Part shown: positions 1 to 64,000 of the stretch, piece by piece | How the letters are laid out: every line of letters begins with the position of its first letter | How positions within the stretch are numbered: the first letter of the stretch is position 1 | NCBI GenBank assembly: GCA_013530545.1 | Contig: SPVA01000043.1 | Span: 1 to 64,000 of the forward strand | Direction: 5' to 3' | DNA: 64,000 bases | Origin: Acinetobacter lwoffii | GTDB lineage: Bacteria; Pseudomonadota; Gammaproteobacteria; Pseudomonadales; Moraxellaceae | Notes under the pieces: model-generated | Database searches by the model: none | What the model was told of the DNA's origin: nothing | What the model saw: only the letters and a program-made list of their open reading frames with translations | Translations under genes and position numbers: made by a program

Positions 1-14
1 TAAGGAGATCACTG

Positions 15-986
15 ATGACTGAAAATACTCAACTGAATCAAAAACAGTACGGTCGCCCGGAAGACGAACGCATTATTCCGTTTATGAAGATTGCGATGCC
101 TGCGGCATTGTTTTCAATCCTCTTAACCGTTGCGAGTATCTTCTTTATTGCTACTAAAGGCCTGAACCTCGGTTTGGACTTTACCGGTGGTGTGGCAGCC
201 GAGCTGAACTATACCAATCCGGTCAAACCTGAAGATGTCTCCAAGGCATTGAACCAGGCAGGCTTTAATGATGCTGTGGTTCAGACTTTAGGTTCTGAAC
301 GTGATCTGATGGTGCGTATGCCGGTTCAGGAAGATATCGAAGCTGAAGACTTGACCAAGGCTGTTACAGCAGCGGTTCAACTGCCAAATAATGCGGCAGA
401 AGTACCCAAGGTCGATGTCGTCGGTGGACAGGTCGGTAACGAGCTCTATGTCCGTTCTGGTGGTGCTGTGGCATTGGCACTCCTGCTGATGCTGGTCTAT
501 GTCACTATCCGCTTTGAGTTCAAGCTGGCCATGGGTGCCGTGTTGTCACTATTCCATGACATTATCGTCACCCTCGGGATTTTTGCGATGATGCAGTGGC
601 CATTTGACCTCACTGTACTTGCGGCACTCCTTGCAATCATCGGTTTCTCACTGAACGATAATATCGTGGTCTCTGACCGTATCCGTGAGAACTTCCGTAA
701 GATTCGTGGTGCAGAACCGGTCGAGATTATCAACATTGCCCTGACTGAAACCTTGCGTCGTACCATTCATACTTCCATGACTTTATTACTGGTTGTGGTT
801 GCGATGATGGTTATGGGCGGTGATGGCCTGAAATGGTTCTCGATCGCGATGTTTGTCGGTGTTTTTGTTGGTACCTATTCTTCAATTTATATCGGTACAG
901 CCTTTGCCTTGTGGCGTGGTCTGAACCGTCAGGACTTTATTGTTCAGGTGAAGCCAGAATTTGAAGATGAGAACCAGATTCCATAA
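15..986 (+). CDS. secF: Protein translocase subunit SecF
   Basis: This 323-aa inner-membrane protein partners SecD in the SecDF complex, which uses the proton gradient to help pull secreted proteins through SecYEG. The N-terminal membrane segment (about residues 28-47) is followed by the SecF signature GLDFTGG near residue 53, a periplasmic domain, and five membrane segments in the C-terminal half, including the conserved SLNDNIVVSDRIREN stretch. The ATG is preceded by TAAGGAG; that TAA at 1-3 is probably the stop of secD, which would lie just outside the window. Length and order of domains are normal for the family. Confidence 0.97.
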   Translation: MTENTQLNQKQYGRPEDERIIPFMKIAMPAALFSILLTVASIFFIATKGLNLGLDFTGGVAAELNYTNPVKPEDVSKALNQAGFNDAVVQTLGSERDLMVRMPVQEDIEAEDLTKAVTAAVQLPNNAAEVPKVDVVGGQVGNELYVRSGGAVALALLLMLVYVTIRFEFKLAMGAVLSLFHDIIVTLGIFAMMQWPFDLTVLAALLAIIGFSLNDNIVVSDRIRENFRKIRGAEPVEIINIALTETLRRTIHTSMTLLLVVVAMMVMGGDGLKWFSIAMFVGVFVGTYSSIYIGTAFALWRGLNRQDFIVQVKPEFEDENQIP

Positions 987-1009
987 TCTGTTCTGTTTCA
1001 TGTTCATCG

Positions 1010-1035
1010 TTCAGCCCGTCTTATGATGGGCTGAA
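1010..1035. terminator. Hairpin between secF and the convergent regulator gene
   Basis: A perfect 8-bp inverted repeat (TTCAGCCC / GGGCTGAA) with a 10-base loop lies between two convergent genes, followed on the plus strand by TTATTTCT. It overlaps the stop codon of the minus-strand gene and probably ends secF transcription. Confidence 0.5.
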
Positions 1036-1694
1036 TTATTTCTGCCGTTTGAATATATGGCAGTGGGAATAATCGCAATGACTGGATGGATTTTCTCAAT
1101 ATCGGTTTTTTGGAAAATCACCTGTCGATGTTCATCTAGGCTTTGGAATTCATAATGATCTTGAGCTTCGCTCACCAACTGCAAAATGAGCTGCAGGCCA
1201 TTAACCAGATACACACAGAGTATGCCTGCAGTGGATAACTCGGCCTGTTTGTCACAGATCAGCCACCAGCCCGGTTTTAAGCTGGGAAAATAATACGGCC
1301 CTGCTACCTGAATTGCATAATGCTGTGCTTGCAGATGAAAAATATCCTGATTGAATGAAAATGCAGAATCTATAGGAATAAGTGCAAATGCCTGCTGTTG
1401 CACCACCTGCATCTGAAATAATACGCCTTGCTCTGGAATTGGAGCTAATTCAACTTTTGGCTCAGCCGACTGATCTAAAATAAGAGTATCCAGACCCAGT
1501 TGTTGTTCCAGTTCCCTTGCTGCCTTCTCCCCGATCTGGCGTTTGCTATTCAGCAATTGCGCAATATATGAAGCAGATAAGCCAAAATGTTCACAGATCT
1601 CTTTGCCGGTTTTAAATTGCTGCGTCTCGATCAGCAGATCAATCACCTTGGCCAGATTATTCCGTCTACGTTCAAATATTTCGGTCGCACTCAT
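1011..1694 (-). CDS. XRE-type transcriptional regulator with a degenerate S24-like C-terminal domain
   Basis: The 227-aa protein begins with a lambda-repressor-type helix-turn-helix (about residues 18-66, with GKEICEHFGLSASYIAQLLN as recognition region). The C-terminal half (about 100-215) has the spacing of the LexA/CI peptidase fold, including a VAGPYYFPSLKPGWWLI segment at the place where active members carry G-D/N-S-M-x-P. The serine nucleophile is absent there, so self-cleavage is not expected. It is a single gene convergent with secF, and its target and signal are not visible. The ATG lacks a clear Shine-Dalgarno sequence. The DNA-binding call is solid; the S24 relationship is inference. 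Confidence 0.75.
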   Translation of the reverse strand: MSATEIFERRRNNLAKVIDLLIETQQFKTGKEICEHFGLSASYIAQLLNSKRQIGEKAARELEQQLGLDTLILDQSAEPKVELAPIPEQGVLFQMQVVQQQAFALIPIDSAFSFNQDIFHLQAQHYAIQVAGPYYFPSLKPGWWLICDKQAELSTAGILCVYLVNGLQLILQLVSEAQDHYEFQSLDEHRQVIFQKTDIEKIHPVIAIIPTAIYSNGRNNSAHHKTG

Positions 1695-1745
1695 CTTGGG
1701 TTTCTGGTCTATTTTTTATGCATGTGATTCAAATACCTTACAATA

Positions 1746-1776
1746 AAAAAGCCCGCAATTAAATTACAGGCTTTTT
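1746..1776 (-). terminator. Terminator downstream of relA
   Basis: Arms AAAAAGCCCGCAATT and AATTACAGGCTTTTT pair with two mismatches. On the minus strand the hairpin ends in a T run, so it fits the end of the cysM-relA transcript; on the plus strand it is nearly symmetrical. Confidence 0.8.
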
Positions 1777-1794
1777 AAACTTACATAAGGGGAA

Positions 1795-4093
1795 TTAAGT
1801 ACCCTGCACCAGACGGCGTGCACTGATAATTCCCGGTTGCTGCTCAAGACGGGCCAGCAGTTTGGAAAGTTGTGCCAGACCTTTGACTTCAATCAGCAGC
1901 TTCATATTGGCAATACCGTCTGCTTCCGAAATGGTATTCACCTGACGGATATTGATCTGATCCGAGAAAATTACCTGGGTCAGATCTTTGAGCAACCCAC
2001 GTCGATCATAAGCTTCCACTACAATCTGTACGCTCTGACCGCGAGTCGGCTGCATTTCCCAATCAGCTTCTACAGCACGTTCAGGCTCTTGAGTGATCAT
2101 GCGAACATAGTCCGGACAAGCGACCTTATGAATGCTCACTCCACGATTCAGAGTGATATAGCCAGCGATCGACTCACCATGCACCGGTTGGCAACACTGC
2201 GCGACATGCAGCTCTACGTTATCCAGACCGTCGATCAGAATCCCGTGCGCTGACAGTGTATGACTGGCACGCGGATTCAAGGCAGGTTTTAGCACCAGTT
2301 CAGGTTCATCCTGATCCAGATGCATGTGACGGTTCACCTGATTAATCAGGGCATGCAGGCTGATATCGCCATTGACCAGATTGACCAGAATGTCATCACC
2401 GGTTTTGACATTGAAGTGGTTGCAATAATCACTCAGATCAATCGATTTCGGGTGAATTGCCAGACGTGACAATTCTTTGTTCAGTACTTCACGGCCGACT
2501 TCCAGGTTCTTGCTACGATCCTGCTGACGGAACCAGTGACGCAACTTATCTCTTGCCCGGGCTGTCTTGATATAACCCAGTGAATTAACCAGCCAGTCCC
2601 GATTCGGTTCCCGGTCTTTTTTGGTCAGAATTTCAACCTGTTCACCGGTTTTCAGGGTGTAGGTCAGCGGCACATAGCGCTGATTTACCCGGGCGGCATA
2701 GCACTTGTTACCGACTTCGGTATGCACATGATAAGCAAAGTCGAGCACGGTCGAATCACGTGGTAGCTCTTTGATATCGCCATCACGACTAAACACATAG
2801 ATCTTTTCGAAGCCTTCAAAATCTTGAATATGCTCAAAATTCTCTATTTCATCTTCAGATTCTTTATGTGCACTGCTTTCATTACGTTCTTGATAATGCT
2901 CAAGTACCGCACGTAAGGAATGCAGACGAGCGATCTGTGGTTTTCGCGCCTTCTTTATAATTAAAGTGTGAACACACCCCAAGTTCAGCTTCGTCATGCA
3001 TTGCATGAGTACGAATCTGCACTTCAAGTGACTTATTCTCGGCAATCACCGCAGTATGTAAAGAACGATAACCATTGGCTTTCGGATTGGTAATATAGTC
3101 ATCAAACTGATGCGGAATGTGGCGCCAGATCTGATGCACAATACCTAAAGTGTGGTAACACTCCGGTACACTTTTCACCAGTACCCGTAGCGCACGAATA
3201 TCATAGAGCTGGTCAAAGCTCAGGTTCTTGCTTTTCATTTTTCGATAAATCGAATAAATGTGTTTCACCCGGCCATTAATTTCAGCTTCGATGCCATGCT
3301 CAGCCAATTCATTGCGTAATTTATCAATCACAAACTGAATATACTGTTCACGCTCCAGACGCTTTTCATTCAGTAAGGAAGCAATTTCTTTATAACGTTC
3401 CGGCGCAAGATAACGGAAAGCCAGATCTTCCAGCTCCCACTTCAACTGAGCAATGCCCAAGCGGTGTGCCAGTGGCGAGTAAATGGTCAGAATTTCTCGG
3501 GCCACCCGTTCCTGACGCTCACGCGAGGAATTGGCCAGTTCACGCAAGGCATAGGTACGTTCGGCCAGCTTGACCAGAACGACACGTACATCTTCGGTGA
3601 CCGAGATCAGCATTTTGTAAATGCCAGACAGATGTTCACGCTGGTTATTATTGAAATGATCTTCCAGGCGTTTATTTTTTTCGATCAGCTCAGACAGCTT
3701 ACCCATGGCAAGCGTACCTTTGACCAGGCTATGCACCTGTTCGCCGAACTGTTCCAATACTTCACTGAGTGGCATGACGCCTTCACGAACAGCACGATAC
3801 AGCATGGCTGCGGACAAAGTATCTTCATCGACATGCAGATGCGCCAGAATATCCGCCATCTCAATACCAGTATAAAAGGTATTGGAGCGGTGCTGAACCG
3901 TACTTTGCAGCTCTCTTTCTAATGTTAAGTGGGCGACTTCTTCGAGCTGCGTTAAAGGTGCGCCATCTAATATGCCACGAACCCGATCCAACCACTCAGT
4001 CAGATCCTGGTGTGCTTGTTCGGCATGTTCTACAGTCGTCTCCTGTGACAACTCATTGAGTCGTCCAGGGAGTTGCTCACGTACTGTGACCAT
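1795..4093 (-). pseudogene. relA: relA, (p)ppGpp synthetase I, interrupted by a frameshift
   Basis: RelA makes (p)ppGpp on stalled ribosomes. Here the gene is in two frames. The upstream frame (4093 down to 2900, 397 aa) holds the inactive HD-like domain and the whole synthetase domain, with YDIRALRVLV, NPKANGYRSLHTAV and the RelA-type EVQIRT motif, then ends in a short out-of-frame tail after KTTDRS. The downstream frame (to 1795) continues with RLHSLRAVLEHY, the TGS domain (YVFSRDGDIKELP), a zinc-finger/CC region (AQCCQPVHGESIAGY) and a C-terminal ACT domain. The frames meet around 2925-2937, and the total length is not a multiple of three. Start ATG follows AGGAG. It is last in the cysM-exonuclease-rlmD-relA gene run. 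Either a real mutation, giving a synthetase without ribosome-sensing domains, or an assembly error. Confidence 0.9.
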
Positions 4094-4125
4094 ACCCGTC
4101 TCCTACTTTTAAAAACATCATTTCT

Positions 4126-5514
4126 TTAATCGTTTATTTGATTTTCTTTTTCGAACAATGCGATTGATTCAACATGTCCAGTATGTGTAAACATATCCAT
4201 CACGCCCGCTTGGGTGAGACGATAGCCCTGTTGTACCAAGAGTCCTGCATCTCTGGCGAGTGTCGCAGGATTACATGACACATAAACGATTCTTTTTGCT
4301 CCAAACTGAGGGATATAATGCATCACTTCTTCTGCCCCGGCACGTGGCGGGTCGATTAATAATGCATCAAAACCTTGATTTGCCCAAGTGTGGTGCGAGA
4401 AATCTTTGGTTAAATCTTGTGAATAGAACGCTATTTGTGCAATACCATTGTTTTTGGCATTTTCCGCACCACGTCGAACCATTTCATCACTTCCCTCGAC
4501 CGCAATCACCTGACCCGACGCACCAACACAGCGCGCCAGCGGCAAAGAAAAGTTTCCTAATCCACAAAACAGATCCAGAACCCGTTCACCCTGTTGTAGC
4601 TGAAGCAAATCACATGCCAATCGTACCATTTGCGGATTGATGCTTGAATTTACCTGGGTAAAGTCCAGAGGATTAAAGCCGAATTTCACATCAAAGTCAT
4701 CAAGACCATAGTGTAAGCGTGCAGATGCTTCTGGAGCATCTATTCGCGAGAGCGTTTCTTTGCCGGCAAGCTGCAGATACAGTTGCCAGCCTTTCTGTAA
4801 CGTAAATTCGCGCAATTGGTTGACATCATCGGCAGATAATTTTGCAGTTTCACGCACCAGCAGTGCAATGTCCTGATCGCCCATGGCCAATTCTATATGA
4901 CCGATGTCGGCCTTACCATTGAGACCTTGCAGCAATTGTTTAAGACGTGTAACCGAGCCAAACTCATGATCCAAGATCATACAGCGATCAATCGGCGTGA
5001 GTTTGTTGGACTGATTTTCACGAAAGCCCACCACCAGCTGATCCTTGGAAGGCAGATAACGCACACCAATCCGGGCTTTACGGCGATAATCTTCACGTTG
5101 TGAACGTAAAGGTGGTAGCCATTGATCCGGCTGGATTCCAGCAAAATGCTGAAGATGTGACTTTAAGACATTCTGTTTCAAATCAATCTGGGCATCTGGC
5201 ACGATATGCTGCATATTGCAGCCGCCACAAGACCCAAAATGCGGGCAGATGGGTTCCACGCGAATTTCAGAAGCATCGCTCAACAATTCAAGACTGTCGG
5301 CTTCTTCGAGTTTCTTAACTTCGCGGGTAATGCGGGCACGCACGGTTTCACCCGGCAAGGCATAACGGATAAAGACTTTCTTGCCATGTTTATGCTGCGG
5401 ATGATCCGGATGTGAACCATAATGAGCGATGCCACGTCCCTCATGCGATAGTGACTCAACCTGAAAAATATACTCGGGTTGCTGGGTAGGACGTGCTTGT
5501 GCTCGATGTTTCAT
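4126..5514 (-). CDS. rlmD: 23S rRNA (uracil(1939)-C(5))-methyltransferase RlmD
   Basis: RlmD methylates U1939 of 23S rRNA with S-adenosylmethionine. The 462-aa protein shows the N-terminal TRAM domain (about 15-80), an iron-sulfur cluster motif [10 protein letters not shown] near residue 88 with a further cysteine in DRCMIL, the SAM-binding [14 protein letters not shown] motif, DPPRAG, and the catalytic cysteine in [12 protein letters not shown]. These are the marks of the RlmD/RumA branch rather than TrmA. It lies 32 bp upstream of relA and 6 bp downstream of the exonuclease gene, so all are probably cotranscribed. Confidence 0.97.
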
Positions 5515-5520
5515 GAAAAC

Positions 5521-6339
5521 CTAGGGTGTGGAGATGGGAAAATCAAATTGGGTAAATTCAGTTCGTTGCGAAGTCTCACGCCAAACTGATAAAAAGTCCG
5601 CATGCTGCGGTTGAGTATGCAAATATTGAATCGTGCTTTGCAGCAGATGCTGATAATCTGGCAGTAACAGTTGGCCTTTTAACAGCAACCAGCGGATATA
5701 CACCAGCCAGGTATTCAGGACATCACCTTCACAATAAGACGTCAATTCGGTCCATTGCTGATTGCGGACATATTCCGGAACCCGATAAGCTCCGTCACCG
5801 CGCTTGCCTGGATAGCCCAACAAATGTGCAACATCGTCCAGCTTCTGGAAATGACGAGCATGAAACATGGCCATCACATCCATCAGGTCGACATGACGAT
5901 GATGGTAACGATTCTGGTAGTTATTATAACGCTTTTGCGTATCAATTTCGCCCTGATCGAACAGACTCGGTGCAGAGAGCCCATGATACATGGCGCGGTA
6001 TAAAATTACTGGTAAATCAAACTGTGAGCCATTCCAACTCACTAGAGTCGGATGTCGCTTGTCAAAAATGGACAAGAATTTTTTCAAAATTTCTGCTTCA
6101 GAATGCTGTTCCTGGCTAAACGAAAACAGCTTCATGCCCTGCTCATCCATCCATAAACCGGAAATACAGACGATTTCATGCAGTGGTAAACGCTGAAAAT
6201 CCGAGCCTGAATCCTGACGGCGTAATTTGGTCAGGGCCTGATCCAGATCTGCCTCGGGCAGGTCCAGACCAAACAGATGCGCGCCTGATTTGAGATCGGT
6301 TTGGGTTTCAATATCGAAAGTTAAAACAGGCAGGCGCAT
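5521..6339 (-). CDS. Predicted 3'-5' exonuclease of the PolB-exonuclease-like family
   Basis: The 272-aa protein carries the DEDD exonuclease acidic motifs: FDIET at residues 9-13, WNGSQFD in the middle and YCEGDVLNTW near residue 207. The arrangement matches the stand-alone PolB exonuclease-like family (PF10108). Substrate and biological role are unknown. It sits tightly between cysM and rlmD in the same direction (6-bp gap to rlmD). Confidence 0.85.
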   Translation of the reverse strand: MRLPVLTFDIETQTDLKSGAHLFGLDLPEADLDQALTKLRRQDSGSDFQRLPLHEIVCISGLWMDEQGMKLFSFSQEQHSEAEILKKFLSIFDKRHPTLVSWNGSQFDLPVILYRAMYHGLSAPSLFDQGEIDTQKRYNNYQNRYHHRHVDLMDVMAMFHARHFQKLDDVAHLLGYPGKRGDGAYRVPEYVRNQQWTELTSYCEGDVLNTWLVYIRWLLLKGQLLLPDYQHLLQSTIQYLHTQPQHADFLSVWRETSQRTEFTQFDFPISTP

Positions 6340-6357
6340 AAAACAGTGCTCAAATAA

Positions 6358-7287
6358 TTATTCAGAATCTTGTACAGAGAATAACCCTGTAGACAAGTAA
6401 CGGTCACCACGGTCACAGATAATACACACAATCACTGCATCCGGATGTTCTTCCGCCAGTTTAATCGACGCCCACACTGCCCCACCAGAAGAGGTTCCGG
6501 CACTGATGCCTTCTTTCTGTGCCAGCTTGCGCATGATTTTTTCAGCTTCGATTTGTGGAATATCAATAATGCGATCCACGCGACTGCGGTCGAAAATGGT
6601 TGGCAGATATTCTTCTGGCCAGCGACGGATTCCGGCAATGCTTGAACCATCAGATGGCTGTAAACCAACGATCTGAATATCAGGATTCATTTCTTTCAGA
6701 TATTTTGACACCCCCATGATGGTGCCGGTGGTCCCCATTGAGCTGACAAAATGGGTAATCTTGCCACCGGTTTGCTGCCAGATTTCTGGACCCGTGGTCA
6801 GGTAATGCGCTTCAACATTGTCCGGATTTCCAAACTGATTCAGCACCAGCCCCACGCCATCATTCTGCATTTGAGCAGCAAGATCACGTGCACCTTCCAT
6901 GCCCTGCTCTTTGGTCACTTCAATCAGCTCGGCACCATAAGCACGCATCGCATCCTTACGTTCCTGACTCATATTGTTCGGCATGATCAGCTTCATTTTA
7001 TAGCCACGCATTGCTGCGACCATCGCCAATGCAATCCCCGTATTTCCGCTCGTTGCCTCAATCAGGGTGTCACCCGGTTTGATCTGCCCACGCTTCTCGG
7101 CCTGCATGATCATATTATAGGCCGGACGGTCTTTGACCGAACCTGCTGGGTTATTGCCTTCGAGTTTCGCGAGTACTGTAGCTTGAGTGTGACTTGCCAG
7201 ACGCTGTAAACGCACCAGCGGCGTTTTGCCTACATAATGGTCTAACAAAAATTCATCTGCTTGAAAATCAGGGATGGTATTACTCAT
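6358..7287 (-). CDS. cysM: Cysteine synthase B (O-acetylserine sulfhydrylase)
   Basis: CysM is a PLP enzyme that makes L-cysteine from O-acetylserine and sulfide or thiosulfate. The PLP lysine is in the NPAGSVKDRPA motif, the substrate loop is TSGNTGIALA, and the phosphate-binding loop is SSMGTTGTIMG followed later by GTSSGG. The proposed start is the ATG at 7287, preceded by AGGTG; an in-frame GTG three codons upstream has no better signal. It is the first gene of a minus-strand run with the exonuclease, rlmD and relA. Length (309 aa) fits the B-type enzyme. Confidence 0.93.
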   Translation of the reverse strand: MSNTIPDFQADEFLLDHYVGKTPLVRLQRLASHTQATVLAKLEGNNPAGSVKDRPAYNMIMQAEKRGQIKPGDTLIEATSGNTGIALAMVAAMRGYKMKLIMPNNMSQERKDAMRAYGAELIEVTKEQGMEGARDLAAQMQNDGVGLVLNQFGNPDNVEAHYLTTGPEIWQQTGGKITHFVSSMGTTGTIMGVSKYLKEMNPDIQIVGLQPSDGSSIAGIRRWPEEYLPTIFDRSRVDRIIDIPQIEAEKIMRKLAQKEGISAGTSSGGAVWASIKLAEEHPDAVIVCIICDRGDRYLSTGLFSVQDSE

Positions 7288-7649
7288 TATTTGCACCTAT
7301 ATCGAGGTGCGGCTATTGTATGAAAAAATGCTTTTCCCTGCACCCATTTAGCAAGGCTTTTTCAGAAAACTCACTAAAACTCACACACTATCAAGCCATA
7401 AACTACATTTCCCGATAATTTAGCCAGGTGAAGCAGCTCGCTAATGAAGATGAAAATACTATTTCAGTCTGGCACTTTTACAGATTGAAATTTCGTGCGT
7501 CTTAGTCTTGCTGTACCTGAGCAAAATTAACTGAAATCTCTTGTATTTTTAACTGCTAATCCGAAGCTTTATAAAAATTATGCTTAAATTTTAACTGTCG
7601 ATTTAAAGCATGCTAATATGCCAGGCATAAAGAAAATACTGCTTAAATC
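7288..7649. other. Divergent intergenic region cysM / gacS
   Basis: The 362 AT-rich bases between the divergent cysM and gacS starts hold no convincing gene. They must contain both promoters; only the extended -10 near gacS at 7611-7619 is recognisable. Confidence 0.6.
7611..7619 (+). promoter_or_regulatory. Putative extended -10 promoter of gacS
   Basis: TGCTAATAT matches the extended -10 pattern TG-N-TAtaAT and lies 31 bases upstream of the gacS ATG. No good -35 hexamer is seen, as expected for extended -10 promoters. Confidence 0.4.
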
Positions 7650-10457
7650 ATGTCAACGATCAACAAAAAGCTGTTTAAACGCCTACACTTAAATCATGCC
7701 TATGGACAGCTGATTGCGCTGATTTTTGTGCCGATTACCATTTTGGCCTGTGTCGGTGCCATGCTGGTGTTGACTGAGACCTCGAATGCCGCACGTGCCC
7801 AGCAGAAGCAGATGGCCATTGCGATTCTCACCCGTTTTCAAGGCACCTCAGAATATGCACTGGATATCTTGAATCTGTATCCATGGCAATATGACCAGGC
7901 TCACAACGCCATGCAGAACATGCTGAATGAAAAGCATCTGGTTCGGGCAGCAGTTCTGGATGAAAATGGCAAGAACCGTTTGGGCATTGGTTTTCAGGAA
8001 CAGGCGCCTTGGCCAGAATTTGAGAAAAGCGGCAATTTTGTTGGTCCGATTCTGCATCAAGATAATCATATCTATGCCATTAAAGTGAATGAAAACACTT
8101 TTTCTACCGGCTGGCTGGCGATCGAACTGGATAACCAGCCGCTAGCAATTGCCCGTTACCGAGTACTGATCGTACTGATTGCGACCGGATTACTGACCTT
8201 ATTATTGTTATTACTTTGCTTGAATTTCTACTCACGGCGCTGGATCGCCCCAATGTATGAGATTCGCATGCAATTGCAACGCCTGAATGCCGATACCCTC
8301 GGCCAGCATATGGTGATTAACAGCACCGGCGAGCTGCGTTTATTGCAACGTGATATCGCCAATGTGGTGAAACGTTTGCATTTCAGCTTTCTGGAACTGC
8401 GTGAACATACCGAACAGACCGAAGACGATTTACGCCGCACCCTCGACACTTTAGAAGTCCAGAATATTACCTATCGTCAGGCACGCGACCAGGCGATCTC
8501 GGCCAACCAGGCCAAGTCGGTGTTTCTGGCCAATATTTCCCATGAATTGCGCACCCCGCTGAACAGTATTGATGGTTTTATTCATCTGTTGTTACGTCAG
8601 GGCAATCTCAGCAACGAGCAGAGCCTGTATTTGCAGACCATTCGTAAGTCTTCGGCGCATTTGCTGGCACTGATCAATGATGTTCTGGATTTTTCCAAAA
8701 TTGATGCCGGCAAACTGGAACTGGAAACGGCACCTTTTGATCTGGAAGAAGCGATTTTTGATGTGATGGACATGTTGTCACCTCTGGCAGCACAAAAACA
8801 TATTGATATGGCCTTCTATTATGCAGATGGTGTGCCAAAACACATTATTGGTGATGCGCTACGATTTAAACAGATTCTGACCAACCTGATTTCCAATGCG
8901 ATCAAATTCACTCCGGATGGAGAAATCATTGTCCGGGCACGCATGGAACATGATGGAATGGATCAGTGTGTGCTGCATTTTAGTGTACAGGATAGCGGCA
9001 TTGGCCTGAGTGGTACCGACCGTAAAAAGCTGTTTGAGTCCTTCTCGCAGGGTGATACCTCGGTGACCCGTCAGTTTGGCGGTACCGGTCTTGGTCTGGC
9101 AATTTCCAAACAGCTGGTCAGCCTGATGCATGGCCAGATTGGTTTTGAAGACAATCAGGAACGTGCTCCAACCGAAAAAGGCTCTACTTTCTGGTTTACT
9201 GCCCAGTTCCTGGTCGATGAAGATACCGTGATTGAGCATCCAGATTTTAGCGAATTGACCGTGGTGTCTTATCTTGCACATCCGGCAACTGCGAATGTGC
9301 TGCGGCATTATCTGGAAAATTATCAGGTTAAACATATTGAATGTGCATCAATTCTGGATCTGTTTAGCCGTCTGAATCATTTACAGAATAGCGAAAATAC
9401 CTGGCTGATCGTCGATCATAGTGGTGACAGTGAAGTCTTGTTACGCGAAATCCGTTCACGTTATCAGGGTCATCTGGCTGTCTATGGTTATCAGATGCAA
9501 CTGGATCCAAGCATGCTCAATGACCATCGTGCCCGTGCCCTGCATCAGCCACTCAGCCGCAGCGCGCTGATTCAGTTACTCGGCAATCAGCCGGTCTTCG
9601 ACCAGGAACAGCATGAAGAATTTAATGGTCAAGGCCTGCATATTCTGGCCGTGGATGATCACTTACCCAACCTGATTGTTCTGGAAGCATTGCTGGGTGA
9701 ACTCAATGTCACTACGACCAAAGCCCTCAGCGGGCAGGAAGCGATCGATATTATTCAGCGCCGTTATGAACAGGAACAGCCAGCATTTGATCTGGTCTTT
9801 ATGGACATTCAGATGCCAGTCATGTCGGGGATCGATACCACCCGTGCTATTCGCTCGCTGGAATCGACCTTTGAAAATCATAGCCGCCTGCCGATTATTG
9901 CACTGACGGCGCATGCACTTTCTGATGAAAAACATAAACTGCTGCAAAACGGCATGGATGATTATGTCACCAAGCCGATCCAGATCGAGCAGATTATCCA
10001 AATTTTGACGCACTGGACCACCGAGCATTTTAAACGGATTCCGGTACTGGAACGTGCCAATGTGATTGATGCTCTGGATCCAAATATTCTGGACTGGCAG
10101 CAAAGCCTGCAACTGGCAGCCAATAAGGAAGATCTGGCGGTAGATCTGTTACGCATGCTGGTGGACAGCTTTGCGGATGAACTCGATGAAATGCAGCAAC
10201 TGATTGAACTGGAAGATTTCCCACAACTGGAACATGTGCTGCATCGTTTATACGGCGCGACCCGCTATGTCGGTGCACCGACTTTACAGAAAGTCACCGG
10301 TGGCTTTGAACAGTTCGTTTCAACCCTGCGCAAAGAACGCCGTAAGGCCGATGAAAACTTTGTTCAGGACGTGCTGAAATATTTTGATGAACTCAAAGCC
10401 GTGGTTGAACAGGTTGAACAGGCTGCCCAGCAAATTTTGAAGCAACATTTGAATTAA
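7650..10457 (+). CDS. gacS: Hybrid sensor histidine kinase GacS/BarA
   Basis: This 935-aa membrane kinase is the sensor of the GacS/GacA system, a global regulator of secondary metabolism, motility and virulence. Domains in order: membrane helix (about 19-42), periplasmic region, second helix (about 174-195), HAMP, a histidine kinase with phosphoacceptor His298 in NISHELRTPLNS, ATPase boxes ending DTSVTRQFGGTGLGLAIS, a receiver with Asp719 in FMDIQMPVMSG, and an HPt domain with His865 in LHRLYGATRYVG. This tripartite plan is that of GacS/BarA. It is a single gene; the cognate gacA is not in the window. The ATG has only a weak ribosome-binding site. Confidence 0.93.
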   Translation: MSTINKKLFKRLHLNHAYGQLIALIFVPITILACVGAMLVLTETSNAARAQQKQMAIAILTRFQGTSEYALDILNLYPWQYDQAHNAMQNMLNEKHLVRAAVLDENGKNRLGIGFQEQAPWPEFEKSGNFVGPILHQDNHIYAIKVNENTFSTGWLAIELDNQPLAIARYRVLIVLIATGLLTLLLLLLCLNFYSRRWIAPMYEIRMQLQRLNADTLGQHMVINSTGELRLLQRDIANVVKRLHFSFLELREHTEQTEDDLRRTLDTLEVQNITYRQARDQAISANQAKSVFLANISHELRTPLNSIDGFIHLLLRQGNLSNEQSLYLQTIRKSSAHLLALINDVLDFSKIDAGKLELETAPFDLEEAIFDVMDMLSPLAAQKHIDMAFYYADGVPKHIIGDALRFKQILTNLISNAIKFTPDGEIIVRARMEHDGMDQCVLHFSVQDSGIGLSGTDRKKLFESFSQGDTSVTRQFGGTGLGLAISKQLVSLMHGQIGFEDNQERAPTEKGSTFWFTAQFLVDEDTVIEHPDFSELTVVSYLAHPATANVLRHYLENYQVKHIECASILDLFSRLNHLQNSENTWLIVDHSGDSEVLLREIRSRYQGHLAVYGYQMQLDPSMLNDHRARALHQPLSRSALIQLLGNQPVFDQEQHEEFNGQGLHILAVDDHLPNLIVLEALLGELNVTTTKALSGQEAIDIIQRRYEQEQPAFDLVFMDIQMPVMSGIDTTRAIRSLESTFENHSRLPIIALTAHALSDEKHKLLQNGMDDYVTKPIQIEQIIQILTHWTTEHFKRIPVLERANVIDALDPNILDWQQSLQLAANKEDLAVDLLRMLVDSFADELDEMQQLIELEDFPQLEHVLHRLYGATRYVGAPTLQKVTGGFEQFVSTLRKERRKADENFVQDVLKYFDELKAVVEQVEQAAQQILKQHLN

Positions 10458-10469
10458 ACCTCTGAAGTG

Positions 10470-10528
10470 GCTCAGTCCATGACTTAAGAAGTGTGACTGA
10501 GCTGTCATGCAAGCCTAAAGGCTGCATG
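10470..10528 (+). other. Two hairpins between gacS and the crotonase gene
   Basis: GCTCAGTC (10470) pairs with GACTGAGC (10495-10502), and just downstream CATGC-A-AGCC pairs with GGCT-GCATG around a TAAA loop (10506-10528). Neither is followed by a T run, so they may be transcript 3'-end structures or part of the crotonase leader rather than classical terminators. Confidence 0.45.
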
Positions 10529-10563
10529 CTATGCTCAAGCCAGGAAAAGTAAGGAAGAATGCC

Positions 10564-11352
10564 ATGTCACTCGTGCGCTTGGAAAAAAATAACGGCATTG
10601 CCACTGTTACACTGAATCGTCCGGATAAACGCAATGCCATGAGCTTTGCCCTGCTGCGCGAACTGGTCGCGACTGCACAGAAAATCAAAAAAGATAAAAG
10701 CATCCGTTGTGTGATTTTAACTGGCGAGGCCCAGGTCTTTAGTGCCGGTATTGATCTGGCAGATTTAAATAATCCTAAAAATCGTGCTTATGCCGCATGG
10801 GAACTGATTCGTCCTGGTCAAAGCTTATTTCAAAAAGCATTTCTGGTCTGGCAAGAATTACCAGTTCCGGTGATTGCCGCAATGGAGGGCTTCTGTTTTG
10901 GTGCCGGGATGCAGCTTGCTCTGGCCGCAGATATCCGCATTGCCCATCCTGACACCAAAATGTCGATTATGGAAACTCGTTGGGGACTGGTGCCAGACAT
11001 GGGACTCAGCCGTTCACTGAAAGGCCTGATTGGGATTGATCTGGCCAAAGAACTGACCTTAACTGCCCGGATTTTTGATGGTGAATATGCCAAAGAAATC
11101 GGTCTGATCACCCATGTCGATCAACAACCTTTAGCTAGAGCACAAGCCTTGGCTGAAGAAATGCTGCAACGCTCTCCAGATGCGCTGATGGCCTCTAAAT
11201 TTGTACTAGATGCCATGCAGCATCATCCAAATAAATCCCTGCGTATGGAAAAAATCTGGCAGCTGAAATTATTACTGGGTAAAAATAGTCAATTGGCTCG
11301 TAAAAAAGACAAAAACCCAGATATTCAGTTTGTGCCACGCCAGTACAAATAA
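10564..11352 (+). CDS. Enoyl-CoA hydratase/isomerase (crotonase) family protein
   Basis: The 262-aa protein has the crotonase fold signatures: the oxyanion-hole segments SAGIDLADL and EGFCFGAGMQLALAADIRIA, and the later METRWGLVPDMG stretch that contains candidate catalytic acids. It would act on a CoA thioester, by hydration or isomerisation, but the chain cannot be read from sequence. The start at 10564 is chosen because AAGGAAG lies just upstream; an in-frame ATG at 10531 has no such site. It is followed 36 bp later by a reductase gene in the same direction. Confidence 0.88.
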   Translation: MSLVRLEKNNGIATVTLNRPDKRNAMSFALLRELVATAQKIKKDKSIRCVILTGEAQVFSAGIDLADLNNPKNRAYAAWELIRPGQSLFQKAFLVWQELPVPVIAAMEGFCFGAGMQLALAADIRIAHPDTKMSIMETRWGLVPDMGLSRSLKGLIGIDLAKELTLTARIFDGEYAKEIGLITHVDQQPLARAQALAEEMLQRSPDALMASKFVLDAMQHHPNKSLRMEKIWQLKLLLGKNSQLARKKDKNPDIQFVPRQYK

Positions 11353-11388
11353 ACCAAGTCTGAATCCAGGAAAGGAATAAACCAAAGC

Positions 11389-12258
11389 ATGCAGTTGAAT
11401 CTTGATACTAAAATTGCCTTCTTAGGGATGGGGCTGATGGGCACTCGTATGGCCACACGTCTGCTTCAGGCAGGTTTTCAGGTAGCGGTCTGGAATCGCA
11501 CACCAGCAGCCTGTGAGCCCTTGCTGGATCAGGGCGCGACTGCGCTGTCTTTAGACCAGATTGCCAATTATCCGGTCATTCTCAGCTGCTTGGCAGATGA
11601 TCATGCAGTGCAATCTGTTTTTGCTCAGATCGAACCGTATTTGGTTGCAGAGCAAGTGATTGTAGATTTCTCCAGCCTTTCAGTACAGCAAACCCAAATA
11701 CTTGCTGCACAAGCACAGGCTAAGAAAGTAACCTGGATTGACTCTCCGGTTTCAGGCGGTACAGTTGGAGCCGAACAAGGCAGTCTGGTGATTTTTGCGG
11801 GTGGTGATGCCACGACGATTGAAAATCTTAATCCGATCTATGCAGTACTTTCCCAGCGTGTCACCCGTATGGGGGATACGGGTACCGGTCAGGCGACCAA
11901 AATCTGTAATCAGCTGATTGTCGCGGCAAATAGTACCCTGATTGCAGAAGCCGTAGCCCTAGCTGGCCTTGCCGGGGTAGATACACGCTTACTGGCGCCA
12001 GCGTTGGCAGGTGGTTTTGCCGACTCCAAGCCTTTTCAGATTCTGGCTCCGCGTATGGCCACCCAGACTTTTGTACCGGTGCAATGGAAAGTGCAGACTT
12101 TATCCAAGGATCTGAATAATGCCGTGCAACTGGCACAAAACTTTGATCTGGATGTTCCAGTCGCGACTCAGGCATTATCACAGTTACAGGCCCATCAGGC
12201 TCAAGGCTTTGCCGAAGCAGATCTGGCTACTGTAATCCAGCAACTAAAACATTCATAA
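11389..12258 (+). CDS. NAD(P)-dependent beta-hydroxyacid dehydrogenase, tartronate semialdehyde reductase type
   Basis: The 289-aa protein begins with the Rossmann motif FLGMGLMGTRMATRL (3-hydroxyisobutyrate dehydrogenase family: G-x-G-x-M-G). It has the substrate-binding SPVSGGTVGAEQG segment and the catalytic lysine in GQATKICNQLIVA. The family includes 2-hydroxy-3-oxopropionate reductase (GarR/GlxR). The next gene is a hydroxypyruvate isomerase homologue, the usual partner in glyoxylate/tartronate semialdehyde metabolism, which favours that assignment over 3-hydroxyisobutyrate dehydrogenase. The specific substrate is inference. Confidence 0.85.
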   Translation: MQLNLDTKIAFLGMGLMGTRMATRLLQAGFQVAVWNRTPAACEPLLDQGATALSLDQIANYPVILSCLADDHAVQSVFAQIEPYLVAEQVIVDFSSLSVQQTQILAAQAQAKKVTWIDSPVSGGTVGAEQGSLVIFAGGDATTIENLNPIYAVLSQRVTRMGDTGTGQATKICNQLIVAANSTLIAEAVALAGLAGVDTRLLAPALAGGFADSKPFQILAPRMATQTFVPVQWKVQTLSKDLNNAVQLAQNFDLDVPVATQALSQLQAHQAQGFAEADLATVIQQLKHS

Positions 12259-12297
12259 CGCTTGATTGATGCAGCCCTGAATATTGAAGAGACATAC

Positions 12298-13086
12298 ATG
12301 ATTAAACTTGCCGTCAACCTGTCGATGATTTTTACCGAAGTGCCGCTGATCGAACGCTTCGCGCTGGCTCATGCACAGGGCTTTAATCATGTGGAAATCC
12401 AGTTTCCTTATGAGCTCACAATTGGCCAGATTCAAAACCAGCTCAGCACGCATCAGCTGAACTTGTGCCTGATTAATGTGCCAGCAGGCGATTTAATGCA
12501 GGGCGGTCATGGTCTGGCCGGCATTCCAGGACAGGAAATCGAGTTTCGTCATGCTGTTGAGCAGGCCATCCAGTATGCTACCGCACTGAATGTACCCCGA
12601 GTCAATATCCTGGCAGGAAAACAGCCCTTGGACTGTGATCTGTTGCCCTGCCTGAATACGCTGGCGAGTAACCTGAAAATGGCCTGTTCAATGCTGCTTG
12701 AGCATCAAATTGAACCGGTCTTTGAAATGATCAATGGCATCGATATGCCACGTTTTTTGATTCAAAATGTTGCTCAAGCACAGGAAATGCTGGAGGCCGT
12801 GCATCATCCGGCCTTAAAAATGCAGTATGACTGTTACCACATGGCAATGATGGGCGAAGATGTCCTGGAAACTTTGCAAGAAAATATTGCCTCGATTGGT
12901 CATATCCAGTTTGCGGATTGTCCCGGACGGCATCAACCCAATACGGGTTCTATTCAATATCATGATATATTTCAGTGGTTAAAACATAGTCAATATCAAG
13001 GTTATGTCGCTGCCGAGTATAAACCCAGCGGACATTCCAACGATTCCTTTGGCTGGAAAGCTGAGTTCTTTCCGGAGCATGACTGA
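12298..13086 (+). CDS. hyi: Hydroxypyruvate isomerase family protein
   Basis: The 262-aa protein is a xylose-isomerase-like TIM barrel matching hydroxypyruvate isomerase, which interconverts hydroxypyruvate and tartronate semialdehyde. Visible hallmarks are KLAVNLSMIFTEVP at the start, VEIQFPYE, FEMINGIDMPRF, QYDCYHMAMMGED and the C-terminal EYKPSG, which together provide the metal-binding Glu/Asp/His ligands. The ATG at 12298 follows GAAGAG and begins the family-typical N-terminus; an upstream in-frame start lacks conservation. It pairs with the preceding reductase gene, about 40 bp away. Confidence 0.88.
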   Translation: MIKLAVNLSMIFTEVPLIERFALAHAQGFNHVEIQFPYELTIGQIQNQLSTHQLNLCLINVPAGDLMQGGHGLAGIPGQEIEFRHAVEQAIQYATALNVPRVNILAGKQPLDCDLLPCLNTLASNLKMACSMLLEHQIEPVFEMINGIDMPRFLIQNVAQAQEMLEAVHHPALKMQYDCYHMAMMGEDVLETLQENIASIGHIQFADCPGRHQPNTGSIQYHDIFQWLKHSQYQGYVAAEYKPSGHSNDSFGWKAEFFPEHD

Positions 13087-13103
13087 GTGGACTGCGGCTT
13101 CAT

Positions 13104-13132
13104 TTGAAATTCAGGACTAAAACCGCTATATT
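13104..13132 (+). promoter_or_regulatory. Sigma-70 promoter of rsfS
   Basis: TTGAAA (13104-13109) and TATATT (13127-13132) are separated by exactly 17 bases and sit 36 bases upstream of the rsfS ATG. Confidence 0.7.
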
Positions 13133-13167
13133 AGACCATGCATAATTGTTAGGAAATTACACTCCCC

Positions 13168-13575
13168 ATGAATTTAGAACCATCGCCCAGCGCTTCTAAT
13201 TCTCACGATCTTACTATGAATTCAAATTCTCAAGCTGTACAGGACTGCTTAAAAGTCGTACATGCTGCACTTGAAGATGTAAAAGCAAAAGAAATTGTTG
13301 AGCTTGATGTCAGCGGTATCAGTAATGTGGCTGATGCTATGGTCATTGCAAGCGGTACATCGACACGTCACATCAAATCATTGGCCAATAACGTTGCTGA
13401 AGAAGCACGTAAAGCTGGCTTCCGCCCTCTTGGTATTGAAGGCGAACGTGATGCCGAATGGATCCTCATCGACCTTGGTTATGTTGTGGTTCATTGTATG
13501 CTTCCAACAGCGCGTAAATTCTATGACCTGGAAAGCTTATGGCGCAACCCTGCAGATACTGACTCTGTAGCGTAA
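13168..13575 (+). CDS. rsfS: Ribosomal silencing factor RsfS
   Basis: RsfS binds L14 on the large ribosomal subunit and blocks joining with the 30S subunit in starved cells. The 135-aa protein contains the conserved DVSGISNVADAMVIASGTS segment, then GIEGERDAEWILIDLGYVVVHCM, which defines the family. The ATG at 13168 follows AGGAAA; it adds about 16 poorly conserved residues before a second in-frame ATG at 13216, so the shorter start is possible. It has its own promoter and terminator and is not beside nadD here. Confidence 0.95.
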   Translation: MNLEPSPSASNSHDLTMNSNSQAVQDCLKVVHAALEDVKAKEIVELDVSGISNVADAMVIASGTSTRHIKSLANNVAEEARKAGFRPLGIEGERDAEWILIDLGYVVVHCMLPTARKFYDLESLWRNPADTDSVA

Positions 13576-13588
13576 AAACTAAATATTC

Positions 13589-13618
13589 AAAAAAGCGACC
13601 TGTGTAGGTCGCTTTTTT
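13589..13618 (+). terminator. Terminator of rsfS
   Basis: AAAAAAGCGACC and GGTCGCTTTTTT form a perfect 12-bp stem with a 6-base loop, 14 bases after the stop codon. Confidence 0.93.
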
Positions 13619-13793
13619 ATTGCCTGTTCATCCAACTTTATAAGCATTAATACCACTCAATCTGTTAGCTATTTTTCTTTACTTTTCATCTTGTCTTATG
13701 TACCGATTTGATTGTTATTTTAGGATCAATTCATCATAAACCTAGACGTTCGATGACCACTCAATAATTCTTTTTTCAAGATATAAAATAAAA

Positions 13794-13829
13794 AATCCCC
13801 CTTTATTAAAGGGGGACTTAGGGGGATTC
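13794..13829. repeat. Dispersed CCCCC/GGGGG palindromic repeat, copy 1
   Basis: AATCCCCC-TTTATTAAA-GGGGG is followed by ACTTAGGGGGATT. Read on the minus strand it matches the element at 63443-63478 almost base for base. It lies 15 bp past the stop of pntB, so it may also act as an mRNA 3' structure. Confidence 0.7.
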
Positions 13830-13844
13830 TAATGATTTAAATGA

Positions 13845-15290
13845 TTAGTGACCCGTACCATTAATGGCTTTGGTCATATCTTCCACCACTTTCTTGGCAT
13901 CACCGAAGATCATCATGGTCTTGTCATTATAGAACAAGTCATTGTCGAGACCCGCATAACCGGTTGCCATAGAACGCTTGATCACCATAATCGTACGTGC
14001 CTTATGCGCTTCCAGAATCGGCATGCCATAAATTGGTGAGGTTGGATCATCTTTCGCTGCAGGGTTCACAACGTCGTTGGCACCAATGACCAGCACCACA
14101 TCTGTTGCCGGAAAGTCTGAGTTGATTTCATCCATTTCCAAGATGTCTTCATACGGTACGTCCGCTTCAGCAAGGAGTACGTTCATATGACCCGGCATAC
14201 GACCTGCCACCGGGTGAATCGCGAAACGAACCGTTACGCCCTGCTCTTTCAGCAAGTTAGCCAATTCTTTTACCGCATTTTGGGCACGGCCTTGCGCCAT
14301 ACCATAACCTGGCACAATCACTACACTGTCTGCATTTGACATCAGGAAGCCTGCGTCATCTGCCGAACCTGAACGGTGATTACGTTGAACCTGTTCACCT
14401 GCTCCTGCTGTCGGTGCAGCTGCACCACCCATCGCACCACCAAACAAAACGTTGATGATTGAGCGGTTCATCGCTTTACACATGATGTAAGACAGAATCG
14501 CACCCGATGAACCCACCAGTGAACCAGCAACAATCAGCATGTTGTTTTCCAGGGTAAAACCAATACCCGCTGCTGCCCAACCCGAGAATGAGTTGAGAAG
14601 CGATACCACCACTGGCATGTCACCGCCACCAACTGGCGCAATCCATACCCAGCCGAATGCCAGCGCAAGACCTGTCATCGCCCAGAACGATGTCATATTA
14701 CCCGTCAGGAAGAAGTGAATACCAAAACCTAACATTGCAATAAAGATGATCGCCTGAACCGGTTTCACCCATGCGCCAGAAATAGTTTTTGCCCATTTCT
14801 TTGCAGCCAGTTTGCCGTAAGCAAAGACTGATGCTGTAAAGGTAATCGCACCTACGAAACAGCCCACAAACAGTTCAAATAAATGAACACGACTCATTTC
14901 ATGGAAATTGACACCATTGGCAGCCAATAGGTCTGGACCAAGTTCGATCAGTTTGTTGTTGTGAATAATGGCAGCGACAGCAATCAAGACTGCAGCCAGA
15001 CCCACCAATGAGTGCATCAATGCCACAGTTTCAGGCATCTGCGTCATTGGAACTGTACGTGCACGGGCAATACCCACGATTGCACCTAGCACCATTGCAC
15101 CAATGATCATCCAGACCACTGGATTCTCAGCCACAAAGAAGGTAGTCACGACCGCAATCGCCATCGCGATCATTCCGTAACGGTTACCGGCAATCGCAGT
15201 TTTGGGACCTGATAAACCACGTAGCGTCAGGATAAAAAGAACGGCACCAATCAGGTAGAACCAATCCGCATATTCTCGAATCATTTCCAT
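13845..15290 (-). CDS. pntB: NAD(P) transhydrogenase subunit beta
   Basis: PntB is the membrane and NADP(H)-binding subunit of the proton-translocating transhydrogenase that makes NADPH from NADH. The 481-aa protein has about nine membrane helices in the first 290 residues, then the soluble domain III with the NADP-binding VPGYGMAQGRAQ motif, HPVAGRMPGHMNVLLAEA, VIGANDVVNP and KRSMATGYAGLDN. It ends the three-gene operon, with 3 bp separating it from pntA2. Confidence 0.97.
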   Translation of the reverse strand: MEMIREYADWFYLIGAVLFILTLRGLSGPKTAIAGNRYGMIAMAIAVVTTFFVAENPVVWMIIGAMVLGAIVGIARARTVPMTQMPETVALMHSLVGLAAVLIAVAAIIHNNKLIELGPDLLAANGVNFHEMSRVHLFELFVGCFVGAITFTASVFAYGKLAAKKWAKTISGAWVKPVQAIIFIAMLGFGIHFFLTGNMTSFWAMTGLALAFGWVWIAPVGGGDMPVVVSLLNSFSGWAAAGIGFTLENNMLIVAGSLVGSSGAILSYIMCKAMNRSIINVLFGGAMGGAAAPTAGAGEQVQRNHRSGSADDAGFLMSNADSVVIVPGYGMAQGRAQNAVKELANLLKEQGVTVRFAIHPVAGRMPGHMNVLLAEADVPYEDILEMDEINSDFPATDVVLVIGANDVVNPAAKDDPTSPIYGMPILEAHKARTIMVIKRSMATGYAGLDNDLFYNDKTMMIFGDAKKVVEDMTKAINGTGH

Positions 15291-15293
15291 GGA

Positions 15294-15617
15294 TTAACCC
15301 TCTTTTTTCTTTTGCTTAGGTTTAAACATTTCCAGCATACGAGCAGTCACGGCAAAGCCACCGAAAATATTAATGCTCGCCAGGAATACTGCAATCGCGC
15401 CAAGTACGCTCACCACGTTAATGGTCTGAAAATCCACGCTACCTTCAACGCCAATCACCGGCAGGCCAACGGTCTGAATCATCGCACCGACAATAATGAT
15501 CGATGACAAGGCATTGGTCACCGCCATCAACGGCGTATGCAATGCTGGCGTTACACCCCACACCACGTAGTAACCTACGAAAATGGCAAGGACAAAAATC
15601 GTAATTGTTTCAACCAT
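15294..15617 (-). CDS. pntA2: NAD(P) transhydrogenase subunit alpha, membrane part
   Basis: This 107-aa protein is the membrane segment that in enterobacteria is fused to the C-terminus of PntA. It shows three to four hydrophobic helices and the family stretch [14 protein letters not shown]-like (here [19 protein letters not shown]). In this genome, as in Rhodospirillum, it is a separate subunit between pntA1 and pntB. Confidence 0.95.
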
Positions 15618-15628
15618 GAGTCTTCTCC

Positions 15629-16756
15629 TTAACCACGTTTCAGCAGCACTTGGCCGCCATGAGTGACAAGTAGGGCTTTTTGAATTTCTTCTTCTTGATT
15701 CAGGACAAAATTCTTATCTGCATCAAATAGTGTTTCAACGAAGTTAAATACGTTACGAGCGTATAAAGCAGAGGCTTCAGTTGATACAGTCGACGGAATA
15801 TTTGGAATGCCGAGAATTTTAACGCCGTTGTCGGTATGGACTGTTTCACCGCATTTCGAACCTTCAACGTTACCACCAGACTCTACTGCCATGTCCAGAA
15901 TCACTGAACCCGGTTTCATTTTCGCAACTGTTTCAGCACGGATTAAACGCGGTGCATCACGACCCGGTAAAAGCGCTGTGGTAATCACGATGTCAGCATT
16001 CGATACCGCTTTATCAACAATTGCAGCCTGATCGCGAATGTATTCTTCACCCGGCATCCAGCCATAACCATTTTTAGCCGCATCAGCCGCTTTTTGCTGC
16101 TCTTCAGCAGACATCGGTACGTCTAACCATTTACCACCTAAAGATTCAACCTGATCTTTGGCAGTTGGACGCAGGTCCGTGGCTTCAACGATGGCACCTA
16201 AACGTTTTGCAGTGGCAATCGCTTGCAGACCCGCTACGCCGACACCCATGATCACGACACGAGCCGGTTTAACCGTACCCGCAGCAGTCATCAGCATCGG
16301 GAACATGCGCTGGTATTCAGCCGCAGCCAAAAGCACCGACTTGTAACCTGCAAGGTTGGCTTGAGAAGACAAGACATCCATGTTCTGCGCACGAGACAAG
16401 GTTCGTGGCAAAAGTTCTAATGCAAATGCAGACACGTTTTGTGCCGCGAATTGGTCAAGCTCAGTATTACGGTAAGGATCAAACATTGCCACGATAGTGG
16501 TGTTCGGGTTGAGTTTTTGAATTTCCTCACCTTTCGGTGCACGAACTTTTAAAATCAACTGACTGCCGGTATAGGCATCATCCGTAATTTTGGCACCAAC
16601 TTGTTCATAGGCACTATCGATATAGGCAGCTTTAACACCTGCACCACGTTCGATAATCACGCTATGTCCTGCGCTGATCAATTTCTTTACTGTCTCTGGC
16701 GTCGCAGCGACGCGATTTTCACCGACAACAGTTTCGGCTGGAATTCCGATCTGCAT
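15629..16756 (-). CDS. pntA1: NAD(P) transhydrogenase subunit alpha, NAD-binding part
   Basis: The 375-aa soluble domain I binds NAD(H). It has the alanine dehydrogenase/PntA fold: [23 protein letters not shown] at the N-terminus (split here as the conserved ENRVAATP core), the Rossmann motif [20 protein letters not shown], and [14 protein letters not shown]. The start ATG follows GAGGAACG. First gene of the pntA1-pntA2-pntB operon. Confidence 0.95.
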
Positions 16757-17738
16757 GAGCGTTCCTCAAGCTAATTTTTCTTAAGTAAACATCGCCTAAA
16801 CGATGCTTCCCCTCAGGATGTGTTCTTGTTGAATTTTTGGATTCTAATCAAACTGTTTGAAATTACCACCTACTATTTATTTAATAAATACCTATATTTT
16901 GAACTGATGATTCATAAAAATGATGCTGTGATAGCACATTTATTTAATTTAACGGCTATTCATATTCGATGCTTTTATAAACGATATTCATTCCGCTGAA
17001 TAAAATATCCAGATTTTGCTGGTGTAAATAAGCGCAAATTTGTGATTTATTTTGTTACATTGATGATTCTGACAATGATTGCTGTATTTCTTGATTCAGA
17101 AGTAGATTTTTAATTTCTCTAGTCCCTATAGATAGCGGCACTTTAGCTGCGCCGTTTTTTTAGTTTTGACTTTTTTGACAGATTTAGCACTCAAGCAAGA
17201 GCACTGTTTTTAGATGTTAAAATCGTATTTTATGAAATGATAGAATTTGTTTTGAGCAGATCTTCATCAGACACAATTAATAGATCTGACAAAAAGTAAT
17301 CGCTAAAATTTTATAAGACTCAGGTCTCAAACAGTCAGATAAAGGGTAGAAAAAAAGCTGGATGACTATTTATTATATTAATGTACTGAACTTGATTCAA
17401 AATGGAAAATCTCATTTTCGCACCAAATTTGCGCAATAAAATAGAGTAAATATTCCACTTTTTTGACCTCAGTGCTCTTTTTTATTGTTTTTACTTTAAG
17501 CTGCGCTTTAATGAAGCAACCCCATCATTAAAATATAAAAAATTCTGTAAATATTCACTCATACTTTCTATTTGAAATTGCACTTCTTTCATTAAGCTGC
17601 CTGAGTTCTAACAATTTTCAATGCTGGCAATATTTCTCTACTTTTAAAGCAAGAACTTCTGGCCTATAGTGCCCTCAATTTGAACATTATTCTCATTCCT
17701 CATTTAAGTTCTTCCGGTCTGAATACAAGGTTAGCCCT
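16757..17738. other. Gene-free AT-rich region between pntA1 and the MFS gene
   Basis: No ORF with a credible start or family match lies in these 982 bases. They contain the divergent promoters of pntA1 and the MFS gene, and one terminator-like hairpin at 17136-17161 that has no gene upstream of it. Confidence 0.6.
17136..17161 (+). terminator. Orphan terminator-like hairpin
   Basis: CGGC (17136) pairs with GCCG (17151-17154) with a short imperfect inner stem and is followed by seven T residues. Nothing upstream on the plus strand for 1 kb encodes a protein, so this may be the 3' end of a small RNA. Confidence 0.3.
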
Positions 17739-18926
17739 ATGCACACGCCCCTCGATATTAGTCAAAATAAGCCCTTATTATGGCTGATGGCGATTGCATG
17801 CGGCTTATGTGCCGGCGCTAACTATTATTGCCAGCCGCTGATTTCATCGATTCAGCAGTATTATCAGGTGCCTGAATCACAAGTAGCGCTCACCGTCACC
17901 TTTGCTCAAATCTCTTATGCCTTGGGCCTGCTGTTTATTGTGCCTTTAGGGGACATGCTAAATAAAACCAAACTGATCCCCTTTCTCATGCTGGGTGCGA
18001 CAGCAGGTTTATTTATTTGTGCCAGTGCAGTGAATCTGCCGATGCTCTGGGTCGGCACTATCATTGCCGGACTGTTTTCCGTGGCTGCACAGATTCTGAT
18101 TCCCTTGGCCACCATGGCGGTCAAACCGGAAAAAACCGGAGAAGTGGTGGGCTTCCTGATGAGTGGCTTGCTGGTCGGTATTCTGCTCTCGACCAGTATT
18201 GCCGGATTACTTTCCGACCTGTTTCATTGGAAAATGATTTATATCGTCAGTGGCATAAGTATGCTGGCTTTAAGTTTTTATTTGAAAGGAAAACTACCGA
18301 GCCTGCCACGTCTGAGAATCAGCTATACAGCGATTTTTAAATCTATGGGGATATTACTCAAGCAGGAACCACGTCTGGTATTGCGTTCACTGACAGGTGC
18401 GTGTGCTTTTGCTGCCATGAGTATGTTGTTCTCCACCATCGCTCTACTGCTAACGCAGGAACCTTTTCAGCTTTCTGATGTCATGGTCGGACTGGTCACG
18501 CTGGTCGGTGTATTTGGCGCACTTTCCACGCAGTTCATTGGCAAATGGGCCGATCGTGGCCATATCAAAACACTGAGCTGGATCGGCTGTTCTATCCTGG
18601 TGGGGAGCTGGCTGTTTTTATATTTTGGTGCAGTGTCTTTGCTGAGTTATATTTTGGGTTATGGGCTGATAAATCTTGGACTCGCGATTACGCACAGCTG
18701 TAACCAGAACGTAATTTTCCGCCTGCGCCCGGATGCCAAATCACGGGTCAATTCACTGTATATGACCTTGTATTTTATTGGTGGTGCATGTGGTTCAGCC
18801 TTAGGGGTTTATGCCTGGCATCACGGTGGCTGGAGCATGACCTGTCTGGCAGGACTCGGGCTAGCTCTGTGTGCCACCCTATTCGCCCTGCTGGATCAAT
18901 GGCATCAGGCTAAGACAACCGCATAA
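17739..18926 (+). CDS. MFS transporter, probable drug or metabolite exporter
   Basis: The 395-aa protein has about 12 membrane helices and no long soluble domain. It carries major facilitator features: the loop 2-3 motif after helix 2 is seen as PLGDMLNKTKLIP, and the equivalent in the second half is IGKWADRGHIKT. The pattern resembles the YnfM/AraJ-like exporters. The ATG is preceded by AAGG at good spacing. Substrate cannot be inferred, and no regulator gene is adjacent. Confidence 0.85.
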   Translation: MHTPLDISQNKPLLWLMAIACGLCAGANYYCQPLISSIQQYYQVPESQVALTVTFAQISYALGLLFIVPLGDMLNKTKLIPFLMLGATAGLFICASAVNLPMLWVGTIIAGLFSVAAQILIPLATMAVKPEKTGEVVGFLMSGLLVGILLSTSIAGLLSDLFHWKMIYIVSGISMLALSFYLKGKLPSLPRLRISYTAIFKSMGILLKQEPRLVLRSLTGACAFAAMSMLFSTIALLLTQEPFQLSDVMVGLVTLVGVFGALSTQFIGKWADRGHIKTLSWIGCSILVGSWLFLYFGAVSLLSYILGYGLINLGLAITHSCNQNVIFRLRPDAKSRVNSLYMTLYFIGGACGSALGVYAWHHGGWSMTCLAGLGLALCATLFALLDQWHQAKTTA

Positions 18927-18941
18927 GTATTTTACCTCTAT

Positions 18942-19586
18942 TTAGCTGACTTGCGCCGCCGGATAATAAGGCTTATTCAGATCAAGAGTTTGTGAATTTT
19001 CCAATAAAATACAGATAAAAACCGGCAATAAGGCTGCCAGAATCCGGCAGCTTTCCTCTAATGATTTATAATTCAGCGAGCTGTGATACGTGGCGCCACC
19101 CTGCATTATCTGATGGTGCAAGGTAGATAAACGCTGAAATATTCCAGCTAAAATTTCAACAGAATTTCGTTCTTTTAAAGCATTCTGTATATTCTGTTTC
19201 TGTGTTTCCAAGTCAACCTGACAGCTTTCCAGGCTAATTTTCTGATGACGATAATCCCAAAAGCTTTGTTCCACATAGGGATTGGCCAAGAGTGAGCAGA
19301 TCGGCTGGCTGTATTTTTCCCAAAGAATATGATTAATTTTCTGATCCAGATCCTTTTGGCAGAGTGTTTCCAGAAACTGCTGCAGCTTGCTTTGATCTTG
19401 AACTAGATCACTCTCATCTGCATAAATCGCCTGAAAGCTGATCCACAGGCTGATAAACTTAAAATCCAGATCCTGATCCAGATCTAGCGATTTTTTAAAC
19501 CAGCCTAAGCCCCGATGAATTCTTAAATTAAAATGTGCCGAATTTTGTGCTTTATGGCTTTTATAAATCTCCTCCAATAACAACAT
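18942..19586 (-). CDS. HEPN-like hypothetical protein
   Basis: The 214-aa helical protein has two features of Apea-type HEPN proteins: an early FISLWISFQAIYADE segment (about residue 45) and a C-terminal LHHQIMQGGATYHSSLN segment (about 155). In typical members the latter reads R-N-x-x-x-H-GGAT, the RNase-type R-x4-6-H motif. Here both the Arg and His positions are altered, so ribonuclease activity is doubtful. The start at 19586 is chosen for its strong AAGGAG site; the longer reading frame has none. It is convergent with the MFS gene and lies just outside the prophage. Confidence 0.65.
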   Translation of the reverse strand: MLLLEEIYKSHKAQNSAHFNLRIHRGLGWFKKSLDLDQDLDFKFISLWISFQAIYADESDLVQDQSKLQQFLETLCQKDLDQKINHILWEKYSQPICSLLANPYVEQSFWDYRHQKISLESCQVDLETQKQNIQNALKERNSVEILAGIFQRLSTLHHQIMQGGATYHSSLNYKSLEESCRILAALLPVFICILLENSQTLDLNKPYYPAAQVS

Positions 19587-19860
19587 GATTATTCTCCTTA
19601 TTTCTAGCGTTTTTATATTCATCTTTCTGCTATCAAAATATACCATTCCAACCTGACTGGGAATTCCAATTTTATTTCTTGTTTCATTCCTTGGATTTAC
19701 TGGGATAGCTTAAGTTCGCCGAGTGGTTTTTCTGATTTTATGCTAGTATTACGCCCTCTTTTTGCGACGTCAGCCGATCCGGTTTTAGCCAAAAACCAAT
19801 AGCTGAGTGATTGCATGGATTGCTTCTTCTTTCTTCCATTTCGTTAAGGCGTGATTTTGA

Positions 19861-19929
19861 ATGACTGATCTGACCACCATTGAAAATAAACTTCAACCAC
19901 GAATCAGTGTTGCGCCGATGATGGACTAG
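19861..19929 (+). pseudogene. dusA: 5' remnant of host dusA cut off by prophage integration
   Basis: Reading from ATG 19861 gives a 22-residue peptide ending RISVAPMMD and then a TAG that lies in prophage sequence. The same RISVAPMMD block continues into full DusA at the other prophage end (54203 onward). This is the original N-terminus of dusA, separated from its body by 34.3 kb. Confidence 0.93.
19915..19925 (+). other. attL core
   Basis: CCGATGATGGA is the longest exact block common to both prophage ends. Around it the two sites continue to agree imperfectly (GTTGCG versus GTGGCA before it, CTAGAC versus TTGGAC after it), as expected for host and phage half-sites. Confidence 0.85.
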
Positions 19930-19983
19930 ACAACATTTCAAAATTTATTTTTATAATCAGCAATTTAATTAAATAATAAAAAG

Positions 19984-20003
19984 CACGGTGCAAATACGGT
20001 GCA
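19984..20003 (+). repeat. Left arm-type repeat of the prophage
   Basis: Twenty bases, CA followed by CGGTGCA-AATA-CGGTGCA, are repeated exactly and in the same orientation at 54074-54093. The internal 7-mers are spaced 11 bp apart, one helical turn, as expected for arm-site binding by the integrase or its accessory protein. Confidence 0.75.
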
Positions 20004-20021
20004 AAATAACTATCGGTCCTA

Positions 20022-20270
20022 TTATTTAGAGGACTCCCCTCTCATACTTATTGCATTAAAAGTTTTGATGAATACAGTCGCTAAATTCGTATAAGACAAT
20101 GTTGACAGTGAGTCTGGATGCCAAGTTTTATACCATTCAATATTCAAAGCATTTCCTAAACGAGCACGCCAAAAAATTTCACACTCGTATGAACGCCATC
20201 TAATTTGTGGTGGTGACATATCTTCTTCTAAACACGAATAAAACAGATCGAATAATTCATCAAAGTTCAT
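20022..20270 (-). CDS. Small phage protein of unknown function
   Basis: The 82-aa reading starts at an ATG preceded by AGGTG; a longer frame to 20348 lacks a ribosome-binding site. The product is acidic and aromatic-rich (MNFDELFDLFYSCLEEDM at the start) with no motif I recognise. It is the gene nearest attL. Confidence 0.5.
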   Translation of the reverse strand: MNFDELFDLFYSCLEEDMSPPQIRWRSYECEIFWRARLGNALNIEWYKTWHPDSLSTLSYTNLATVFIKTFNAISMRGESSK

Positions 20271-20414
20271 AGCATCACACCTGGTATGTAGTACAGAAAA
20301 TATATCAGATGTAGAGATCACACACATATATATGACAGCAATGGCCAACGTTTGAATTTCGCATTTTAAATGTGGAATTTGTTTTTTTGAAAATTTCAGG
20401 TGAGAAAAAAAAGA

Positions 20415-20691
20415 GGTTAGAAAAGTTAGAAAATTATAAAACAGTATTTAGATTATTGATTTATATAGATTAATTACAAATTTAAAAAGGTTAGAAAATG
20501 GTTAGATTACGGTTAGTTCTAACCTCTAAAAATGGTTAGAAGTTCTAACCTTTTATATTATTGTTTTATATAAATATTTTAACTTTTATAACTTTTTTCT
20601 AACCACTTCTAACCTTTATATGGTTAGAAATTAAATTAATAAATATCAGATACTTAAATATTAAAAACCTTTCATTTTACTGTTTCTAACC
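20415..20691. repeat. Cluster of GGTTAGAA / TTCTAACC octamers, candidate origin or multi-site operator
   Basis: Exact GGTTAGAA occurs at 20415, 20489, 20534 and 20622; exact TTCTAACC at 20517, 20543, 20597, 20607 and 20684. Near copies lie at 20424, 20500 and 20511. Two pairs form perfect palindromes (20511-20524 and 20534-20550), and 20597-20614 is a direct pair with a 10-bp period. The sequence between copies is almost pure A+T. No ORF covers it. Confidence 0.8.
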
Positions 20692-20948
20692 TTTTTTAAG
20701 CACTATTGATTGAGTTGATGGAACTTTTGATAAATCGAAAGTTGTAGGCATTCATAGAATCCCTGTTGAATTATGTAGAACTGTTTTTTTGGCATTCGGC
20801 TGTGTCATGCACCGCTACTGCTGTGGCTTAGAAGGCTATTGGTCAGGGTCACAAATCTGTTGAATATTCGACACATTTACTGGGCAGGTGAGGTGGGGGG
20901 TCAACCGCCCGGCTTGAACCGGATTCTGTAGTTTTAGAAACTTTGGCC
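20692..20948. other. Non-coding segment left of the spanin genes
   Basis: No gene with a start codon and ribosome-binding site is seen. One 49-codon open stretch (20714-20863) lacks any early ATG, GTG or TTG. A 15-base string at 20729-20743 also occurs, inverted, in the repressor control region at 47522-47536. Confidence 0.5.
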
Positions 20949-20952
20949 AAAA

Positions 20953-20979
20953 AAAAGCCCTCACACATGGAGGACTTTT
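20953..20979 (-). terminator. Terminator of the leftward P-Q-spanin operon
   Basis: AAAAGCCCTC and GAGGACTTTT pair with one mismatch that becomes a G-U pair in the leftward transcript, which then runs into a T tract. It lies 22 bp past the spanin stop codon. Confidence 0.8.
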
Positions 20980-21000
20980 ATTTTCGTGTAAATACTGTGA

Positions 21001-21507
21001 TTAGCTTTGTTTATCTGGCTTCACCTGCTGTGGCCATGCCTGGTCTAATCGTTCTGCATCAATTGCGTGTCCATCAGCTGCTGCTGCGATTGCTCCACCA
21101 CGGTCTGCCATTGTTTTGAGTACGAAGTTGCAGGTCTTTCCATATTCAACGATGGCTTCATGGGTACCTGAGGACAAACGTTTGTTTGTATCACTGATCT
21201 GCTTTGACAACCGGTCAACAGCCAAAGCACTGTCACTGGCAGCAGCCAACGCAACTTGTAAGTTTTTATTTGCATTTCGTTCTGACTCCAAAAGTTCTTG
21301 CGACCATGCCTGCTCTACTTCATGCACTTCATTGGCACGTTGCGATGCAAGCAAATCACGTTGTGTTTCAGCTAAAGTTTTTTGTGATTCGAGTAAATCA
21401 ATTTGATGTGACTTACTTGTGCAGCTGGTGACTGAAAATGCCAAAGCGATGGCCAAGGCAGCCATCACGATGAATTTCCAATTTTTAATTGCCAAAGCAA
21501 TATTCAT
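21001..21507 (-). CDS. Inner-membrane spanin (Rz-like)
   Basis: The 168-aa protein has one N-terminal membrane anchor (about residues 12-30) followed by a long charged, coiled-coil-prone periplasmic region (LLESQKTLAETQRDLLASQ and beyond), the build of an i-spanin that disrupts the outer membrane in the last step of lysis. A second gene with a lipobox is nested in another frame, which strongly supports this. Its ATG overlaps the stop of the portal gene (TAATG), so it is translated as the third gene of the leftward late operon, whereas P2 keeps spanins in the lysis cassette. Confidence 0.8.
   Translation of the reverse strand: MNIALAIKNWKFIVMAALAIALAFSVTSCTSKSHQIDLLESQKTLAETQRDLLASQRANEVHEVEQAWSQELLESERNANKNLQVALAAASDSALAVDRLSKQISDTNKRLSSGTHEAIVEYGKTCNFVLKTMADRGGAIAAAADGHAIDAERLDQAWPQQVKPDKQS
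21045..21275 (-). CDS. Outer-membrane spanin lipoprotein (Rz1-like), nested in the Rz gene
   Basis: The 76-aa product starts with a basic signal peptide and a lipobox LLTGC (cysteine at residue 22), giving a mature lipoprotein of about 55 residues with several prolines. It lies entirely inside the Rz-like gene in a different frame of the same strand, the classic Rz/Rz1 nested layout. No clear Shine-Dalgarno is visible, so translation is likely coupled to Rz. Confidence 0.75.
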   Translation of the reverse strand: MQIKTYKLRWLLPVTVLWLLTGCQSRSVIQTNVCPQVPMKPSLNMERPATSYSKQWQTVVEQSQQQLMDTQLMQND

Positions 21508-22502
21508 TATTGTTTTTCCTGTTTGAATTGAAGTTGATGAAACTCTTTGAAGCGGATGATCTGATCACCTGCCCATTCGTTTACTGTGTTGGCGAATAAA
21601 TTTTGAAGTGGAACAATTTCGGAATACCAATATGCTTCGCGTGCTTCACTGATAGATCCGAAGCCACCTGCATTGGATGGAATGATTCCGAGAAGTTGTG
21701 GCGGTGTACGTTGGGATGCAAGAACGTCATCACGTGTGACGTTTTTAATATTTAAGAATTCATCTTTGGCAGCCAATTCACTGATTGGAATCAGTTGCAA
21801 GCCGTCCTTTTTCCCATTTGGTGCATGTAGAAATAAATTGCGGAAGTTACCTGGACCACGAGAATCTTTCATTGCTTGTTTCAAAGCATCCACATCTGCA
21901 TCATCTACACCAGGATCAGTCATATATAGGATGAAGCCGGCATGAGATCCGTTGTTATAATATTTGCGACGAAATAAAGTGGCTGACTCATTGAGCCACA
22001 TGGACTGAAGTGCCGCGATATATTCAGGCGTTCCATAAATTTCTTGATCGACATCAATGCCCTTGATATGGCAAACGGTACCAGGTTTAAAAATGTGTTC
22101 TTCAAAACCATTCAGCAGCTGCAGAAATTCATTCGAGTTTTTCATGCGTCTGGTGTACTTGGCCATGAGTCCATCATAGTGATGTGGATCATTCAAACGA
22201 TTGTCGATCCGTTGCAAATAGCCGTTGCCAAATACCAAGTAGTCAAAAGCTATTCGTTCAAATTCAGATGAACTAATCAATTTATTTGGCGTGAATGAAG
22301 ACACCAGTTGATTCTTTTTATAAAACACTGCAGTCGACAAATAAGGCATTGCCTTAAAGGATTTTGCCAAAGCATTCATACTGATATGTGGTTCGTAATA
22401 ATTGCCACACAGCCATGTTTCATAAAACTGTGATAAGTCACGGCCATTCATCACCGGTTCTGCATCACCGAATGTAAATGCCTGCACTTTGCTGTCGGAC
22501 AT
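21507..22502 (-). CDS. Q: Portal protein (P2 gpQ, PBSX-type)
   Basis: The 331-aa protein matches the PBSX/P2 portal family: MNALAKSFKAMPYLSTAVFYKKN near the start (seen as the conserved H-x-S-x-L core), GNGYLQRIDN, and late RTPPQLLGIIPSNAGGFGS. Twelve copies form the head vertex through which DNA enters. Its start overlaps the terminase stop by one base and its own stop overlaps the spanin start. Confidence 0.93.
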   Translation of the reverse strand: MSDSKVQAFTFGDAEPVMNGRDLSQFYETWLCGNYYEPHISMNALAKSFKAMPYLSTAVFYKKNQLVSSFTPNKLISSSEFERIAFDYLVFGNGYLQRIDNRLNDPHHYDGLMAKYTRRMKNSNEFLQLLNGFEEHIFKPGTVCHIKGIDVDQEIYGTPEYIAALQSMWLNESATLFRRKYYNNGSHAGFILYMTDPGVDDADVDALKQAMKDSRGPGNFRNLFLHAPNGKKDGLQLIPISELAAKDEFLNIKNVTRDDVLASQRTPPQLLGIIPSNAGGFGSISEAREAYWYSEIVPLQNLFANTVNEWAGDQIIRFKEFHQLQFKQEKQ

Positions 22503-24310
22503 TAGTAAATCTCCATAGAGGATTTCTTAGTTTTTGTTTGGTCATCAAGGGTCAAAGGCTCATTTGCGAAGGCATGGAAAATGGCAAAAGCCAAATCAGC
22601 ATGACCAATATTTTCTGCACGTGATGCTTCAAATGTCATTTGTCTTTGTGAAGCCGTCAGTGTTTTACGAATCGCCATAATCGACATGGCCACATCTGTG
22701 GATCCAGCATCAAATTCAAAGCGTCCTTTGTTGATCACATCCATGGCTTTTATGACCAATTGTGTTTTGACATCAACGCTATAATTGAAGGTCGTTAGAT
22801 TCGGGAAGAATTCAAGAACGAGTTGAGCAACACCAGTACCCATACCAGATTTATCTAAACCAATATATTTGACGTTATATTTCGTCGTTAATTTCTTGAT
22901 GTATTGCGCTTGGCTGGCAAAGTCCATGCCTTTGAACTGATGATGTTCAAGCAAACGGAATTTAGGATAATCAGGTTCAGGTGGTGCAATGACCACAAGC
23001 CCTGCACTGTCGCCACTTTCTGCTGGATCGTATCCAATCCAAACTGGTTTATTACCAAATGGACGAAGTGCCAATGGCTTAAAATCTTTGGACCATACTT
23101 CCCATGAATCGACCATACACGGCTGAATGATGGACAGTGGAAAGACACTATGACCATCATCGACAAATTCACACATATATAAATTGGCGAATTCTTCAGG
23201 ACTATTTTCAGCAATCAATTCATCAATATCGAATAGATCACAGCCTTGGCGTTCAGCATCCTGAATATTGACGATATGTCGCCACATTTTGTCGCCACAC
23301 AAAGCACCGTCTCTTAATTTTGCGTGACTGGTGTCGATATCAATTCGATTTTCTTTGCTGCGACCTTTATTGAAGGCATCCCCTGTCCAGAATGCATAGG
23401 CTTCATGCGTTTTACTGGATGGCGTGGAGAAATACGTTTTTTTGTACTGCTTTTGGGCAGCCATTGCCGATGCCACTTTTTTCAGTGTCGCAAAGCCATG
23501 CACCCAAAAGAATTCGTCAAAATACAAATCGCCATGGTATGACTGTGCTGTTTTTGCATTGGTACCCAAGAAGATCAGCTGAACAGTATTGCCACATGGA
23601 AGCGTGATTGAAATCGGATCGCCTTGCAGATCCACTTCAATGGATTGCATGACAAAGTTTTTAATATAAGTTTTAAAGCCATGCGCCTGGGCTTTTGATG
23701 CCGACAAGAAAATTTGATTTCGACCAGTAGTGACAGCTTTGATCAATGCTTCACGTGCAAAATAGAATGTTGCGCCGATCTGACGTGATTTTAATAATGC
23801 ACGGTTACGTTGTTCGCGTGCACGGTACCAAACCTTTTGATACTCAAATAAACCTTCATCAAAGTCTTCAAGAAGTTTTTCAACTTGTTCTTCAGTCAGT
23901 GCATTTGGTTGTTTCGGCTTACGTGGTCCAGCATTTCGATTTTTTAGTTTTGGATTCAGATCGGTTTCATTGCCACCATCAGAATATTTATCGATTCGTG
24001 CCATGCGCTCCATCTGACGCATGAGCAAATCAATTTCTTTGTAATCACCAGGTGTTTTTTTCTCAAGAATAATCAGTTTGATCAATTGAGCAGTTAAGGC
24101 TTCACCGACTCGACCAACAGGTGCATCTTTATCCCATTCATCACGTGTTTTCCAAGCATGAACATTTTTATCAGGTTCATCGATGTGATCTGCAATCGAG
24201 CTGATTCGCCACCCCATCCAATACAAAAATTTTGCTAGAAGGCGTTTATCAAAGGTCAGATTTTGTGGGGTATTAAGTGCATTATCCATTGGCTCATTAA
24301 GCCAATACAT
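22502..24310 (-). CDS. P: Terminase large subunit, ATPase/nuclease (P2 gpP)
   Basis: The 602-aa packaging motor has an N-terminal helix-turn-helix region (FLYWMGWRISSIADHI), an ATPase with the SRQIGATFYFAREAL Walker A-like loop and LYFDEFFWV Walker B, and a C-terminal RNase H-type nuclease opening with GYDPAESGDSAGLVV. No Shine-Dalgarno precedes the ATG at 24310; the in-frame ATG at 24289 is an alternative, and would fit better if transcription from the neighbouring late-promoter box starts near 24299. Confidence 0.94.
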   Translation of the reverse strand: MYWLNEPMDNALNTPQNLTFDKRLLAKFLYWMGWRISSIADHIDEPDKNVHAWKTRDEWDKDAPVGRVGEALTAQLIKLIILEKKTPGDYKEIDLLMRQMERMARIDKYSDGGNETDLNPKLKNRNAGPRKPKQPNALTEEQVEKLLEDFDEGLFEYQKVWYRAREQRNRALLKSRQIGATFYFAREALIKAVTTGRNQIFLSASKAQAHGFKTYIKNFVMQSIEVDLQGDPISITLPCGNTVQLIFLGTNAKTAQSYHGDLYFDEFFWVHGFATLKKVASAMAAQKQYKKTYFSTPSSKTHEAYAFWTGDAFNKGRSKENRIDIDTSHAKLRDGALCGDKMWRHIVNIQDAERQGCDLFDIDELIAENSPEEFANLYMCEFVDDGHSVFPLSIIQPCMVDSWEVWSKDFKPLALRPFGNKPVWIGYDPAESGDSAGLVVIAPPEPDYPKFRLLEHHQFKGMDFASQAQYIKKLTTKYNVKYIGLDKSGMGTGVAQLVLEFFPNLTTFNYSVDVKTQLVIKAMDVINKGRFEFDAGSTDVAMSIMAIRKTLTASQRQMTFEASRAENIGHADLAFAIFHAFANEPLTLDDQTKTKKSSMEIY

Positions 24311-24334
24311 TAGTTTTTATTCATTGCACTGATA

Positions 24335-24356
24335 TTGTGAAATAGTGTTTATACAA
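24335..24356. promoter_or_regulatory. Late-promoter activator box 1 (between P and O)
   Basis: TTGTGAAA-TAGT-GTTTATACAA. The same box, with only the central four bases changed, precedes V and FI. It lies between the divergent P-Q and O operons, where P2 has its divergent late promoters. The outer TTGT/ACAA is palindromic, like the known TGT/ACA sites of Ogr-type activators. Confidence 0.85.
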
Positions 24357-24447
24357 CCCACTTAGATTGAATGTTCAGGCTGTTCTTCCGATTCTGCTAA
24401 CTACTTTAAATAGATTTTATCTATCGACATAGACACAGGATTCAGAA

Positions 24448-25275
24448 ATGAAGAAATCCAAATTTTTCCGTGTTGCTGTTGCTGGATCCACGACTGATGG
24501 TCGAGTGATTGAAGCGACATGGATTCAACAAATGGCTGACAGCTACGATCCAAATACATACACAGCTTTAGGCAATCTTGAGCACTACCGTGGTTTTTCA
24601 CCAAGTTCTGAATTTGGCACGTATGCAAAGGTCACTGCCCTAAAAGCTGAAGAAGTAGAAATCAACGGTACCAAAAAACTTGCTTTATTTGCCCAAGTTG
24701 ATGCTTTCGATCAATTAATCCAACTTCACGATGCTGGTCAGAAATTATTTACTTCAATTGAGGTAAATCCAAATTTTGCTGATACCGGCAAAGCATATTT
24801 GGTCGGTTTAGCATTTACTGACACCCCTGCTTCATTAGGTACGCAAATCATGGAATTTGCAGCACAAAAGCCTGAAGCAAACCCATTTGTCGGTCGTAAA
24901 CAAGATGCAGCGAACTTGTTTACTGCAGCTGAAGAAGCATCAATCGAATTCGAAGACGGCCAAGAAGCCCCAGCAAAGGGTCTGTTTTCTAAAGTTTTGG
25001 ATTGGTTGAAGCCACAACAAGAAGAACAAGACAATAAAAATAAAGACCAATTCAAAGAAGTATCTGACTCACTTGAAGCGATTGCCAAAACGTTTGGTGA
25101 AAGTCAGACCAAGTTGCAAAAGGTCGAAACTGAGTTTTCGGAACTTAAAACTAAGCATTCTAAATTGGAAAAAGACTTCACTGATCTTAAAGCCAAATTA
25201 GAAGGTGAAGAAAATCCAGGTACACCACCGGCACCTGAAAACACTGGCAACTTCTCTGAACAAATCGAGTGCTAA
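24448..25275 (+). CDS. O: Capsid scaffolding protease (P2 gpO)
   Basis: The 275-aa protein combines an N-terminal serine protease with a C-terminal coiled-coil scaffold. Candidate catalytic residues are the His in NLEHYRG (about 49) and the Ser in DTPASLGTQIM (about 130). The tail from about 195 is highly charged and helical. P2 gpO directs shell assembly and cleaves capsid proteins. First gene of the rightward O-to-S operon. Confidence 0.92.
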   Translation: MKKSKFFRVAVAGSTTDGRVIEATWIQQMADSYDPNTYTALGNLEHYRGFSPSSEFGTYAKVTALKAEEVEINGTKKLALFAQVDAFDQLIQLHDAGQKLFTSIEVNPNFADTGKAYLVGLAFTDTPASLGTQIMEFAAQKPEANPFVGRKQDAANLFTAAEEASIEFEDGQEAPAKGLFSKVLDWLKPQQEEQDNKNKDQFKEVSDSLEAIAKTFGESQTKLQKVETEFSELKTKHSKLEKDFTDLKAKLEGEENPGTPPAPENTGNFSEQIEC

Positions 25276-25327
25276 TAGTTTAATCACTGTTAGCAGTCCA
25301 TAAATATTGCTTATAAGCGAGAAAAAA

Positions 25328-26317
25328 ATGCGTAACGATACACGTAAAAAATTCAATCATAGTTTGGCAAAAGTTGCTGAACTCAACGGTGTTGAATCGG
25401 CTCAGGTGCAATTTACAGTAGCACCTGCACCAGCTCAAAAAATGGAAGAAAAAATTCAGGCTTCAAGCGAATTTCTTCAAAAAATTAATATCATTCCTGT
25501 TGATGCCCAAACTGGTGAAGCGATTGGTTTATCTGTCAATTCAACGATTGCAGCACGTACCGACACATCAGGAAATGGTGAACGTACACCAACCGATCCA
25601 ACCGGTTTTGGTGTAGATAAATACGAATGCAAACAAACTGATTTCGATGTAGCAATCACTTATGCCAAACTTGATGCTTGGGCACCGTTTGCTGACTTCC
25701 ATCAACGTTGGACCAATGCCGTTGCCAAAGCCATCGGCCTAGATCGCATCATGATTGGTTTCAACGGTACCTCTGCTGCTGCAACCACGAACCGTTCTAC
25801 AAATCCAAAATTACAGGATGTGAACATTGGTTGGTTACAAAAAATCCGTACCAATGCAGCTGAACGTGTAATGACTGGCAAAGTGATTGGCCCTGCTGGT
25901 GATTATAAAAACCTAGATGCCTTGGTGGTTGATGCAGTCAATGAATTGATTGATGAAGTCCATCAAGATGATACGGATCTCGTCGTGATCTGTGGTCGTT
26001 CACTGTTGGCAGACAAAAACTTCCCTATCGTGAATGACGCTTCAGACAATACCAATGTATTGGCTGGTCAAGTTTTATTAAGCCAAAAACAAATTGGTGG
26101 TTTACCTGCAGCACGTGTACCACATTTCCCTGACAATGCGCTTTTGATTACGTCTTTTGACAACCTGTCAATCTATTATCAAAAAGATGCAAAACGTCGT
26201 TACATCCAAGAAAAACCAAGCAAAAACCGCATTGAAGATTATCAATCTTCAAATGAAGCGTATGTGATCGAAGCATACGAAAAAGTGGCATTGGTTGAAG
26301 GCATCACAATCGAATAA
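25328..26317 (+). CDS. N: Major capsid protein (P2 gpN)
   Basis: The 329-aa protein starts MRNDTRKKFN, as P2-type capsid precursors do, and includes the conserved TSGNGERTPTDPTGF and QKDAKRRYIQEKPSKNRIEDYQS-type segment near the end (core NRIEDYQSSNEAYVIE). The ATG at 25328 follows AGCGAGAA; the longer frame from 25307 would begin inside that ribosome-binding site. Confidence 0.95.
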   Translation: MRNDTRKKFNHSLAKVAELNGVESAQVQFTVAPAPAQKMEEKIQASSEFLQKINIIPVDAQTGEAIGLSVNSTIAARTDTSGNGERTPTDPTGFGVDKYECKQTDFDVAITYAKLDAWAPFADFHQRWTNAVAKAIGLDRIMIGFNGTSAAATTNRSTNPKLQDVNIGWLQKIRTNAAERVMTGKVIGPAGDYKNLDALVVDAVNELIDEVHQDDTDLVVICGRSLLADKNFPIVNDASDNTNVLAGQVLLSQKQIGGLPAARVPHFPDNALLITSFDNLSIYYQKDAKRRYIQEKPSKNRIEDYQSSNEAYVIEAYEKVALVEGITIE

Positions 26318-26327
26318 TAGGTGATTT

Positions 26328-27074
26328 ATGTTGAGTCCAGCTCGACGACATCGCCTTCAAGTCTTGGCAGCAAAAGAAGCTGCCAAGGCTGATGAATTTG
26401 GTGGTGTACGTCCAGACGCAAGCGTCTACCAATTACAACTGACCGAACTGAAAAATGACATTCATGTTTTACGTTCAATTCAGTCACAAGAAAAACGTGC
26501 TGAAGCGAAAAAAGAACTGATTCCAAAGCATATGCCTTATGTGTTGGGTGTGGTTCAGTCAGGTGCAAAAGTTGAACAGGATGAAGTGATCACAACCATC
26601 ATGCTGTGGTGCTTTGACTGTGGTCTATTCAATCAAGGTTTAAGCCTTGCTGAATATGCTTTGCAAAATGAGCTAAAAATGCCTGACTCATTTAGTCGCA
26701 GTACTGCAAGTATTGTTGCTGAAGAAATTGGTAATGCAGCACACAAAACCTATCAGGATGGCCAAGTATTTAAACTTGATGTTCTTGAAAAAGCGGATCA
26801 ACTGACTGCCAACCATGATATGCACGACCAGATCCGTGCCAAATTATATCTGGCAATTGGTCGGACTTTCTTGCAGTTAGACCGTGGATCCGAAGCAGTA
26901 GCATTTATCAAAATGGCGATTGCAAAAAATGAAAACTGTGGCGGTAAAACAGATCTTAAAAAAGCTGAAAAGCTCTACAAAGAACAATTACAAAATTCAC
27001 CTGAACCCATGCTGAATGCAGATGGTTCACAGGTCGTCGATGACCAAGGCAACTTGCAATTTCATCCGACGTAA
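26328..27074 (+). CDS. M: Terminase small subunit / endonuclease (P2 gpM)
   Basis: The 248-aa protein begins with the typical SPARRHRLQVLAAKEA and is rich in helices. It should recognise cos and work with gpP to cut and package DNA. A hairpin with GCCCC/GGGGC arms follows the stop (27080-27103) but has no T run. Confidence 0.9.
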   Translation: MLSPARRHRLQVLAAKEAAKADEFGGVRPDASVYQLQLTELKNDIHVLRSIQSQEKRAEAKKELIPKHMPYVLGVVQSGAKVEQDEVITTIMLWCFDCGLFNQGLSLAEYALQNELKMPDSFSRSTASIVAEEIGNAAHKTYQDGQVFKLDVLEKADQLTANHDMHDQIRAKLYLAIGRTFLQLDRGSEAVAFIKMAIAKNENCGGKTDLKKAEKLYKEQLQNSPEPMLNADGSQVVDDQGNLQFHPT

Positions 27075-27171
27075 CGAGTGCCCCGCGCCAACCGAGGGGC
27101 AGAATTGACGATGTAATGACATTTTTATGTGTAATTACAAACTCAATTCTCCACCCCTCAACTAATTGAGA

Positions 27172-27642
27172 ATGACAATGACCGGACTAATTGCAAACGG
27201 CAACCGCAACAATGAAGATGTTGTCATCACCAGTGAAGAATTCTTTCCTGAAATTTCTTCAAAAGCCATTCGTGAAAAATTGCGCTTTGATAGTAGTGTC
27301 ACCAATGAGCGTTTAATCCCTGCCATCGAATCAGCCATCATTGAAGTGAATGATCAACTTGAATCTCTCACATCAAAAGCAGCCACACTTGCCCAAATCA
27401 GCACAAAAACCATTACTTCAGGTACCACCACAAAACCGATTACTGAAGTTTTATATTTCCGTGCCGTTGCTGCAGCTGTTGGTGCTGAACTGAATGAACA
27501 ATATCGCGCTTATGACACCACAAATAATGGTGGCCAAAAAGCTGATGAATTGACACCAACCATTGATGACTATCGTCGTGATCTGCGCTTTGCCATTCGT
27601 GATTTAAAAAAAATTCGTCGTTTGAATGTGGAGCTGGTCTAA
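27172..27642 (+). CDS. L: Head completion/stabilisation protein (P2 gpL)
   Basis: The 156-aa protein matches the gpL family, which closes the filled head at the portal. It ends DLRFAIRDLKKIRRLNVELV and contains VLYFRAVAAAVGAELNEQYRAYDTT. The ATG at 27172 or the one two codons later is preferred to the TTG at 27166. Confidence 0.88.
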   Translation: MTMTGLIANGNRNNEDVVITSEEFFPEISSKAIREKLRFDSSVTNERLIPAIESAIIEVNDQLESLTSKAATLAQISTKTITSGTTTKPITEVLYFRAVAAAVGAELNEQYRAYDTTNNGGQKADELTPTIDDYRRDLRFAIRDLKKIRRLNVELV

Positions 27643-27852
27643 ATGAAAACTGTTTATGCCCTTCAAGATGACACGGTTGACGCTATTTGTTGGCGCAATT
27701 ATGGACGTTCATCTGGTGTGGTCGAAGCAGTACTTGAAGCCAATCCACATCTGTCTGCATTTGGTCCATTTCTTCCGATGGGTACCAAGGTTCAGTTACC
27801 AGAAATTCAAACCCAACAAAATAAAACGCAAAGCATTCAGCTTTGGGACTGA
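27643..27852 (+). CDS. X: Tail protein X (P2 gpX)
   Basis: This 69-aa protein has the LysM-like gpX pattern: a DDTVDAICWRNYG repeat-type opening, an AVLEANPHLSAFGPFLPMG core and a VQLPEI end. It helps assemble the tail tip. The ATG follows the stop of gpL directly. Confidence 0.92.
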   Translation: MKTVYALQDDTVDAICWRNYGRSSGVVEAVLEANPHLSAFGPFLPMGTKVQLPEIQTQQNKTQSIQLWD

Positions 27853-27862
27853 GAACAAAAAT

Positions 27863-28255
27863 ATGGCTGAACCAACCACATCAACCACTGTCGCAATTAC
27901 CGCTTCTGCAGGATTGGTATCACTCCTTCCATTCGTGAATGGTGATGCACTGTTTGGTGCCGTAATTGGTGCAGCATTTTTAGCATTTACCCAAGAGTCA
28001 CTGAGCTATGGAAAACGTATTTTTTCTCTCATGTTATCCGTTGCCCTGGGCTATGCCTTAGCACCTGAAATTTCCAATCGTACAGGTATAAACAGTCACA
28101 CGGTGATCGCTTGTTTCACCAGTATGTTTGCTTTACCGGTATTGGTCAAAGTCATGACGTGGGTCAATAAATCCACCCTGACAGAAATATTCAATACCAC
28201 CTCAAAGTTCTTTTCTGCCCTGTCCAATACCTTTGGAAAGGAGAATAAAAAATGA
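27863..28255 (+). CDS. Putative holin, first of two membrane lysis proteins
   Basis: The 130-aa protein has three hydrophobic segments (about 15-40, 45-75 and 85-115) and a charged C-terminus. It lies directly between gpX and the endolysin, where P2 places holin gpY, and overlaps the next membrane gene. Which of the two is holin and which antiholin is not decided by sequence. Confidence 0.7.
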   Translation: MAEPTTSTTVAITASAGLVSLLPFVNGDALFGAVIGAAFLAFTQESLSYGKRIFSLMLSVALGYALAPEISNRTGINSHTVIACFTSMFALPVLVKVMTWVNKSTLTEIFNTTSKFFSALSNTFGKENKK

Positions 28256-28545
28256 TGCAACTTATGTTGTCGCCATTGGCGCAAACTATTTTTTCAATCA
28301 TTGCCGTGCTTTGTTATGTGGCATGTGCATTTCGTATTTTATGTTTTGACCGCCTTCATCTGCAGTCATGTTCGTTACGATTATTCGCAACTGTTTTAAT
28401 TGGTGCATTCCTGGCACAAAGCATTCACATCATTTTCATCAAGGATCCAGTCACGATATGGGATTCAATTCTTGCTGTATTCCTATTGATCTTTATTTTT
28501 CGCAGTAAAGGCAATGTCGTTTCAATGTTACGGAGCACCCGATGA
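28252..28545 (+). CDS. Phage holin-family membrane protein, second of pair
   Basis: The 97-aa protein has three membrane helices (about 8-30, 38-60 and 66-86) and resembles the phage holin 3 family. It overlaps the upstream holin candidate by 4 bp and the endolysin by 4 bp, so the three are translationally coupled. Confidence 0.7.
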   Translation: MMQLMLSPLAQTIFSIIAVLCYVACAFRILCFDRLHLQSCSLRLFATVLIGAFLAQSIHIIFIKDPVTIWDSILAVFLLIFIFRSKGNVVSMLRSTR

Positions 28546-29399
28546 GTATTTTAAAAATTGGATCTAAAGGTTTAGCCGTCATTGAACTGCAAAAATTGCT
28601 CATCAAAGCCGGCATGACAGGAAAAAATAAAAAGCCACTTTCAGCTGATGGTGACTTTGGTGAAAATACCGAATATGCCGTCATTCAATTTCAGAAATTA
28701 AAAAACCTGAAAGTCGATGGCTTGGTCGGTGACTACACATTAAAAGCATTACGTGGCGAAGACACCAGTAAACTTTTAAAAGAAAGTGATCTGGTCGCAG
28801 GTGCAAAACGTTTAGGTGTACCGGTCATTGTGATCAAAGCAATTGCTGAAGTTGAAACACTAGGTGAAGGTTACTTGCCAAATGGTAAGCCTAAGATTCT
28901 TTTTGAACGTCATCGCATGTATTTCTATTTGAATCAGAAATTCGGCAAAACCAAAGCCAATGCATTGATGGCCAAACATCCGAATATTGTGAATACAAAA
29001 ACAGGTGGTTATCACGGTGGATCTGCTGAGTACACACGTTTAAGTCAAGCCAAACAACTTGATGAATCATGTGCATTGCAGTCTGCTAGTTGGGGCCGTT
29101 TTCAGCTGATGGGTGAAAATTGGAAAAACCTTGGCTATAAATCTGTGCAAGATTTTGTGGCTCAACATGAACAAAGTGAAAGCCTGCAGTTTGAAGCATT
29201 CCTTCGTTACTGTGAAAACAAATCCGGTGAAGTGGATGACAAGCATTGGAAGTTGATCGATGCATTGCGTCAAGAAAATTGGCATGTGGTTTTTACACTG
29301 TATAACGGCCGAAATTATAAAAAATTAGGCTATGACAGCAAGTTTTTACGTGTGATGAACCGCCTCGATCCAAACTATAAGAGTGCTAAAGCTGCATGA
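28542..29399 (+). CDS. Endolysin: peptidoglycan-binding domain plus N-acetylmuramidase
   Basis: The 285-aa lysin has an N-terminal peptidoglycan-binding repeat (about 5-70: GSKGLAVIELQKLL ... DGDFGENTEYAVIQFQ) and a C-terminal DUF3380-type muramidase (about 90-275), with the likely catalytic Glu in AIAEVETLGEGYL. No signal peptide is present, so release through the holin is expected. It replaces the P2 gpK lysozyme. Confidence 0.9.
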   Translation: MSILKIGSKGLAVIELQKLLIKAGMTGKNKKPLSADGDFGENTEYAVIQFQKLKNLKVDGLVGDYTLKALRGEDTSKLLKESDLVAGAKRLGVPVIVIKAIAEVETLGEGYLPNGKPKILFERHRMYFYLNQKFGKTKANALMAKHPNIVNTKTGGYHGGSAEYTRLSQAKQLDESCALQSASWGRFQLMGENWKNLGYKSVQDFVAQHEQSESLQFEAFLRYCENKSGEVDDKHWKLIDALRQENWHVVFTLYNGRNYKKLGYDSKFLRVMNRLDPNYKSAKAA

Positions 29400-29923
29400 A
29401 AAAGCCACATCATTTAAGAGAATATTTACTGAAAGCGATTCCTGATCTAAGCCCAGATCAGGACCGCTTACTAATTTTTGCCAATCAAGGCAGCTTGCGA
29501 AGCACCATGGCAGGCGGTTTTAGTTTTGAGCAGTCATATATGCTTGATGTCATTATCACAGATTATGCCGGTGATATTGATGTGATTGGTGTTGTGCTGT
29601 TCACATGGATTGCAGAACATCAATCTGAGCTCATGGCCAACCATGAAAAAGGCAAACAGTCGATCACCTTTGAAGCTGAATTAATTGATAACAGTAAATA
29701 CGATATCAACTTTCAAATTCCACTGACTGAACGTGTCATTGTGAAAAAGAATGCCGAAGGAAAACTTGAATTAAGTTATCCGGCTGAACCGCAATACACA
29801 CCATTTGAAAAACCTACAAACGTCATACTGACTGATTCATCTGGTCATGAATTGGCATCATGGACAACAGCTGAAAAAGAAGGTTATTCAATGGCGTTTA
29901 TGCCACCAGGTAAAAATCCATGA
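29396..29923 (+). CDS. R: Tail completion protein (P2 gpR)
   Basis: The 175-aa protein has the gpR opening KKPHHLREYLLKAIPDL and later YAGDIDVIGVVLFTWI. It acts in finishing the tail. Start and stop overlap the neighbours by 4 bp each. Confidence 0.88.
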   Translation: MKKPHHLREYLLKAIPDLSPDQDRLLIFANQGSLRSTMAGGFSFEQSYMLDVIITDYAGDIDVIGVVLFTWIAEHQSELMANHEKGKQSITFEAELIDNSKYDINFQIPLTERVIVKKNAEGKLELSYPAEPQYTPFEKPTNVILTDSSGHELASWTTAEKEGYSMAFMPPGKNP

Positions 29924-30369
29924 GCAGCAATGTACTTGAATTGGCCAATTATCTTCAGCCGTTATTAGAACGGCTGTCGATGGGCGAACGTGCAAGACTT
30001 GCCAAACAAATTGGTCGTGATTTAAGAAAAAGCCAAGGAAAGCGAATTTCTGAACAGAAAAATCCTGACGGATCTAGTTATACCCCACGACGTAAACGCC
30101 TACGTGAGCAAAAAGGCAAAATCAAAAGAAAAATGTTCACAAAAATAAAGAATACGAGCAATTTAAAAGTACTCAGCAATGCTGATTCTATTGCAATTGG
30201 CTTTGTCGGTCGTGTCGCTAGAATTGCACGTGTGCACCAGGAGGGTTTAAAAGATCGTGCAGAAAAAGGTGCACCAGATGTGGTCTATCCAAAACGTGAA
30301 TTACTTGGTTTTACCGAACAAGACATTAAATTAGTTGAAGACTCATTTCTAAAACATATCAAACTTTAA
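29920..30369 (+). CDS. S: Tail completion / virion morphogenesis protein (P2 gpS)
   Basis: The 149-aa basic protein shows the gpS family signatures RARLAKQIGRDLRKSQ and NPDGSSYTPRRKR, then RIARVHQEGLKDR and KRELLGFTEQDI. It is the last gene of the O operon. Confidence 0.9.
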   Translation: MSSNVLELANYLQPLLERLSMGERARLAKQIGRDLRKSQGKRISEQKNPDGSSYTPRRKRLREQKGKIKRKMFTKIKNTSNLKVLSNADSIAIGFVGRVARIARVHQEGLKDRAEKGAPDVVYPKRELLGFTEQDIKLVEDSFLKHIKL

Positions 30370-30380
30370 ATTCTTTCATC

Positions 30381-30402
30381 TTGTGAAAACAGGTTTATAC
30401 AA
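30381..30402. promoter_or_regulatory. Late-promoter activator box 2 (before V)
   Basis: TTGTGAAA-ACAG-GTTTATACAA. A TATAAA candidate -10 lies at 30429-30434, giving a very short leader before the V start codon at 30448. Confidence 0.87.
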
Positions 30403-30447
30403 CTTTACTCAGCTGAAATGTAGAAACCTATAAAGCAAAGTGTTGGC

Positions 30448-31098
30448 ATGAGTGCTGACCTTAATCGTCGTCTTGAAAATCTAATTCGTTTTGGAACTAT
30501 CAAGACCATCAATCCGTCTAAACCAATTCCACGAGTCATTGTTAATCTTGGCGATATCGACACGCCTGAAATTCGCTGTATAAATGTACGTTCAGGTGCA
30601 GATTCCACATGGGATATGCCATCGGATGGTGAAGAATGCGTGGTTGTATCACCTTGCGGTGAAATCGGTCCAACAAGTTTTGTCTTGTACGGCTTTTATA
30701 ACGACGACCACCCTGCACCTTCTGATGATCTCAATCAAAAAATCCGCATGTTTGCTGACGGCTGTGTCATCGCTTATGACGTATCAGCCCATCATCTGTC
30801 TGCAATTTTACCAAGTGGCGGTACTGCTGTTTTGACTGCTGATGGTGGTGTCATTGTGAATGGAAATACAACTATTAATGGTGATTTAACCCTAAACGGT
30901 AATCAAACCACCAATGGCAGCACAGTCATTAGTGGTAATCACACCGTAGGTGGCAGTCAACTGGTGCAAGGATCCAGTCATTCAACCGGTCATTTCAGCA
31001 CTGAAGATGATGTCACTGCTGGAGATATCAGCCTGAAAAATCATAAGACCTCAGGTGTTCAACCTGGTTCGGGAAATTCTGGAGAACCAATTCCATGA
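30448..31098 (+). CDS. V: Baseplate spike protein (P2 gpV)
   Basis: The 216-aa protein has an OB-fold N-terminal half and a C-terminal part of short Asn/Thr/Gly-rich repeats (NGNTTINGDLTLNGNQTTNG), typical of the triple-stranded beta-helix of the membrane-piercing spike. Its start lies close behind the late-promoter box. Confidence 0.92.
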   Translation: MSADLNRRLENLIRFGTIKTINPSKPIPRVIVNLGDIDTPEIRCINVRSGADSTWDMPSDGEECVVVSPCGEIGPTSFVLYGFYNDDHPAPSDDLNQKIRMFADGCVIAYDVSAHHLSAILPSGGTAVLTADGGVIVNGNTTINGDLTLNGNQTTNGSTVISGNHTVGGSQLVQGSSHSTGHFSTEDDVTAGDISLKNHKTSGVQPGSGNSGEPIP

Positions 31099-31442
31099 TG
31101 TCACGTGAGCAAGGCGCAATGGTTGCCGATGAATTAGATCAGATCCGTCAATCTATCCACGATATTTTGACCACGCCAATTGGCTCACGTGTCATGCGTC
31201 GTGAATATGGTTCGCTTATTCCACAGCTGATTGATGCACCCTTTAATGAAATTACGGCATTACAGCTTAAAGCTGCCATAGCAAATGCCATTTTGCAGTG
31301 GGAACAACGTGTCATGCCAAATTCAATTTCTCTCTATGAATCTGAAGGTGGTCGTCATGTTCTTGATTTAGATCTGACCATGACTTCAAACAATCAAAAC
31401 CAATCTTTAAAAATCCCATTGGATCTTGGTGCAACTTTATAA
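31095..31442 (+). CDS. W: Baseplate wedge protein (P2 gpW, gp25-like)
   Basis: The 115-aa protein has the gp25-like pattern: IRQSIHDILTTPIGSRVMRREYGS near the start (conserved core TTPIGSRVMRREYG) and LIDAPFNE. It overlaps gpV by 4 bp. Confidence 0.93.
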   Translation: MMSREQGAMVADELDQIRQSIHDILTTPIGSRVMRREYGSLIPQLIDAPFNEITALQLKAAIANAILQWEQRVMPNSISLYESEGGRHVLDLDLTMTSNNQNQSLKIPLDLGATL

Positions 31443-31453
31443 GTGATCAACAA

Positions 31454-32368
31454 ATGGCAAATTCAAATTTAACCGCAATTGATTTATCACAGCTGAATCC
31501 ACCTGATGTGGTGCGTCAGATTGATTTTGAGACCATTTTAAAAGAAGGTCTTGAAGACTTTTATCAGCGCATGGAAGAAGTTCAGCCAAATTTTCCACGT
31601 TATCTTGAGTCAGATCCAGCAATGAAGCTGGCTGAAGCTTTTGCTTATCGTGAAATGTTGATCCGTAAAGAATCTAATGAGCAGGCTTTGGCAGTACTGC
31701 TTGCATTTGCAAAAGACAATGATCTTGATCACAAAGCAGCTGAACGAAATCTTCAACGTCGAATTATTAGCCCAGCCACAGAAAATACACCTGAAGTCAA
31801 AGAATCTAATGATTCTTTGCGTAAACGTGTGCAACTTGCACCTGAGGGTCAAACGACCGCAGGCAGTGAAGGATCATATATTTTTCACGGTTTAAATGCT
31901 GACCCACGTGTCAAAGACATTTACCCATACGCCCCATTAGATGAAGCCGGTAATCCAACTGGCATTTGCAATATTTATGTTCTTTCAAATGAAAGTGATG
32001 GTACTGCACCAGAAGATTTACTCAATGTTGTAAGTACTGCATTAAATGCCAAGTCAGTACGACCTTTAACAGACAAGCCAATCATTTATTCAGCATCGAT
32101 TTTAAATTACAGCATTGATGCTGAGATCTTTATTGATGAAGGTCCAGATGAAAATATTGTCTTAGACAGCTGCTATAAGGCAGCCCAAGAATATACAAAA
32201 AAAAGTCACTCATTTAATGACGGCATTTCACTGTCAGGTATTTATCAAGCATTGCATCAGCCTGGTGTTAGTCGAGTCAACCTGATTTCACCTACAGGCA
32301 ATATCGATACATCCATTGGTCAAGTGGCTTTTTGCACTGGTATCAATATTGTGAGGGCAACTGTATGA
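31454..32368 (+). CDS. J: Baseplate assembly protein (P2 gpJ)
   Basis: The 304-aa protein matches the gpJ family: IDLSQLNPPDVV at the start, FPRYLESDPAMKLAEAFAYRE in the first third, and GISLSGIYQALHQPGVSRV near the end. It forms the edge of the baseplate. Confidence 0.94.
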   Translation: MANSNLTAIDLSQLNPPDVVRQIDFETILKEGLEDFYQRMEEVQPNFPRYLESDPAMKLAEAFAYREMLIRKESNEQALAVLLAFAKDNDLDHKAAERNLQRRIISPATENTPEVKESNDSLRKRVQLAPEGQTTAGSEGSYIFHGLNADPRVKDIYPYAPLDEAGNPTGICNIYVLSNESDGTAPEDLLNVVSTALNAKSVRPLTDKPIIYSASILNYSIDAEIFIDEGPDENIVLDSCYKAAQEYTKKSHSFNDGISLSGIYQALHQPGVSRVNLISPTGNIDTSIGQVAFCTGINIVRATV

Positions 32369-32964
32369 ATAAGCTTTTGCCCCCTAACTCCACCAAGTTT
32401 GAAATGAATTTTGAAGCTGCATTTGCACGTGTTTCAAATATTGAAATCAGTATTCGCAGCTTTAACGATCCAATGACTGCACCAATTGAAGTGTTGCCTT
32501 GGTTAGCCTGGGAACGTTCAGTTGATGTGTGGAATAAAAGTTGGTCGGATGCACAGAAACGTCAGATGATTAAAACTTCACTGTATAACCATTCGATTAA
32601 AGGCACAGTCGAATCGCTTGAAGTTGCTTTGAACTCTTTAGGCTTTCCAGTGATCGTCCAAGAATGGTTCAACATGGTGCCAGTTGGTAAGCCATACACA
32701 TTCAAACTTTATATTCAGACTAGCCAAGACAGCGTTTCTGTTACTGACTACAAAGAATTATTCAAGGTCGTTCGTGCTTATAAAAATTTACGTTCGCACT
32801 TAGTTGATACCACTGTCTTATTAGAAAGCCCATCAAACTTACAAGTGAATGCTATGACACAGGCTGGTCATGAATCTGAGTTTGTAAAAGCTGCAGGCGG
32901 ACTTTACTTAGATGGAACGTGGTTATTAGACGGTACAAAAAAATTAAATGGAGTAGATATGTAA
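32365..32964 (+). CDS. I: Tail protein (P2 gpI)
   Basis: The 199-aa protein has the gpI marks PLPWLAWERSVDVW-like (here VLPWLAWERSVDVWNKSW) and KGTVESLEVALNSLG. Its ATG overlaps the gpJ stop by 4 bp. The last 25 codons (LYLDGTWLLDGTKKLNGVDM) resemble the end of other gpI proteins. Confidence 0.92.
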   Translation: MNKLLPPNSTKFEMNFEAAFARVSNIEISIRSFNDPMTAPIEVLPWLAWERSVDVWNKSWSDAQKRQMIKTSLYNHSIKGTVESLEVALNSLGFPVIVQEWFNMVPVGKPYTFKLYIQTSQDSVSVTDYKELFKVVRAYKNLRSHLVDTTVLLESPSNLQVNAMTQAGHESEFVKAAGGLYLDGTWLLDGTKKLNGVDM

Positions 32965-35900
32965 TGCCAAATTTAGAAGCTCAAGCTGCATGGGTTCCAG
33001 TCCGTGAAATCGGTATTGAACTTGCACGCGGTGGTCCGAATGGAAATATGAATGAACAAGCTACAGCATTGCTCGCACGTACTGAATGGTTGAATCAGCA
33101 GAAAGCGAGTAAGTCTGAAATTGTGCAAGGTGTTTTTGAATTTGGAACTTATGCCGAATTTAACGCTGCAAAAGCAACCTTACCTGTAAATTGTACTGTC
33201 ATTATCAATGAGATGCCGACGGGAACACAAACATGGGGACAAGGAACAAACCGCTGGAATGGTACAACTTTATCTAAAAGTCCTTATGATCCGATAACTC
33301 AAGCCAAGCTGGACGCAACAGCTAAAGCGAAAGCTGCAGTAAATATTTTTGATGCTTCAGCTAATAGTAATAACTACAACATGACATTTCTTGAAGCGAT
33401 TAGTTCTGTGCCTGCTGATCTACGAAAGCAAGGTCTGACGGTTCGCTATAATAATGCTGATGAGCGCACGTTTGTAAACAACAATGTTGCAAATTGGTCA
33501 GTTCAAAGGCTGTGGATTCGTCAAATTAACCCAGAAGCGGAAGGGAAGGTAAACCATTTTGATGAACGTATGCTTTACGCAGGTTTTACTGTTGGTAATT
33601 TAGGTGTTACTTCTGTAGAAGACCCTAGAAATAAAGTAGCCATTATCCCGATTCACCGAACATATACTGACGGTGTATTGAATAAACTCAATTTATCAGC
33701 TGCCCCAGTAAATCTTAAAAATATATCTTTTGGATTCTTGAACGCAAATGGGGAAACGATAAACGGAACTGTCGTGGGTGGTTATTCTGAAATTCAGAAC
33801 CAGACAATCCATGCAGACGCTAAATATCTTCTTATTAACTTAGAGTATTACAATTCGTCCACACAGACAATAGATAATGAAGGCAACTTTGAGGTTGCCA
33901 AAAAGTATTTGCGATACTTCCCTAAAAATAATACGCCTGTCTCTTTGAACTCAAAACCAAAGGATGGCTTTACTGAAGTCGCATACGGTGAAAAACAAAG
34001 CCTGTTTATTGATCGAACACCTGTTGGTGATAGGCTTATCAGCCCTTACTTTAAGGAGACTGTTATTCCCGTTAATGGAATTCACATTGCACAGTTTGTT
34101 AAGCACGTTGAATTTCAGAAGGGTCGTAAGGACTTAATTAATAAACAAACTGGAGAACTTAGACGGTTTTATATTAATCGCATTACAAAAACCGCCGATG
34201 GTACAGTTGCAATTCAAGTAACTTTTGAGACCGAAGCTGATGGGCTGCTGACTCCTAACTATAGTTCTGTAACTATGGTAGCCCCATCCTTTGGTGGGCT
34301 TGTCAATCTGGAGTGGGTTAGTGACAGAGATAGAGCAGATAACTTCAAGGTAAGAGTTGTGGTTGACCCAACGCACTTACCGCAGGGAAACACTGATTTC
34401 CCCCTTGAAAGCTGCGAGATACATCCATCTATTATTAGTAAAGCCACACACATTCAAGATGTAAATAGAGGTGTTCAGTTTACTTCATTTAGTGATGTTG
34501 GCGTTGCTAAAACTGTTTCCAACATGGCTATTCAGGATGCTCAGGCAATCACTTTGATAAAAAGCATGTCAAATGGTGTTGTATCACACTTAATTACAGG
34601 AGATTCTGCAAAAGATCATCAGCAAACTACTCTAATTGCATCAAAAGTTGCTAGGTTCGCAGGTAAGTCAAATATCTATGTTTCTGCTAAAGCAACTTAC
34701 CCAAACAACCCAACTGTAAAAATGTTGCGGAGTAATTCATCCGTTTCGTATAACAATGCTGAGTCCATTACTTCAAACAGAATTACTGATTTGGCAGGTA
34801 AAACAATGGATTCTCAATATGTCCATTCTGATATTTGCTACGCTCCAGAGGGTGTAGGTGGTTTTAAATACTGGATGATTAACTCAAACTTCCCGAACGG
34901 CAGTGAGATTTCAGAAGACGCAGACTTGTTTGTTAGTAATGATGGAACCAACTGGACTAGAGTTTTAGGTTTTAACGAAATTGGGACAACAAGTTTGGGA
35001 TTCAGGAATCCAGAGGTTTTTTGGAACTCGGACTTCAAGAATGCTTTCATGCCAATACCAAAAGGTAGTGCGGGGAATACATTTGAGTTCGCAAAGGAAT
35101 CTGTTATCGAAAACGGCACGGTTTGGGGATACTTGGCGCATGATCCTGCAATTTCTTATCATAACGGATATATAAATATATATATTCTTTACAACATCGG
35201 ACTTGGTTCAGAGACACCGAACCATAAGTATGTCGTCTGCTATCGCACAAACAACGGCTCGGACTGGGAGATAGTTCGAGAAGACGGTTCTACAATGCCT
35301 TACAACTCGACTAATGCGATGTTAATCTTCACAAAAACTAATGGTGTGCGAAACCACATTCGGTATATCACTAAAGGCGGTGGAAACATAACTGGATGGG
35401 AATTATCTCCGCAAGTTGTGAAAGTTAGCGATACAGAGTGGTATTACTATACAAGAGACCCAAGTAACGTCACGCCTGCAAGTGGATTCACAATGAACTT
35501 GATTCGTTACAAAGGAAACAATCCGTACAGTTTTAACTTTGCAGATCGTCAGATTGTAGCTAAAACGAATAATATTGGTGGTTCACCGTGGCATTTTGGT
35601 ATGCAATACATTTCTGGTAAATTTTACTGTTTATTTAATGGCTATATGGCGACTTCCACTGATGGACTAAACTTCACTGTTGAGGCAAATCCGTTCTTCT
35701 GGAGAGGCATGAGTAGCGATATTTATAAGCCTGCTTTTGTAGTGGGTCATGATAGTAAAGTTAAAATCGCCTATGGGATTCAAGTTCACTTTGCAAACCC
35801 ACACCCTTATCGTCCGCAAATCACCCCCGGCCCGATAAACACAGATAGTGTTTACGATGCTAACAAGGTTGTAGCAACGCTGCTCACTGAATATGGCAGT

Positions 35901-36161
35901 ATCACCGATATTATGAATAGGTCAGCAAGTCCTGTCGCAGATGCCTATGCCGATGTAATTATTGCATCAATCAGCCAAGCAACTAAATCAGTTAAGATCA
36001 ACTTAGTTCCATGCGTTCGATCTCTAACAGAAGTTACAGAAGCTTTAGATGTAACTTATGATGATGAAATTTATGTTGTTGTCCATCTAAATACTAGAAA
36101 TGGGGGGAGTTTGGAGTTTAAAGGAGTAGCAGCAACCTTGCCAGATTCTGCCACATACTAA
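32964..36161 (+). CDS. Large tail fibre/spike with a beta-propeller glycosidase-like region
   Basis: The 1065-aa protein starts like other Acinetobacter phage spikes (WVPVREIGIELARGG). After a variable middle, residues about 640-960 look like a five-bladed propeller: Asp-box-like turns VSNDGTNW, RTNNGSDW and TSTDGLNF, a DPAISYHNGYINIYI blade start, and SSDIYKPAFVV. This layout suggests receptor or capsule sugar binding, possibly cleavage. The ATG overlaps the gpI stop (TAATG). From about 33.4 kb, AGA/AGG and ATA codons are more frequent than in the surrounding structural genes, which suggests recent exchange. Confidence 0.75.
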   Translation: MPNLEAQAAWVPVREIGIELARGGPNGNMNEQATALLARTEWLNQQKASKSEIVQGVFEFGTYAEFNAAKATLPVNCTVIINEMPTGTQTWGQGTNRWNGTTLSKSPYDPITQAKLDATAKAKAAVNIFDASANSNNYNMTFLEAISSVPADLRKQGLTVRYNNADERTFVNNNVANWSVQRLWIRQINPEAEGKVNHFDERMLYAGFTVGNLGVTSVEDPRNKVAIIPIHRTYTDGVLNKLNLSAAPVNLKNISFGFLNANGETINGTVVGGYSEIQNQTIHADAKYLLINLEYYNSSTQTIDNEGNFEVAKKYLRYFPKNNTPVSLNSKPKDGFTEVAYGEKQSLFIDRTPVGDRLISPYFKETVIPVNGIHIAQFVKHVEFQKGRKDLINKQTGELRRFYINRITKTADGTVAIQVTFETEADGLLTPNYSSVTMVAPSFGGLVNLEWVSDRDRADNFKVRVVVDPTHLPQGNTDFPLESCEIHPSIISKATHIQDVNRGVQFTSFSDVGVAKTVSNMAIQDAQAITLIKSMSNGVVSHLITGDSAKDHQQTTLIASKVARFAGKSNIYVSAKATYPNNPTVKMLRSNSSVSYNNAESITSNRITDLAGKTMDSQYVHSDICYAPEGVGGFKYWMINSNFPNGSEISEDADLFVSNDGTNWTRVLGFNEIGTTSLGFRNPEVFWNSDFKNAFMPIPKGSAGNTFEFAKESVIENGTVWGYLAHDPAISYHNGYINIYILYNIGLGSETPNHKYVVCYRTNNGSDWEIVREDGSTMPYNSTNAMLIFTKTNGVRNHIRYITKGGGNITGWELSPQVVKVSDTEWYYYTRDPSNVTPASGFTMNLIRYKGNNPYSFNFADRQIVAKTNNIGGSPWHFGMQYISGKFYCLFNGYMATSTDGLNFTVEANPFFWRGMSSDIYKPAFVVGHDSKVKIAYGIQVHFANPHPYRPQITPGPINTDSVYDANKVVATLLTEYGSITDIMNRSASPVADAYADVIIASISQATKSVKINLVPCVRSLTEVTEALDVTYDDEIYVVVHLNTRNGGSLEFKGVAATLPDSATY

Positions 36162-36235
36162 AACTTAACAAACCACCAACCCTGATCTCTAATGAGGCAC
36201 GGAAAAACAAATTATAAGTATTGTGGACTTCAAAT

Positions 36236-37624
36236 ATGTACAAAACAATCTACACAGCCCTTGGCCTTGCCCTCGTATCCCAAGCCGTTAGTCAACAACG
36301 CACTATCGAACTTACCCACTTTGCCGTGGGTGATGGCGGTGGAAATTCAATTGTACCAATTGAGTCTATGACTCAATTGGTACGTGAACGATACCGTGCA
36401 ACCATTAACCGCATTTATCAAGATCCCGAAAACGAAAACAAATACACTGCTGAAATGATTATTCCAGTGACTGTTGAAGGTTTTGTGGTTCGTGAAATTG
36501 CTTTATTTGACCGTAATGGAAACATGGTGCTAGTCGGCAATACACCTGAAGTTCATAAACCAACATTGGCAGAAGGTGTCACACAAGATTCGGTTTATCG
36601 AATTCCATTTGTGATTTCAAACCCTGAAGTACTTGAATTAAACTTTGACCCAAACGTGATCATTGCAACGCATCAATGGATCCTGAATACACTGACCCCT
36701 GCAAATATGTTTCCAGGCGGTACCACTGGCCAAGTACTCAAGAAAAAAACCAATGCCGATGGTGATACTGAATGGTCAGATGCCGGATCTGCAGAAGTAT
36801 TTGTCAACACGATTGAAGAAGAACAGTCATTGGTGGCTGATCAACTCATTGTAGATCTAAGTGAAACCACCACCACTGGTGCTGCTGTCTATATCAATGG
36901 CGACCGTATTACCCATAAATCCGGTGCTGATGGTTGGCTTGCAACGACAGCCACACGGATCACTTTAGGCAAAGCTTATCCTGGTGCAAAAATTCTGATA
37001 GTTCAAAATGAACCACTAGGTGCAGCACCCTACCCCTTGGCACAAAAAAATAATCTTTCAGATGTTTTAAATAAGCCGTTGGCACGTCAAAACTTGGGTG
37101 TCATGAGTACAAATGAAGCAAAATTTAATGATTGCCCTCCTGGTACTGTCATCACTTTGGCTTCACAAAATATCCCGACCGGTTATCGATTATTAAAATG
37201 TAATGGTGCAGCTTATTCACGTACCGCATACGCAGAACTATTTGCAGCAATTGGCACATTCTATGGTGCAGGTGATGGTGTAAATACCTTTAATGTGCCT
37301 GATGCACGTGGTGAATTTCCACGCTTTGCTGATGATGGCCGGGGTATTGATGCTGGTCGTGTAGTGGGAAGTAAACAGTCACAACAAGTTCTCAAGCATA
37401 AACACCACTCATTCGGTGAAAACGTAGTAAACAGTATGTGGATCTTCGGACGTTCAACTAAAAATGGTTATTTAGGTACCAAAGGCGGTTTAGACCGTGA
37501 CAACTTCCTTTATTACACCAGTGATGGTACCGAATACGACGGTGACAATCCCAACCCTTCTGGAACTGTCGGCAATGAAAACCGTCCACGCAACATCGCT
37601 TTACTTGCATGCATTCGTTATTAA
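36236..37624 (+). CDS. H: Tail-collar fibre protein (P2 gpH-like)
   Basis: The 462-aa protein has an N-terminal P2 fibre attachment domain (MYKTIYTALGLALVSQAV, then THFAVGDGGGN) and a C-terminal phage tail-collar domain (PPGTVITLASQNIPTGY ... FNVPDARGEFPRFADDG) with a histidine-rich KHKHHSFGE turn. It is the conserved second fibre after the larger spike. The ATG at 36236 is preferred to an in-frame TTG at 36221. Confidence 0.88.
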   Translation: MYKTIYTALGLALVSQAVSQQRTIELTHFAVGDGGGNSIVPIESMTQLVRERYRATINRIYQDPENENKYTAEMIIPVTVEGFVVREIALFDRNGNMVLVGNTPEVHKPTLAEGVTQDSVYRIPFVISNPEVLELNFDPNVIIATHQWILNTLTPANMFPGGTTGQVLKKKTNADGDTEWSDAGSAEVFVNTIEEEQSLVADQLIVDLSETTTTGAAVYINGDRITHKSGADGWLATTATRITLGKAYPGAKILIVQNEPLGAAPYPLAQKNNLSDVLNKPLARQNLGVMSTNEAKFNDCPPGTVITLASQNIPTGYRLLKCNGAAYSRTAYAELFAAIGTFYGAGDGVNTFNVPDARGEFPRFADDGRGIDAGRVVGSKQSQQVLKHKHHSFGENVVNSMWIFGRSTKNGYLGTKGGLDRDNFLYYTSDGTEYDGDNPNPSGTVGNENRPRNIALLACIRY

Positions 37625-37634
37625 GGAATGAAAC

Positions 37635-37919
37635 ATGAACCAGATTACCGTGTATCAAACCAATTATTCAGGTCTATTTGTCGGTGAAACGTTGGCAGAT
37701 GAATCACCGCTTGAACCTGGTGTATTTGCCATCCCTGCAGGTTGTGTCGAGATGGCACCACCTGAAAGTTGGCAAGAAGATCAATGGCCACGTTGGAATG
37801 GCTTTAAGTGGGAACTGATCCAAAAGCCTGAAGTTCAGCAGGTAGTATCGCCTGAAGAAAAATTGGCTGAGTTTTTAGCACAAAATCCCGATGTCATGTC
37901 TTTAATTAACGCCAAATAG
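37635..37919 (+). CDS. Tail fibre assembly chaperone
   Basis: The 94-aa protein directly follows the fibre gene. It has the aromatic pattern ESWQEDQWPRWNGFKWEL common to phage fibre-assembly proteins (the P2 gpG position), followed by a short helical tail. Function is inferred mainly from position. Confidence 0.7.
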   Translation: MNQITVYQTNYSGLFVGETLADESPLEPGVFAIPAGCVEMAPPESWQEDQWPRWNGFKWELIQKPEVQQVVSPEEKLAEFLAQNPDVMSLINAK

Positions 37920-37926
37920 TTTGTAA

Positions 37927-37948
37927 TTGTATAAACCTAGTTTCACAA
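37927..37948. promoter_or_regulatory. Late-promoter activator box 3 (before FI)
   Basis: On the minus strand this reads TTGTGAAA-CTAG-GTTTATACAA. It stands before the FI-to-D operon, the site of the P2 F promoter, but in the opposite orientation to box 2. Confidence 0.87.
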
Positions 37949-37981
37949 TTTCCGAAACTTAACACTGCCTTAAACTAATGC

Positions 37982-38025
37982 AAGCCTGTCTATTGAATTA
38001 AAACCTCCAATAACAGGCTTTTTTT
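37982..38025 (+). terminator. Terminator hairpin abutting the FI start codon
   Basis: AAGCCTGT-C-TATTG pairs with CAATA-ACAGGCTT with one bulge, followed by seven T residues that run straight into the ATG of FI. It should stop read-through from the V-to-fibre operon. A transcript starting at the F promoter would lack part or all of the left arm. Confidence 0.75.
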
Positions 38026-39195
38026 ATGGCAGATTATCATCACGGTCTGCGTGTCTTAGAAATTAATGAAGGCACACGACCAATCCGAACCATTGCAACT
38101 GCTGTTCAGGGCTTAGTTGCGACTGCAGAAGATGCAGATTCACTTGTATTCCCACTGGATACACCAGTACTACTCACCAACATTCAAGCTGCTGTGGCCA
38201 AAGCTGGCACACAAGGCACATTAAAAACTGCACTTCAAGCGATGGCCAATCAAACCAATTCACTTTGTGTGGTGGTTCGTGTGGCAGCTGCTGCAGAAGA
38301 AGCTGCACAAACGGCAAATGTCGTGGGTACTGTCACAGCACAAGGCAAATACACTGGCTTAAAAGCATTACTCACAGCCAAAACCAAGTTGGGTGTTCAG
38401 CCACGTATCATTGGCGCACCTGGTCTTGACACTCAGCCAGTAGCCACAGAACTTGCTGCCATTGCACCTAAACTTCGTGCCTTTGCTTATGCCTATGCAT
38501 GGGGATGCCAAACTAAAGAAGAAGTTAAAGCATATCGTGATGCCTTTGCTTCACGTGAACTCATGATCATCTGGCCAAACTTTGTGGCGTTCAATGTCGA
38601 TACAGCACAAACCGAAACCGTTCCAGCGGTGGCATGTGCCATGGGCTTGCGTGCCAAGATCGACAATGAAATTGGCTGGCACAAAACCTTATCCAACGTT
38701 GCCGTTCAAGGCGTGACTGGTATCGATGCCGATGTGACTTGGGATCTGCAAGACCCTGCAACAGATGCAGGCTTCCTGAACAGCAATGACATCACCACGT
38801 TGATTCAGCACGAAGGCTTCCGTTTCTGGGGTTCACGTACCTGTTCTGACGATCCTTTATTCCCATTCGAGAACTACACACGTACTGCACAAATCATGGC
38901 AGATACGATTGCTGAAGCGCATATGTGGGCAATCGATAAACCAATGCATCCGTCATTGGTCACAGACATGATTGAAGGGATCAAGTCAAAACAGCGTGAA
39001 TGGACACGTCTTGGTTATCTCATGGGTGGCGATTCTTGGTATGACCCTGAGTCAAACAGCAAAGAAACGCTGAAAGATGGTCAGCTCAATATTGACTATG
39101 ACTATACGCCAGTGCCACCGCTTGAAGATCTTCGTTTCCGTCAGCGCATCACAGACAGCTATTTGGCTGATTTCGCTGCTTCGATTACAGCATAA
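38026..39195 (+). CDS. FI: Tail sheath protein (P2 gpFI)
   Basis: The 389-aa contractile sheath subunit begins DYHHGLRVLEINEGTRPI and includes IIGAPGLDTQPV, SRELMIIWPNF and TCSDDPLFPFENYTRTAQI, all typical of P2-type sheaths. Only a weak AGG lies upstream, inside the terminator hairpin arm. Confidence 0.96.
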   Translation: MADYHHGLRVLEINEGTRPIRTIATAVQGLVATAEDADSLVFPLDTPVLLTNIQAAVAKAGTQGTLKTALQAMANQTNSLCVVVRVAAAAEEAAQTANVVGTVTAQGKYTGLKALLTAKTKLGVQPRIIGAPGLDTQPVATELAAIAPKLRAFAYAYAWGCQTKEEVKAYRDAFASRELMIIWPNFVAFNVDTAQTETVPAVACAMGLRAKIDNEIGWHKTLSNVAVQGVTGIDADVTWDLQDPATDAGFLNSNDITTLIQHEGFRFWGSRTCSDDPLFPFENYTRTAQIMADTIAEAHMWAIDKPMHPSLVTDMIEGIKSKQREWTRLGYLMGGDSWYDPESNSKETLKDGQLNIDYDYTPVPPLEDLRFRQRITDSYLADFAASITA

Positions 39196-39206
39196 GGAAT
39201 TAACGC

Positions 39207-39722
39207 ATGGGATTACCTAGCAAACTCAAAAACATGAACCTTTTTAATGAAGGTGAAAGTTATTTAGGTGAAATCAAAACTGTGGTTTTACCTAAATTAG
39301 GTCGTAAAACTGAAGATTACCGTGGTGGCGGTATGAATGGCACAGTCAAAACAGACATGGGTATGTCTGATGATGGCTTGGTGCTTGAATCCACATTCGG
39401 TGGTTTAGACCTGCTCACATTACGCCAGTACGGTATGGAAAAGATCGATGGCGTGTACATGCGTTTTACTGGTGCTTATCAGCGTGATGACACTGGTGAA
39501 GTCGATGCAGTCGAAGTCGTGGTTCGTGGTCGTCATGAAGAAATTGATGGCGGTGATTCTGAACCAGGTGAAGACACTGAACATAAAGTCGTGACCAACT
39601 GTGTTTATTACAAATTGACAGTCAACGGCAAAGTTGAGATCGAAATTGACATTCTAGGCTTCAAAGAAGTGATTGACGGTGTTGATCGCTTAGCGAAGCA
39701 ACGTAACGCACTAGGCATTTAA
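39207..39722 (+). CDS. FII: Tail tube protein (P2 gpFII)
   Basis: The 171-aa tube subunit starts GLPSKLKNMNLFNEGESYLGE and contains RKTEDYRGGGMNGTVKTDMG in its first third (conserved core EDYRGGGMNG). It follows the sheath gene by 11 bp. Confidence 0.95.
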   Translation: MGLPSKLKNMNLFNEGESYLGEIKTVVLPKLGRKTEDYRGGGMNGTVKTDMGMSDDGLVLESTFGGLDLLTLRQYGMEKIDGVYMRFTGAYQRDDTGEVDAVEVVVRGRHEEIDGGDSEPGEDTEHKVVTNCVYYKLTVNGKVEIEIDILGFKEVIDGVDRLAKQRNALGI

Positions 39723-39732
39723 GTTTTCCTAC

Positions 39733-39767
39733 CCTTGCATGAACAACGTTTTGTGCAAGGTTTTTTT
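39733..39767 (+). terminator. Internal terminator between tube and gpE genes
   Basis: CCTTGCA and TGCAAGG form a perfect 7-bp stem followed by seven T residues. It lies inside the late operon and may lower expression of E-T-U-D relative to the abundant sheath and tube. Confidence 0.75.
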
Positions 39768-39793
39768 AATTTGTCACTTTTTAGGAATGCAAC

Positions 39794-40165
39794 ATGAATA
39801 CTCAAGACCAAGACAACGTTCAAACCTTGACTGAAGATCAAGCGATGAATCAAAAAGCGATTCAAAACCCAAATGAAGAAACCGTTCAGCTAGAACAGTT
39901 CATTCAATTTGGCGGTACCACAATCACAGAAATCAAAATCCGCAAACCCAATGTGAAAGCACTCAGCGGTGTCAGCCTGCAGGCGATCTATCAGCATGAT
40001 GTCAATGCCTTGATCAAAGTACTGCCACGTGTGACCACACCTGCATTAACAGCACAGCAAGTACTTGAACTGGATCCTGTCGACTTTGCACAGCTTGGAG
40101 GTCACTTGGTCACTTTTTTGTACCCGAAGGATCTGCAGAAAGCGATCAAAGAGGAACAGCAATAA
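39794..40165 (+). CDS. E: Tail assembly protein (P2 gpE)
   Basis: The 123-aa protein belongs to the gpE family of tail assembly chaperones (TTITEIKIRKPNVKALSGVSLQ). It binds the tape measure with its frameshifted form. The last part of the gene carries the T-TTT-TTG heptamer at 40114-40120. Confidence 0.92.
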   Translation: MNTQDQDNVQTLTEDQAMNQKAIQNPNEETVQLEQFIQFGGTTITEIKIRKPNVKALSGVSLQAIYQHDVNALIKVLPRVTTPALTAQQVLELDPVDFAQLGGHLVTFLYPKDLQKAIKEEQQ

Positions 40166-40308
40166 AACTGGTCGATGAAGTAGATGAAGCAATTGCCAAT
40201 ATTGCCTGCATCTTTCATTGGCCACCCAGCGCATACGATGACATGGACATTATCGAATTAAGTAAATGGCATCACCTTGCGCTGAAGCGTCACCAAACCA
40301 ACGTGTAA
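39794..40308 (+). CDS. E+E': gpE+E' fusion made by -1 ribosomal frameshift
   Basis: The -1 frame is open from the slippery site to TAA at 40306-40308. It encodes the E' signature LVDEVDEAIANIACIFHWPP and ELSKWHHLALKRH. There is no start codon in a sensible place for E' alone. Reading gpE to 40120 and slipping back one base gives 171 aa. This is the P2 arrangement, with the identical heptamer. Confidence 0.88.
40114..40120 (+). promoter_or_regulatory. Programmed -1 frameshift site (T TTT TTG)
   Basis: In the gpE frame the codons are ACT TTT TTG, so the heptamer T-TTT-TTG is in the correct phase for tandem -1 slippage. It is the same sequence P2 uses. Confidence 0.88.
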
Positions 40309-40321
40309 CACGAGTCCACCA

Positions 40322-42778
40322 ATGTCAAAACTAAAATTAGAAGTCCTATTCAACGCTACTGATAAAGTATCTGGACCCATCAAAACAATCATTGGTGGCT
40401 CAAAATCTATGGCTGCTGCATTAAAGAAAACCAATGGTGAGCTGAAGGATCTCGAAGCACAACAGCGCAAAATCTCAGGTTTCCGTCAGCTCACAGCACA
40501 GTCTGAAAAAACAGCTCAGGCTTTGGCCAAAAATAAACAGACCATTGCTGAATTAAAAGAAGCCTTAAAGATTAATCCTGAAGCACAGGAAACAGTGACC
40601 GCTTTGGCACGTGCTGAAGCTGCTCATAAACGCCTGATGGCAGTGCAAAAAGGTCAAAGTAAAGAATTGACTGGCATGGCACAGGAATTCAACAAAGCTG
40701 GCATTCAGATGGATCGGCTGAATGAAGAAGAATCGGATCTCAAAAATAAGATTCATCTGACTACTATGGAGCTAAACAAACAAAAAGAAGCCTTAGGCAA
40801 ACATGAAGTTGCTCAAAAGAATTATGAAAAGATGCAGGCACGAATGGGCAAAGCCAATGAACTTGCTAAAAAAGGTTTAATGATTGCCGGTGCTGGTGCT
40901 GCATCACTAGCAGTACCAGTCAAAATTGCTATCGATTATGAGTCAGCCATGGCGGATGTAGCTAAAGTCGTGGACGGTTTAAAAGATGAAGCCGGTAAAA
41001 TTACACCAGCTTATAAACTCATGTCAGATCAGATTGTTGAAATGACCACACGTCTGCCAATGGCAGCCAAAGATATTGCAGCCATTGTTGCTGCAGGTGC
41101 TCAGTCTGGTATTGCTAAAAATGAGTTACTTGGCTTTGCCGAGTCTGCAGTAAAAATGGGTGTCGCGTTTGACATCACTGCAGACCAGGCAGGTCAAAGC
41201 ATGGCAGAAATGCGTGCAGCATTTAAACTGACACAGCCACAAGTGGTCGCACTTGCTGACCGCATCAACTACCTGGGCAACACATCACCGAACAAAGCCG
41301 ACAAGATCATGGAAGTCGTTCAACGGATCGGTGCATTAGGTGAAGTCGGTGGTTTCGCATCAAGCAGCATTGCTGCTATGGCTGCATCACTGACATCGGT
41401 TGAACCTGATGTTGCTGCAACGGGTATCAAGAACATGATTCTTGCATTGACCAAAGGCGAGTCAGCCACCAAAGGTCAGTCTGCAGCATTTAAAAAATTG
41501 GGCTTGGACAGTGTTCAAGTGTCCAAAGATATGCAGAAAGATGCTGAAGCAACTGTGGCGAAGGTCATCGAGGGGATTCAAAAACTCGAAAAACATGAAC
41601 AGGTGGCGATCACCAATGAACTGTTTGGCTCTGAAGCTTTGCCTATTGTGATGCAATATTCACAAGGTCTAGACACACTCAAAAAGAACTTAAACGCTGT
41701 GTCAGATGCCAAAGTCTATGCTGGATCGATGGAAGCTGAATATGCTGCTCGAGCAGCAACAACAGCCAACAATATTCAATTAGCCAAGAACCATATGGCA
41801 GCCTTAGGCATCACCATCGGTAATGTTTTATTACCTGGTGTGAATTCTATGATTGGCAGCTTTAATGGTGTCATGAGTGCCGTTCAAAAATGGTCACAGG
41901 CGAACCCTGGTCTGTCATCCGGTTTAGTCAAAATTGCTATTGGTGCCATTGCCATTGTAGGTGGTCTGTCTGCCCTATCCATTGGTTTAATTGCTGTTTT
42001 TGGTCCAATGATGATGGTTGGTCGTGCATTTGGTGTGGTCGCTATGGCAGCACGTGCCATGAGCATGGCTTTACTCACCAACCCAATTACATGGATTGTA
42101 CTTGCCATTGCCGGTGCTGCATTCCTGATCTATAAGAATTGGGCCCCTATATCAGGATTCTTTGTTGGTATTTGGAATACCATCAAAACAGCGTTCAATG
42201 GCGGTATTCGTGGCATTTCAGCACTGATTATCAATTGGAGTCCAATCGGACTATTTTATTCAGCATTTGCTGGCGTATTACGTTGGTTCGGCATTGATCT
42301 TCCTGCGAAGTTCACTGGCTTTGGTGCCATGATTTTAGAAGGATTGAAAAACGGTATTTTATCCAAAGTCAATGCCGTCAAAGATGCCATCACCGGTGCT
42401 GTTAGTGGTGTCATTGATAAAGCCAGGGGCATTCTAGGCATCCATTCACCTTCACGTGTCTTTATGGGTATTGGTGGCTATACCATGCAAGGTATGGCCA
42501 ACGGTATTGCCAATGCCAACAACTTACCAGTGGCAGCAACCACCACAGCCACACAAGGTGTTGTAGATACAGCAGTCAAAACTAAACCAGTCAAACCAAT
42601 CTCAATGGGTGGTGGATCTGCCAAATCATTTGTCAGCAATGACACCATCAACATCACCATTCAAGCCAAAGATGGTTCATTTGTGAAAGGTACTGCTGAA
42701 GCCTTGCGTCAGGAATTACAACGTGTCGCGCAAGAAGAACAAAATGCAAAACGTAAATTTTTAACAGACACGGAGTAA
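40322..42778 (+). CDS. T: Tail tape measure protein (P2 gpT)
   Basis: The 818-aa protein has a long coiled coil at residues about 30-185, then the TP901-type core (YESAMADVAKVVDGLKDE; MPMAAKDIAAIVAAGAQSG-like), hydrophobic segments around 520-610, and a C-terminal tail ending in helices. Its length sets tail length. The HSPSRVFMGIGGYTMQGMANG segment is the usual tape-measure C-terminal motif. Confidence 0.95.
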   Translation: MSKLKLEVLFNATDKVSGPIKTIIGGSKSMAAALKKTNGELKDLEAQQRKISGFRQLTAQSEKTAQALAKNKQTIAELKEALKINPEAQETVTALARAEAAHKRLMAVQKGQSKELTGMAQEFNKAGIQMDRLNEEESDLKNKIHLTTMELNKQKEALGKHEVAQKNYEKMQARMGKANELAKKGLMIAGAGAASLAVPVKIAIDYESAMADVAKVVDGLKDEAGKITPAYKLMSDQIVEMTTRLPMAAKDIAAIVAAGAQSGIAKNELLGFAESAVKMGVAFDITADQAGQSMAEMRAAFKLTQPQVVALADRINYLGNTSPNKADKIMEVVQRIGALGEVGGFASSSIAAMAASLTSVEPDVAATGIKNMILALTKGESATKGQSAAFKKLGLDSVQVSKDMQKDAEATVAKVIEGIQKLEKHEQVAITNELFGSEALPIVMQYSQGLDTLKKNLNAVSDAKVYAGSMEAEYAARAATTANNIQLAKNHMAALGITIGNVLLPGVNSMIGSFNGVMSAVQKWSQANPGLSSGLVKIAIGAIAIVGGLSALSIGLIAVFGPMMMVGRAFGVVAMAARAMSMALLTNPITWIVLAIAGAAFLIYKNWAPISGFFVGIWNTIKTAFNGGIRGISALIINWSPIGLFYSAFAGVLRWFGIDLPAKFTGFGAMILEGLKNGILSKVNAVKDAITGAVSGVIDKARGILGIHSPSRVFMGIGGYTMQGMANGIANANNLPVAATTTATQGVVDTAVKTKPVKPISMGGGSAKSFVSNDTINITIQAKDGSFVKGTAEALRQELQRVAQEEQNAKRKFLTDTE

Positions 42779-42784
42779 TCACAC

Positions 42785-43225
42785 ATGATGATGGCTTTAG
42801 GCATGTTCGTATTTTCACTACGCACTGCCTCATATCAAGAATTAAAACGTGTTACCAACTGGCGACATCCGTCCAATAGTCGTGTTGGTGCTGCACCTGC
42901 TTATCAATTTGTGGGCAAAGGTGAAGACACCATCACCCTGCAAGGGGTGATTTATCACGAGATCACCGGCAGTCGAAATACTTTAGATATCGTGCGCCAA
43001 ATGGGGGATACCGGCAAAGCCTATACCCTGATTGAAGGCACAGGCAAAATTTATGGCTTGGTCATCATCAATGACCTAGAAGAAGGCAAAACCTTTTTCT
43101 TCAAAGATGGTGCAGCACGTAAAACAGAATTCACTATCAAACTGACCATCGTTCGCGACTGGCAACCCAGCATTTTGGGCACACTGGTTGGCATGGGCAT
43201 TGGTGCACTGAATAGGATCTTGTAA
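42785..43225 (+). CDS. U: Tail protein (P2 gpU)
   Basis: The 146-aa protein starts MMALGMFVFSLRTASYQELKR, the standard gpU opening, and continues with WRHPSNSRVGAAPAYQFVGKG. It terminates the tail tube near the head. Its stop overlaps the gpD start. Confidence 0.95.
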   Translation: MMMALGMFVFSLRTASYQELKRVTNWRHPSNSRVGAAPAYQFVGKGEDTITLQGVIYHEITGSRNTLDIVRQMGDTGKAYTLIEGTGKIYGLVIINDLEEGKTFFFKDGAARKTEFTIKLTIVRDWQPSILGTLVGMGIGALNRIL

Positions 43226-44541
43226 TGCTTAAACAGGCTTTAAATTTTGCAAATAACGCCATCAATGCGATTGATAAATTAACTGAATACCCAACGCCCA
43301 TTTTTCGTGTTGAAGTGGATGGTGTCGATATTTCACCACAAATGGCCACACGTTTAATGTCGCTGACAGTCAAAGATAATCGTGGCTTAGTTGTTGACAC
43401 TGTAGATATTGAACTCAGTGATGCCGACGGCATGTTATCTATCCCACCCAAAGGTGCAAAAATTCAGGTGTGGTTAGGTTGGTCCAATACCGGTTTATTT
43501 GATAAAGGCGTATATAAGGTTGAATCGACTTCACATCGTGGTGCGCCAGATGTACTTTCAATTTCTGCCATGGCCAATGACGTATCTGAAGGTTTAAAAC
43601 AGAAACGTGAACGCAGCTGGAATAATCAAACCATTCAGCAAATCTTTGACAAGATCGGTGATGAATATGAACTCAAAGTCATAGTTCATGAAAAATTTGC
43701 GTCCAAAGTTATTAAATACATTGCTCAGAATGAATCTGATGCAAATCTCATTACTCGAATTGCCGATGAACAAGATGCAATTGCTACAGTGAAAAATGGT
43801 CATTTGATCTTACTACCACGTGGTGCCAGCCAAACGGTTTCAGGTTTAGCTTTGCCACGCAAAATCATCACCCGGGATGAAGGCGACCAACACAACTACA
43901 CCAATGGAACCGGTACCGACAATATCACTGGTGTTAAAGCCTATTACTATGCAGACAATAAAGCCAAAAAACTGCATGTATTTGTCGGTGACAGTGAAGA
44001 CAACTTAAAAGAAATTCGCTATGTGCATCGGGATAAAACCACAGCAGAATTGGCAGCCAATGCAGAATACAACCGTTGCAAACGGACTGCACAAAAGCTG
44101 ACTTATGCTTTGGCCAAAGGAGATCCAACGCTGATTCCCGAACAGGAATTTGAATTTAACGGACTCAAGCCTGAAATTGATGACATCATTTGGTTAGGTA
44201 CCAACATCACCCATACTTTAAATGACAGTGGCTTGACCACTTCTGTTGAATTGGAAGTGCAGCTGCCCGATGCAGATGACGTGTCAACTTTGTTTGAAGG
44301 CAAGGAAGAAAAAACGGAAGAAGAAAAGCAAGCCAAAAAGAAAAAGCGCACTGGTAAAAATTATGCTGAATTCACTGGTGTGATTGCCTATTACAGTGAA
44401 GGTGGCAAGTCCATCAAACTGACCTCTGGTGATCAGTCCAAACCTTTAAAACTCACCCACATTTATAAATCTAAAAAGACTGCGACCAATGCCTTAAAAC
44501 GAGAACAGGCAAAAATTGATAAATATAAAAAATCAAAATAA
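43225..44541 (+). CDS. D: Tail/baseplate hub protein, late control gene D (P2 gpD)
   Basis: The 438-aa hub protein contains PTPIFRVEVDGVDISPQMATRL-type opening (core FRVEVDGVDI), LSDADGMLSIPPKGAKI, and LITRIADEQDAIATVKNGHL. It is the last late gene, as in P2, and has a Lys/Glu-rich segment near residue 375. Confidence 0.95.
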   Translation: MLKQALNFANNAINAIDKLTEYPTPIFRVEVDGVDISPQMATRLMSLTVKDNRGLVVDTVDIELSDADGMLSIPPKGAKIQVWLGWSNTGLFDKGVYKVESTSHRGAPDVLSISAMANDVSEGLKQKRERSWNNQTIQQIFDKIGDEYELKVIVHEKFASKVIKYIAQNESDANLITRIADEQDAIATVKNGHLILLPRGASQTVSGLALPRKIITRDEGDQHNYTNGTGTDNITGVKAYYYADNKAKKLHVFVGDSEDNLKEIRYVHRDKTTAELAANAEYNRCKRTAQKLTYALAKGDPTLIPEQEFEFNGLKPEIDDIIWLGTNITHTLNDSGLTTSVELEVQLPDADDVSTLFEGKEEKTEEEKQAKKKKRTGKNYAEFTGVIAYYSEGGKSIKLTSGDQSKPLKLTHIYKSKKTATNALKREQAKIDKYKKSK

Positions 44542-44546
44542 AAAAA

Positions 44547-44573
44547 ATCCCGACTTTGGGGTGAAGTCGAGAT
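44547..44573 (-). terminator. Inverted repeat after gpD
   Basis: ATCCCGACTT and AAGTCGAGAT pair with one mismatch. The T run is on the minus strand, so it would best stop leftward transcripts entering the late genes; it may also shield the 3' end of the gpD mRNA. Confidence 0.5.
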
Positions 44574-44686
44574 GAAATGGGTTTAATTAAAATAACGATA
44601 TTTGATTATTTTTACAACATTTTATTTAGATATATCGTAATTTTGTTATATATTTGTATGAATAAATTTTGATCCAAAGGTGCAAT

Positions 44687-44932
44687 ATGTCTAGACCTTC
44701 ACGTACTAAATGCCCACATTGCGGTTCAAGTTTCCCTATCCGAAACAGTGTCGAATTAAATCCACTTTTACGACGTTTCCACGCTCAGTGTTCAAATGTT
44801 GAATGCGGTTTTACTGCGCAAGGTTTTTTTCAGATTGAATTTGAACTCTCACCATCGGGCATGCCTAACCCAGAAATAAACCTCCCCCCTTCCCCACATA
44901 AAAATAAGAATCCACAGGTCTCACGTGTCTAA
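44687..44932 (+). CDS. ogr: Ogr/Delta-like late transcription activator
   Basis: The 81-aa zinc-finger protein has paired cysteines in CPHCGSSF and, 24 residues later, CSNVECGF, the Ogr/Delta pattern C-x2-C-N-C-x4-C. Such proteins bind upstream of P2 late promoters and recruit RNA polymerase through its alpha subunit. It sits right after gpD, the exact P2 location, and the three 22-bp boxes are its likely targets. The ATG follows AAAGG; an upstream TTG is less likely. Confidence 0.9.
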   Translation: MSRPSRTKCPHCGSSFPIRNSVELNPLLRRFHAQCSNVECGFTAQGFFQIEFELSPSGMPNPEINLPPSPHKNKNPQVSRV

Positions 44933-45125
44933 AAAATTTGATATTGCCCAACAGAATCAATTGGATCAAGTTCACGTGGTACCACGTGATTACAGCACAC
45001 CATCACTTGATGAATGTGAACAATGCGGTAATGACATTCCACCAGAACGACAAAAGCTAGGTGCAGTCACTTTATGCATTGAATGTAAAAGTTTGGAAGA
45101 ACGCCATGCCAATTGTTATCGCTGA
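44925..45125 (+). CDS. TraR/DksA-type zinc-finger protein
   Basis: The 66-aa protein has the DksA/TraR C4 finger: CEQCGNDIPPERQKLGAVTLCIEC. Short phage members act on RNA polymerase without the long coiled coil of DksA. It starts with GTG and overlaps the ogr stop, so the two are cotranslated. Confidence 0.87.
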   Translation: MSKKFDIAQQNQLDQVHVVPRDYSTPSLDECEQCGNDIPPERQKLGAVTLCIECKSLEERHANCYR

Positions 45126-45177
45126 TACATCAGATCCAATCGAATGCCCCTGCCCTGAATGCACATCACAAGATTAA
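45106..45177 (+). CDS. Possible 23-aa micro-protein with a CPCPEC motif
   Basis: An ATG inside the end of the TraR-like gene opens a 23-codon frame with three closely spaced cysteines (ECPCPECTSQD at its end). It might be a real coupled gene or chance; no family is known to me. Confidence 0.25.
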   Translation: MPIVIADTSDPIECPCPECTSQD

Positions 45178-45197
45178 TAAGCAAAGGAAAAATAAAA

Positions 45198-45368
45198 ATG
45201 GACCAACAAACTGCACTGATTTTAATTGTTGTAAACCTATTGGCTGCCGTGGTACTCATCATATGGTACTTGTTCGACCGTTATACCAAACGCATTGAAA
45301 GCTTAATTCAGCAAAATAACAAACCAAGCTGTGCATTTATTCAAACCCAAACCAAGCGTAAAGGATAA
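45198..45368 (+). CDS. Small single-pass membrane protein
   Basis: The 56-aa product has one membrane helix (about residues 6-27: ALILIVVNLLAAVVLIIWYL), followed by a basic cytoplasmic tail. The start at 45198 is preceded by AAAGGAAAA. It lies in the post-ogr gene string. Function unknown. Confidence 0.6.
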   Translation: MDQQTALILIVVNLLAAVVLIIWYLFDRYTKRIESLIQQNNKPSCAFIQTQTKRKG

Positions 45369-45372
45369 AAAT

Positions 45373-45459
45373 ATGTGGCTCTATCCTTTTTTAGTAGGTG
45401 CAATTGTTGGTGTTAGTGCAAGTGCTTTATTATTTCTGCACACAGTAGGCTGGTTTTAA
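45373..45459 (+). CDS. 28-aa hydrophobic micro-protein
   Basis: ATG 45373 follows AAAGGATAAAA and opens 28 codons that are almost wholly a membrane helix (MWLYPFLVGAIVGVSASALL at the start). Its start is 4 bp after the previous membrane gene, which suggests co-translation of a small two-protein membrane unit. Confidence 0.5.
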   Translation: MWLYPFLVGAIVGVSASALLFLHTVGWF

Positions 45460-45535
45460 AAAAACAGTTATAATAACAACAGGATGACAGCATATTGCTG
45501 GGTGTACAGGCTTGATACATTTTCAGACATCCTTT

Positions 45536-45557
45536 AAAGGCCCCACATGGGGCTTTT
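45536..45557 (+). terminator. Terminator of the ogr operon
   Basis: AAAG-GCCCC, loop ACAT, GGGGC-TTTT. It separates the ogr gene string from the lipoprotein gene. Confidence 0.8.
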
Positions 45558-45578
45558 AATTTATATAGAGGGCATCCC

Positions 45579-45908
45579 ATGAAAAAATTTATAAGTGCAT
45601 TATGTGCAGCATTTCTATCTGCATGCAGCAGTACACCAGAATATAAAACAGTGGAAGTCACAGCAGATCAGTTTGGGGATAAATGGCCACTGACTGTGGA
45701 TAAAGGAACCTTACATTGCGAACAACCGACACGAATCATTTTTACTGCACCAGATGGCCAAAAATATGGCGTCAATGGATCGGCTCAAAATGACTATGTG
45801 ACAATCATGGAAATTACAAAAGATACTGAAATTATGGGACAAAAAATTAAAATGAATCCATCGGTATTAATAGAAGAAGGTATGCAACTCTGCGAAAACG
45901 CCAAATAA
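45579..45908 (+). CDS. Prophage lipoprotein of the DUF2511 type
   Basis: The 109-aa protein has a signal peptide with lipobox LSAC (Cys16). The mature part shows the DUF2511 pattern WPLTVDKGTLHCE ... FTAPDGQKYGVNGSAQ and two cysteines that could form a disulfide. It is flanked by terminators on both sides, as expected for an independently expressed prophage accessory gene. Role unknown; an effect on the lysogen's envelope is only a guess. Confidence 0.7.
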   Translation: MKKFISALCAAFLSACSSTPEYKTVEVTADQFGDKWPLTVDKGTLHCEQPTRIIFTAPDGQKYGVNGSAQNDYVTIMEITKDTEIMGQKIKMNPSVLIEEGMQLCENAK

Positions 45909-45911
45909 AAT

Positions 45912-45938
45912 AAAAGCTCCAGAATCTGGAGCTTTTTT
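45912..45938 (+). terminator. Terminator after the lipoprotein gene
   Basis: AAAAGCTCCAGA and TCTGGAGCTTTT form a near-perfect palindrome followed by further T residues. Confidence 0.9.
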
Positions 45939-45949
45939 GTATCTTTCAC

Positions 45950-45979
45950 TTGACGCATAAAATGATTCACTGATACAGT
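45950..45979 (+). promoter_or_regulatory. Promoter of the C4 RNA unit with an embedded operator
   Basis: TTGACG (45950-45955) and TACAGT (45974-45979) are 18 bases apart. The spacer ends in TGATTCACTGAT (45963-45974), which recurs exactly at 47559-47570 in the repressor control region, so the prophage repressor probably silences this promoter. Confidence 0.65.
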
Positions 45980-46044
45980 TTTACCACTACAGCAAAATCT
46001 GTAGTCAGGCGTGGAAACCTGAAACCATCATAAGGCGCAAATAA

Positions 46045-46068
46045 AGTCGCGCAAGCGGCTGTTTTTTT
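46045..46068 (+). terminator. Leader terminator upstream of the C4 RNA
   Basis: AGTCGC and GCGGCT pair around a GCAA loop (one G-U pair) and are followed after one base by seven T residues. It lies between the first C4 target copy and the C4 RNA itself, so it may control read-through into the unit. Confidence 0.7.
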
Positions 46069-46071
46069 GTG

Positions 46072-46165
46072 TAAAATTCGGCTATGCCTTTTATGGCAGG
46101 CTGGACAGGGTGCCCTTCGGGGCAGCCGTTCCTTATGACGGTAAATTTCCACCCCTGTTCAGTCT
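46072..46165 (+). ncRNA. C4-type antisense RNA
   Basis: The sequence has the C4 hallmarks: a TGCCC-TTCG-GGGCA stem-loop, GGCAGCC followed by GTTCCTTATGACGG, and a flanking long-range helix (CTGGACAGGGT with ACCCCTGTTCAG). Two segments are complementary to the mRNA just downstream: TTCCTTATG (46129-46137) to CATAAGGAA over the ribosome-binding site (46213-46221), and AATTTCCAC (46144-46152) to GTGGAAATT (46179-46187). In P1/P7, C4 RNA blocks translation of the antirepressor in this way. Ends are estimated. Confidence 0.85.
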
Positions 46166-46226
46166 GTCACCAATCTTTGTGGAAATTGATTGGTGTCAGG
46201 TTTCAAACTTGACATAAGGAAAAACC

Positions 46227-46466
46227 ATGAATTATTCAAATCAATTGCTGACACTCGACGGCATTCAATCTTCAGCTCCTGATCTCCAGCAAACTCTAAA
46301 TACTGAACTTCTAAATAAACAGCAACGTCACGATCTTCTGGTTCGTGTGCTCAAAAGTACCGCTTATAAACCTAGTATTATCGACCTGCTAAAAAGCATC
46401 CTGATATCCAATAAAAAATGGCATATAACCAAAATAAAAGGACCTCGTGGTGTCACTTTTTTGTGA
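46227..46466 (+). CDS. 79-aa protein under C4 antisense control
   Basis: The ATG follows TAAGGA, which is the sequence covered by the C4 complement. The product is helical and basic at its C-terminus (ISNKKWHITKIKGPRGV) and matches no family I recognise. By position it stands where P1/P7 have the antirepressor or cell-division inhibitor genes, so an antirepressor-like or host-acting role is possible but unproven. Confidence 0.6.
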   Translation: MNYSNQLLTLDGIQSSAPDLQQTLNTELLNKQQRHDLLVRVLKSTAYKPSIIDLLKSILISNKKWHITKIKGPRGVTFL

Positions 46467-46521
46467 TTTGTGCAAGATGCAGACAAAATGCATTTGATTT
46501 GCTCCTTTACTGCTTGAACAG

Positions 46522-46551
46522 TTGAAGCCTTGGTATTTATCAGCTTATATA
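46522..46551 (+). promoter_or_regulatory. Promoter of the first mini-gene
   Basis: TTGAAG (46522-46527) and TATATA (46546-46551) are separated by 18 bases, 45 bp before the start codon at 46597. Confidence 0.5.
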
Positions 46552-46596
46552 TACCGCAAGCGGAACAGGTTAAAAAATTCATTAGCGGGAGAGAAT

Positions 46597-46794
46597 ATGA
46601 ATACACCAACGAATGATGATATTCGGGAAGAAATTTTGTTGCATATGCTCGATTTAAAACATCGCTTAAATTTAATGAGTAAAGTTCAGGTGACAAATGG
46701 GGAACAGATTGAACATGAAGAATTGAATGCACTGTTTAGCTCATTCAGCAAAGATATGAATCAGATTATCGATTCGTTCCAAAGTATCGTTTAA
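46597..46794 (+). CDS. 65-aa mini-protein, tandem paralogue A
   Basis: The ATG follows GGGAGAG. The protein is acidic and helical. Its core LKHRLNLMSKVQVTNGEQIE, with LF and N-x-II-x-x-F downstream, aligns with the protein at 46940-47146. It has its own promoter and terminator. No function known. Confidence 0.65.
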   Translation: MNTPTNDDIREEILLHMLDLKHRLNLMSKVQVTNGEQIEHEELNALFSSFSKDMNQIIDSFQSIV

Positions 46795-46797
46795 AAG

Positions 46798-46823
46798 AAA
46801 GCCCTCATTTTGAGGGCTTTTTT
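46798..46823 (+). terminator. Terminator of mini-gene A
   Basis: AAAGCCCTCA and TGAGGGCTTT form the stem, followed by a T run. Confidence 0.9.
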
Positions 46824-46939
46824 GTAATTGTCTGATTATTTTTTTACCATAAGACATAATCTGTCGCACTGTGTCACTTGTTGATCTTCCCCTTTTCAAT
46901 CTTTTCAATACAATGTTCAATGTTACTAAAGGAGGATAA

Positions 46940-47146
46940 ATGTCGAACAATACCGTAAACAACAATGATGACCAAAACGAAGAAACGCTAATTGAATTAA
47001 TTCACTTAAAAAACTGTCTAGGTTTGATGAGTAAAATGAAAGTCCAGGAAGGTGAACAGATTGACGCAGCAGAGATCAATTCACTATTCACCACAATGCA
47101 TGACCAAGTAAATAAAATAATTAAAAAATTTGAAATGTCGTTGTAA
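46940..47146 (+). CDS. 68-aa mini-protein, tandem paralogue B
   Basis: The ATG follows a very strong AAAGGAGG. The core LKNCLGLMSKMKVQEGEQID matches paralogue A position by position, as does the following E-x-N-x-LF segment and the N-K-II-K-x-F end. The two are single-unit genes in series, each closed by a terminator, probably from a tandem duplication with later divergence. Confidence 0.65.
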   Translation: MSNNTVNNNDDQNEETLIELIHLKNCLGLMSKMKVQEGEQIDAAEINSLFTTMHDQVNKIIKKFEMSL

Positions 47147-47175
47147 AAAAAATGCCACCGATTAGGTGGCATTTT
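47147..47175. terminator. Bidirectional terminator between mini-gene B and the repressor
   Basis: AAAATGCCACC and GGTGGCATTTT form a perfect stem with a 5-base loop. It closes two convergent genes. Confidence 0.9.
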
Positions 47176-47500
47176 GCGTTGCATAGGCTTTGGCCATTCC
47201 GAGAAAACCTATTTTCGCTGTATCGTTTTTTAGTGACCGATAAGCAGAAATTACTTGGTGCTCATCTTCACTTAATTCCGTAAATCGAACACCAAACGTC
47301 ACATAGAACGTATCAAATCCCGCATCTTGCAAAACAGTTAATTGGTTCTGATTCAACGGATCGCCTTGCTTTTCATAACGAACAATAGAACCCACAGCCA
47401 CATCCAGCAACTCTGCCACGCTTGGCTGAGTCAGTTTTAAACGTTTTCGTTCGGCTTTCAAACGTGCTCCACGCTCTAAAAACTTATCATTAATCGACAT
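47162..47500 (-). CDS. XRE-family prophage repressor
   Basis: The 112-aa protein has an N-terminal helix-turn-helix (about 14-65: LKAERKRLKLTQPSVAELLDVAVGSIVRYE) and a short C-terminal oligomerisation part without an S24 peptidase. It is transcribed away from the early genes and faces the ribbon-helix-helix gene across a 97-bp control region, the normal layout of a P2-type C repressor. Lack of a peptidase implies induction not by RecA-driven self-cleavage but by an antirepressor or another route. Confidence 0.82.
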   Translation of the reverse strand: MSINDKFLERGARLKAERKRLKLTQPSVAELLDVAVGSIVRYEKQGDPLNQNQLTVLQDAGFDTFYVTFGVRFTELSEDEHQVISAYRSLKNDTAKIGFLGMAKAYATQNAT

Positions 47501-47597
47501 TTTTACCCACCAAAGTATTGAAACTTTCGATTTATCGTAATATTATTCAGTAATACAGTGATTCACTGATGCTCTATCAACATTTTAAGGACTTGCT
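47501..47597. promoter_or_regulatory. Divergent control region of the lysis-lysogeny switch
   Basis: Two related half-sites, ATTCAGTAAT (47545-47554) and ATTCACTGAT (47561-47570), lie 16 bp apart. TGATTCACTGAT (47559-47570) is identical to the operator in the C4 promoter. On the minus strand TTGATA (about 47575) could be the repressor -35. Confidence 0.6.
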
Positions 47598-47789
47598 ATG
47601 AGTAATGTCGAAAGCAGAACAAAAGCAATCATCACACACACAACTCCGAACCGTCATCAGTTCCTGAGAGTCTGCGCTGCTGAAGCAGGAATGACAATTT
47701 CCAGCTTTACAGAAAAACTCATTTCTGAAGCTTTATCGAAAGTTGAAAAATCTGACAACCCATTTTCTGAAGCCAAAAATAAACAATAA
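47598..47789 (+). CDS. Ribbon-helix-helix regulator opposing the repressor
   Basis: The 63-aa protein fits the Arc/MetJ fold: a short strand (TKAIITHTTPN), helix HQFLRVCAAEAGMT and helix ISSFTEKLISEAL. It is the first gene of the rightward early operon and probably plays the Cro/Cox role. The ATG follows AAGGA. Confidence 0.75.
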   Translation: MSNVESRTKAIITHTTPNRHQFLRVCAAEAGMTISSFTEKLISEALSKVEKSDNPFSEAKNKQ

Positions 47790-47839
47790 GCCCCTGAAAA
47801 GCTTATTAGTTTACTTAATTCAAGCTAAGAGTAAACAGA

Positions 47840-48082
47840 ATGACAACACTTCAAGAACTTTGTATAAAGCGAAAGAATCAACTCCAAAATCGTAATGGTA
47901 CAGAAGCCTTAAGAAAACGTATAGACCATTTAAAAACTTTGTCTGGTGAAGAACGTCAACGCTTTGCTGAAAAATTAAAAGGCTATATCGAAGCCTTATT
48001 TGAACACCAAATCATTACATTCCAAGACGCAAAGGATTGGGAATGGATTGTTGAAAGCAAAAGGGACTTCACTAATGTCTGA
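47840..48082 (+). CDS. 80-aa early-operon protein of unknown function
   Basis: A helical, charged protein (LRKRIDHLKTLSGEERQRF core) with no recognised domain. Its stop overlaps the start of the primase gene by 8 bp, so translation of the two is coupled. Confidence 0.6.
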   Translation: MTTLQELCIKRKNQLQNRNGTEALRKRIDHLKTLSGEERQRFAEKLKGYIEALFEHQIITFQDAKDWEWIVESKRDFTNV

Positions 48083-50834
48083 AATTAAACATCGCATCAT
48101 TGCCCGTCTTGAACAAATGTTCAGTTTCAAGATACGTGGCGAATGGTTCCGTGAAGGTGTCTGCCCACAATGCGGAAAAAAAGAACTTTATACCCATGCA
48201 CACAATCCTCGTTTGGTGAAATGTGGTCGTTTGGTCAAATGTGGTTATGAAGAACACGTCAAAGATATCTGTGAAGACTTATTCAAAGACTGGTCTGAAT
48301 ACCATCCGCAAACCGATACAAATCCAAATGCTGCAGCAGATGCATTTTTATCAGAAGGTCGTGGTTTCGATCTTAAAAACTTAATTGGTAAATACACCCA
48401 GCAGTTCTATACAGATAAAGACAGTAAAGAATCATCTGCAACTGTTCGCTTTATGCTAGATGACAAAAACTATTGGGAACGTCTAATCGACAGACCAGAA
48501 CGTTTTGGCAATAAAAAAGCACGCTTTAACTATGGTTTCAAAAATTCTGGCCAAGCATGGTCAGTATATGAATTGGATGAACTTTGCCGTTTAGGGGAAA
48601 AAGGCCAAGCGATCTGGATCACTGAAGGAATCTTTGATGCCATTGCACTGAGTCAGTCAGGTGTCAAAGCCATGTCTTGCCTGTCATGTGTCAACTACCC
48701 TTCTCAAATGCTTAAAGCTATTGCTGATCGCTGCCATGAACTCAAGATTGACAAGCCACGTTTACGTTGGGCATTCGACAATGATTCGGCAGGTAAAGGT
48801 TACACAGTTAAATGGCATGAACGTTCACGTGCTGAAGGTTGGTCATCTACGGCTGCACAGCCACCGGCAAATGGTGGTAAAAAACTTGATTGGAATGATT
48901 TATTTCAGTGGGACAAACTTAACCCTGATCAGTTCCCAAAGTATAAACACTATGGTGAATTGCTCATTGCTGAAACGGCTGAAGAAGCAGGTCTTTTAAT
49001 TTACAACTTCTATGAAGGTCGTCGTCATACCTTCTATTACAACCACAAATTCCGTTTGTACTGGTGGGAACTCGACTATGACAAATTCAATAAAGCGGTT
49101 CAGCACCTGGAAGACCGCAACAATGAAGCAGCTGAAAATGGTGGTCAGATCCTGACTGATAAAGAGATCCGTGCCAGTGCATTAAAGAATTGTTCAGCAG
49201 CCAAAGAAATTTGCAACGCTCAGATTGAACCGTTGTACTTCCAACGGAATGAAATCACCGATGAATCTTGGTACTACTTCAAATTGCAAAGCCCATGGTC
49301 AGAAGCAAAAACCACCTTTACAGCTGATCAAATGTCATCACGTTCCAAGTTCAAACCACGTGTTATGTCGGTGATGTCCGGTGCAATGTGGACAGGTACC
49401 GATAATCACCTGGAAACATTCATCAAACGTGAAACTGAGCGTTTACGTGAAGTCAAAACTATTGACTACATTGGTTATAGCCGTGAGTACCAAACTTATA
49501 TCTTTGAAAAATATGCGGTGCATAAAGGCCAAATCATTGCCATCAATGAGCATGACTTTTTCAAAGTAAAACGTCAGGAAATTAAAACACTGGCAAGTTC
49601 ACCAGCGATCACATTGAACCCTAAAAAACAGTTTGATCCGTCATGGTGGAATGACTTCCATAAAGTCCGTGGTGCAAAAGGTATTGTGGCTTTGGCTTGG
49701 TGGATGGGTTCATATTTTGCTGAACAAATCCGTGCCATGCACAGCTCATACCCTTTCATGGAAATTGTCGGTGAAGCAGGTGCAGGTAAATCACGTTTAA
49801 TTGAAATGATGTGGAAACTTTCAGGCCGTAAAGACTATGAAGGCTTTGATGCAAACAAATCAACAAACGTGGCGGTGTACCGTAACTTTGCACAGATCGC
49901 AAACCTGCCAGTGGTCCTGATCGAAGGCGACCGTAATGACGTGAATGGTAATGCTGTTCAAAAGTCCAAATTCAGTTGGGATGAATTGAAAGATGCCTTC
50001 AATGGTCGTGCCATTCGTTCCAAAGGTTTAAAGACTGCAGGTAATGAAACCTATGAACCACCGTTTCGTGGTGCCATCCTGATTTCACAGAACACGGCAA
50101 TTCAGGCTTCAGAAGCAATTTTGACTCGTACTTTGCACTTGTACTTTGACCGCAAAGGACAGTCACTGGAAACAAAACGCATTGTCGATGAACTGGATCG
50201 CATGGAACTTGAAGATGCCTGCACATTCATGACCCATTGTCTGCGTAATGAAGACAAGATCTTGGAGACATACGCATCAAAGTTACAGTCAATTGAAGAT
50301 CACTATCATGAAATTGGTATTACCCATACACGTATTGCCTTATGTCATGCACAAGTAGCTGCACTGATCGAAGCAATGACCAAACACGTTTTGCCAATCG
50401 ACTTGGAAGACATGCTTGAAGCACAAGAAATGCTTGAACAAATGGCACGTGAACGTGTTGAACAGTTGAATGGTGATCATCCTGACGTGGAAAAATTCTG
50501 GGATGTTTACGAATATCTTCAAGGCAATCGTTCACCAGAATGGGGTTTAAATCATCACCCTGCCGATGCTCAAACGGTCGCAATCAACTTAAACGAAATT
50601 TACAAAGTGGCTGCACGCAACTATCAGCAGCTGCCTGAAATCAATGAAATGAAGAAATTACTTCGCACCTCACGCAAGTACAAATTCATTGAAAGTAATA
50701 AACAGGTGTACTCAGACCGCTTCCCTGCCGATGACGTGGCAGCAGTAACCAAAAATCGTGAAGTACCAGGTAAAGCAAGCCGAAATGTGAAGTGCTGGAT
50801 CTTCACCAATCCAAATTTAGGGGCAAAGAAATAA
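48075..50834 (+). CDS. TOPRIM primase-helicase replication protein
   Basis: The 919-aa protein has an N-terminal zinc ribbon (CPQCGKKELYTHAH, later CG and CGY), a TOPRIM domain (ITEGIFDAIALSQSG, then FDNDSAGKGY about residues 180-245) and a C-terminal P-loop motor with Walker A GEAGAGKSRL, Walker B VVLIEGDRND and a sensor segment ISQNTAIQASEAILTRT. It likely primes and unwinds phage DNA. This replaces P2 gpA, the rolling-circle nickase, and implies a different replication mode. The ATG at 48075 is chosen over the longer frame because it overlaps the previous stop. Confidence 0.87.
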   Translation: MSEIKHRIIARLEQMFSFKIRGEWFREGVCPQCGKKELYTHAHNPRLVKCGRLVKCGYEEHVKDICEDLFKDWSEYHPQTDTNPNAAADAFLSEGRGFDLKNLIGKYTQQFYTDKDSKESSATVRFMLDDKNYWERLIDRPERFGNKKARFNYGFKNSGQAWSVYELDELCRLGEKGQAIWITEGIFDAIALSQSGVKAMSCLSCVNYPSQMLKAIADRCHELKIDKPRLRWAFDNDSAGKGYTVKWHERSRAEGWSSTAAQPPANGGKKLDWNDLFQWDKLNPDQFPKYKHYGELLIAETAEEAGLLIYNFYEGRRHTFYYNHKFRLYWWELDYDKFNKAVQHLEDRNNEAAENGGQILTDKEIRASALKNCSAAKEICNAQIEPLYFQRNEITDESWYYFKLQSPWSEAKTTFTADQMSSRSKFKPRVMSVMSGAMWTGTDNHLETFIKRETERLREVKTIDYIGYSREYQTYIFEKYAVHKGQIIAINEHDFFKVKRQEIKTLASSPAITLNPKKQFDPSWWNDFHKVRGAKGIVALAWWMGSYFAEQIRAMHSSYPFMEIVGEAGAGKSRLIEMMWKLSGRKDYEGFDANKSTNVAVYRNFAQIANLPVVLIEGDRNDVNGNAVQKSKFSWDELKDAFNGRAIRSKGLKTAGNETYEPPFRGAILISQNTAIQASEAILTRTLHLYFDRKGQSLETKRIVDELDRMELEDACTFMTHCLRNEDKILETYASKLQSIEDHYHEIGITHTRIALCHAQVAALIEAMTKHVLPIDLEDMLEAQEMLEQMARERVEQLNGDHPDVEKFWDVYEYLQGNRSPEWGLNHHPADAQTVAINLNEIYKVAARNYQQLPEINEMKKLLRTSRKYKFIESNKQVYSDRFPADDVAAVTKNREVPGKASRNVKCWIFTNPNLGAKK

Positions 50835-51325
50835 TGAACGCTCAAACACAAAAAGATCGAAGCTATTACACCATGATCGCAGAACACCAGGATATTTCAG
50901 CGCGTGTACTACGTTTGCATACTGTTCTTAATCAGCACCCATGCATTCAGCACATGCCAACTGAAGCATGCATCCTGATCAACGAAATGAAAAATATTGT
51001 TGAAACTGGCAAAGCACAGCCAGGTGGACTTGAAACTGCTGAACTCAATTTTGATTCTGAACTACCGTTCACAGATCCTGAAATGAATACTGCACATGAC
51101 TTTGCCATAGGCGACATCGTGTGGATCCCGGATGAATTTGCACGCTACAAATTTATTGTCAGCAGTCATCAGCGTTTTGAAGTGACTCAGATCGTCGGTA
51201 CAGACCAACTTTATGTCTGCCACATTGAAAATCCAGACATTCCATTCACCAACAATCAGAAATGTTTCACAGCACATTTCAGTCATTTTGCAAAAGTTAC
51301 AGGAGAAGAATCATGCGTGGCGTAA
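50834..51325 (+). CDS. Early-operon hypothetical protein
   Basis: The 163-aa protein starts at an ATG overlapping the primase stop (TAATG). The second half contains an SH3-like/KOW-like stretch [18 protein letters not shown] ... YVCHIENPD. No family is recognised. It overlaps the ssb gene at its end by 13 bp. Confidence 0.65.
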
Positions 51326-51666
51326 ATAAAGTAATTTTGGTCGGCACGCTAGGTGCCAATCCTGAAAGCAGAACCTTTCCAAATGGTGGTTCAGTTTGTC
51401 AGTTTTCAATCGCCACTTCTGAAAAATGGCAGAACAAACAAACTGGTGATTGGATTGAACAAACCGAATGGCACCGTATTGTGGCCAACAATCGTTTGGG
51501 TGAAATTGCCCAGCAGTACTTAAAAAAAGGCTCAAAAGTGTATATCGAAGGCTCACTTCGTACACGTAAATGGAACGACCAAAACGGTCAGGAACGCTAC
51601 AGCACAGAAATTCGTGCAGACAGTTTACAGATGCTGGATTCAGCACCACAGGCAAATGGGTATTAA
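51313..51666 (+). CDS. ssb: Single-stranded DNA-binding protein, tail-less
   Basis: The 117-aa protein is a bacterial-type OB-fold [22 protein letters not shown], then [20 protein letters not shown] and [12 protein letters not shown]. It stops at [10 protein letters not shown] just after the OB fold, so the acidic, DIPF-type C-terminal tip that recruits host repair and replication proteins is missing. Confidence 0.92.
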
Positions 51667-51676
51667 GGGGATAAAA

Positions 51677-52174
51677 ATGCAGAAATATTATGAAATCAAT
51701 GACACCGAAGCTGTAAATAAAATTGATGCTGCGCTTTCAGCTTCGAATAAATTTGACGAAAAACTTCATTTAGTGGGTGAACAATACGGTGCTGATGGTT
51801 ATGGCGTTCACAACACTTTAAGCAATGGAAAAATTTTCCATCACATTTGGTTTTTTGATGAATCAAAAATTGACAAAACGCTTTTTAAAATTAGCAAAGG
51901 CAAGCCAATGAGTGGCAAGCCTATTTTTGAAGCGAGACCACGTAAAACGAATAAACAGTTTTATTCAGAATTTATGAAGGATATGAATAGCCTTAATTAC
52001 TCTGATCTGACAACGACACTCTTTGGTGAAGTCATCCGTTATGGAGCTGATTTAGCTTTCAAAAAGAAAGAAAATAAATATTTTGTGTCAGCAAACTTTG
52101 ACGTTGTTTTGCCCCACATTGAATTGACTGCTAGTCAGTATCAAAGTGCAGTTGAAGGAGAAAATAATAAATGA
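51677..52174 (+). CDS. Early-operon hypothetical protein
   Basis: The 165-aa protein starts at an ATG preceded by AAGGGGATAAAA. It has a mixed alpha/beta look (YEINDTEAVNKIDAALSAS; later FEARPRKTNKQFYSEF). No function assigned. Its stop overlaps the PrtN-like start by 4 bp. Confidence 0.6.
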   Translation: MQKYYEINDTEAVNKIDAALSASNKFDEKLHLVGEQYGADGYGVHNTLSNGKIFHHIWFFDESKIDKTLFKISKGKPMSGKPIFEARPRKTNKQFYSEFMKDMNSLNYSDLTTTLFGEVIRYGADLAFKKKENKYFVSANFDVVLPHIELTASQYQSAVEGENNK

Positions 52175-52449
52175 ACGCTGCATTGAATCAGTTTGATTCA
52201 AGTTTCTTATTGGCCATGAAGTATCAGTCTCCAGTGGTTCCACTGGAGGTGATCGTAAAGGACTTTTTACCACACCTGAACATTGAAACAGCAAAGAAGC
52301 GTGCAGCACTTCAAGACCTGCCCTTCCCAACCTTCAAGGCTGAGGATTCTAAAAAAGCCCCTTACATGGTGAACATTGCTGACGTTGCTTTATGGCTCAA
52401 CAAGCAAAGTCAGATTTCTAAACAAGATTGGACAAATATGCACGCCTAA
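52171..52449 (+). CDS. PrtN-like helix-turn-helix protein
   Basis: The 92-aa protein matches the pyocin activator PrtN family: SSFLLAMKYQSPVVPLEVI, then DFLPHLNIETAKKRAALQDLPFP-type helix pair (core NIETAKKRAALQDLPF) and VNIADVALWLNKQ. Family members activate bacteriocin/phage genes; some short HTH proteins next to integrases act as excisionases. It is near the end of the early operon, close to int. Confidence 0.75.
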   Translation: MNAALNQFDSSFLLAMKYQSPVVPLEVIVKDFLPHLNIETAKKRAALQDLPFPTFKAEDSKKAPYMVNIADVALWLNKQSQISKQDWTNMHA

Positions 52450-52472
52450 ACGCGTGCATCGAGGGTAAGCCG

Positions 52473-52679
52473 ATGGAATACGAAACAGATATTGAAAAAT
52501 TAAAGGCACAAAAACCTGAAGGTGCCACCATTGTTGCAGTCAAAGGCAGCCGAATTACATATTTCAAGGAAGATGGCAAAGACCGGTTACTGACTTTCAA
52601 TCGCACCATGTGGGTAAAAACGTGGTTCACACCATTTCACATGAACTTAAAACACTTTGACTTTATCGCGGTGATCTAA
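52473..52679 (+). CDS. 68-aa early-operon protein of unknown function
   Basis: The ATG follows GAGGGTAA. The product has a beta-rich middle (TIVAVKGSRITYFKEDGKDR) and an aromatic end. No family recognised. The next gene starts right after its stop. Confidence 0.55.
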   Translation: MEYETDIEKLKAQKPEGATIVAVKGSRITYFKEDGKDRLLTFNRTMWVKTWFTPFHMNLKHFDFIAVI

Positions 52680-52886
52680 ATGCAAAATATGTATCAAATG
52701 ATCAGCTTAAAAGATCAATTTCCACCAAAGGGTGAAAAGGTTTTAATTTACAGACCGCATGCACACCTACCACCGCATGAGGATCCGAATTTCAAAATCG
52801 CCAAATATATTGGTGAAGGTCTATGGATCGGAAGTCATTTTGAACATGAAATCACGCACTGGTTACCATTGATAAAGCCCCAATAA
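52680..52886 (+). CDS. DUF551-like small protein
   Basis: The 68-aa protein ends with the DUF551-type signature EHEITHWLPLIKPQ and contains FPPKGEKVLIYRP. Such small proteins are common in phage early operons. Role unknown. Confidence 0.65.
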   Translation: MQNMYQMISLKDQFPPKGEKVLIYRPHAHLPPHEDPNFKIAKYIGEGLWIGSHFEHEITHWLPLIKPQ

Positions 52887-52900
52887 ATGGGGCTTTTTTT
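52874..52900. terminator. Bidirectional terminator between early operon and int
   Basis: AAAGCCCC and GGGGCTTT form a stem with a 7-base loop and a T run on the plus strand. It closes two convergent genes. Confidence 0.88.
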
Positions 52901-54044
52901 ATACCAATTTTTTGGCCACTTTCATGGCTTCCACAAAATCCAATCGATCACGACGGCTTTTCAAATTCACATAACGTCTTAGACTTTCCCAGGACTCATG
53001 CAAACTGATCTGCTGCAGCTGGGGAATGGTCAAACCATCTTCAGCCAATCGGGTAATTCCTTCATGACGCAAATCATGAAAACGTAAATCTTCAATGCCG
53101 GTCATCTTGATCGCTTCACGCCAACGTGATGCAAATGATTTTGCATTCAATGGCAACAACACCGACGGATCTGCAGAATCTAAACGAAGCATTTGATCAC
53201 GGACATCAGGCTTCATTAATTCTTTAATGACACGTTCAGCCTGTTCAGTCACCTTAAAAATTTTATGATTGCCGGCACTGCCATTCGGATTTTTTAAATC
53301 AAAAACTTTCCATTCATTATGGTGCTGATCAAATTGATTCAAAAACAGTCGTGTCAATTCATCTTCACGCCTGCAGGTATAAATGGCCAACCACATAATC
53401 AGATGCAAAGGCATGGATGTTTTACTGGTTTTCCAACGCCTATAAAAATAATTAGTCAGTAATTGCAGCTCATTTGATGTCGGCAATCGGTCACGTTTCT
53501 TGGATTTCGTGATCACACGTGCATTGCGTAGACCTTTCATCGCCTGTTCTAGCTCAAAGATGTTCACTTTTTCACCCCAAACGAGATCCGCATGCGTCAA
53601 AACCACCTTTAAATATTGCAAATCTTGCAAGGCAGTACTTGATTCAATCGGATCTGCACCAATCTCTGGGTACCCTGTTCGCCTTAAATATGTATGATCA
53701 GTAAAATCTTTCCTGGTTAAATCTGAAATTTTGACCTTTCCGATTGGCCAATGGGTTAAAAAGCGGATGCCCATGCGTTTGGATCTTCCAAAACCTTCAA
53801 CTTCTTGTAAATATTTCTCTAAAGCAGCAGCTAAGGTTATGCCCTTTGAAATATTTGCAGAAATCATCAGTTCCGGATTCAATTCAAGTTCATATTCGCG
53901 CTTTTTGATCCATGCTTCAGCCAATGACCTTTTACTAAATGTCTTAGACTCTGTAAAATTCGGCAGCCCTTGTCGCTTCACGCGCACCTGCGCCCTGTAT
54001 TTTTTCACACCAGTGGACAGAACTCTTTCTGTAACTGTACCCAT
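52899..54044 (-). CDS. int: Tyrosine-type integrase targeting dusA
   Basis: The 381-aa recombinase has an N-terminal arm-binding region (KKYRAQVRVKRQGLPNF), a core-binding domain and a C-terminal catalytic domain with Arg in CRREDELTRL, His-x-x-Arg in FHDLRHEGITRLAEDG, a second His in SLHESWESL, and the Tyr nucleophile in RRYVNL. The start at 54044 follows AGGGTG; the longer frame reads through the arm repeats and is unlikely. It should catalyse integration into dusA and, with a directionality factor, excision. Confidence 0.93.
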   Translation of the reverse strand: MGTVTERVLSTGVKKYRAQVRVKRQGLPNFTESKTFSKRSLAEAWIKKREYELELNPELMISANISKGITLAAALEKYLQEVEGFGRSKRMGIRFLTHWPIGKVKISDLTRKDFTDHTYLRRTGYPEIGADPIESSTALQDLQYLKVVLTHADLVWGEKVNIFELEQAMKGLRNARVITKSKKRDRLPTSNELQLLTNYFYRRWKTSKTSMPLHLIMWLAIYTCRREDELTRLFLNQFDQHHNEWKVFDLKNPNGSAGNHKIFKVTEQAERVIKELMKPDVRDQMLRLDSADPSVLLPLNAKSFASRWREAIKMTGIEDLRFHDLRHEGITRLAEDGLTIPQLQQISLHESWESLRRYVNLKSRRDRLDFVEAMKVAKKLV

Positions 54045-54073
54045 AAATTTGCACCCTGACCCAAAACCCATTT

Positions 54074-54093
54074 CACGGTGCAAATACGGTGCA
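54074..54093 (+). repeat. Right arm-type repeat of the prophage
   Basis: An exact copy, in the same orientation, of the 20 bases at 19984-20003. Here it is followed by CCG, so the second heptamer is part of a perfect 10-bp palindrome CGGTGCACCG. It lies just upstream of int, so binding could also repress int. Confidence 0.75.
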
Positions 54094-54118
54094 CCGAAAT
54101 ACTGAAATATGGGGAAAT

Positions 54119-55192
54119 ATGAGTAAAAATGCGAGTAAATGCAATATGCAAAATGTAGATAAAGCCCTGAAAAATCCACAACTTATTGATAACTCAATAA
54201 AACCTCGTATTTCCGTGGCACCGATGATGGATTGGACCACCAAAGACTATCGTTTCTTTGCACGTCTGTTTAACCCGAATGTGATTATGTACACCGAAAT
54301 GGTCACCACGGGTGCGATCATTTACGGTGATGCCAAACGTCATTTGGACTTTAATACGGAAGAACAGCCAATTGTGCTGCAACTCGGCGGCTCGAATCCA
54401 AAAGATCTGGCAATCTGTACCAAGATGGCGCAGGACTGGGGCTATAACGAAGTCAATTTAAATGTAGGTTGCCCAAGTGACCGGGTACAGAATAATAAAA
54501 TTGGTGCCTGTCTGATGGCGGAACCTGATCTAGTCGCAGAATGTATTGCTGAAATGCGTCATGCGGTGGATATTCCAGTGACCGTAAAACACCGGATCGG
54601 AATTGATGATATGCACTCTTATGAAGAGATGATGCATTTTGTCGATACCGTGGCCAAAACCGGCTGCAATAACTTTATCGTGCATGCGCGGATTGCCTTG
54701 TTAAAAGGCCTATCACCTAAAGAAAACCGCGACGTGCCACCCCTACGTTATGAAGATGTCTACCGTTTAAAACAGGATCGCCCTGATCTGCTGATCGAGA
54801 TCAACGGCGGAATTAAAACCTATGCTGAAACCTTGGAACATCTCAAACATGTGGATGGCGTGATGATTGGCCGCGAAGCCTATCATAATCCTTACTTACT
54901 GGCTGAGCTGGGCCAGTTATGGAATCTGGATGCACCAGACCGTTTTGAGATTATGCAAAAAATGATGCCGTACATAGCCCAGCGTATGGCAGAAGGTGCA
55001 CCGTTGTCGATTATTACCCGTCATATTTTGGGACTATTCCAGAACTTGCCGGGTGCACGCAAATGGCGTCAGGCGCTAAGCGGTGGGAATGCCAAAACCT
55101 TGAAAGATGTAGAAACTGCACTCTTTAATATTCAGGAAGCCATGCAGCGTACCGAAGATTATGTTCGCGAACATCAACAGGTTGAATCTTAA
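54119..55192 (+). CDS. dusA: tRNA-dihydrouridine synthase A with prophage-supplied N-terminus
   Basis: DusA is an FMN enzyme that reduces U20/U20a of tRNAs. The body is intact: RISVAPMMDWTTKDYRFF, TEMVTTGAI, LQLGGSNPKDLA, the catalytic-cysteine motif NLNVGCPSDRVQ and VHARIALLKG. The first 28 residues before RISVAPMMD come from prophage DNA and differ from the stranded host N-terminus at 19861. The ATG follows GGGG at a suitable distance. Expression must now come from a promoter within the 75-bp int-dusA gap or inside the prophage. Confidence 0.95.
   Translation: MSKNASKCNMQNVDKALKNPQLIDNSIKPRISVAPMMDWTTKDYRFFARLFNPNVIMYTEMVTTGAIIYGDAKRHLDFNTEEQPIVLQLGGSNPKDLAICTKMAQDWGYNEVNLNVGCPSDRVQNNKIGACLMAEPDLVAECIAEMRHAVDIPVTVKHRIGIDDMHSYEEMMHFVDTVAKTGCNNFIVHARIALLKGLSPKENRDVPPLRYEDVYRLKQDRPDLLIEINGGIKTYAETLEHLKHVDGVMIGREAYHNPYLLAELGQLWNLDAPDRFEIMQKMMPYIAQRMAEGAPLSIITRHILGLFQNLPGARKWRQALSGGNAKTLKDVETALFNIQEAMQRTEDYVREHQQVES
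54221..54231 (+). other. attR core
   Basis: Second copy of CCGATGATGGA, within dusA codons for PMMD. The distance from the attL copy sets the prophage length at about 34.3 kb. Confidence 0.85.
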
Positions 55193-55196
55193 ATAC

Positions 55197-55224
55197 AAAA
55201 AGCACCGATGATCGGTGCTTTTTT
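55197..55224. terminator. Terminator between dusA and the lipoprotein gene
   Basis: AAAAGCACCGAT and ATCGGTGCTTTT form the stem. It serves two convergent genes. Confidence 0.9.
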
Positions 55225-55242
55225 ATAGCGATTGCGCATGAG

Positions 55243-55755
55243 TTATTGCGTATACGCCGTGATATTGCCGACCGGAATCGGCTCTTCCTGATAAGAAACA
55301 TCTTGTAATGCGGGTTCAGCCACTGGTGTGATCAGAGAGCCGGAGATAGTCTGGTTTGGTTCATCTACAGGCTCCAGATCATCCAAGGCTGAGGCCAGTT
55401 GCTGTAATTCCCGATCCAGTTGCTGACGATAATTTTCAATTTCAATTTCATCAATAAAAGCAAAGGCATCATCTTCAATCGACCAACTATACCCGCCATC
55501 CACCTTAAAGACTTTCACATGAATGGGATATTCCTCACCTTGATAATTCAGATAAGAAATGGCCTGAAACTCATTCCCCTGACGCTGGACAATTTTGACC
55601 TTTTTCACGGTAAAACGATAGTGTTGATAATCTAGATTGGAATTAAACTCACGTTGCATCTGCGTTTGAATATTTCTGGCCAGTTCATCCATTGAAACAA
55701 AATAACTGCATCCAGCCAGACAGGCGACCATCCATAACATCATGATTTTTTTCAT
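55243..55755 (-). CDS. Hypothetical lipoprotein
   Basis: The 170-aa protein has a signal peptide with lipobox CLAGC (Cys16), a mixed alpha/beta middle (FTVKKVKIVQRQGNEFQAISYL) and a Pro/Glu-rich C-terminus. No family is recognised. It is a single gene convergent with dusA, lying 230 bp past the coaBC terminator. Confidence 0.75.
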   Translation of the reverse strand: MKKIMMLWMVACLAGCSYFVSMDELARNIQTQMQREFNSNLDYQHYRFTVKKVKIVQRQGNEFQAISYLNYQGEEYPIHVKVFKVDGGYSWSIEDDAFAFIDEIEIENYRQQLDRELQQLASALDDLEPVDEPNQTISGSLITPVAEPALQDVSYQEEPIPVGNITAYTQ

Positions 55756-55942
55756 AGCGCCCCCTCTTTTTTCTTTCCACTTCCTGCTTATAGCTGATAT
55801 ATGCAGTATTTTTATCTTTGCTTATTCTGTGACCTATTTTATGCTTTTTTGCAAAAACAATAAACAGTCAGTGCTTCGATTAAGACTAAATATTTATGGT
55901 TTCTATAGTTTTTTTTGAATTAATGATAAAAAATCAGCCATA

Positions 55943-55971
55943 AAAAAACCCTGATGGATTCAGGGCTTTTT
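55943..55971 (-). terminator. Terminator of coaBC
   Basis: ACCCTGA and TCAGGGC form the stem, with an A7 run on the left that gives T residues on the minus strand. Confidence 0.8.
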
Positions 55972-55985
55972 CGATACAGATCGTT

Positions 55986-57260
55986 TTAAAAATCATCATC
56001 ACTGGATGGATCACGATGTAAGGCATCATGAATAGCTTCGATCAATTGCTGGGCAATCTCCTGCTTGGAGGCTTTTTCCAGATCACGTTTATCCAGCTGA
56101 TAATGCTCGGCAAAGAATACTGTCATGGCATTTTCATCCGAAGCAAATCCGATATCCGCACGTGAAACATCATTGCAGGCAATCATATCCAGCTTTTTCG
56201 CGACCAGCTTTCCGGCAGCATATTCTTCAATATTACGGGTTTCAGCAGCAAAACCGACCATAAACGGCCGTTTTTCCTGTTGGGCTATAGTGGCGACAAT
56301 ATCCGGATTTTTCACCAGCGCCACATTCAGTTCATCTCCGGCTTTCTTGATTTTATGCTCGGCCACTTCTGCCACACGATAATCAGCTACTGCAGCTGTC
56401 GCAATAAAGATATCGCACCCATTTTCCAGCATTTGCATGCTTTCATTCAGCATTTGCACGGCAGAAGAAACATTCTTACGTTTCACGCCATTTGGGGTGT
56501 CCAGACTGACCGGCCCTGCAATCAGGGTCACATTGGCTCCGGCCGCATAACAGGCTGCAGCCAGTGCAAAGCCCATTTTTCCGGTACTATGATTGGAAAT
56601 ATAACGCACCGGATCAATCGCTTCGCGGGTCGGACCTGCAGTAATCGTGACCTGTTTACCTGCAAGCAGGCCAAATTTTTCCGCAATCGCACGTTGAGCT
56701 TTATGAAAATATTCAGTCACCTGTCGGGCTAAATCTTCCGGCTCAGGCATCCGGCCCAAACCTACATCACCACAAGCCTGTGAACCAGCATCCGGCATGA
56801 TCACATGCACACCATCTTCGATCAGTGTCGCAAGATTACGCTGCGTTGCTTTGGCTGCCCACATTTGCTGGTTCATGGCAGGCGCCACCCAGACGGGTGC
56901 TTTCGTCGCCAGATATAAAGTGCTGAGTAGATCATCGGCCAGACCTGCGGCAAACTTTGCCAGGGTGTCACAACTGGCCGGTGCTACCAATAACAGATCT
57001 GCCCAACGTGCCAGCTCGATATGGCCCATGCCGGCTTCTGCTTCAGTATCCAGCAATTCGGTATGTACGGGATTGCCCGATAAGGCTTGAAAAGTTAAAG
57101 GTGTAATAAAAGCCTGTGCGCCGTGAGTCATCACGACCCGCACATCAAATCCGGCATCTTTTAGACGGCGGACCAGAATTGCACTTTTATAGGCAGCAAT
57201 GCCGCCAGTGACGGCCAAAATGATATTTTTATGAGGAATTACACTTAGATCAAAGCTCAC
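55986..57260 (-). CDS. coaBC: Bifunctional phosphopantothenoylcysteine decarboxylase/synthetase
   Basis: CoaBC performs two steps of coenzyme A synthesis. The N-terminal flavoprotein decarboxylase (about 1-190) shows LAVTGGIAAYKSA, the catalytic-site PAMNQQMW motif and VGLGRMPEP. The C-terminal synthetase (about 195-410) shows ITAGPTREAIDPVRYISNHSTGKMG and KNPDIVA. The length of 424 aa is normal. It is divergent from radC. Confidence 0.97.
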   Translation of the reverse strand: MSFDLSVIPHKNIILAVTGGIAAYKSAILVRRLKDAGFDVRVVMTHGAQAFITPLTFQALSGNPVHTELLDTEAEAGMGHIELARWADLLLVAPASCDTLAKFAAGLADDLLSTLYLATKAPVWVAPAMNQQMWAAKATQRNLATLIEDGVHVIMPDAGSQACGDVGLGRMPEPEDLARQVTEYFHKAQRAIAEKFGLLAGKQVTITAGPTREAIDPVRYISNHSTGKMGFALAAACYAAGANVTLIAGPVSLDTPNGVKRKNVSSAVQMLNESMQMLENGCDIFIATAAVADYRVAEVAEHKIKKAGDELNVALVKNPDIVATIAQQEKRPFMVGFAAETRNIEEYAAGKLVAKKLDMIACNDVSRADIGFASDENAMTVFFAEHYQLDKRDLEKASKQEIAQQLIEAIHDALHRDPSSDDDF

Positions 57261-57373
57261 GAACAGATTACCTTGCTGTTGCAGTGGGGCTCACAATAGC
57301 ATTAAATAATCGCATTCCCAAGAGATCGGCTTGCGGGAAAACTGATAATTCATAATAAATAAGTCTAATAACT

Positions 57374-58075
57374 ATGCAATTTTCTATTAAAAACTGGCCA
57401 GAACAAGAACGGCCGCGAGAACGCTTAATTCAATATGGCGCAGAAAGTCTGTCCGATGCCGAGCTACTGGCCATCTTTCTGCGCTCCGGTTCTCAGCAAC
57501 ATTCGGCAGTTGATCTGGCGCGGTTGCTGATTCAGCATTTTGGTCATTTGACTGCGTTGCTCGATGCACCTTTACAGGAAGTCAGCCAGTTTCATGGTAT
57601 GGGCATCAGTAAATATACCCAACTGATGGCCGTCAAGGAACTCGGACGGCGTTACATTGCCGAGCACCTGAAACAGGATGCGCTGGAACTCACCAATTCC
57701 AAACGGCTGAGAGATTACTTACGTTTTGAGCTGCTCGGTGAAACTCAGGAAGTGTTTGCCGTGCTGTGTCTAGATGCCAGTTTAAGAAAAATTGCCTTTA
57801 AAAAACTGTTTTATGGCTCAGTGAATGCATGTGATATTTCTATTAATCAATTGCTGCGTTATGCCATTAGCCAGCAGGCGACCTCAATTATCATTGCACA
57901 TAATCATCCGCTGGGTCGGCCCTCTCCCTCCAAGGCTGACCTGGTGTTGACCCGCCAGATTCAACAGGCTTGCCAACTGGTAGATATCCATTTAATTGAC
58001 CATTGCATCATTGCTTTAGAGGGTAGTTTTTCCTTTGCTGAGCAGCAACTCATCAAACCGGAAATGCAGTATTGA
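57374..58075 (+). CDS. radC: RadC family JAB-domain protein
   Basis: The 233-aa protein has a helix-hairpin-helix-like N-terminal domain and a C-terminal JAB/MPN metal-binding domain with the motif AHNHPLGRPSPSKADLVLT. Despite its name, RadC's role in repair is not established. It is divergent from coaBC, a conserved pairing in gamma-proteobacteria. Confidence 0.94.
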   Translation: MQFSIKNWPEQERPRERLIQYGAESLSDAELLAIFLRSGSQQHSAVDLARLLIQHFGHLTALLDAPLQEVSQFHGMGISKYTQLMAVKELGRRYIAEHLKQDALELTNSKRLRDYLRFELLGETQEVFAVLCLDASLRKIAFKKLFYGSVNACDISINQLLRYAISQQATSIIIAHNHPLGRPSPSKADLVLTRQIQQACQLVDIHLIDHCIIALEGSFSFAEQQLIKPEMQY

Positions 58076-58140
58076 ATAGCACTTGACAAAGCAGGCACAA
58101 CTCCACAAGATCATGAAAAAAATTGTGATGATTCCAATAA

Positions 58141-59052
58141 ATGATCGTACGTGACCAGCCGACTGTTTTTAAACTGCTGTTTTCCTGGCGGGGGACGATT
58201 TTACCTAAAGTTTTGCCACCTTTAGGCGTGGTGATGCTGATGTCAGCCATCATTGGTGGCTTGTCACATATTGGTTATTTTCATTTTCCAGAATTACCTC
58301 TGGTCGGCTTTACCCTGATTGGAGTGGTGCTGTCGATCTTTCTCGGATTTAAGAACTCAGCCTGTTATGACCGCTGGTGGGAAGCGCGCAAACTTTGGGG
58401 TATTTTGATTGCCAATTCACGTCATTTTGACCGTGATTGCAGGATGCTGTCTCAAGGTCGCCGTGAACGTGTGATTCAGCACGTGATTGTCTTTGCCAAT
58501 GTACTCCGCGATCGTTTACGCCACCAGACAGCCAATCCAACTGAACTGGTTGAAACCAGTGGTATGAGCCAGCAGGCTGTGACCCAGCTTTATCAGCAGG
58601 CTAATGCGCCGCAATATACCTTAAGCCTGATTCAATGGGAGCTGATGCAGGCGCTCAAAGAAGGTGAAATCTCCGACATCATCTATATGCAGATGAATAA
58701 TCATGTAGCAGAACTAAGTATTGTCCAGACCGGTTGTGACCGGATTGCGACAACGCCTTTGCCTTTTGCCTATTCGGTTCTGCTCAACCGTACCGTCTAT
58801 TTTTTCTGTTTTATTTTGCCTTTCAGTCTGGGTTCAACGCTTGGTCTGTTTACGCCTTTGCTGGTTGGAATTTTGGCCTATACCTTTTTGGGACTGGATG
58901 CACTAAGCTCAGAAATTGAGGAACCTTTCGGTACCCAGAGTAATGACTTGCCACTAGACTCGATGGTACGTACGATTGAAATTGAACTGTTAGGAACATT
59001 GGGCAAACCGACGCCACCGCCGATTCAGGCCAAAGATCATAATTTGCTATAA
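58141..59052 (+). CDS. Bestrophin-family membrane protein
   Basis: The 303-aa protein has four hydrophobic regions and the bestrophin signatures FLGFKNSACYDRWWEARKLWG (core SACYDRWWEARKLWG) and EIEEPFGTQSNDLPLD near the C-terminus. Bacterial bestrophins form pentameric ion channels. No operon partner is clear. Confidence 0.88.
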   Translation: MIVRDQPTVFKLLFSWRGTILPKVLPPLGVVMLMSAIIGGLSHIGYFHFPELPLVGFTLIGVVLSIFLGFKNSACYDRWWEARKLWGILIANSRHFDRDCRMLSQGRRERVIQHVIVFANVLRDRLRHQTANPTELVETSGMSQQAVTQLYQQANAPQYTLSLIQWELMQALKEGEISDIIYMQMNNHVAELSIVQTGCDRIATTPLPFAYSVLLNRTVYFFCFILPFSLGSTLGLFTPLLVGILAYTFLGLDALSSEIEEPFGTQSNDLPLDSMVRTIEIELLGTLGKPTPPPIQAKDHNLL

Positions 59053-59136
59053 TTTATAATTCTCTCTTCGCCCTTTACTATTAGTAGCGAAGGGAAAATC
59101 CTCTCTCAAATGAAAAAAATCGAGGTAAAGGAATGA

Positions 59137-59988
59137 CTAAACAAAACTCTCCCAAATCCCGACCTGCCCCAATTTAAGACTCGGGACATTACCCAGTTTA
59201 ATCCAGGGCATATGATCGCCATGAAAATCACTGCCAATCGAAACTTTCAGATCATGTTCCGCAATCATCCGATCGACCATCTGCCGGGTTGATGCCGGCT
59301 CAATCGTCGGTGGTAGTTCCACCGCATCTCCACCAAACTTGGCAAAAATCTCGATCAGGTAGCGGATATTGGTCGCAGATAAATCATATTTGGTCGGATG
59401 TGCCAGCACGGCGAAGCCGCCACTTTCATGAATCACCTGAATCGTGTCTTCAAGACTCAAGCCATCAAATTTGACATAGGCTTTCTTGCCTTCCTTAATG
59501 TATTTATCAAAAGCCTGTTGCGGGCGGGTCACAATCCCCTTTTCTACCAGCGTTTTGGCAATATGCGTCCGTGTCACCCGATCAGGGATATTGTCGACTT
59601 TGGCCAGTACATCAGCATAAATATCCTCACCAATTAAAGGAAGCAGCAGATCACAAATCTGTTTAGAGCGTTCAGCCCGGATTTTCTTTTGCTGATTGAG
59701 GGCTTTTTGTAAAGGCTCAGGATTTTGCATATTTAGGGCAACGATGTGCACGCCATAGTTTTTTTTGGTGGCAGGACGTGACCACTGGCTGGATATTTCC
59801 ACCCCGGAAATGATCTTAATCTCATGATTTTTAGCGGCTTCCTCAGCCAATGCCAAACCGTCCATGGTGTCATGATCCGTCAGGGCCAAAGTATGGACGA
59901 GTTTTTCCACAGCCGCTTCGACCAATTGCTGAGGACTGAAAGTTCCATCAGAAATATTACTATGTGTATGTAAATCTACGCCGTGCAT
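59137..59988 (-). CDS. PHP-domain phosphoesterase (RNase AM / TrpH type)
   Basis: The 283-aa protein has the PHP metal motifs DLHTHSNISDG at the start, LTDHDTMDG, GVEIS, VLAHPTKY and GSDFHG near the end. E. coli YciV (RNase AM) of this family matures rRNA 5' ends and hydrolyses 3',5'-nucleoside bisphosphates. It is divergent from yciB, as in many relatives. Confidence 0.9.
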   Translation of the reverse strand: MHGVDLHTHSNISDGTFSPQQLVEAAVEKLVHTLALTDHDTMDGLALAEEAAKNHEIKIISGVEISSQWSRPATKKNYGVHIVALNMQNPEPLQKALNQQKKIRAERSKQICDLLLPLIGEDIYADVLAKVDNIPDRVTRTHIAKTLVEKGIVTRPQQAFDKYIKEGKKAYVKFDGLSLEDTIQVIHESGGFAVLAHPTKYDLSATNIRYLIEIFAKFGGDAVELPPTIEPASTRQMVDRMIAEHDLKVSIGSDFHGDHMPWIKLGNVPSLKLGQVGIWESFV

Positions 59989-60032
59989 CTCTATACTATG
60001 ACATTTATTTGATCAGATTTAGATACTCTAAC

Positions 60033-60644
60033 ATGAAAGCACTTTTAGACTTTGTGCCACTCATTATTTTCTTTTATTTATATAAAACTGTAGATCCAAA
60101 AGACACTGACCATCAATTGCTGCAATTGATCGGTTCTGCGGGGGGTGTCGACAATAATAATATTCTTGTTGCAACCACAGGTCTGATTATTTCCATGTTG
60201 GTCGTCTATGGTGCGTTATTTGTCATACAAAAATTCCGTCTGGACAAGCAGCAATGGATTGTCTTGTTTATGACGGTAATTTTTGGTGGCATCACTCTGA
60301 TCCTCAGCGATGATTTCTATATTCGTCTGAAAGCCGTGTTATTGAATCTGGTCTTTGCAGGTGTATTCTTCCTGTCCCCTTGGTTTAGCAAGGATAAAAA
60401 GCCTCTGATCCAGCGGTTATTTGGTCCAGTATTCAATCTAAGTGAAAAAGGCTGGTTCAAGCTGAACTATGCTTGGGTTGCCATGTTCGTACTGATGTCA
60501 TTTCTGCATACCTTTTTCGCCTATTTGTGGATGGATGGAAAATATTGGGGCGAATTTACCGCATTCGGTGACATGATCGTGATGTTTTCCTTTATCATTA
60601 TTCAGTTTATTGTATTGCGCAAATACTTTAAGACCGCTGAATAA
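60033..60644 (+). CDS. yciB: Inner membrane septation protein A (YciB)
   Basis: The 203-aa membrane protein has five to six helices and the family hallmarks LLDFVPLIIFFYLYK at the start and NEXVWR-equivalent HTFFAYLWMDGKYWGEFTAFG near the end (core WMDGKYWGEFTAFG). It is linked to cell envelope and septation. The start at 60033 gives the conserved N-terminus; upstream in-frame codons overlap the PHP gene. Confidence 0.93.
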   Translation: MKALLDFVPLIIFFYLYKTVDPKDTDHQLLQLIGSAGGVDNNNILVATTGLIISMLVVYGALFVIQKFRLDKQQWIVLFMTVIFGGITLILSDDFYIRLKAVLLNLVFAGVFFLSPWFSKDKKPLIQRLFGPVFNLSEKGWFKLNYAWVAMFVLMSFLHTFFAYLWMDGKYWGEFTAFGDMIVMFSFIIIQFIVLRKYFKTAE

Positions 60645-60672
60645 GTCCAACTACAAACGATTGAGAGTCATC

Positions 60673-60975
60673 ATGCCATTATTCGTCGTTAGCTGTACCG
60701 ATCGGGAAGGTACAGTTGAAAAACGCCTCGCGATTCGTCCACAACATCTTGCACGTCTGGAACAGTTAAATGCTGAAGGCCGCCTGATTGTTGCAGGTGC
60801 CATGCCTAAAGATCCGGCCAATCCACAGGCCGGTTTTTATGGCAGTACCATTATTGTCGATTTTGACAGTCGTGAAGCGCTGGACACATGGCTACAGGAT
60901 GAACCTTTCTTAAAAGAAGGTGTGTACGAACACATCGATGTCAAACCATTCAATAAAGCATTCCCTCAAGGATAA
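60673..60975 (+). CDS. yciI: YciI family protein
   Basis: The 100-aa protein has the YciI fold signatures: FVVSCTDREGTVEKRLAIRPQH-type start (core RLAIRPQHLARL), GRLIVAGAMPKDP and the Asp in FDSREALDTWLQDEPF. Members are small ferredoxin-like proteins of unclear enzymatic role. It follows yciB by 28 bp. Confidence 0.92.
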   Translation: MPLFVVSCTDREGTVEKRLAIRPQHLARLEQLNAEGRLIVAGAMPKDPANPQAGFYGSTIIVDFDSREALDTWLQDEPFLKEGVYEHIDVKPFNKAFPQG

Positions 60976-60980
60976 GGTTC

Positions 60981-61490
60981 ATGCGTGTTGTTACTGCCAG
61001 TATCATTGGCCTATGTTTTATGATTTCTCCAGTATGGGCAGTCGAAGTTGCGCCTGCTCCTGTGATTCAGGAAAATCAGACAGCACAACCTCAAGGGACA
61101 GCGGCGACTGCCCAAACCCAGTCTACGCCGAAACCTGCCATTATTCCTGCCGTAGCGACTTCTGCCCAGCCAGTGCCACCTGCCGAGAATAAACCTTTAA
61201 CTGCAGAAGAAATCGCCAAGCTGAAAGCCCAGCAAGAGGCCAAGGTCAAAGCCTTGGTCAAAGATCAGGCCACCCGTTTGCAGCAACTGGAAAAAGCCAA
61301 TCTGGAAGCACTATCGCAAAATCAGGAATTGCAGCTCAAGAATGACAACCTGGGCGTTCAGGTACAGGTGCTGCAAAGTGAACGCAGTGCGCAGATGTTC
61401 CTCTACGGTGCAGCAACATTGGCTGTCGGTGTATTGCTCGGCTTCCTAATTGCGAGCTATGTTTATACCAAACGTCGTCGTCAATGGTAA
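60981..61490 (+). CDS. Hypothetical coiled-coil protein with signal peptide and C-terminal membrane anchor
   Basis: The 169-aa protein has a cleavable-looking signal (to about residue 20), a Pro/Ala/Gln-rich linker, a coiled coil (about 75-135) and a membrane helix (about 140-163) ending in a basic KRRRQW. The C-terminal half resembles YgiM-type SH3 proteins but without the SH3 domain. It starts 5 bp after yciI. Confidence 0.75.
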   Translation: MRVVTASIIGLCFMISPVWAVEVAPAPVIQENQTAQPQGTAATAQTQSTPKPAIIPAVATSAQPVPPAENKPLTAEEIAKLKAQQEAKVKALVKDQATRLQQLEKANLEALSQNQELQLKNDNLGVQVQVLQSERSAQMFLYGAATLAVGVLLGFLIASYVYTKRRRQW

Positions 61491-61529
61491 GCTATAGCCC
61501 TTCCCGATATCTTTAAGGTTGTACCCGTT

Positions 61530-63428
61530 TTGTCGCACGCAATTCAAACTGCCGATCTGGATTGGCAATTGGTGGATGGCATTGATGTGCCTGTGTCCAA
61601 GCAATTTGGTGATGTGTATTTTTCCAAAGACAATGGCTTGCTGGAAACCCGGCATGTCTTTTTAAATGGCAATGATCTCACGACGCGTCTGGCAGATTTA
61701 AAACCTTTTGAATATTTCTGTGTCGGTGAAACGGGTTTTGGTACTGGTTTAAATATTCTGGCGCTGTGGCAGCTCTGGCAACAGGTGCGTCCGGATAATC
61801 ACAGTCATCTGCATGCGATTTCAGTTGAAAAATTTCCTCTTTCCAAAGTTGATCTGATTCGGGCCTTAAATGCCTGGCCAGAACTCAAGCCTTTAGCTGA
61901 TCAACTCATCTCTCAATATCCGATGCCAATTGCCGGCTGTCATCGTCTCAGTTTTCCTAAAGAACGATTCAGTCTGGATCTATGGCTGGGTGATGCACAT
62001 GATGTTTTCCCGGTGATTGAAAAAACTGCGCCGGTGAACGCTTGGTTTCTGGATGGTTTTGCGCCTTCCTGCAATCCGGACATGTGGGAAGAAAATGTTT
62101 TAAATAATATTGTACGTTTATCCGAGATTGGGACAACTTTCGCCTCTTTCAGTGTTGCTGGCGTTTTAAAACGTGGCTTAAAAAATCATGGGATTTCAAT
62201 TTCCCGTCCACGTGGTTTTAAGCATAAGCGTGAAATGCTGAAAGCGATCTGGAATCCGGCTGAAGAGACTGAAAGTTCATTAATACAAGAAATCACTCAA
62301 AAAAAAACTGAGCGAGATACAGAGACCAATATCAGACCTAGCCAAATCGCTGTGATTGGCGCTGGAATCGCCGGTTTAAGTACAGCCTGGGCATTCGCTC
62401 AACGTGGTCATCAAGTCACGATTTACGACCAGTCAGCGCCACTCTCAGGAGGTTCTGGCAATCCACTGGCTTTGCTCAATCCCAAACTCTGTCCGGTTGA
62501 GCAAAGTGCTGAACATCTGATGACATTGGCCTGGCAACATGCCTTAAATCATTACCAAAAATTTAAAGCTTTCCGCCCGATTCAGGTCAATCAGCTTGCC
62601 TTAAAAAATCCTGAACAGCTTTTAGGATTGGCAGATGAATATCCTGAAGAAATTCTTGCTGTACAAGATACAGAGTCGCAAGAGCTTCAAACTGCATTTC
62701 CAAGTTTAAAATTACTAGAAGCTGGCGCGGTTTCTCCTCATCAATTGCGTGATGAAATTCTACAGAATGTAAATATCCGATATAAACAGGCCAAAATTAG
62801 CCATATTGAAGCGGCTACAAAACCTCAGCTATTTTCAGATGAACAGGATCTAGGTGAATTTGATCATGTCATTGTCTGTACTGCGCGAGAAACAGCACAA
62901 TTCTTTGCAGATTATCCAGCTCTGAAACCGATTCGCGGACAGGTCAGCTGGATGAATAATCAAGCCCAGCCTTTAAGTCAAAATATTGCCTATAGTTACG
63001 GCGGTTATTGTATGCAACTGGATGCTGAACATCTGATCTTGGGCGCTTCTTTCTATCCAGGTCGAGATGATATCGAAGTGTTAGCAGAAGACCATGTACA
63101 CAACTACGAATTGATCCACAGTGTATTCCCAGAATATGCACAGTCATTAGCTTCTACCGATACCTGGCAAGGCCGTGCATCGGTACGCGCGCAAAGTCAG
63201 GATTATTTCCCTTTGCTCGGTAAAATGAAAGCGGATGAGGAAATTTACAGCTTTGCCGGTCTCGGTTCTAAAGGCTTTCTGTTTGCGCCGCTCTGCAGTG
63301 AAATTCTGGCAGCCCAGATTCTCGGTGAAGCCTGTCCGGTGCCATCCAGTTTAGTAAAAAAACTCAGTGTGACTCGTTTTCAAAAGAAAGTGAAAATGAA
63401 GAAACCGTATTTTAAACTACAAATTTAA
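61530..63428 (+). CDS. mnmC: Bifunctional tRNA mnm5s2U synthesis enzyme MnmC
   Basis: MnmC completes 5-methylaminomethyl-2-thiouridine at tRNA wobble position 34. The 632-aa protein has the N-terminal SAM methyltransferase domain (GETGFGTGLNILALW; WFLDGFAPSCNPDMW) and the C-terminal FAD oxidase domain (VIGAGIAGLSTAWAFAQRGH; QDYFPLLG; GLGSKGFLFAPL). The start is a TTG with AAGG 11 bases upstream; no ATG lies near the conserved N-terminus. Confidence 0.94.
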   Translation: MSHAIQTADLDWQLVDGIDVPVSKQFGDVYFSKDNGLLETRHVFLNGNDLTTRLADLKPFEYFCVGETGFGTGLNILALWQLWQQVRPDNHSHLHAISVEKFPLSKVDLIRALNAWPELKPLADQLISQYPMPIAGCHRLSFPKERFSLDLWLGDAHDVFPVIEKTAPVNAWFLDGFAPSCNPDMWEENVLNNIVRLSEIGTTFASFSVAGVLKRGLKNHGISISRPRGFKHKREMLKAIWNPAEETESSLIQEITQKKTERDTETNIRPSQIAVIGAGIAGLSTAWAFAQRGHQVTIYDQSAPLSGGSGNPLALLNPKLCPVEQSAEHLMTLAWQHALNHYQKFKAFRPIQVNQLALKNPEQLLGLADEYPEEILAVQDTESQELQTAFPSLKLLEAGAVSPHQLRDEILQNVNIRYKQAKISHIEAATKPQLFSDEQDLGEFDHVIVCTARETAQFFADYPALKPIRGQVSWMNNQAQPLSQNIAYSYGGYCMQLDAEHLILGASFYPGRDDIEVLAEDHVHNYELIHSVFPEYAQSLASTDTWQGRASVRAQSQDYFPLLGKMKADEEIYSFAGLGSKGFLFAPLCSEILAAQILGEACPVPSSLVKKLSVTRFQKKVKMKKPYFKLQI

Positions 63429-63442
63429 TTACTATTTTGAAT

Positions 63443-63478
63443 GAATCCCCCTAAATCCCCCTTTAAAAAAGGGGGGAC
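63443..63478. repeat. Dispersed CCCCC/GGGGG palindromic repeat, copy 2
   Basis: GAATCCCCCTAAATCCCCC, then TTTAAAAAA, then GGGGGG. It is the reverse complement of the 13794-13829 element, with few changes. Confidence 0.7.
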
Positions 63479-63515
63479 TTTTCTCTACTTTTATGAATAA
63501 ATAGAATAGATGTAG

Positions 63516-63547
63516 CTCCTCCCTTTAGAAAAGGGAGGTTGGGAGGC
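63516..63547. repeat. Related CCTCCC/GGGAGG palindromic repeat
   Basis: CTCCTCCCTTT-AGAA-AAGGGAGG followed by TTGGGAGG has the same plan (short stem plus an extra flanking copy of one arm) as the element 38 bp upstream, but a different core. Confidence 0.6.
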
Positions 63548-63564
63548 ATTAAATCTCACCCATT

Positions 63565-63590
63565 AAAAAAGCGCCTTGCGGCGCTTTTTT
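63565..63590. terminator. Terminator between mnmC and the rhodanese gene
   Basis: AAAAAAGCGCC and GGCGCTTTTTT form a perfect stem around TTGC. It serves both convergent genes. Confidence 0.92.
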
Positions 63591-63601
63591 TGACAGAATG
63601 C

Positions 63602-63916
63602 TTATACACCCTGTTCAAGCGGTAAGCCTGCATCACGGGCAGCACGAGTACCACCCATCAGAATGACATATTCACGTGAGCTGTCAAAACCCTCTAGTTT
63701 TTCCGCAGCACGTGGAGCTTTACTGCCCCCACCACACAAGATGTAAATGGGTTGATCCGCTGACACCTGAGTTAGGCTTTCTGCTGAAAGATCGTTAATG
63801 GGCTGATTCACCGCCCCTTTCACGTGTGCTTCAGCAAAAGCACTTGAATCGCGTACATCCCAGATAATTGCATTTTCTGGGAACTCAAATGTTGTAATTT
63901 CTTGTTTACGGATCAT
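63602..63916 (-). CDS. Rhodanese-like domain protein
   Basis: The 104-aa single-domain protein has WDVRDSSAFAEAHVKGAVNQPI and an active-site loop with cysteine in YILCGGGSKAPRAA. Such proteins move sulfane sulfur, or bind without catalysis. The start at 63916 follows AAAGGAG; the longer frame has no signal. Confidence 0.88.
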   Translation of the reverse strand: MIRKQEITTFEFPENAIIWDVRDSSAFAEAHVKGAVNQPINDLSAESLTQVSADQPIYILCGGGSKAPRAAEKLEGFDSSREYVILMGGTRAARDAGLPLEQGV

Positions 63917-64000
63917 TGCGCACTCCTTTGATGTAAACAACACTTGGCAAATGAAGAAAACATCCCTAGCATCTCAGATATTCTTTCCCTTTGTAAAGGT

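Follow-up and report, generated by a model that had tools for sequence, protein, structure and literature searches.

What would a C4-type antisense RNA control in a P2-like prophage, where it lies between two copies of its own target and in front of a gene for a protein that cannot be assigned? The locus that raises this question lies in a 64,000-nt stretch of DNA (hereafter the window), and a reading of that sequence alone had likened it to the immunity locus of P1 and P7. Judged by comparison with its relatives, it is a C4/isrK switch of a known kind with an orphan gene in the antirepressor slot, the function of which we infer. We propose, with a probability of about 0.7, that the locus acts as a secondary immunity switch of the prophage, built like immI of P1 and P7, and that the protein of 79 aa stands in the place of a Rha-type antirepressor. 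The call of a C4 RNA with duplicated targets is confirmed, with strong comparative evidence, and the mechanism of the switch is supported by homology.

The locus sits in a P2-like prophage of an Acinetobacter-type genome (Table 1). Upstream are genes for a tail sheath, a protein of the PHROG "head closure" annotation, which we take to be the tube protein by P2 order, a tape measure and two further tail proteins; downstream follow small ORFs, a helix-turn-helix gene on the opposite strand, a Toprim primase, a single-strand binding protein and an integrase. The helix-turn-helix (XRE) protein also matches Pfam HTH_31 and HTH_3 at E about 1e-3, below the cut-off. Directly beside the C4 locus, at 45579-45908, the prophage carries a 109-aa lipoprotein-like protein that matches Pfam DUF2511 (E 1.1e-6) and, weakly, a PHROG of Cor superinfection exclusion (E 0.0065). 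Further downstream (window 52899-55192), the integrase gene directly adjoins a gene at 54089-55192 whose translation reads as a tRNA-dihydrouridine synthase, a likely site of integration.

Table 1. Features of the locus and its surroundings, in window coordinates.
Feature	Position	Strand	Remarks
Candidate sigma70-type promoter	45950..45979	+	TTGACG at 45950, TACAGT at 45974, spacing 18; read from sequence
Candidate repressor operator TGATTCACTGAT	45963..45974	+	overlaps candidate promoter
isrK-like leader RNA	45986..46065	+	RF01394; bears first target, terminator at its end
a1, upstream target half	46011..46017	+	GTGGAAA, complementary to C4 a'; in hairpin loop
b1, upstream target half	46029..46035	+	CATAAGG, complementary to C4 b'; 8 nt with one more base
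Intrinsic-terminator-like hairpin and seven T	46045..46068	+	between b1 and C4
C4 antisense RNA	46089..46174	+	RF01695; 17-bp P1 stem, P2 with UUCG loop, P3 with b' loop
b' (C4 P3 loop)	46129..46137	+	
a' of C4	46144..46152	+	
a2, downstream target half	46179..46187	+	inside a hairpin whose 5' arm is the C4 3' end
b2, downstream target half	46213..46221	+	over ribosome-binding site of 79-aa ORF
79-aa ORF, presumed C4 target	46227..46466	+	ATG 56 nt past C4 structure
345-nt segment	46238..46582	+	counterpart in L280: 917 nt carrying a rha-type gene
65-aa ORF	46597..46794	+	ATG 46597 chosen; longer frame from TTG also listed
68-aa ORF	46940..47146	+	
Small helix-turn-helix (XRE) protein, probable phage repressor	47162..47500	-	PHROG transcriptional regulators, best E 7.4e-5
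Second copy of candidate operator TGATTCACTGAT	47559..47570	+	upstream of XRE gene
Toprim primase, prophage replication region	48069..50834	+	PHROG 1139 DNA primase, 1048 bits

The RNA that had been called C4-type from the letters alone was recovered by the Rfam covariance model. When the whole 64 kb was scanned, C4 (RF01695) reached 64.8 bits (cut-off 45) and isrK (RF01394), a family whose Rfam description mentions Hfq binding, reached 56.8 bits (cut-off 50); both matches cover the full model (1-87 and 1-77, respectively), and they are the only two in the window at gathering scores. The predicted fold of the C4 RNA has an energy of -43.4 kcal/mol. The family c4-a1b1 (RF03163), listed in the accessible text of Weinberg et al. 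2010 (PMC2864571), describes an upstream C4 target such as the window has, yet the window's match to it (45973-46025, from a scan of 601 bases at a lax threshold) reaches 39.2 bits and stays below the gathering score of 46.7. A second C4 is present elsewhere in the same genome (G000:C20:13798-13885; loci L001 and L003); a tRNA gene lies about 350 nt away, and this C4 too is flanked by targets of its own and has an ORF of 21 aa. Action of this second RNA on the window locus is not supported, and its loops differ.

The words, positions and complementarity given by the sequence-only reading all hold. The downstream half-sites GTGGAAATT (a2) and CATAAGGAA (b2) are the reverse complements, over 9 nt each, of AATTTCCAC (a') and TTCCTTATG (b'), and C4 lies between two target copies, the downstream one over the ribosome-binding site. 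Its remark that each copy follows a GTCAGG needs correction: the GTCAGG at 46004 does precede the upstream copy, but the one at 46195 falls between the halves of the downstream copy, and only the CATAAGG half has the motif before it in both. The complementarity between C4 and its targets is not due to chance. The window's flanks were shuffled 5,000 times with dinucleotide composition kept: the two upstream complements arose together once and the two downstream complements never; the upstream b match alone arose 22 times. The ordered pair GTGGAAA...CATAAGG is found nowhere in the window's genome except in the two targets and, read on the opposite strand, within C4. A generic duplex-energy test did not discriminate, with scores as good in 387 of 2000 random segments upstream and in 1456 of 2000 downstream; we think that the long P1 stem of C4 dominates this score.

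If these sites pair, related cassettes should keep the pairing while the address itself changes, and they do. A cassette query of 261 bases was searched against 175 genomes of the genus, 68 of which had matches, many of them partial-length, and further copies were taken from viral contigs, one phage record and plasmids. A parser of the C4 fold was applied to 39 isrK-type loci, a set that omits L036 (the window again) and L065 (where the parser found no C4). Identical (b', a') addresses were counted once, which leaves 29. Most of these loci came from searches for DNA similar to that of the window and share ancestry among themselves; they are not independent events. Among the 29, the b' loop takes 28 forms and a' takes 12. 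An exact complement of at least 7 nt to the locus's own b' is present upstream in 29/29 and downstream in 26/29 (shorter than 7 nt in L044, L066 and L068), as against 75/810 and 51/810 when flanks were swapped between loci. The a' complement is found on both sides in all 29, as against 111/740 and 135/740 in swapped flanks, where matches are frequent because few a' cores exist. When flanks were permuted among the 28 loci with distinct b', the observed sum was reached in none of 20,000 permutations on either side. The loop and both targets therefore change together, as base pairing under selection would predict, and this compensatory change upholds the interpretation of the flanking words as duplicated targets.

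The spacing of the cassette is constrained as well. In the 38 of the 39 isrK-type loci with a called start (the script called no ORF in L068), a2 lies 5-10 nt, b2 35-43 nt and the start codon 50-59 nt past C4, and this geometry is kept although the downstream proteins are of several unrelated kinds. A hairpin followed by seven or eight T separates b1 from C4 in all 29 distinct isrK-type cassettes, as against 6/52 addresses of the dispersed type described below. The idea that this hairpin adds an attenuation step gains from its conservation and from its being part of the Rfam isrK match. Cassettes with the window's own address were also sought in viral contigs: a strict pattern gave no match, and a loose one gave at least 120 stretches; of 120 parsed, 4 had anything C4-like, and none was judged to be C4 from its loops.

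The association of isrK with C4 extends beyond the genus. Matches to isrK were found in 25 of 369 gammaproteobacterial genomes, the window's own included; 43 matches were listed and 30 taken as loci (L245-L274), of which, the window's omitted, 29 were scanned for C4. In 24/29 a C4 above threshold lies 7-55 nt downstream on the same strand. The loci with no downstream C4 are L260, L271, L267, L268 and L269, three of which are the weakest isrK matches; at L265 there are two C4 matches. Among the matches listed in the open-licence literature, the terms "c4 antisense" and "isrk" occur together in PMC12189769 only, where a table sets C4 beside isrK in Xylella with no comment in the accessible text.

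A case that may belong here is Gifsy-1 of Salmonella. According to the accessible parts of PMC4825925, IsrK supplied in trans raised translation of anrP 139-fold, and IsrK is said to bind "orf45", a segment with a conserved nucleotide sequence and a variable amino-acid sequence, from which the short RNA STnc1160 also comes. Like the window, Gifsy-1 has an isrK leader with a terminator; read-through there leads into an anti-repressor operon, and a short RNA and a long mRNA arise from one promoter (PMC4825925, same parts), a layout much like the one that we propose for the window. The target protein differs between the two systems, and the available text treats the segment past IsrK as an ORF of 45 aa and holds no occurrence of the phrase "c4 antisense" (PMC4825925). 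We infer that Gifsy-1 orf45 is a C4 RNA and IsrK its decoy.

C4 copies also occur in the genus apart from such cassettes. Of 149 genomes, 127 have C4, and one holds as many as 26 copies. Those of the dispersed type are similar to the Group 1 C4-like sRNAs described in A. baumannii AB5075, which the accessible text of PMC5320573 presents as strongly expressed and apparently processed. The Group 1 sRNAs share with the window the presence of C4 structures in Acinetobacter, and differ from it as dispersed chromosomal copies in which, to go by the dispersed-type addresses here, the terminator is mostly absent. The dispersed-type set comprises 78 loci with 52 distinct addresses, one of which, L105, is in fact an isrK-type locus, a copy of L051. 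A complement to b' is kept upstream in 35 of the 52 and downstream in 19, in the latter case mostly with a small ORF behind it, for which 30 aa is a frequent length. Fifteen distinct ORFs of this 30-aa kind show weak signs of constraint on the encoded peptide, with a pN/pS of 0.67 in their own frame as against 0.88 and 0.94 in the two others, and five 64-aa ORFs of isrK-type loci have a pN/pS of 0.48.

The genome with 26 C4 matches (G082, contig C1; L013 and L074-L098) has some of them in pairs about 300-400 bp apart and three head to tail at 255601-255856, the latter with no clear flanking b targets. One-sided dispersed loci (L074, L079-L082, L084-L087 and similar ones) match b' upstream and not at the downstream target position; in these a conserved GGAGTTGGC precedes a short ORF, also conserved, of about 18 aa, which reads LHIHYFLAAFAKSYNDTT or a variant of it and in most cases begins with TTG. 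Plasmids carry the cassette too. In Acinetobacter plasmids (L071:2502-2740 and L275-L278), isrK, C4 and target precede a hydrophobic peptide of 22 aa, seen in four sequences that end in ...LLLALTGY or ...LLLALTEY, and in L275-L278 an HNH-type gene follows. At least 80% of the queried cassette is present in 45 plasmid records. Two addresses were seen among the plasmid cassettes, the first matched in cis by the complement test and the second by eye. Together with its 22-aa peptide, the plasmid cassette looks like a type I toxin-antitoxin unit. Plasmids pM131-4 and pSGAir0122 (L072 and L073) have the same type of cassette before a protein of about 115 aa, similar in appearance to the proteins at the genome loci L052, L058 and L059.

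The region upstream of the isrK-like RNA offers a candidate link to the prophage repressor. A TTGAC-type box like that of the candidate promoter is visible by eye in the upstream sequences of most of the 29 distinct cassettes. The 12-mer TGATTCACTGAT occurs only twice in the window, once in this candidate promoter and once upstream of the XRE gene, and a word of that length was shared by none of 278 control segments. Among 15 loci with a matching repressor, a word is shared with the repressor region at 5% or better in eight, and in six of those eight (the window, L279, L280, L284, L285 and L287) no control was as good; the shared words are four different ones in four groups (pairs) of loci. 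No such shared operator word was found in the other 7/15. The word in the presumed C4 promoter is a candidate operator, probably of the phage repressor.

The genes behind the switch were compared in 20 longer stretches fetched around relatives. The window's primase has a homologue in 17/20, and its XRE protein has one in 14/20, encoded on the strand opposite to C4. An ORF of 186-307 aa follows soon past C4 on the same strand in 18/20, all but L286 and L298, and a Pfam scan found the Phage_pRha domain in 10 of these 18 operon proteins, including that of L280. The Rha protein of L280 also matches PHROG antirepressor families over a 110-aa part. The eight without a Rha domain comprise five DnaD-like helicase loaders or replication initiators (L281, L287, L294, L295 and L297) and three proteins of phrog_25537 (L290, L292 and L296); the C4 operon is therefore not always an antirepressor operon. 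Slightly more than half of the tested relatives would thus have an antirepressor-type gene under the switch, and others would have replication genes there; given the replication initiators in five of the C4 operons, C4 may also hold back replication. In the window's own operon, neither Pfam nor PHROGs recognised an antirepressor domain.

L280 offers the closest comparison, as no other relative is so similar to the window across the region: 4.3 kb align at 91% DNA identity, the repressor is 95% and the primase 96% identical (98% in L284), and an ORF of the same size lies at the position of the 65-aa ORF. C4 of L280 has rha as its direct target, and no small ORF comes between them. The alignment of the two DNAs stops at 46237 (83% identity up to there) and restarts at 46583 (91% identity); the intervening 345 nt, most of the 79-aa ORF included, therefore replace 917 nt with rha. 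The 79-aa ORF thus occupies the slot of the antirepressor gene of L280. The 20 related loci, read in six frames, yield 2543 open stretches of 30 aa or more, rha among them; none was matched by the 79-aa protein in a phmmer search, so the ORF is not a recognisable remnant of rha.

The protein itself bears out the earlier statement that it cannot be assigned, as it has no relative in any collection searched. In the 149 genomes of the genus it matched only itself, and no homologue was found among viral contigs, GTDB contigs, phages and plasmids; nothing in Pfam or PHROGs exceeded threshold. A Pfam OSCP match (E 0.057) fell below that family's cut-off and was dismissed. The predicted structure is poor (mean pLDDT 54.8), too low for a fold search. 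Codon usage gives its frame a log-odds of +4.5, as against -17.5 to -55.8 in the other five frames, and none of 1000 nucleotide shuffles did as well; per codon the value is 0.057, as against 0.088 to 0.162 in the five neighbours tested. We read the ORF as a putative functional replacement, which would encode an antirepressor or a growth inhibitor.

In immI of P1 and P7, a pair of target copies flanks C4. The resemblance that had been proposed for the window stands: two target copies flank its C4, a candidate operator lies in the C4 promoter, and 10/18 relatives have a Rha-type gene. As in P1/P7, where the b' loop covers the ribosome-binding site (accessible text of PMC5320573), the window's b' matches that site, and relatives with a small ORF and an antirepressor gene recall c4, icd and ant. 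The window differs in being a P2-like prophage in an Acinetobacter-type genome, in the isrK-type terminator, a conserved element, that separates C4 from the first target, and in the orphan 79-aa ORF, with no recognised antirepressor, that fills the antirepressor slot. In P1, C1 represses the c4-icd-ant operon and full repression needs C4 too (PMC8198154, in the parts available); the same double lock is therefore plausible at the window locus.

We hypothesize that a single promoter, probably repressed by the prophage's XRE repressor, drives the locus. Most transcripts would stop at the terminator and yield a short isrK-like RNA, while those that read through would carry C4 and the mRNA of the 79-aa ORF. 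C4 would be released by RNase P, a step described for the longer P1/P7 transcript and deduced from read coverage for A. baumannii Group 1 (PMC5320573, accessible part). Its loops a' and b' would pair with a2 and b2 and mask the ribosome-binding site of the 79-aa ORF, so that little of the protein would be made in the lysogen. The isrK-like RNA, with its second target copy (a1 and b1), would serve as a decoy that absorbs C4 when the promoter is fully active, which would release the ORF. Its product, standing where relatives have a Rha-type antirepressor, would then probably help to end lysogeny.

Some of the same observations could be read as control by transcription termination. Satellite P4 controls its replication genes in such a way, and here the RNA would pair with a1 and b1 of its own nascent leader and stop transcription before the ORF, with no need to block ribosomes. 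The terminator-like hairpin between the first target and C4 in every isrK-type cassette, the greater constancy of the upstream complement, the several dispersed Acinetobacter loci that keep the upstream complement only, the replication initiator in the operons of 5/18 relatives and an operon that leads to primase in 17/20 would all fit. The position of b2 speaks against it, since b2 overlies the ribosome-binding site and its spacing to the start codon hardly varies even where the proteins that follow are unrelated, as does that of the terminator, which precedes C4 and would act before C4 exists on the same transcript; we consider this reading unlikely. More improbable again is that the locus has degenerated, with the antirepressor lost, the 79-aa ORF a chance frame in the replacement DNA and the switch a relic with no useful target. 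The absence of homologues and families, the poor structure model and the codon score below that of all five neighbours agree with such a relic, but both target copies still match the C4 loops over 7-9 nt, the ATG stands at the family position, and codon usage is positive in the 79-aa frame only, a score that no shuffle equalled.

What the protein does could also differ from what we propose while the switch remains the same. It might be a host inhibitor like Icd or Kil, kept off by C4 in the lysogen, and not an antirepressor. Eight relatives have a small first ORF (56-66 aa) before rha, as icd stands before ant in P1 (PMC8198154, available parts), which favours this reading; the phmmer search, which took in the small ORFs of the related loci, found nothing like the 79-aa protein among them, and in L280 the slot is filled by rha itself with no small ORF in front. 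On balance we hold a host inhibitor to be a minority possibility. For the reading that we prefer, a secondary immunity switch with the 79-aa protein in the antirepressor's place, the sequences show the two RNA families, the targets that change with the loop, the constant terminator, the shared operator word and the replacement of rha, while transcription, RNase P processing, translational repression, the decoy role and the protein's function are what we propose.

What is new is the setting and not the kind, which was already known: P2-like Acinetobacter prophages carry an isrK-type C4 switch, its address highly variable, and an orphan gene fills the antirepressor slot. More tentatively, and at somewhat less than even odds, an address-coded switch of isrK, terminator, C4 and target may be common to Acinetobacter prophages and plasmids, in which b' and both targets vary together and set immunity groups while the genes behind are diverse: Rha antirepressors, small membrane-type proteins, replication initiators further on, the 22-aa plasmid peptide and the orphan of 79 aa, which would be a new small antirepressor. 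On that broader reading isrK RNAs would generally be C4 decoys, and this, if true, would explain Gifsy-1 IsrK simply. The link between the two RNA families, which adjoin each other at 24/29 isrK loci, offers a testable reason why IsrK switches on an antirepressor in Salmonella. The sequence of the varying b' loop allows a prediction of which prophages ought to have immunity in common, and the rha slot with its 79-aa protein is where one could look for a new small antirepressor.
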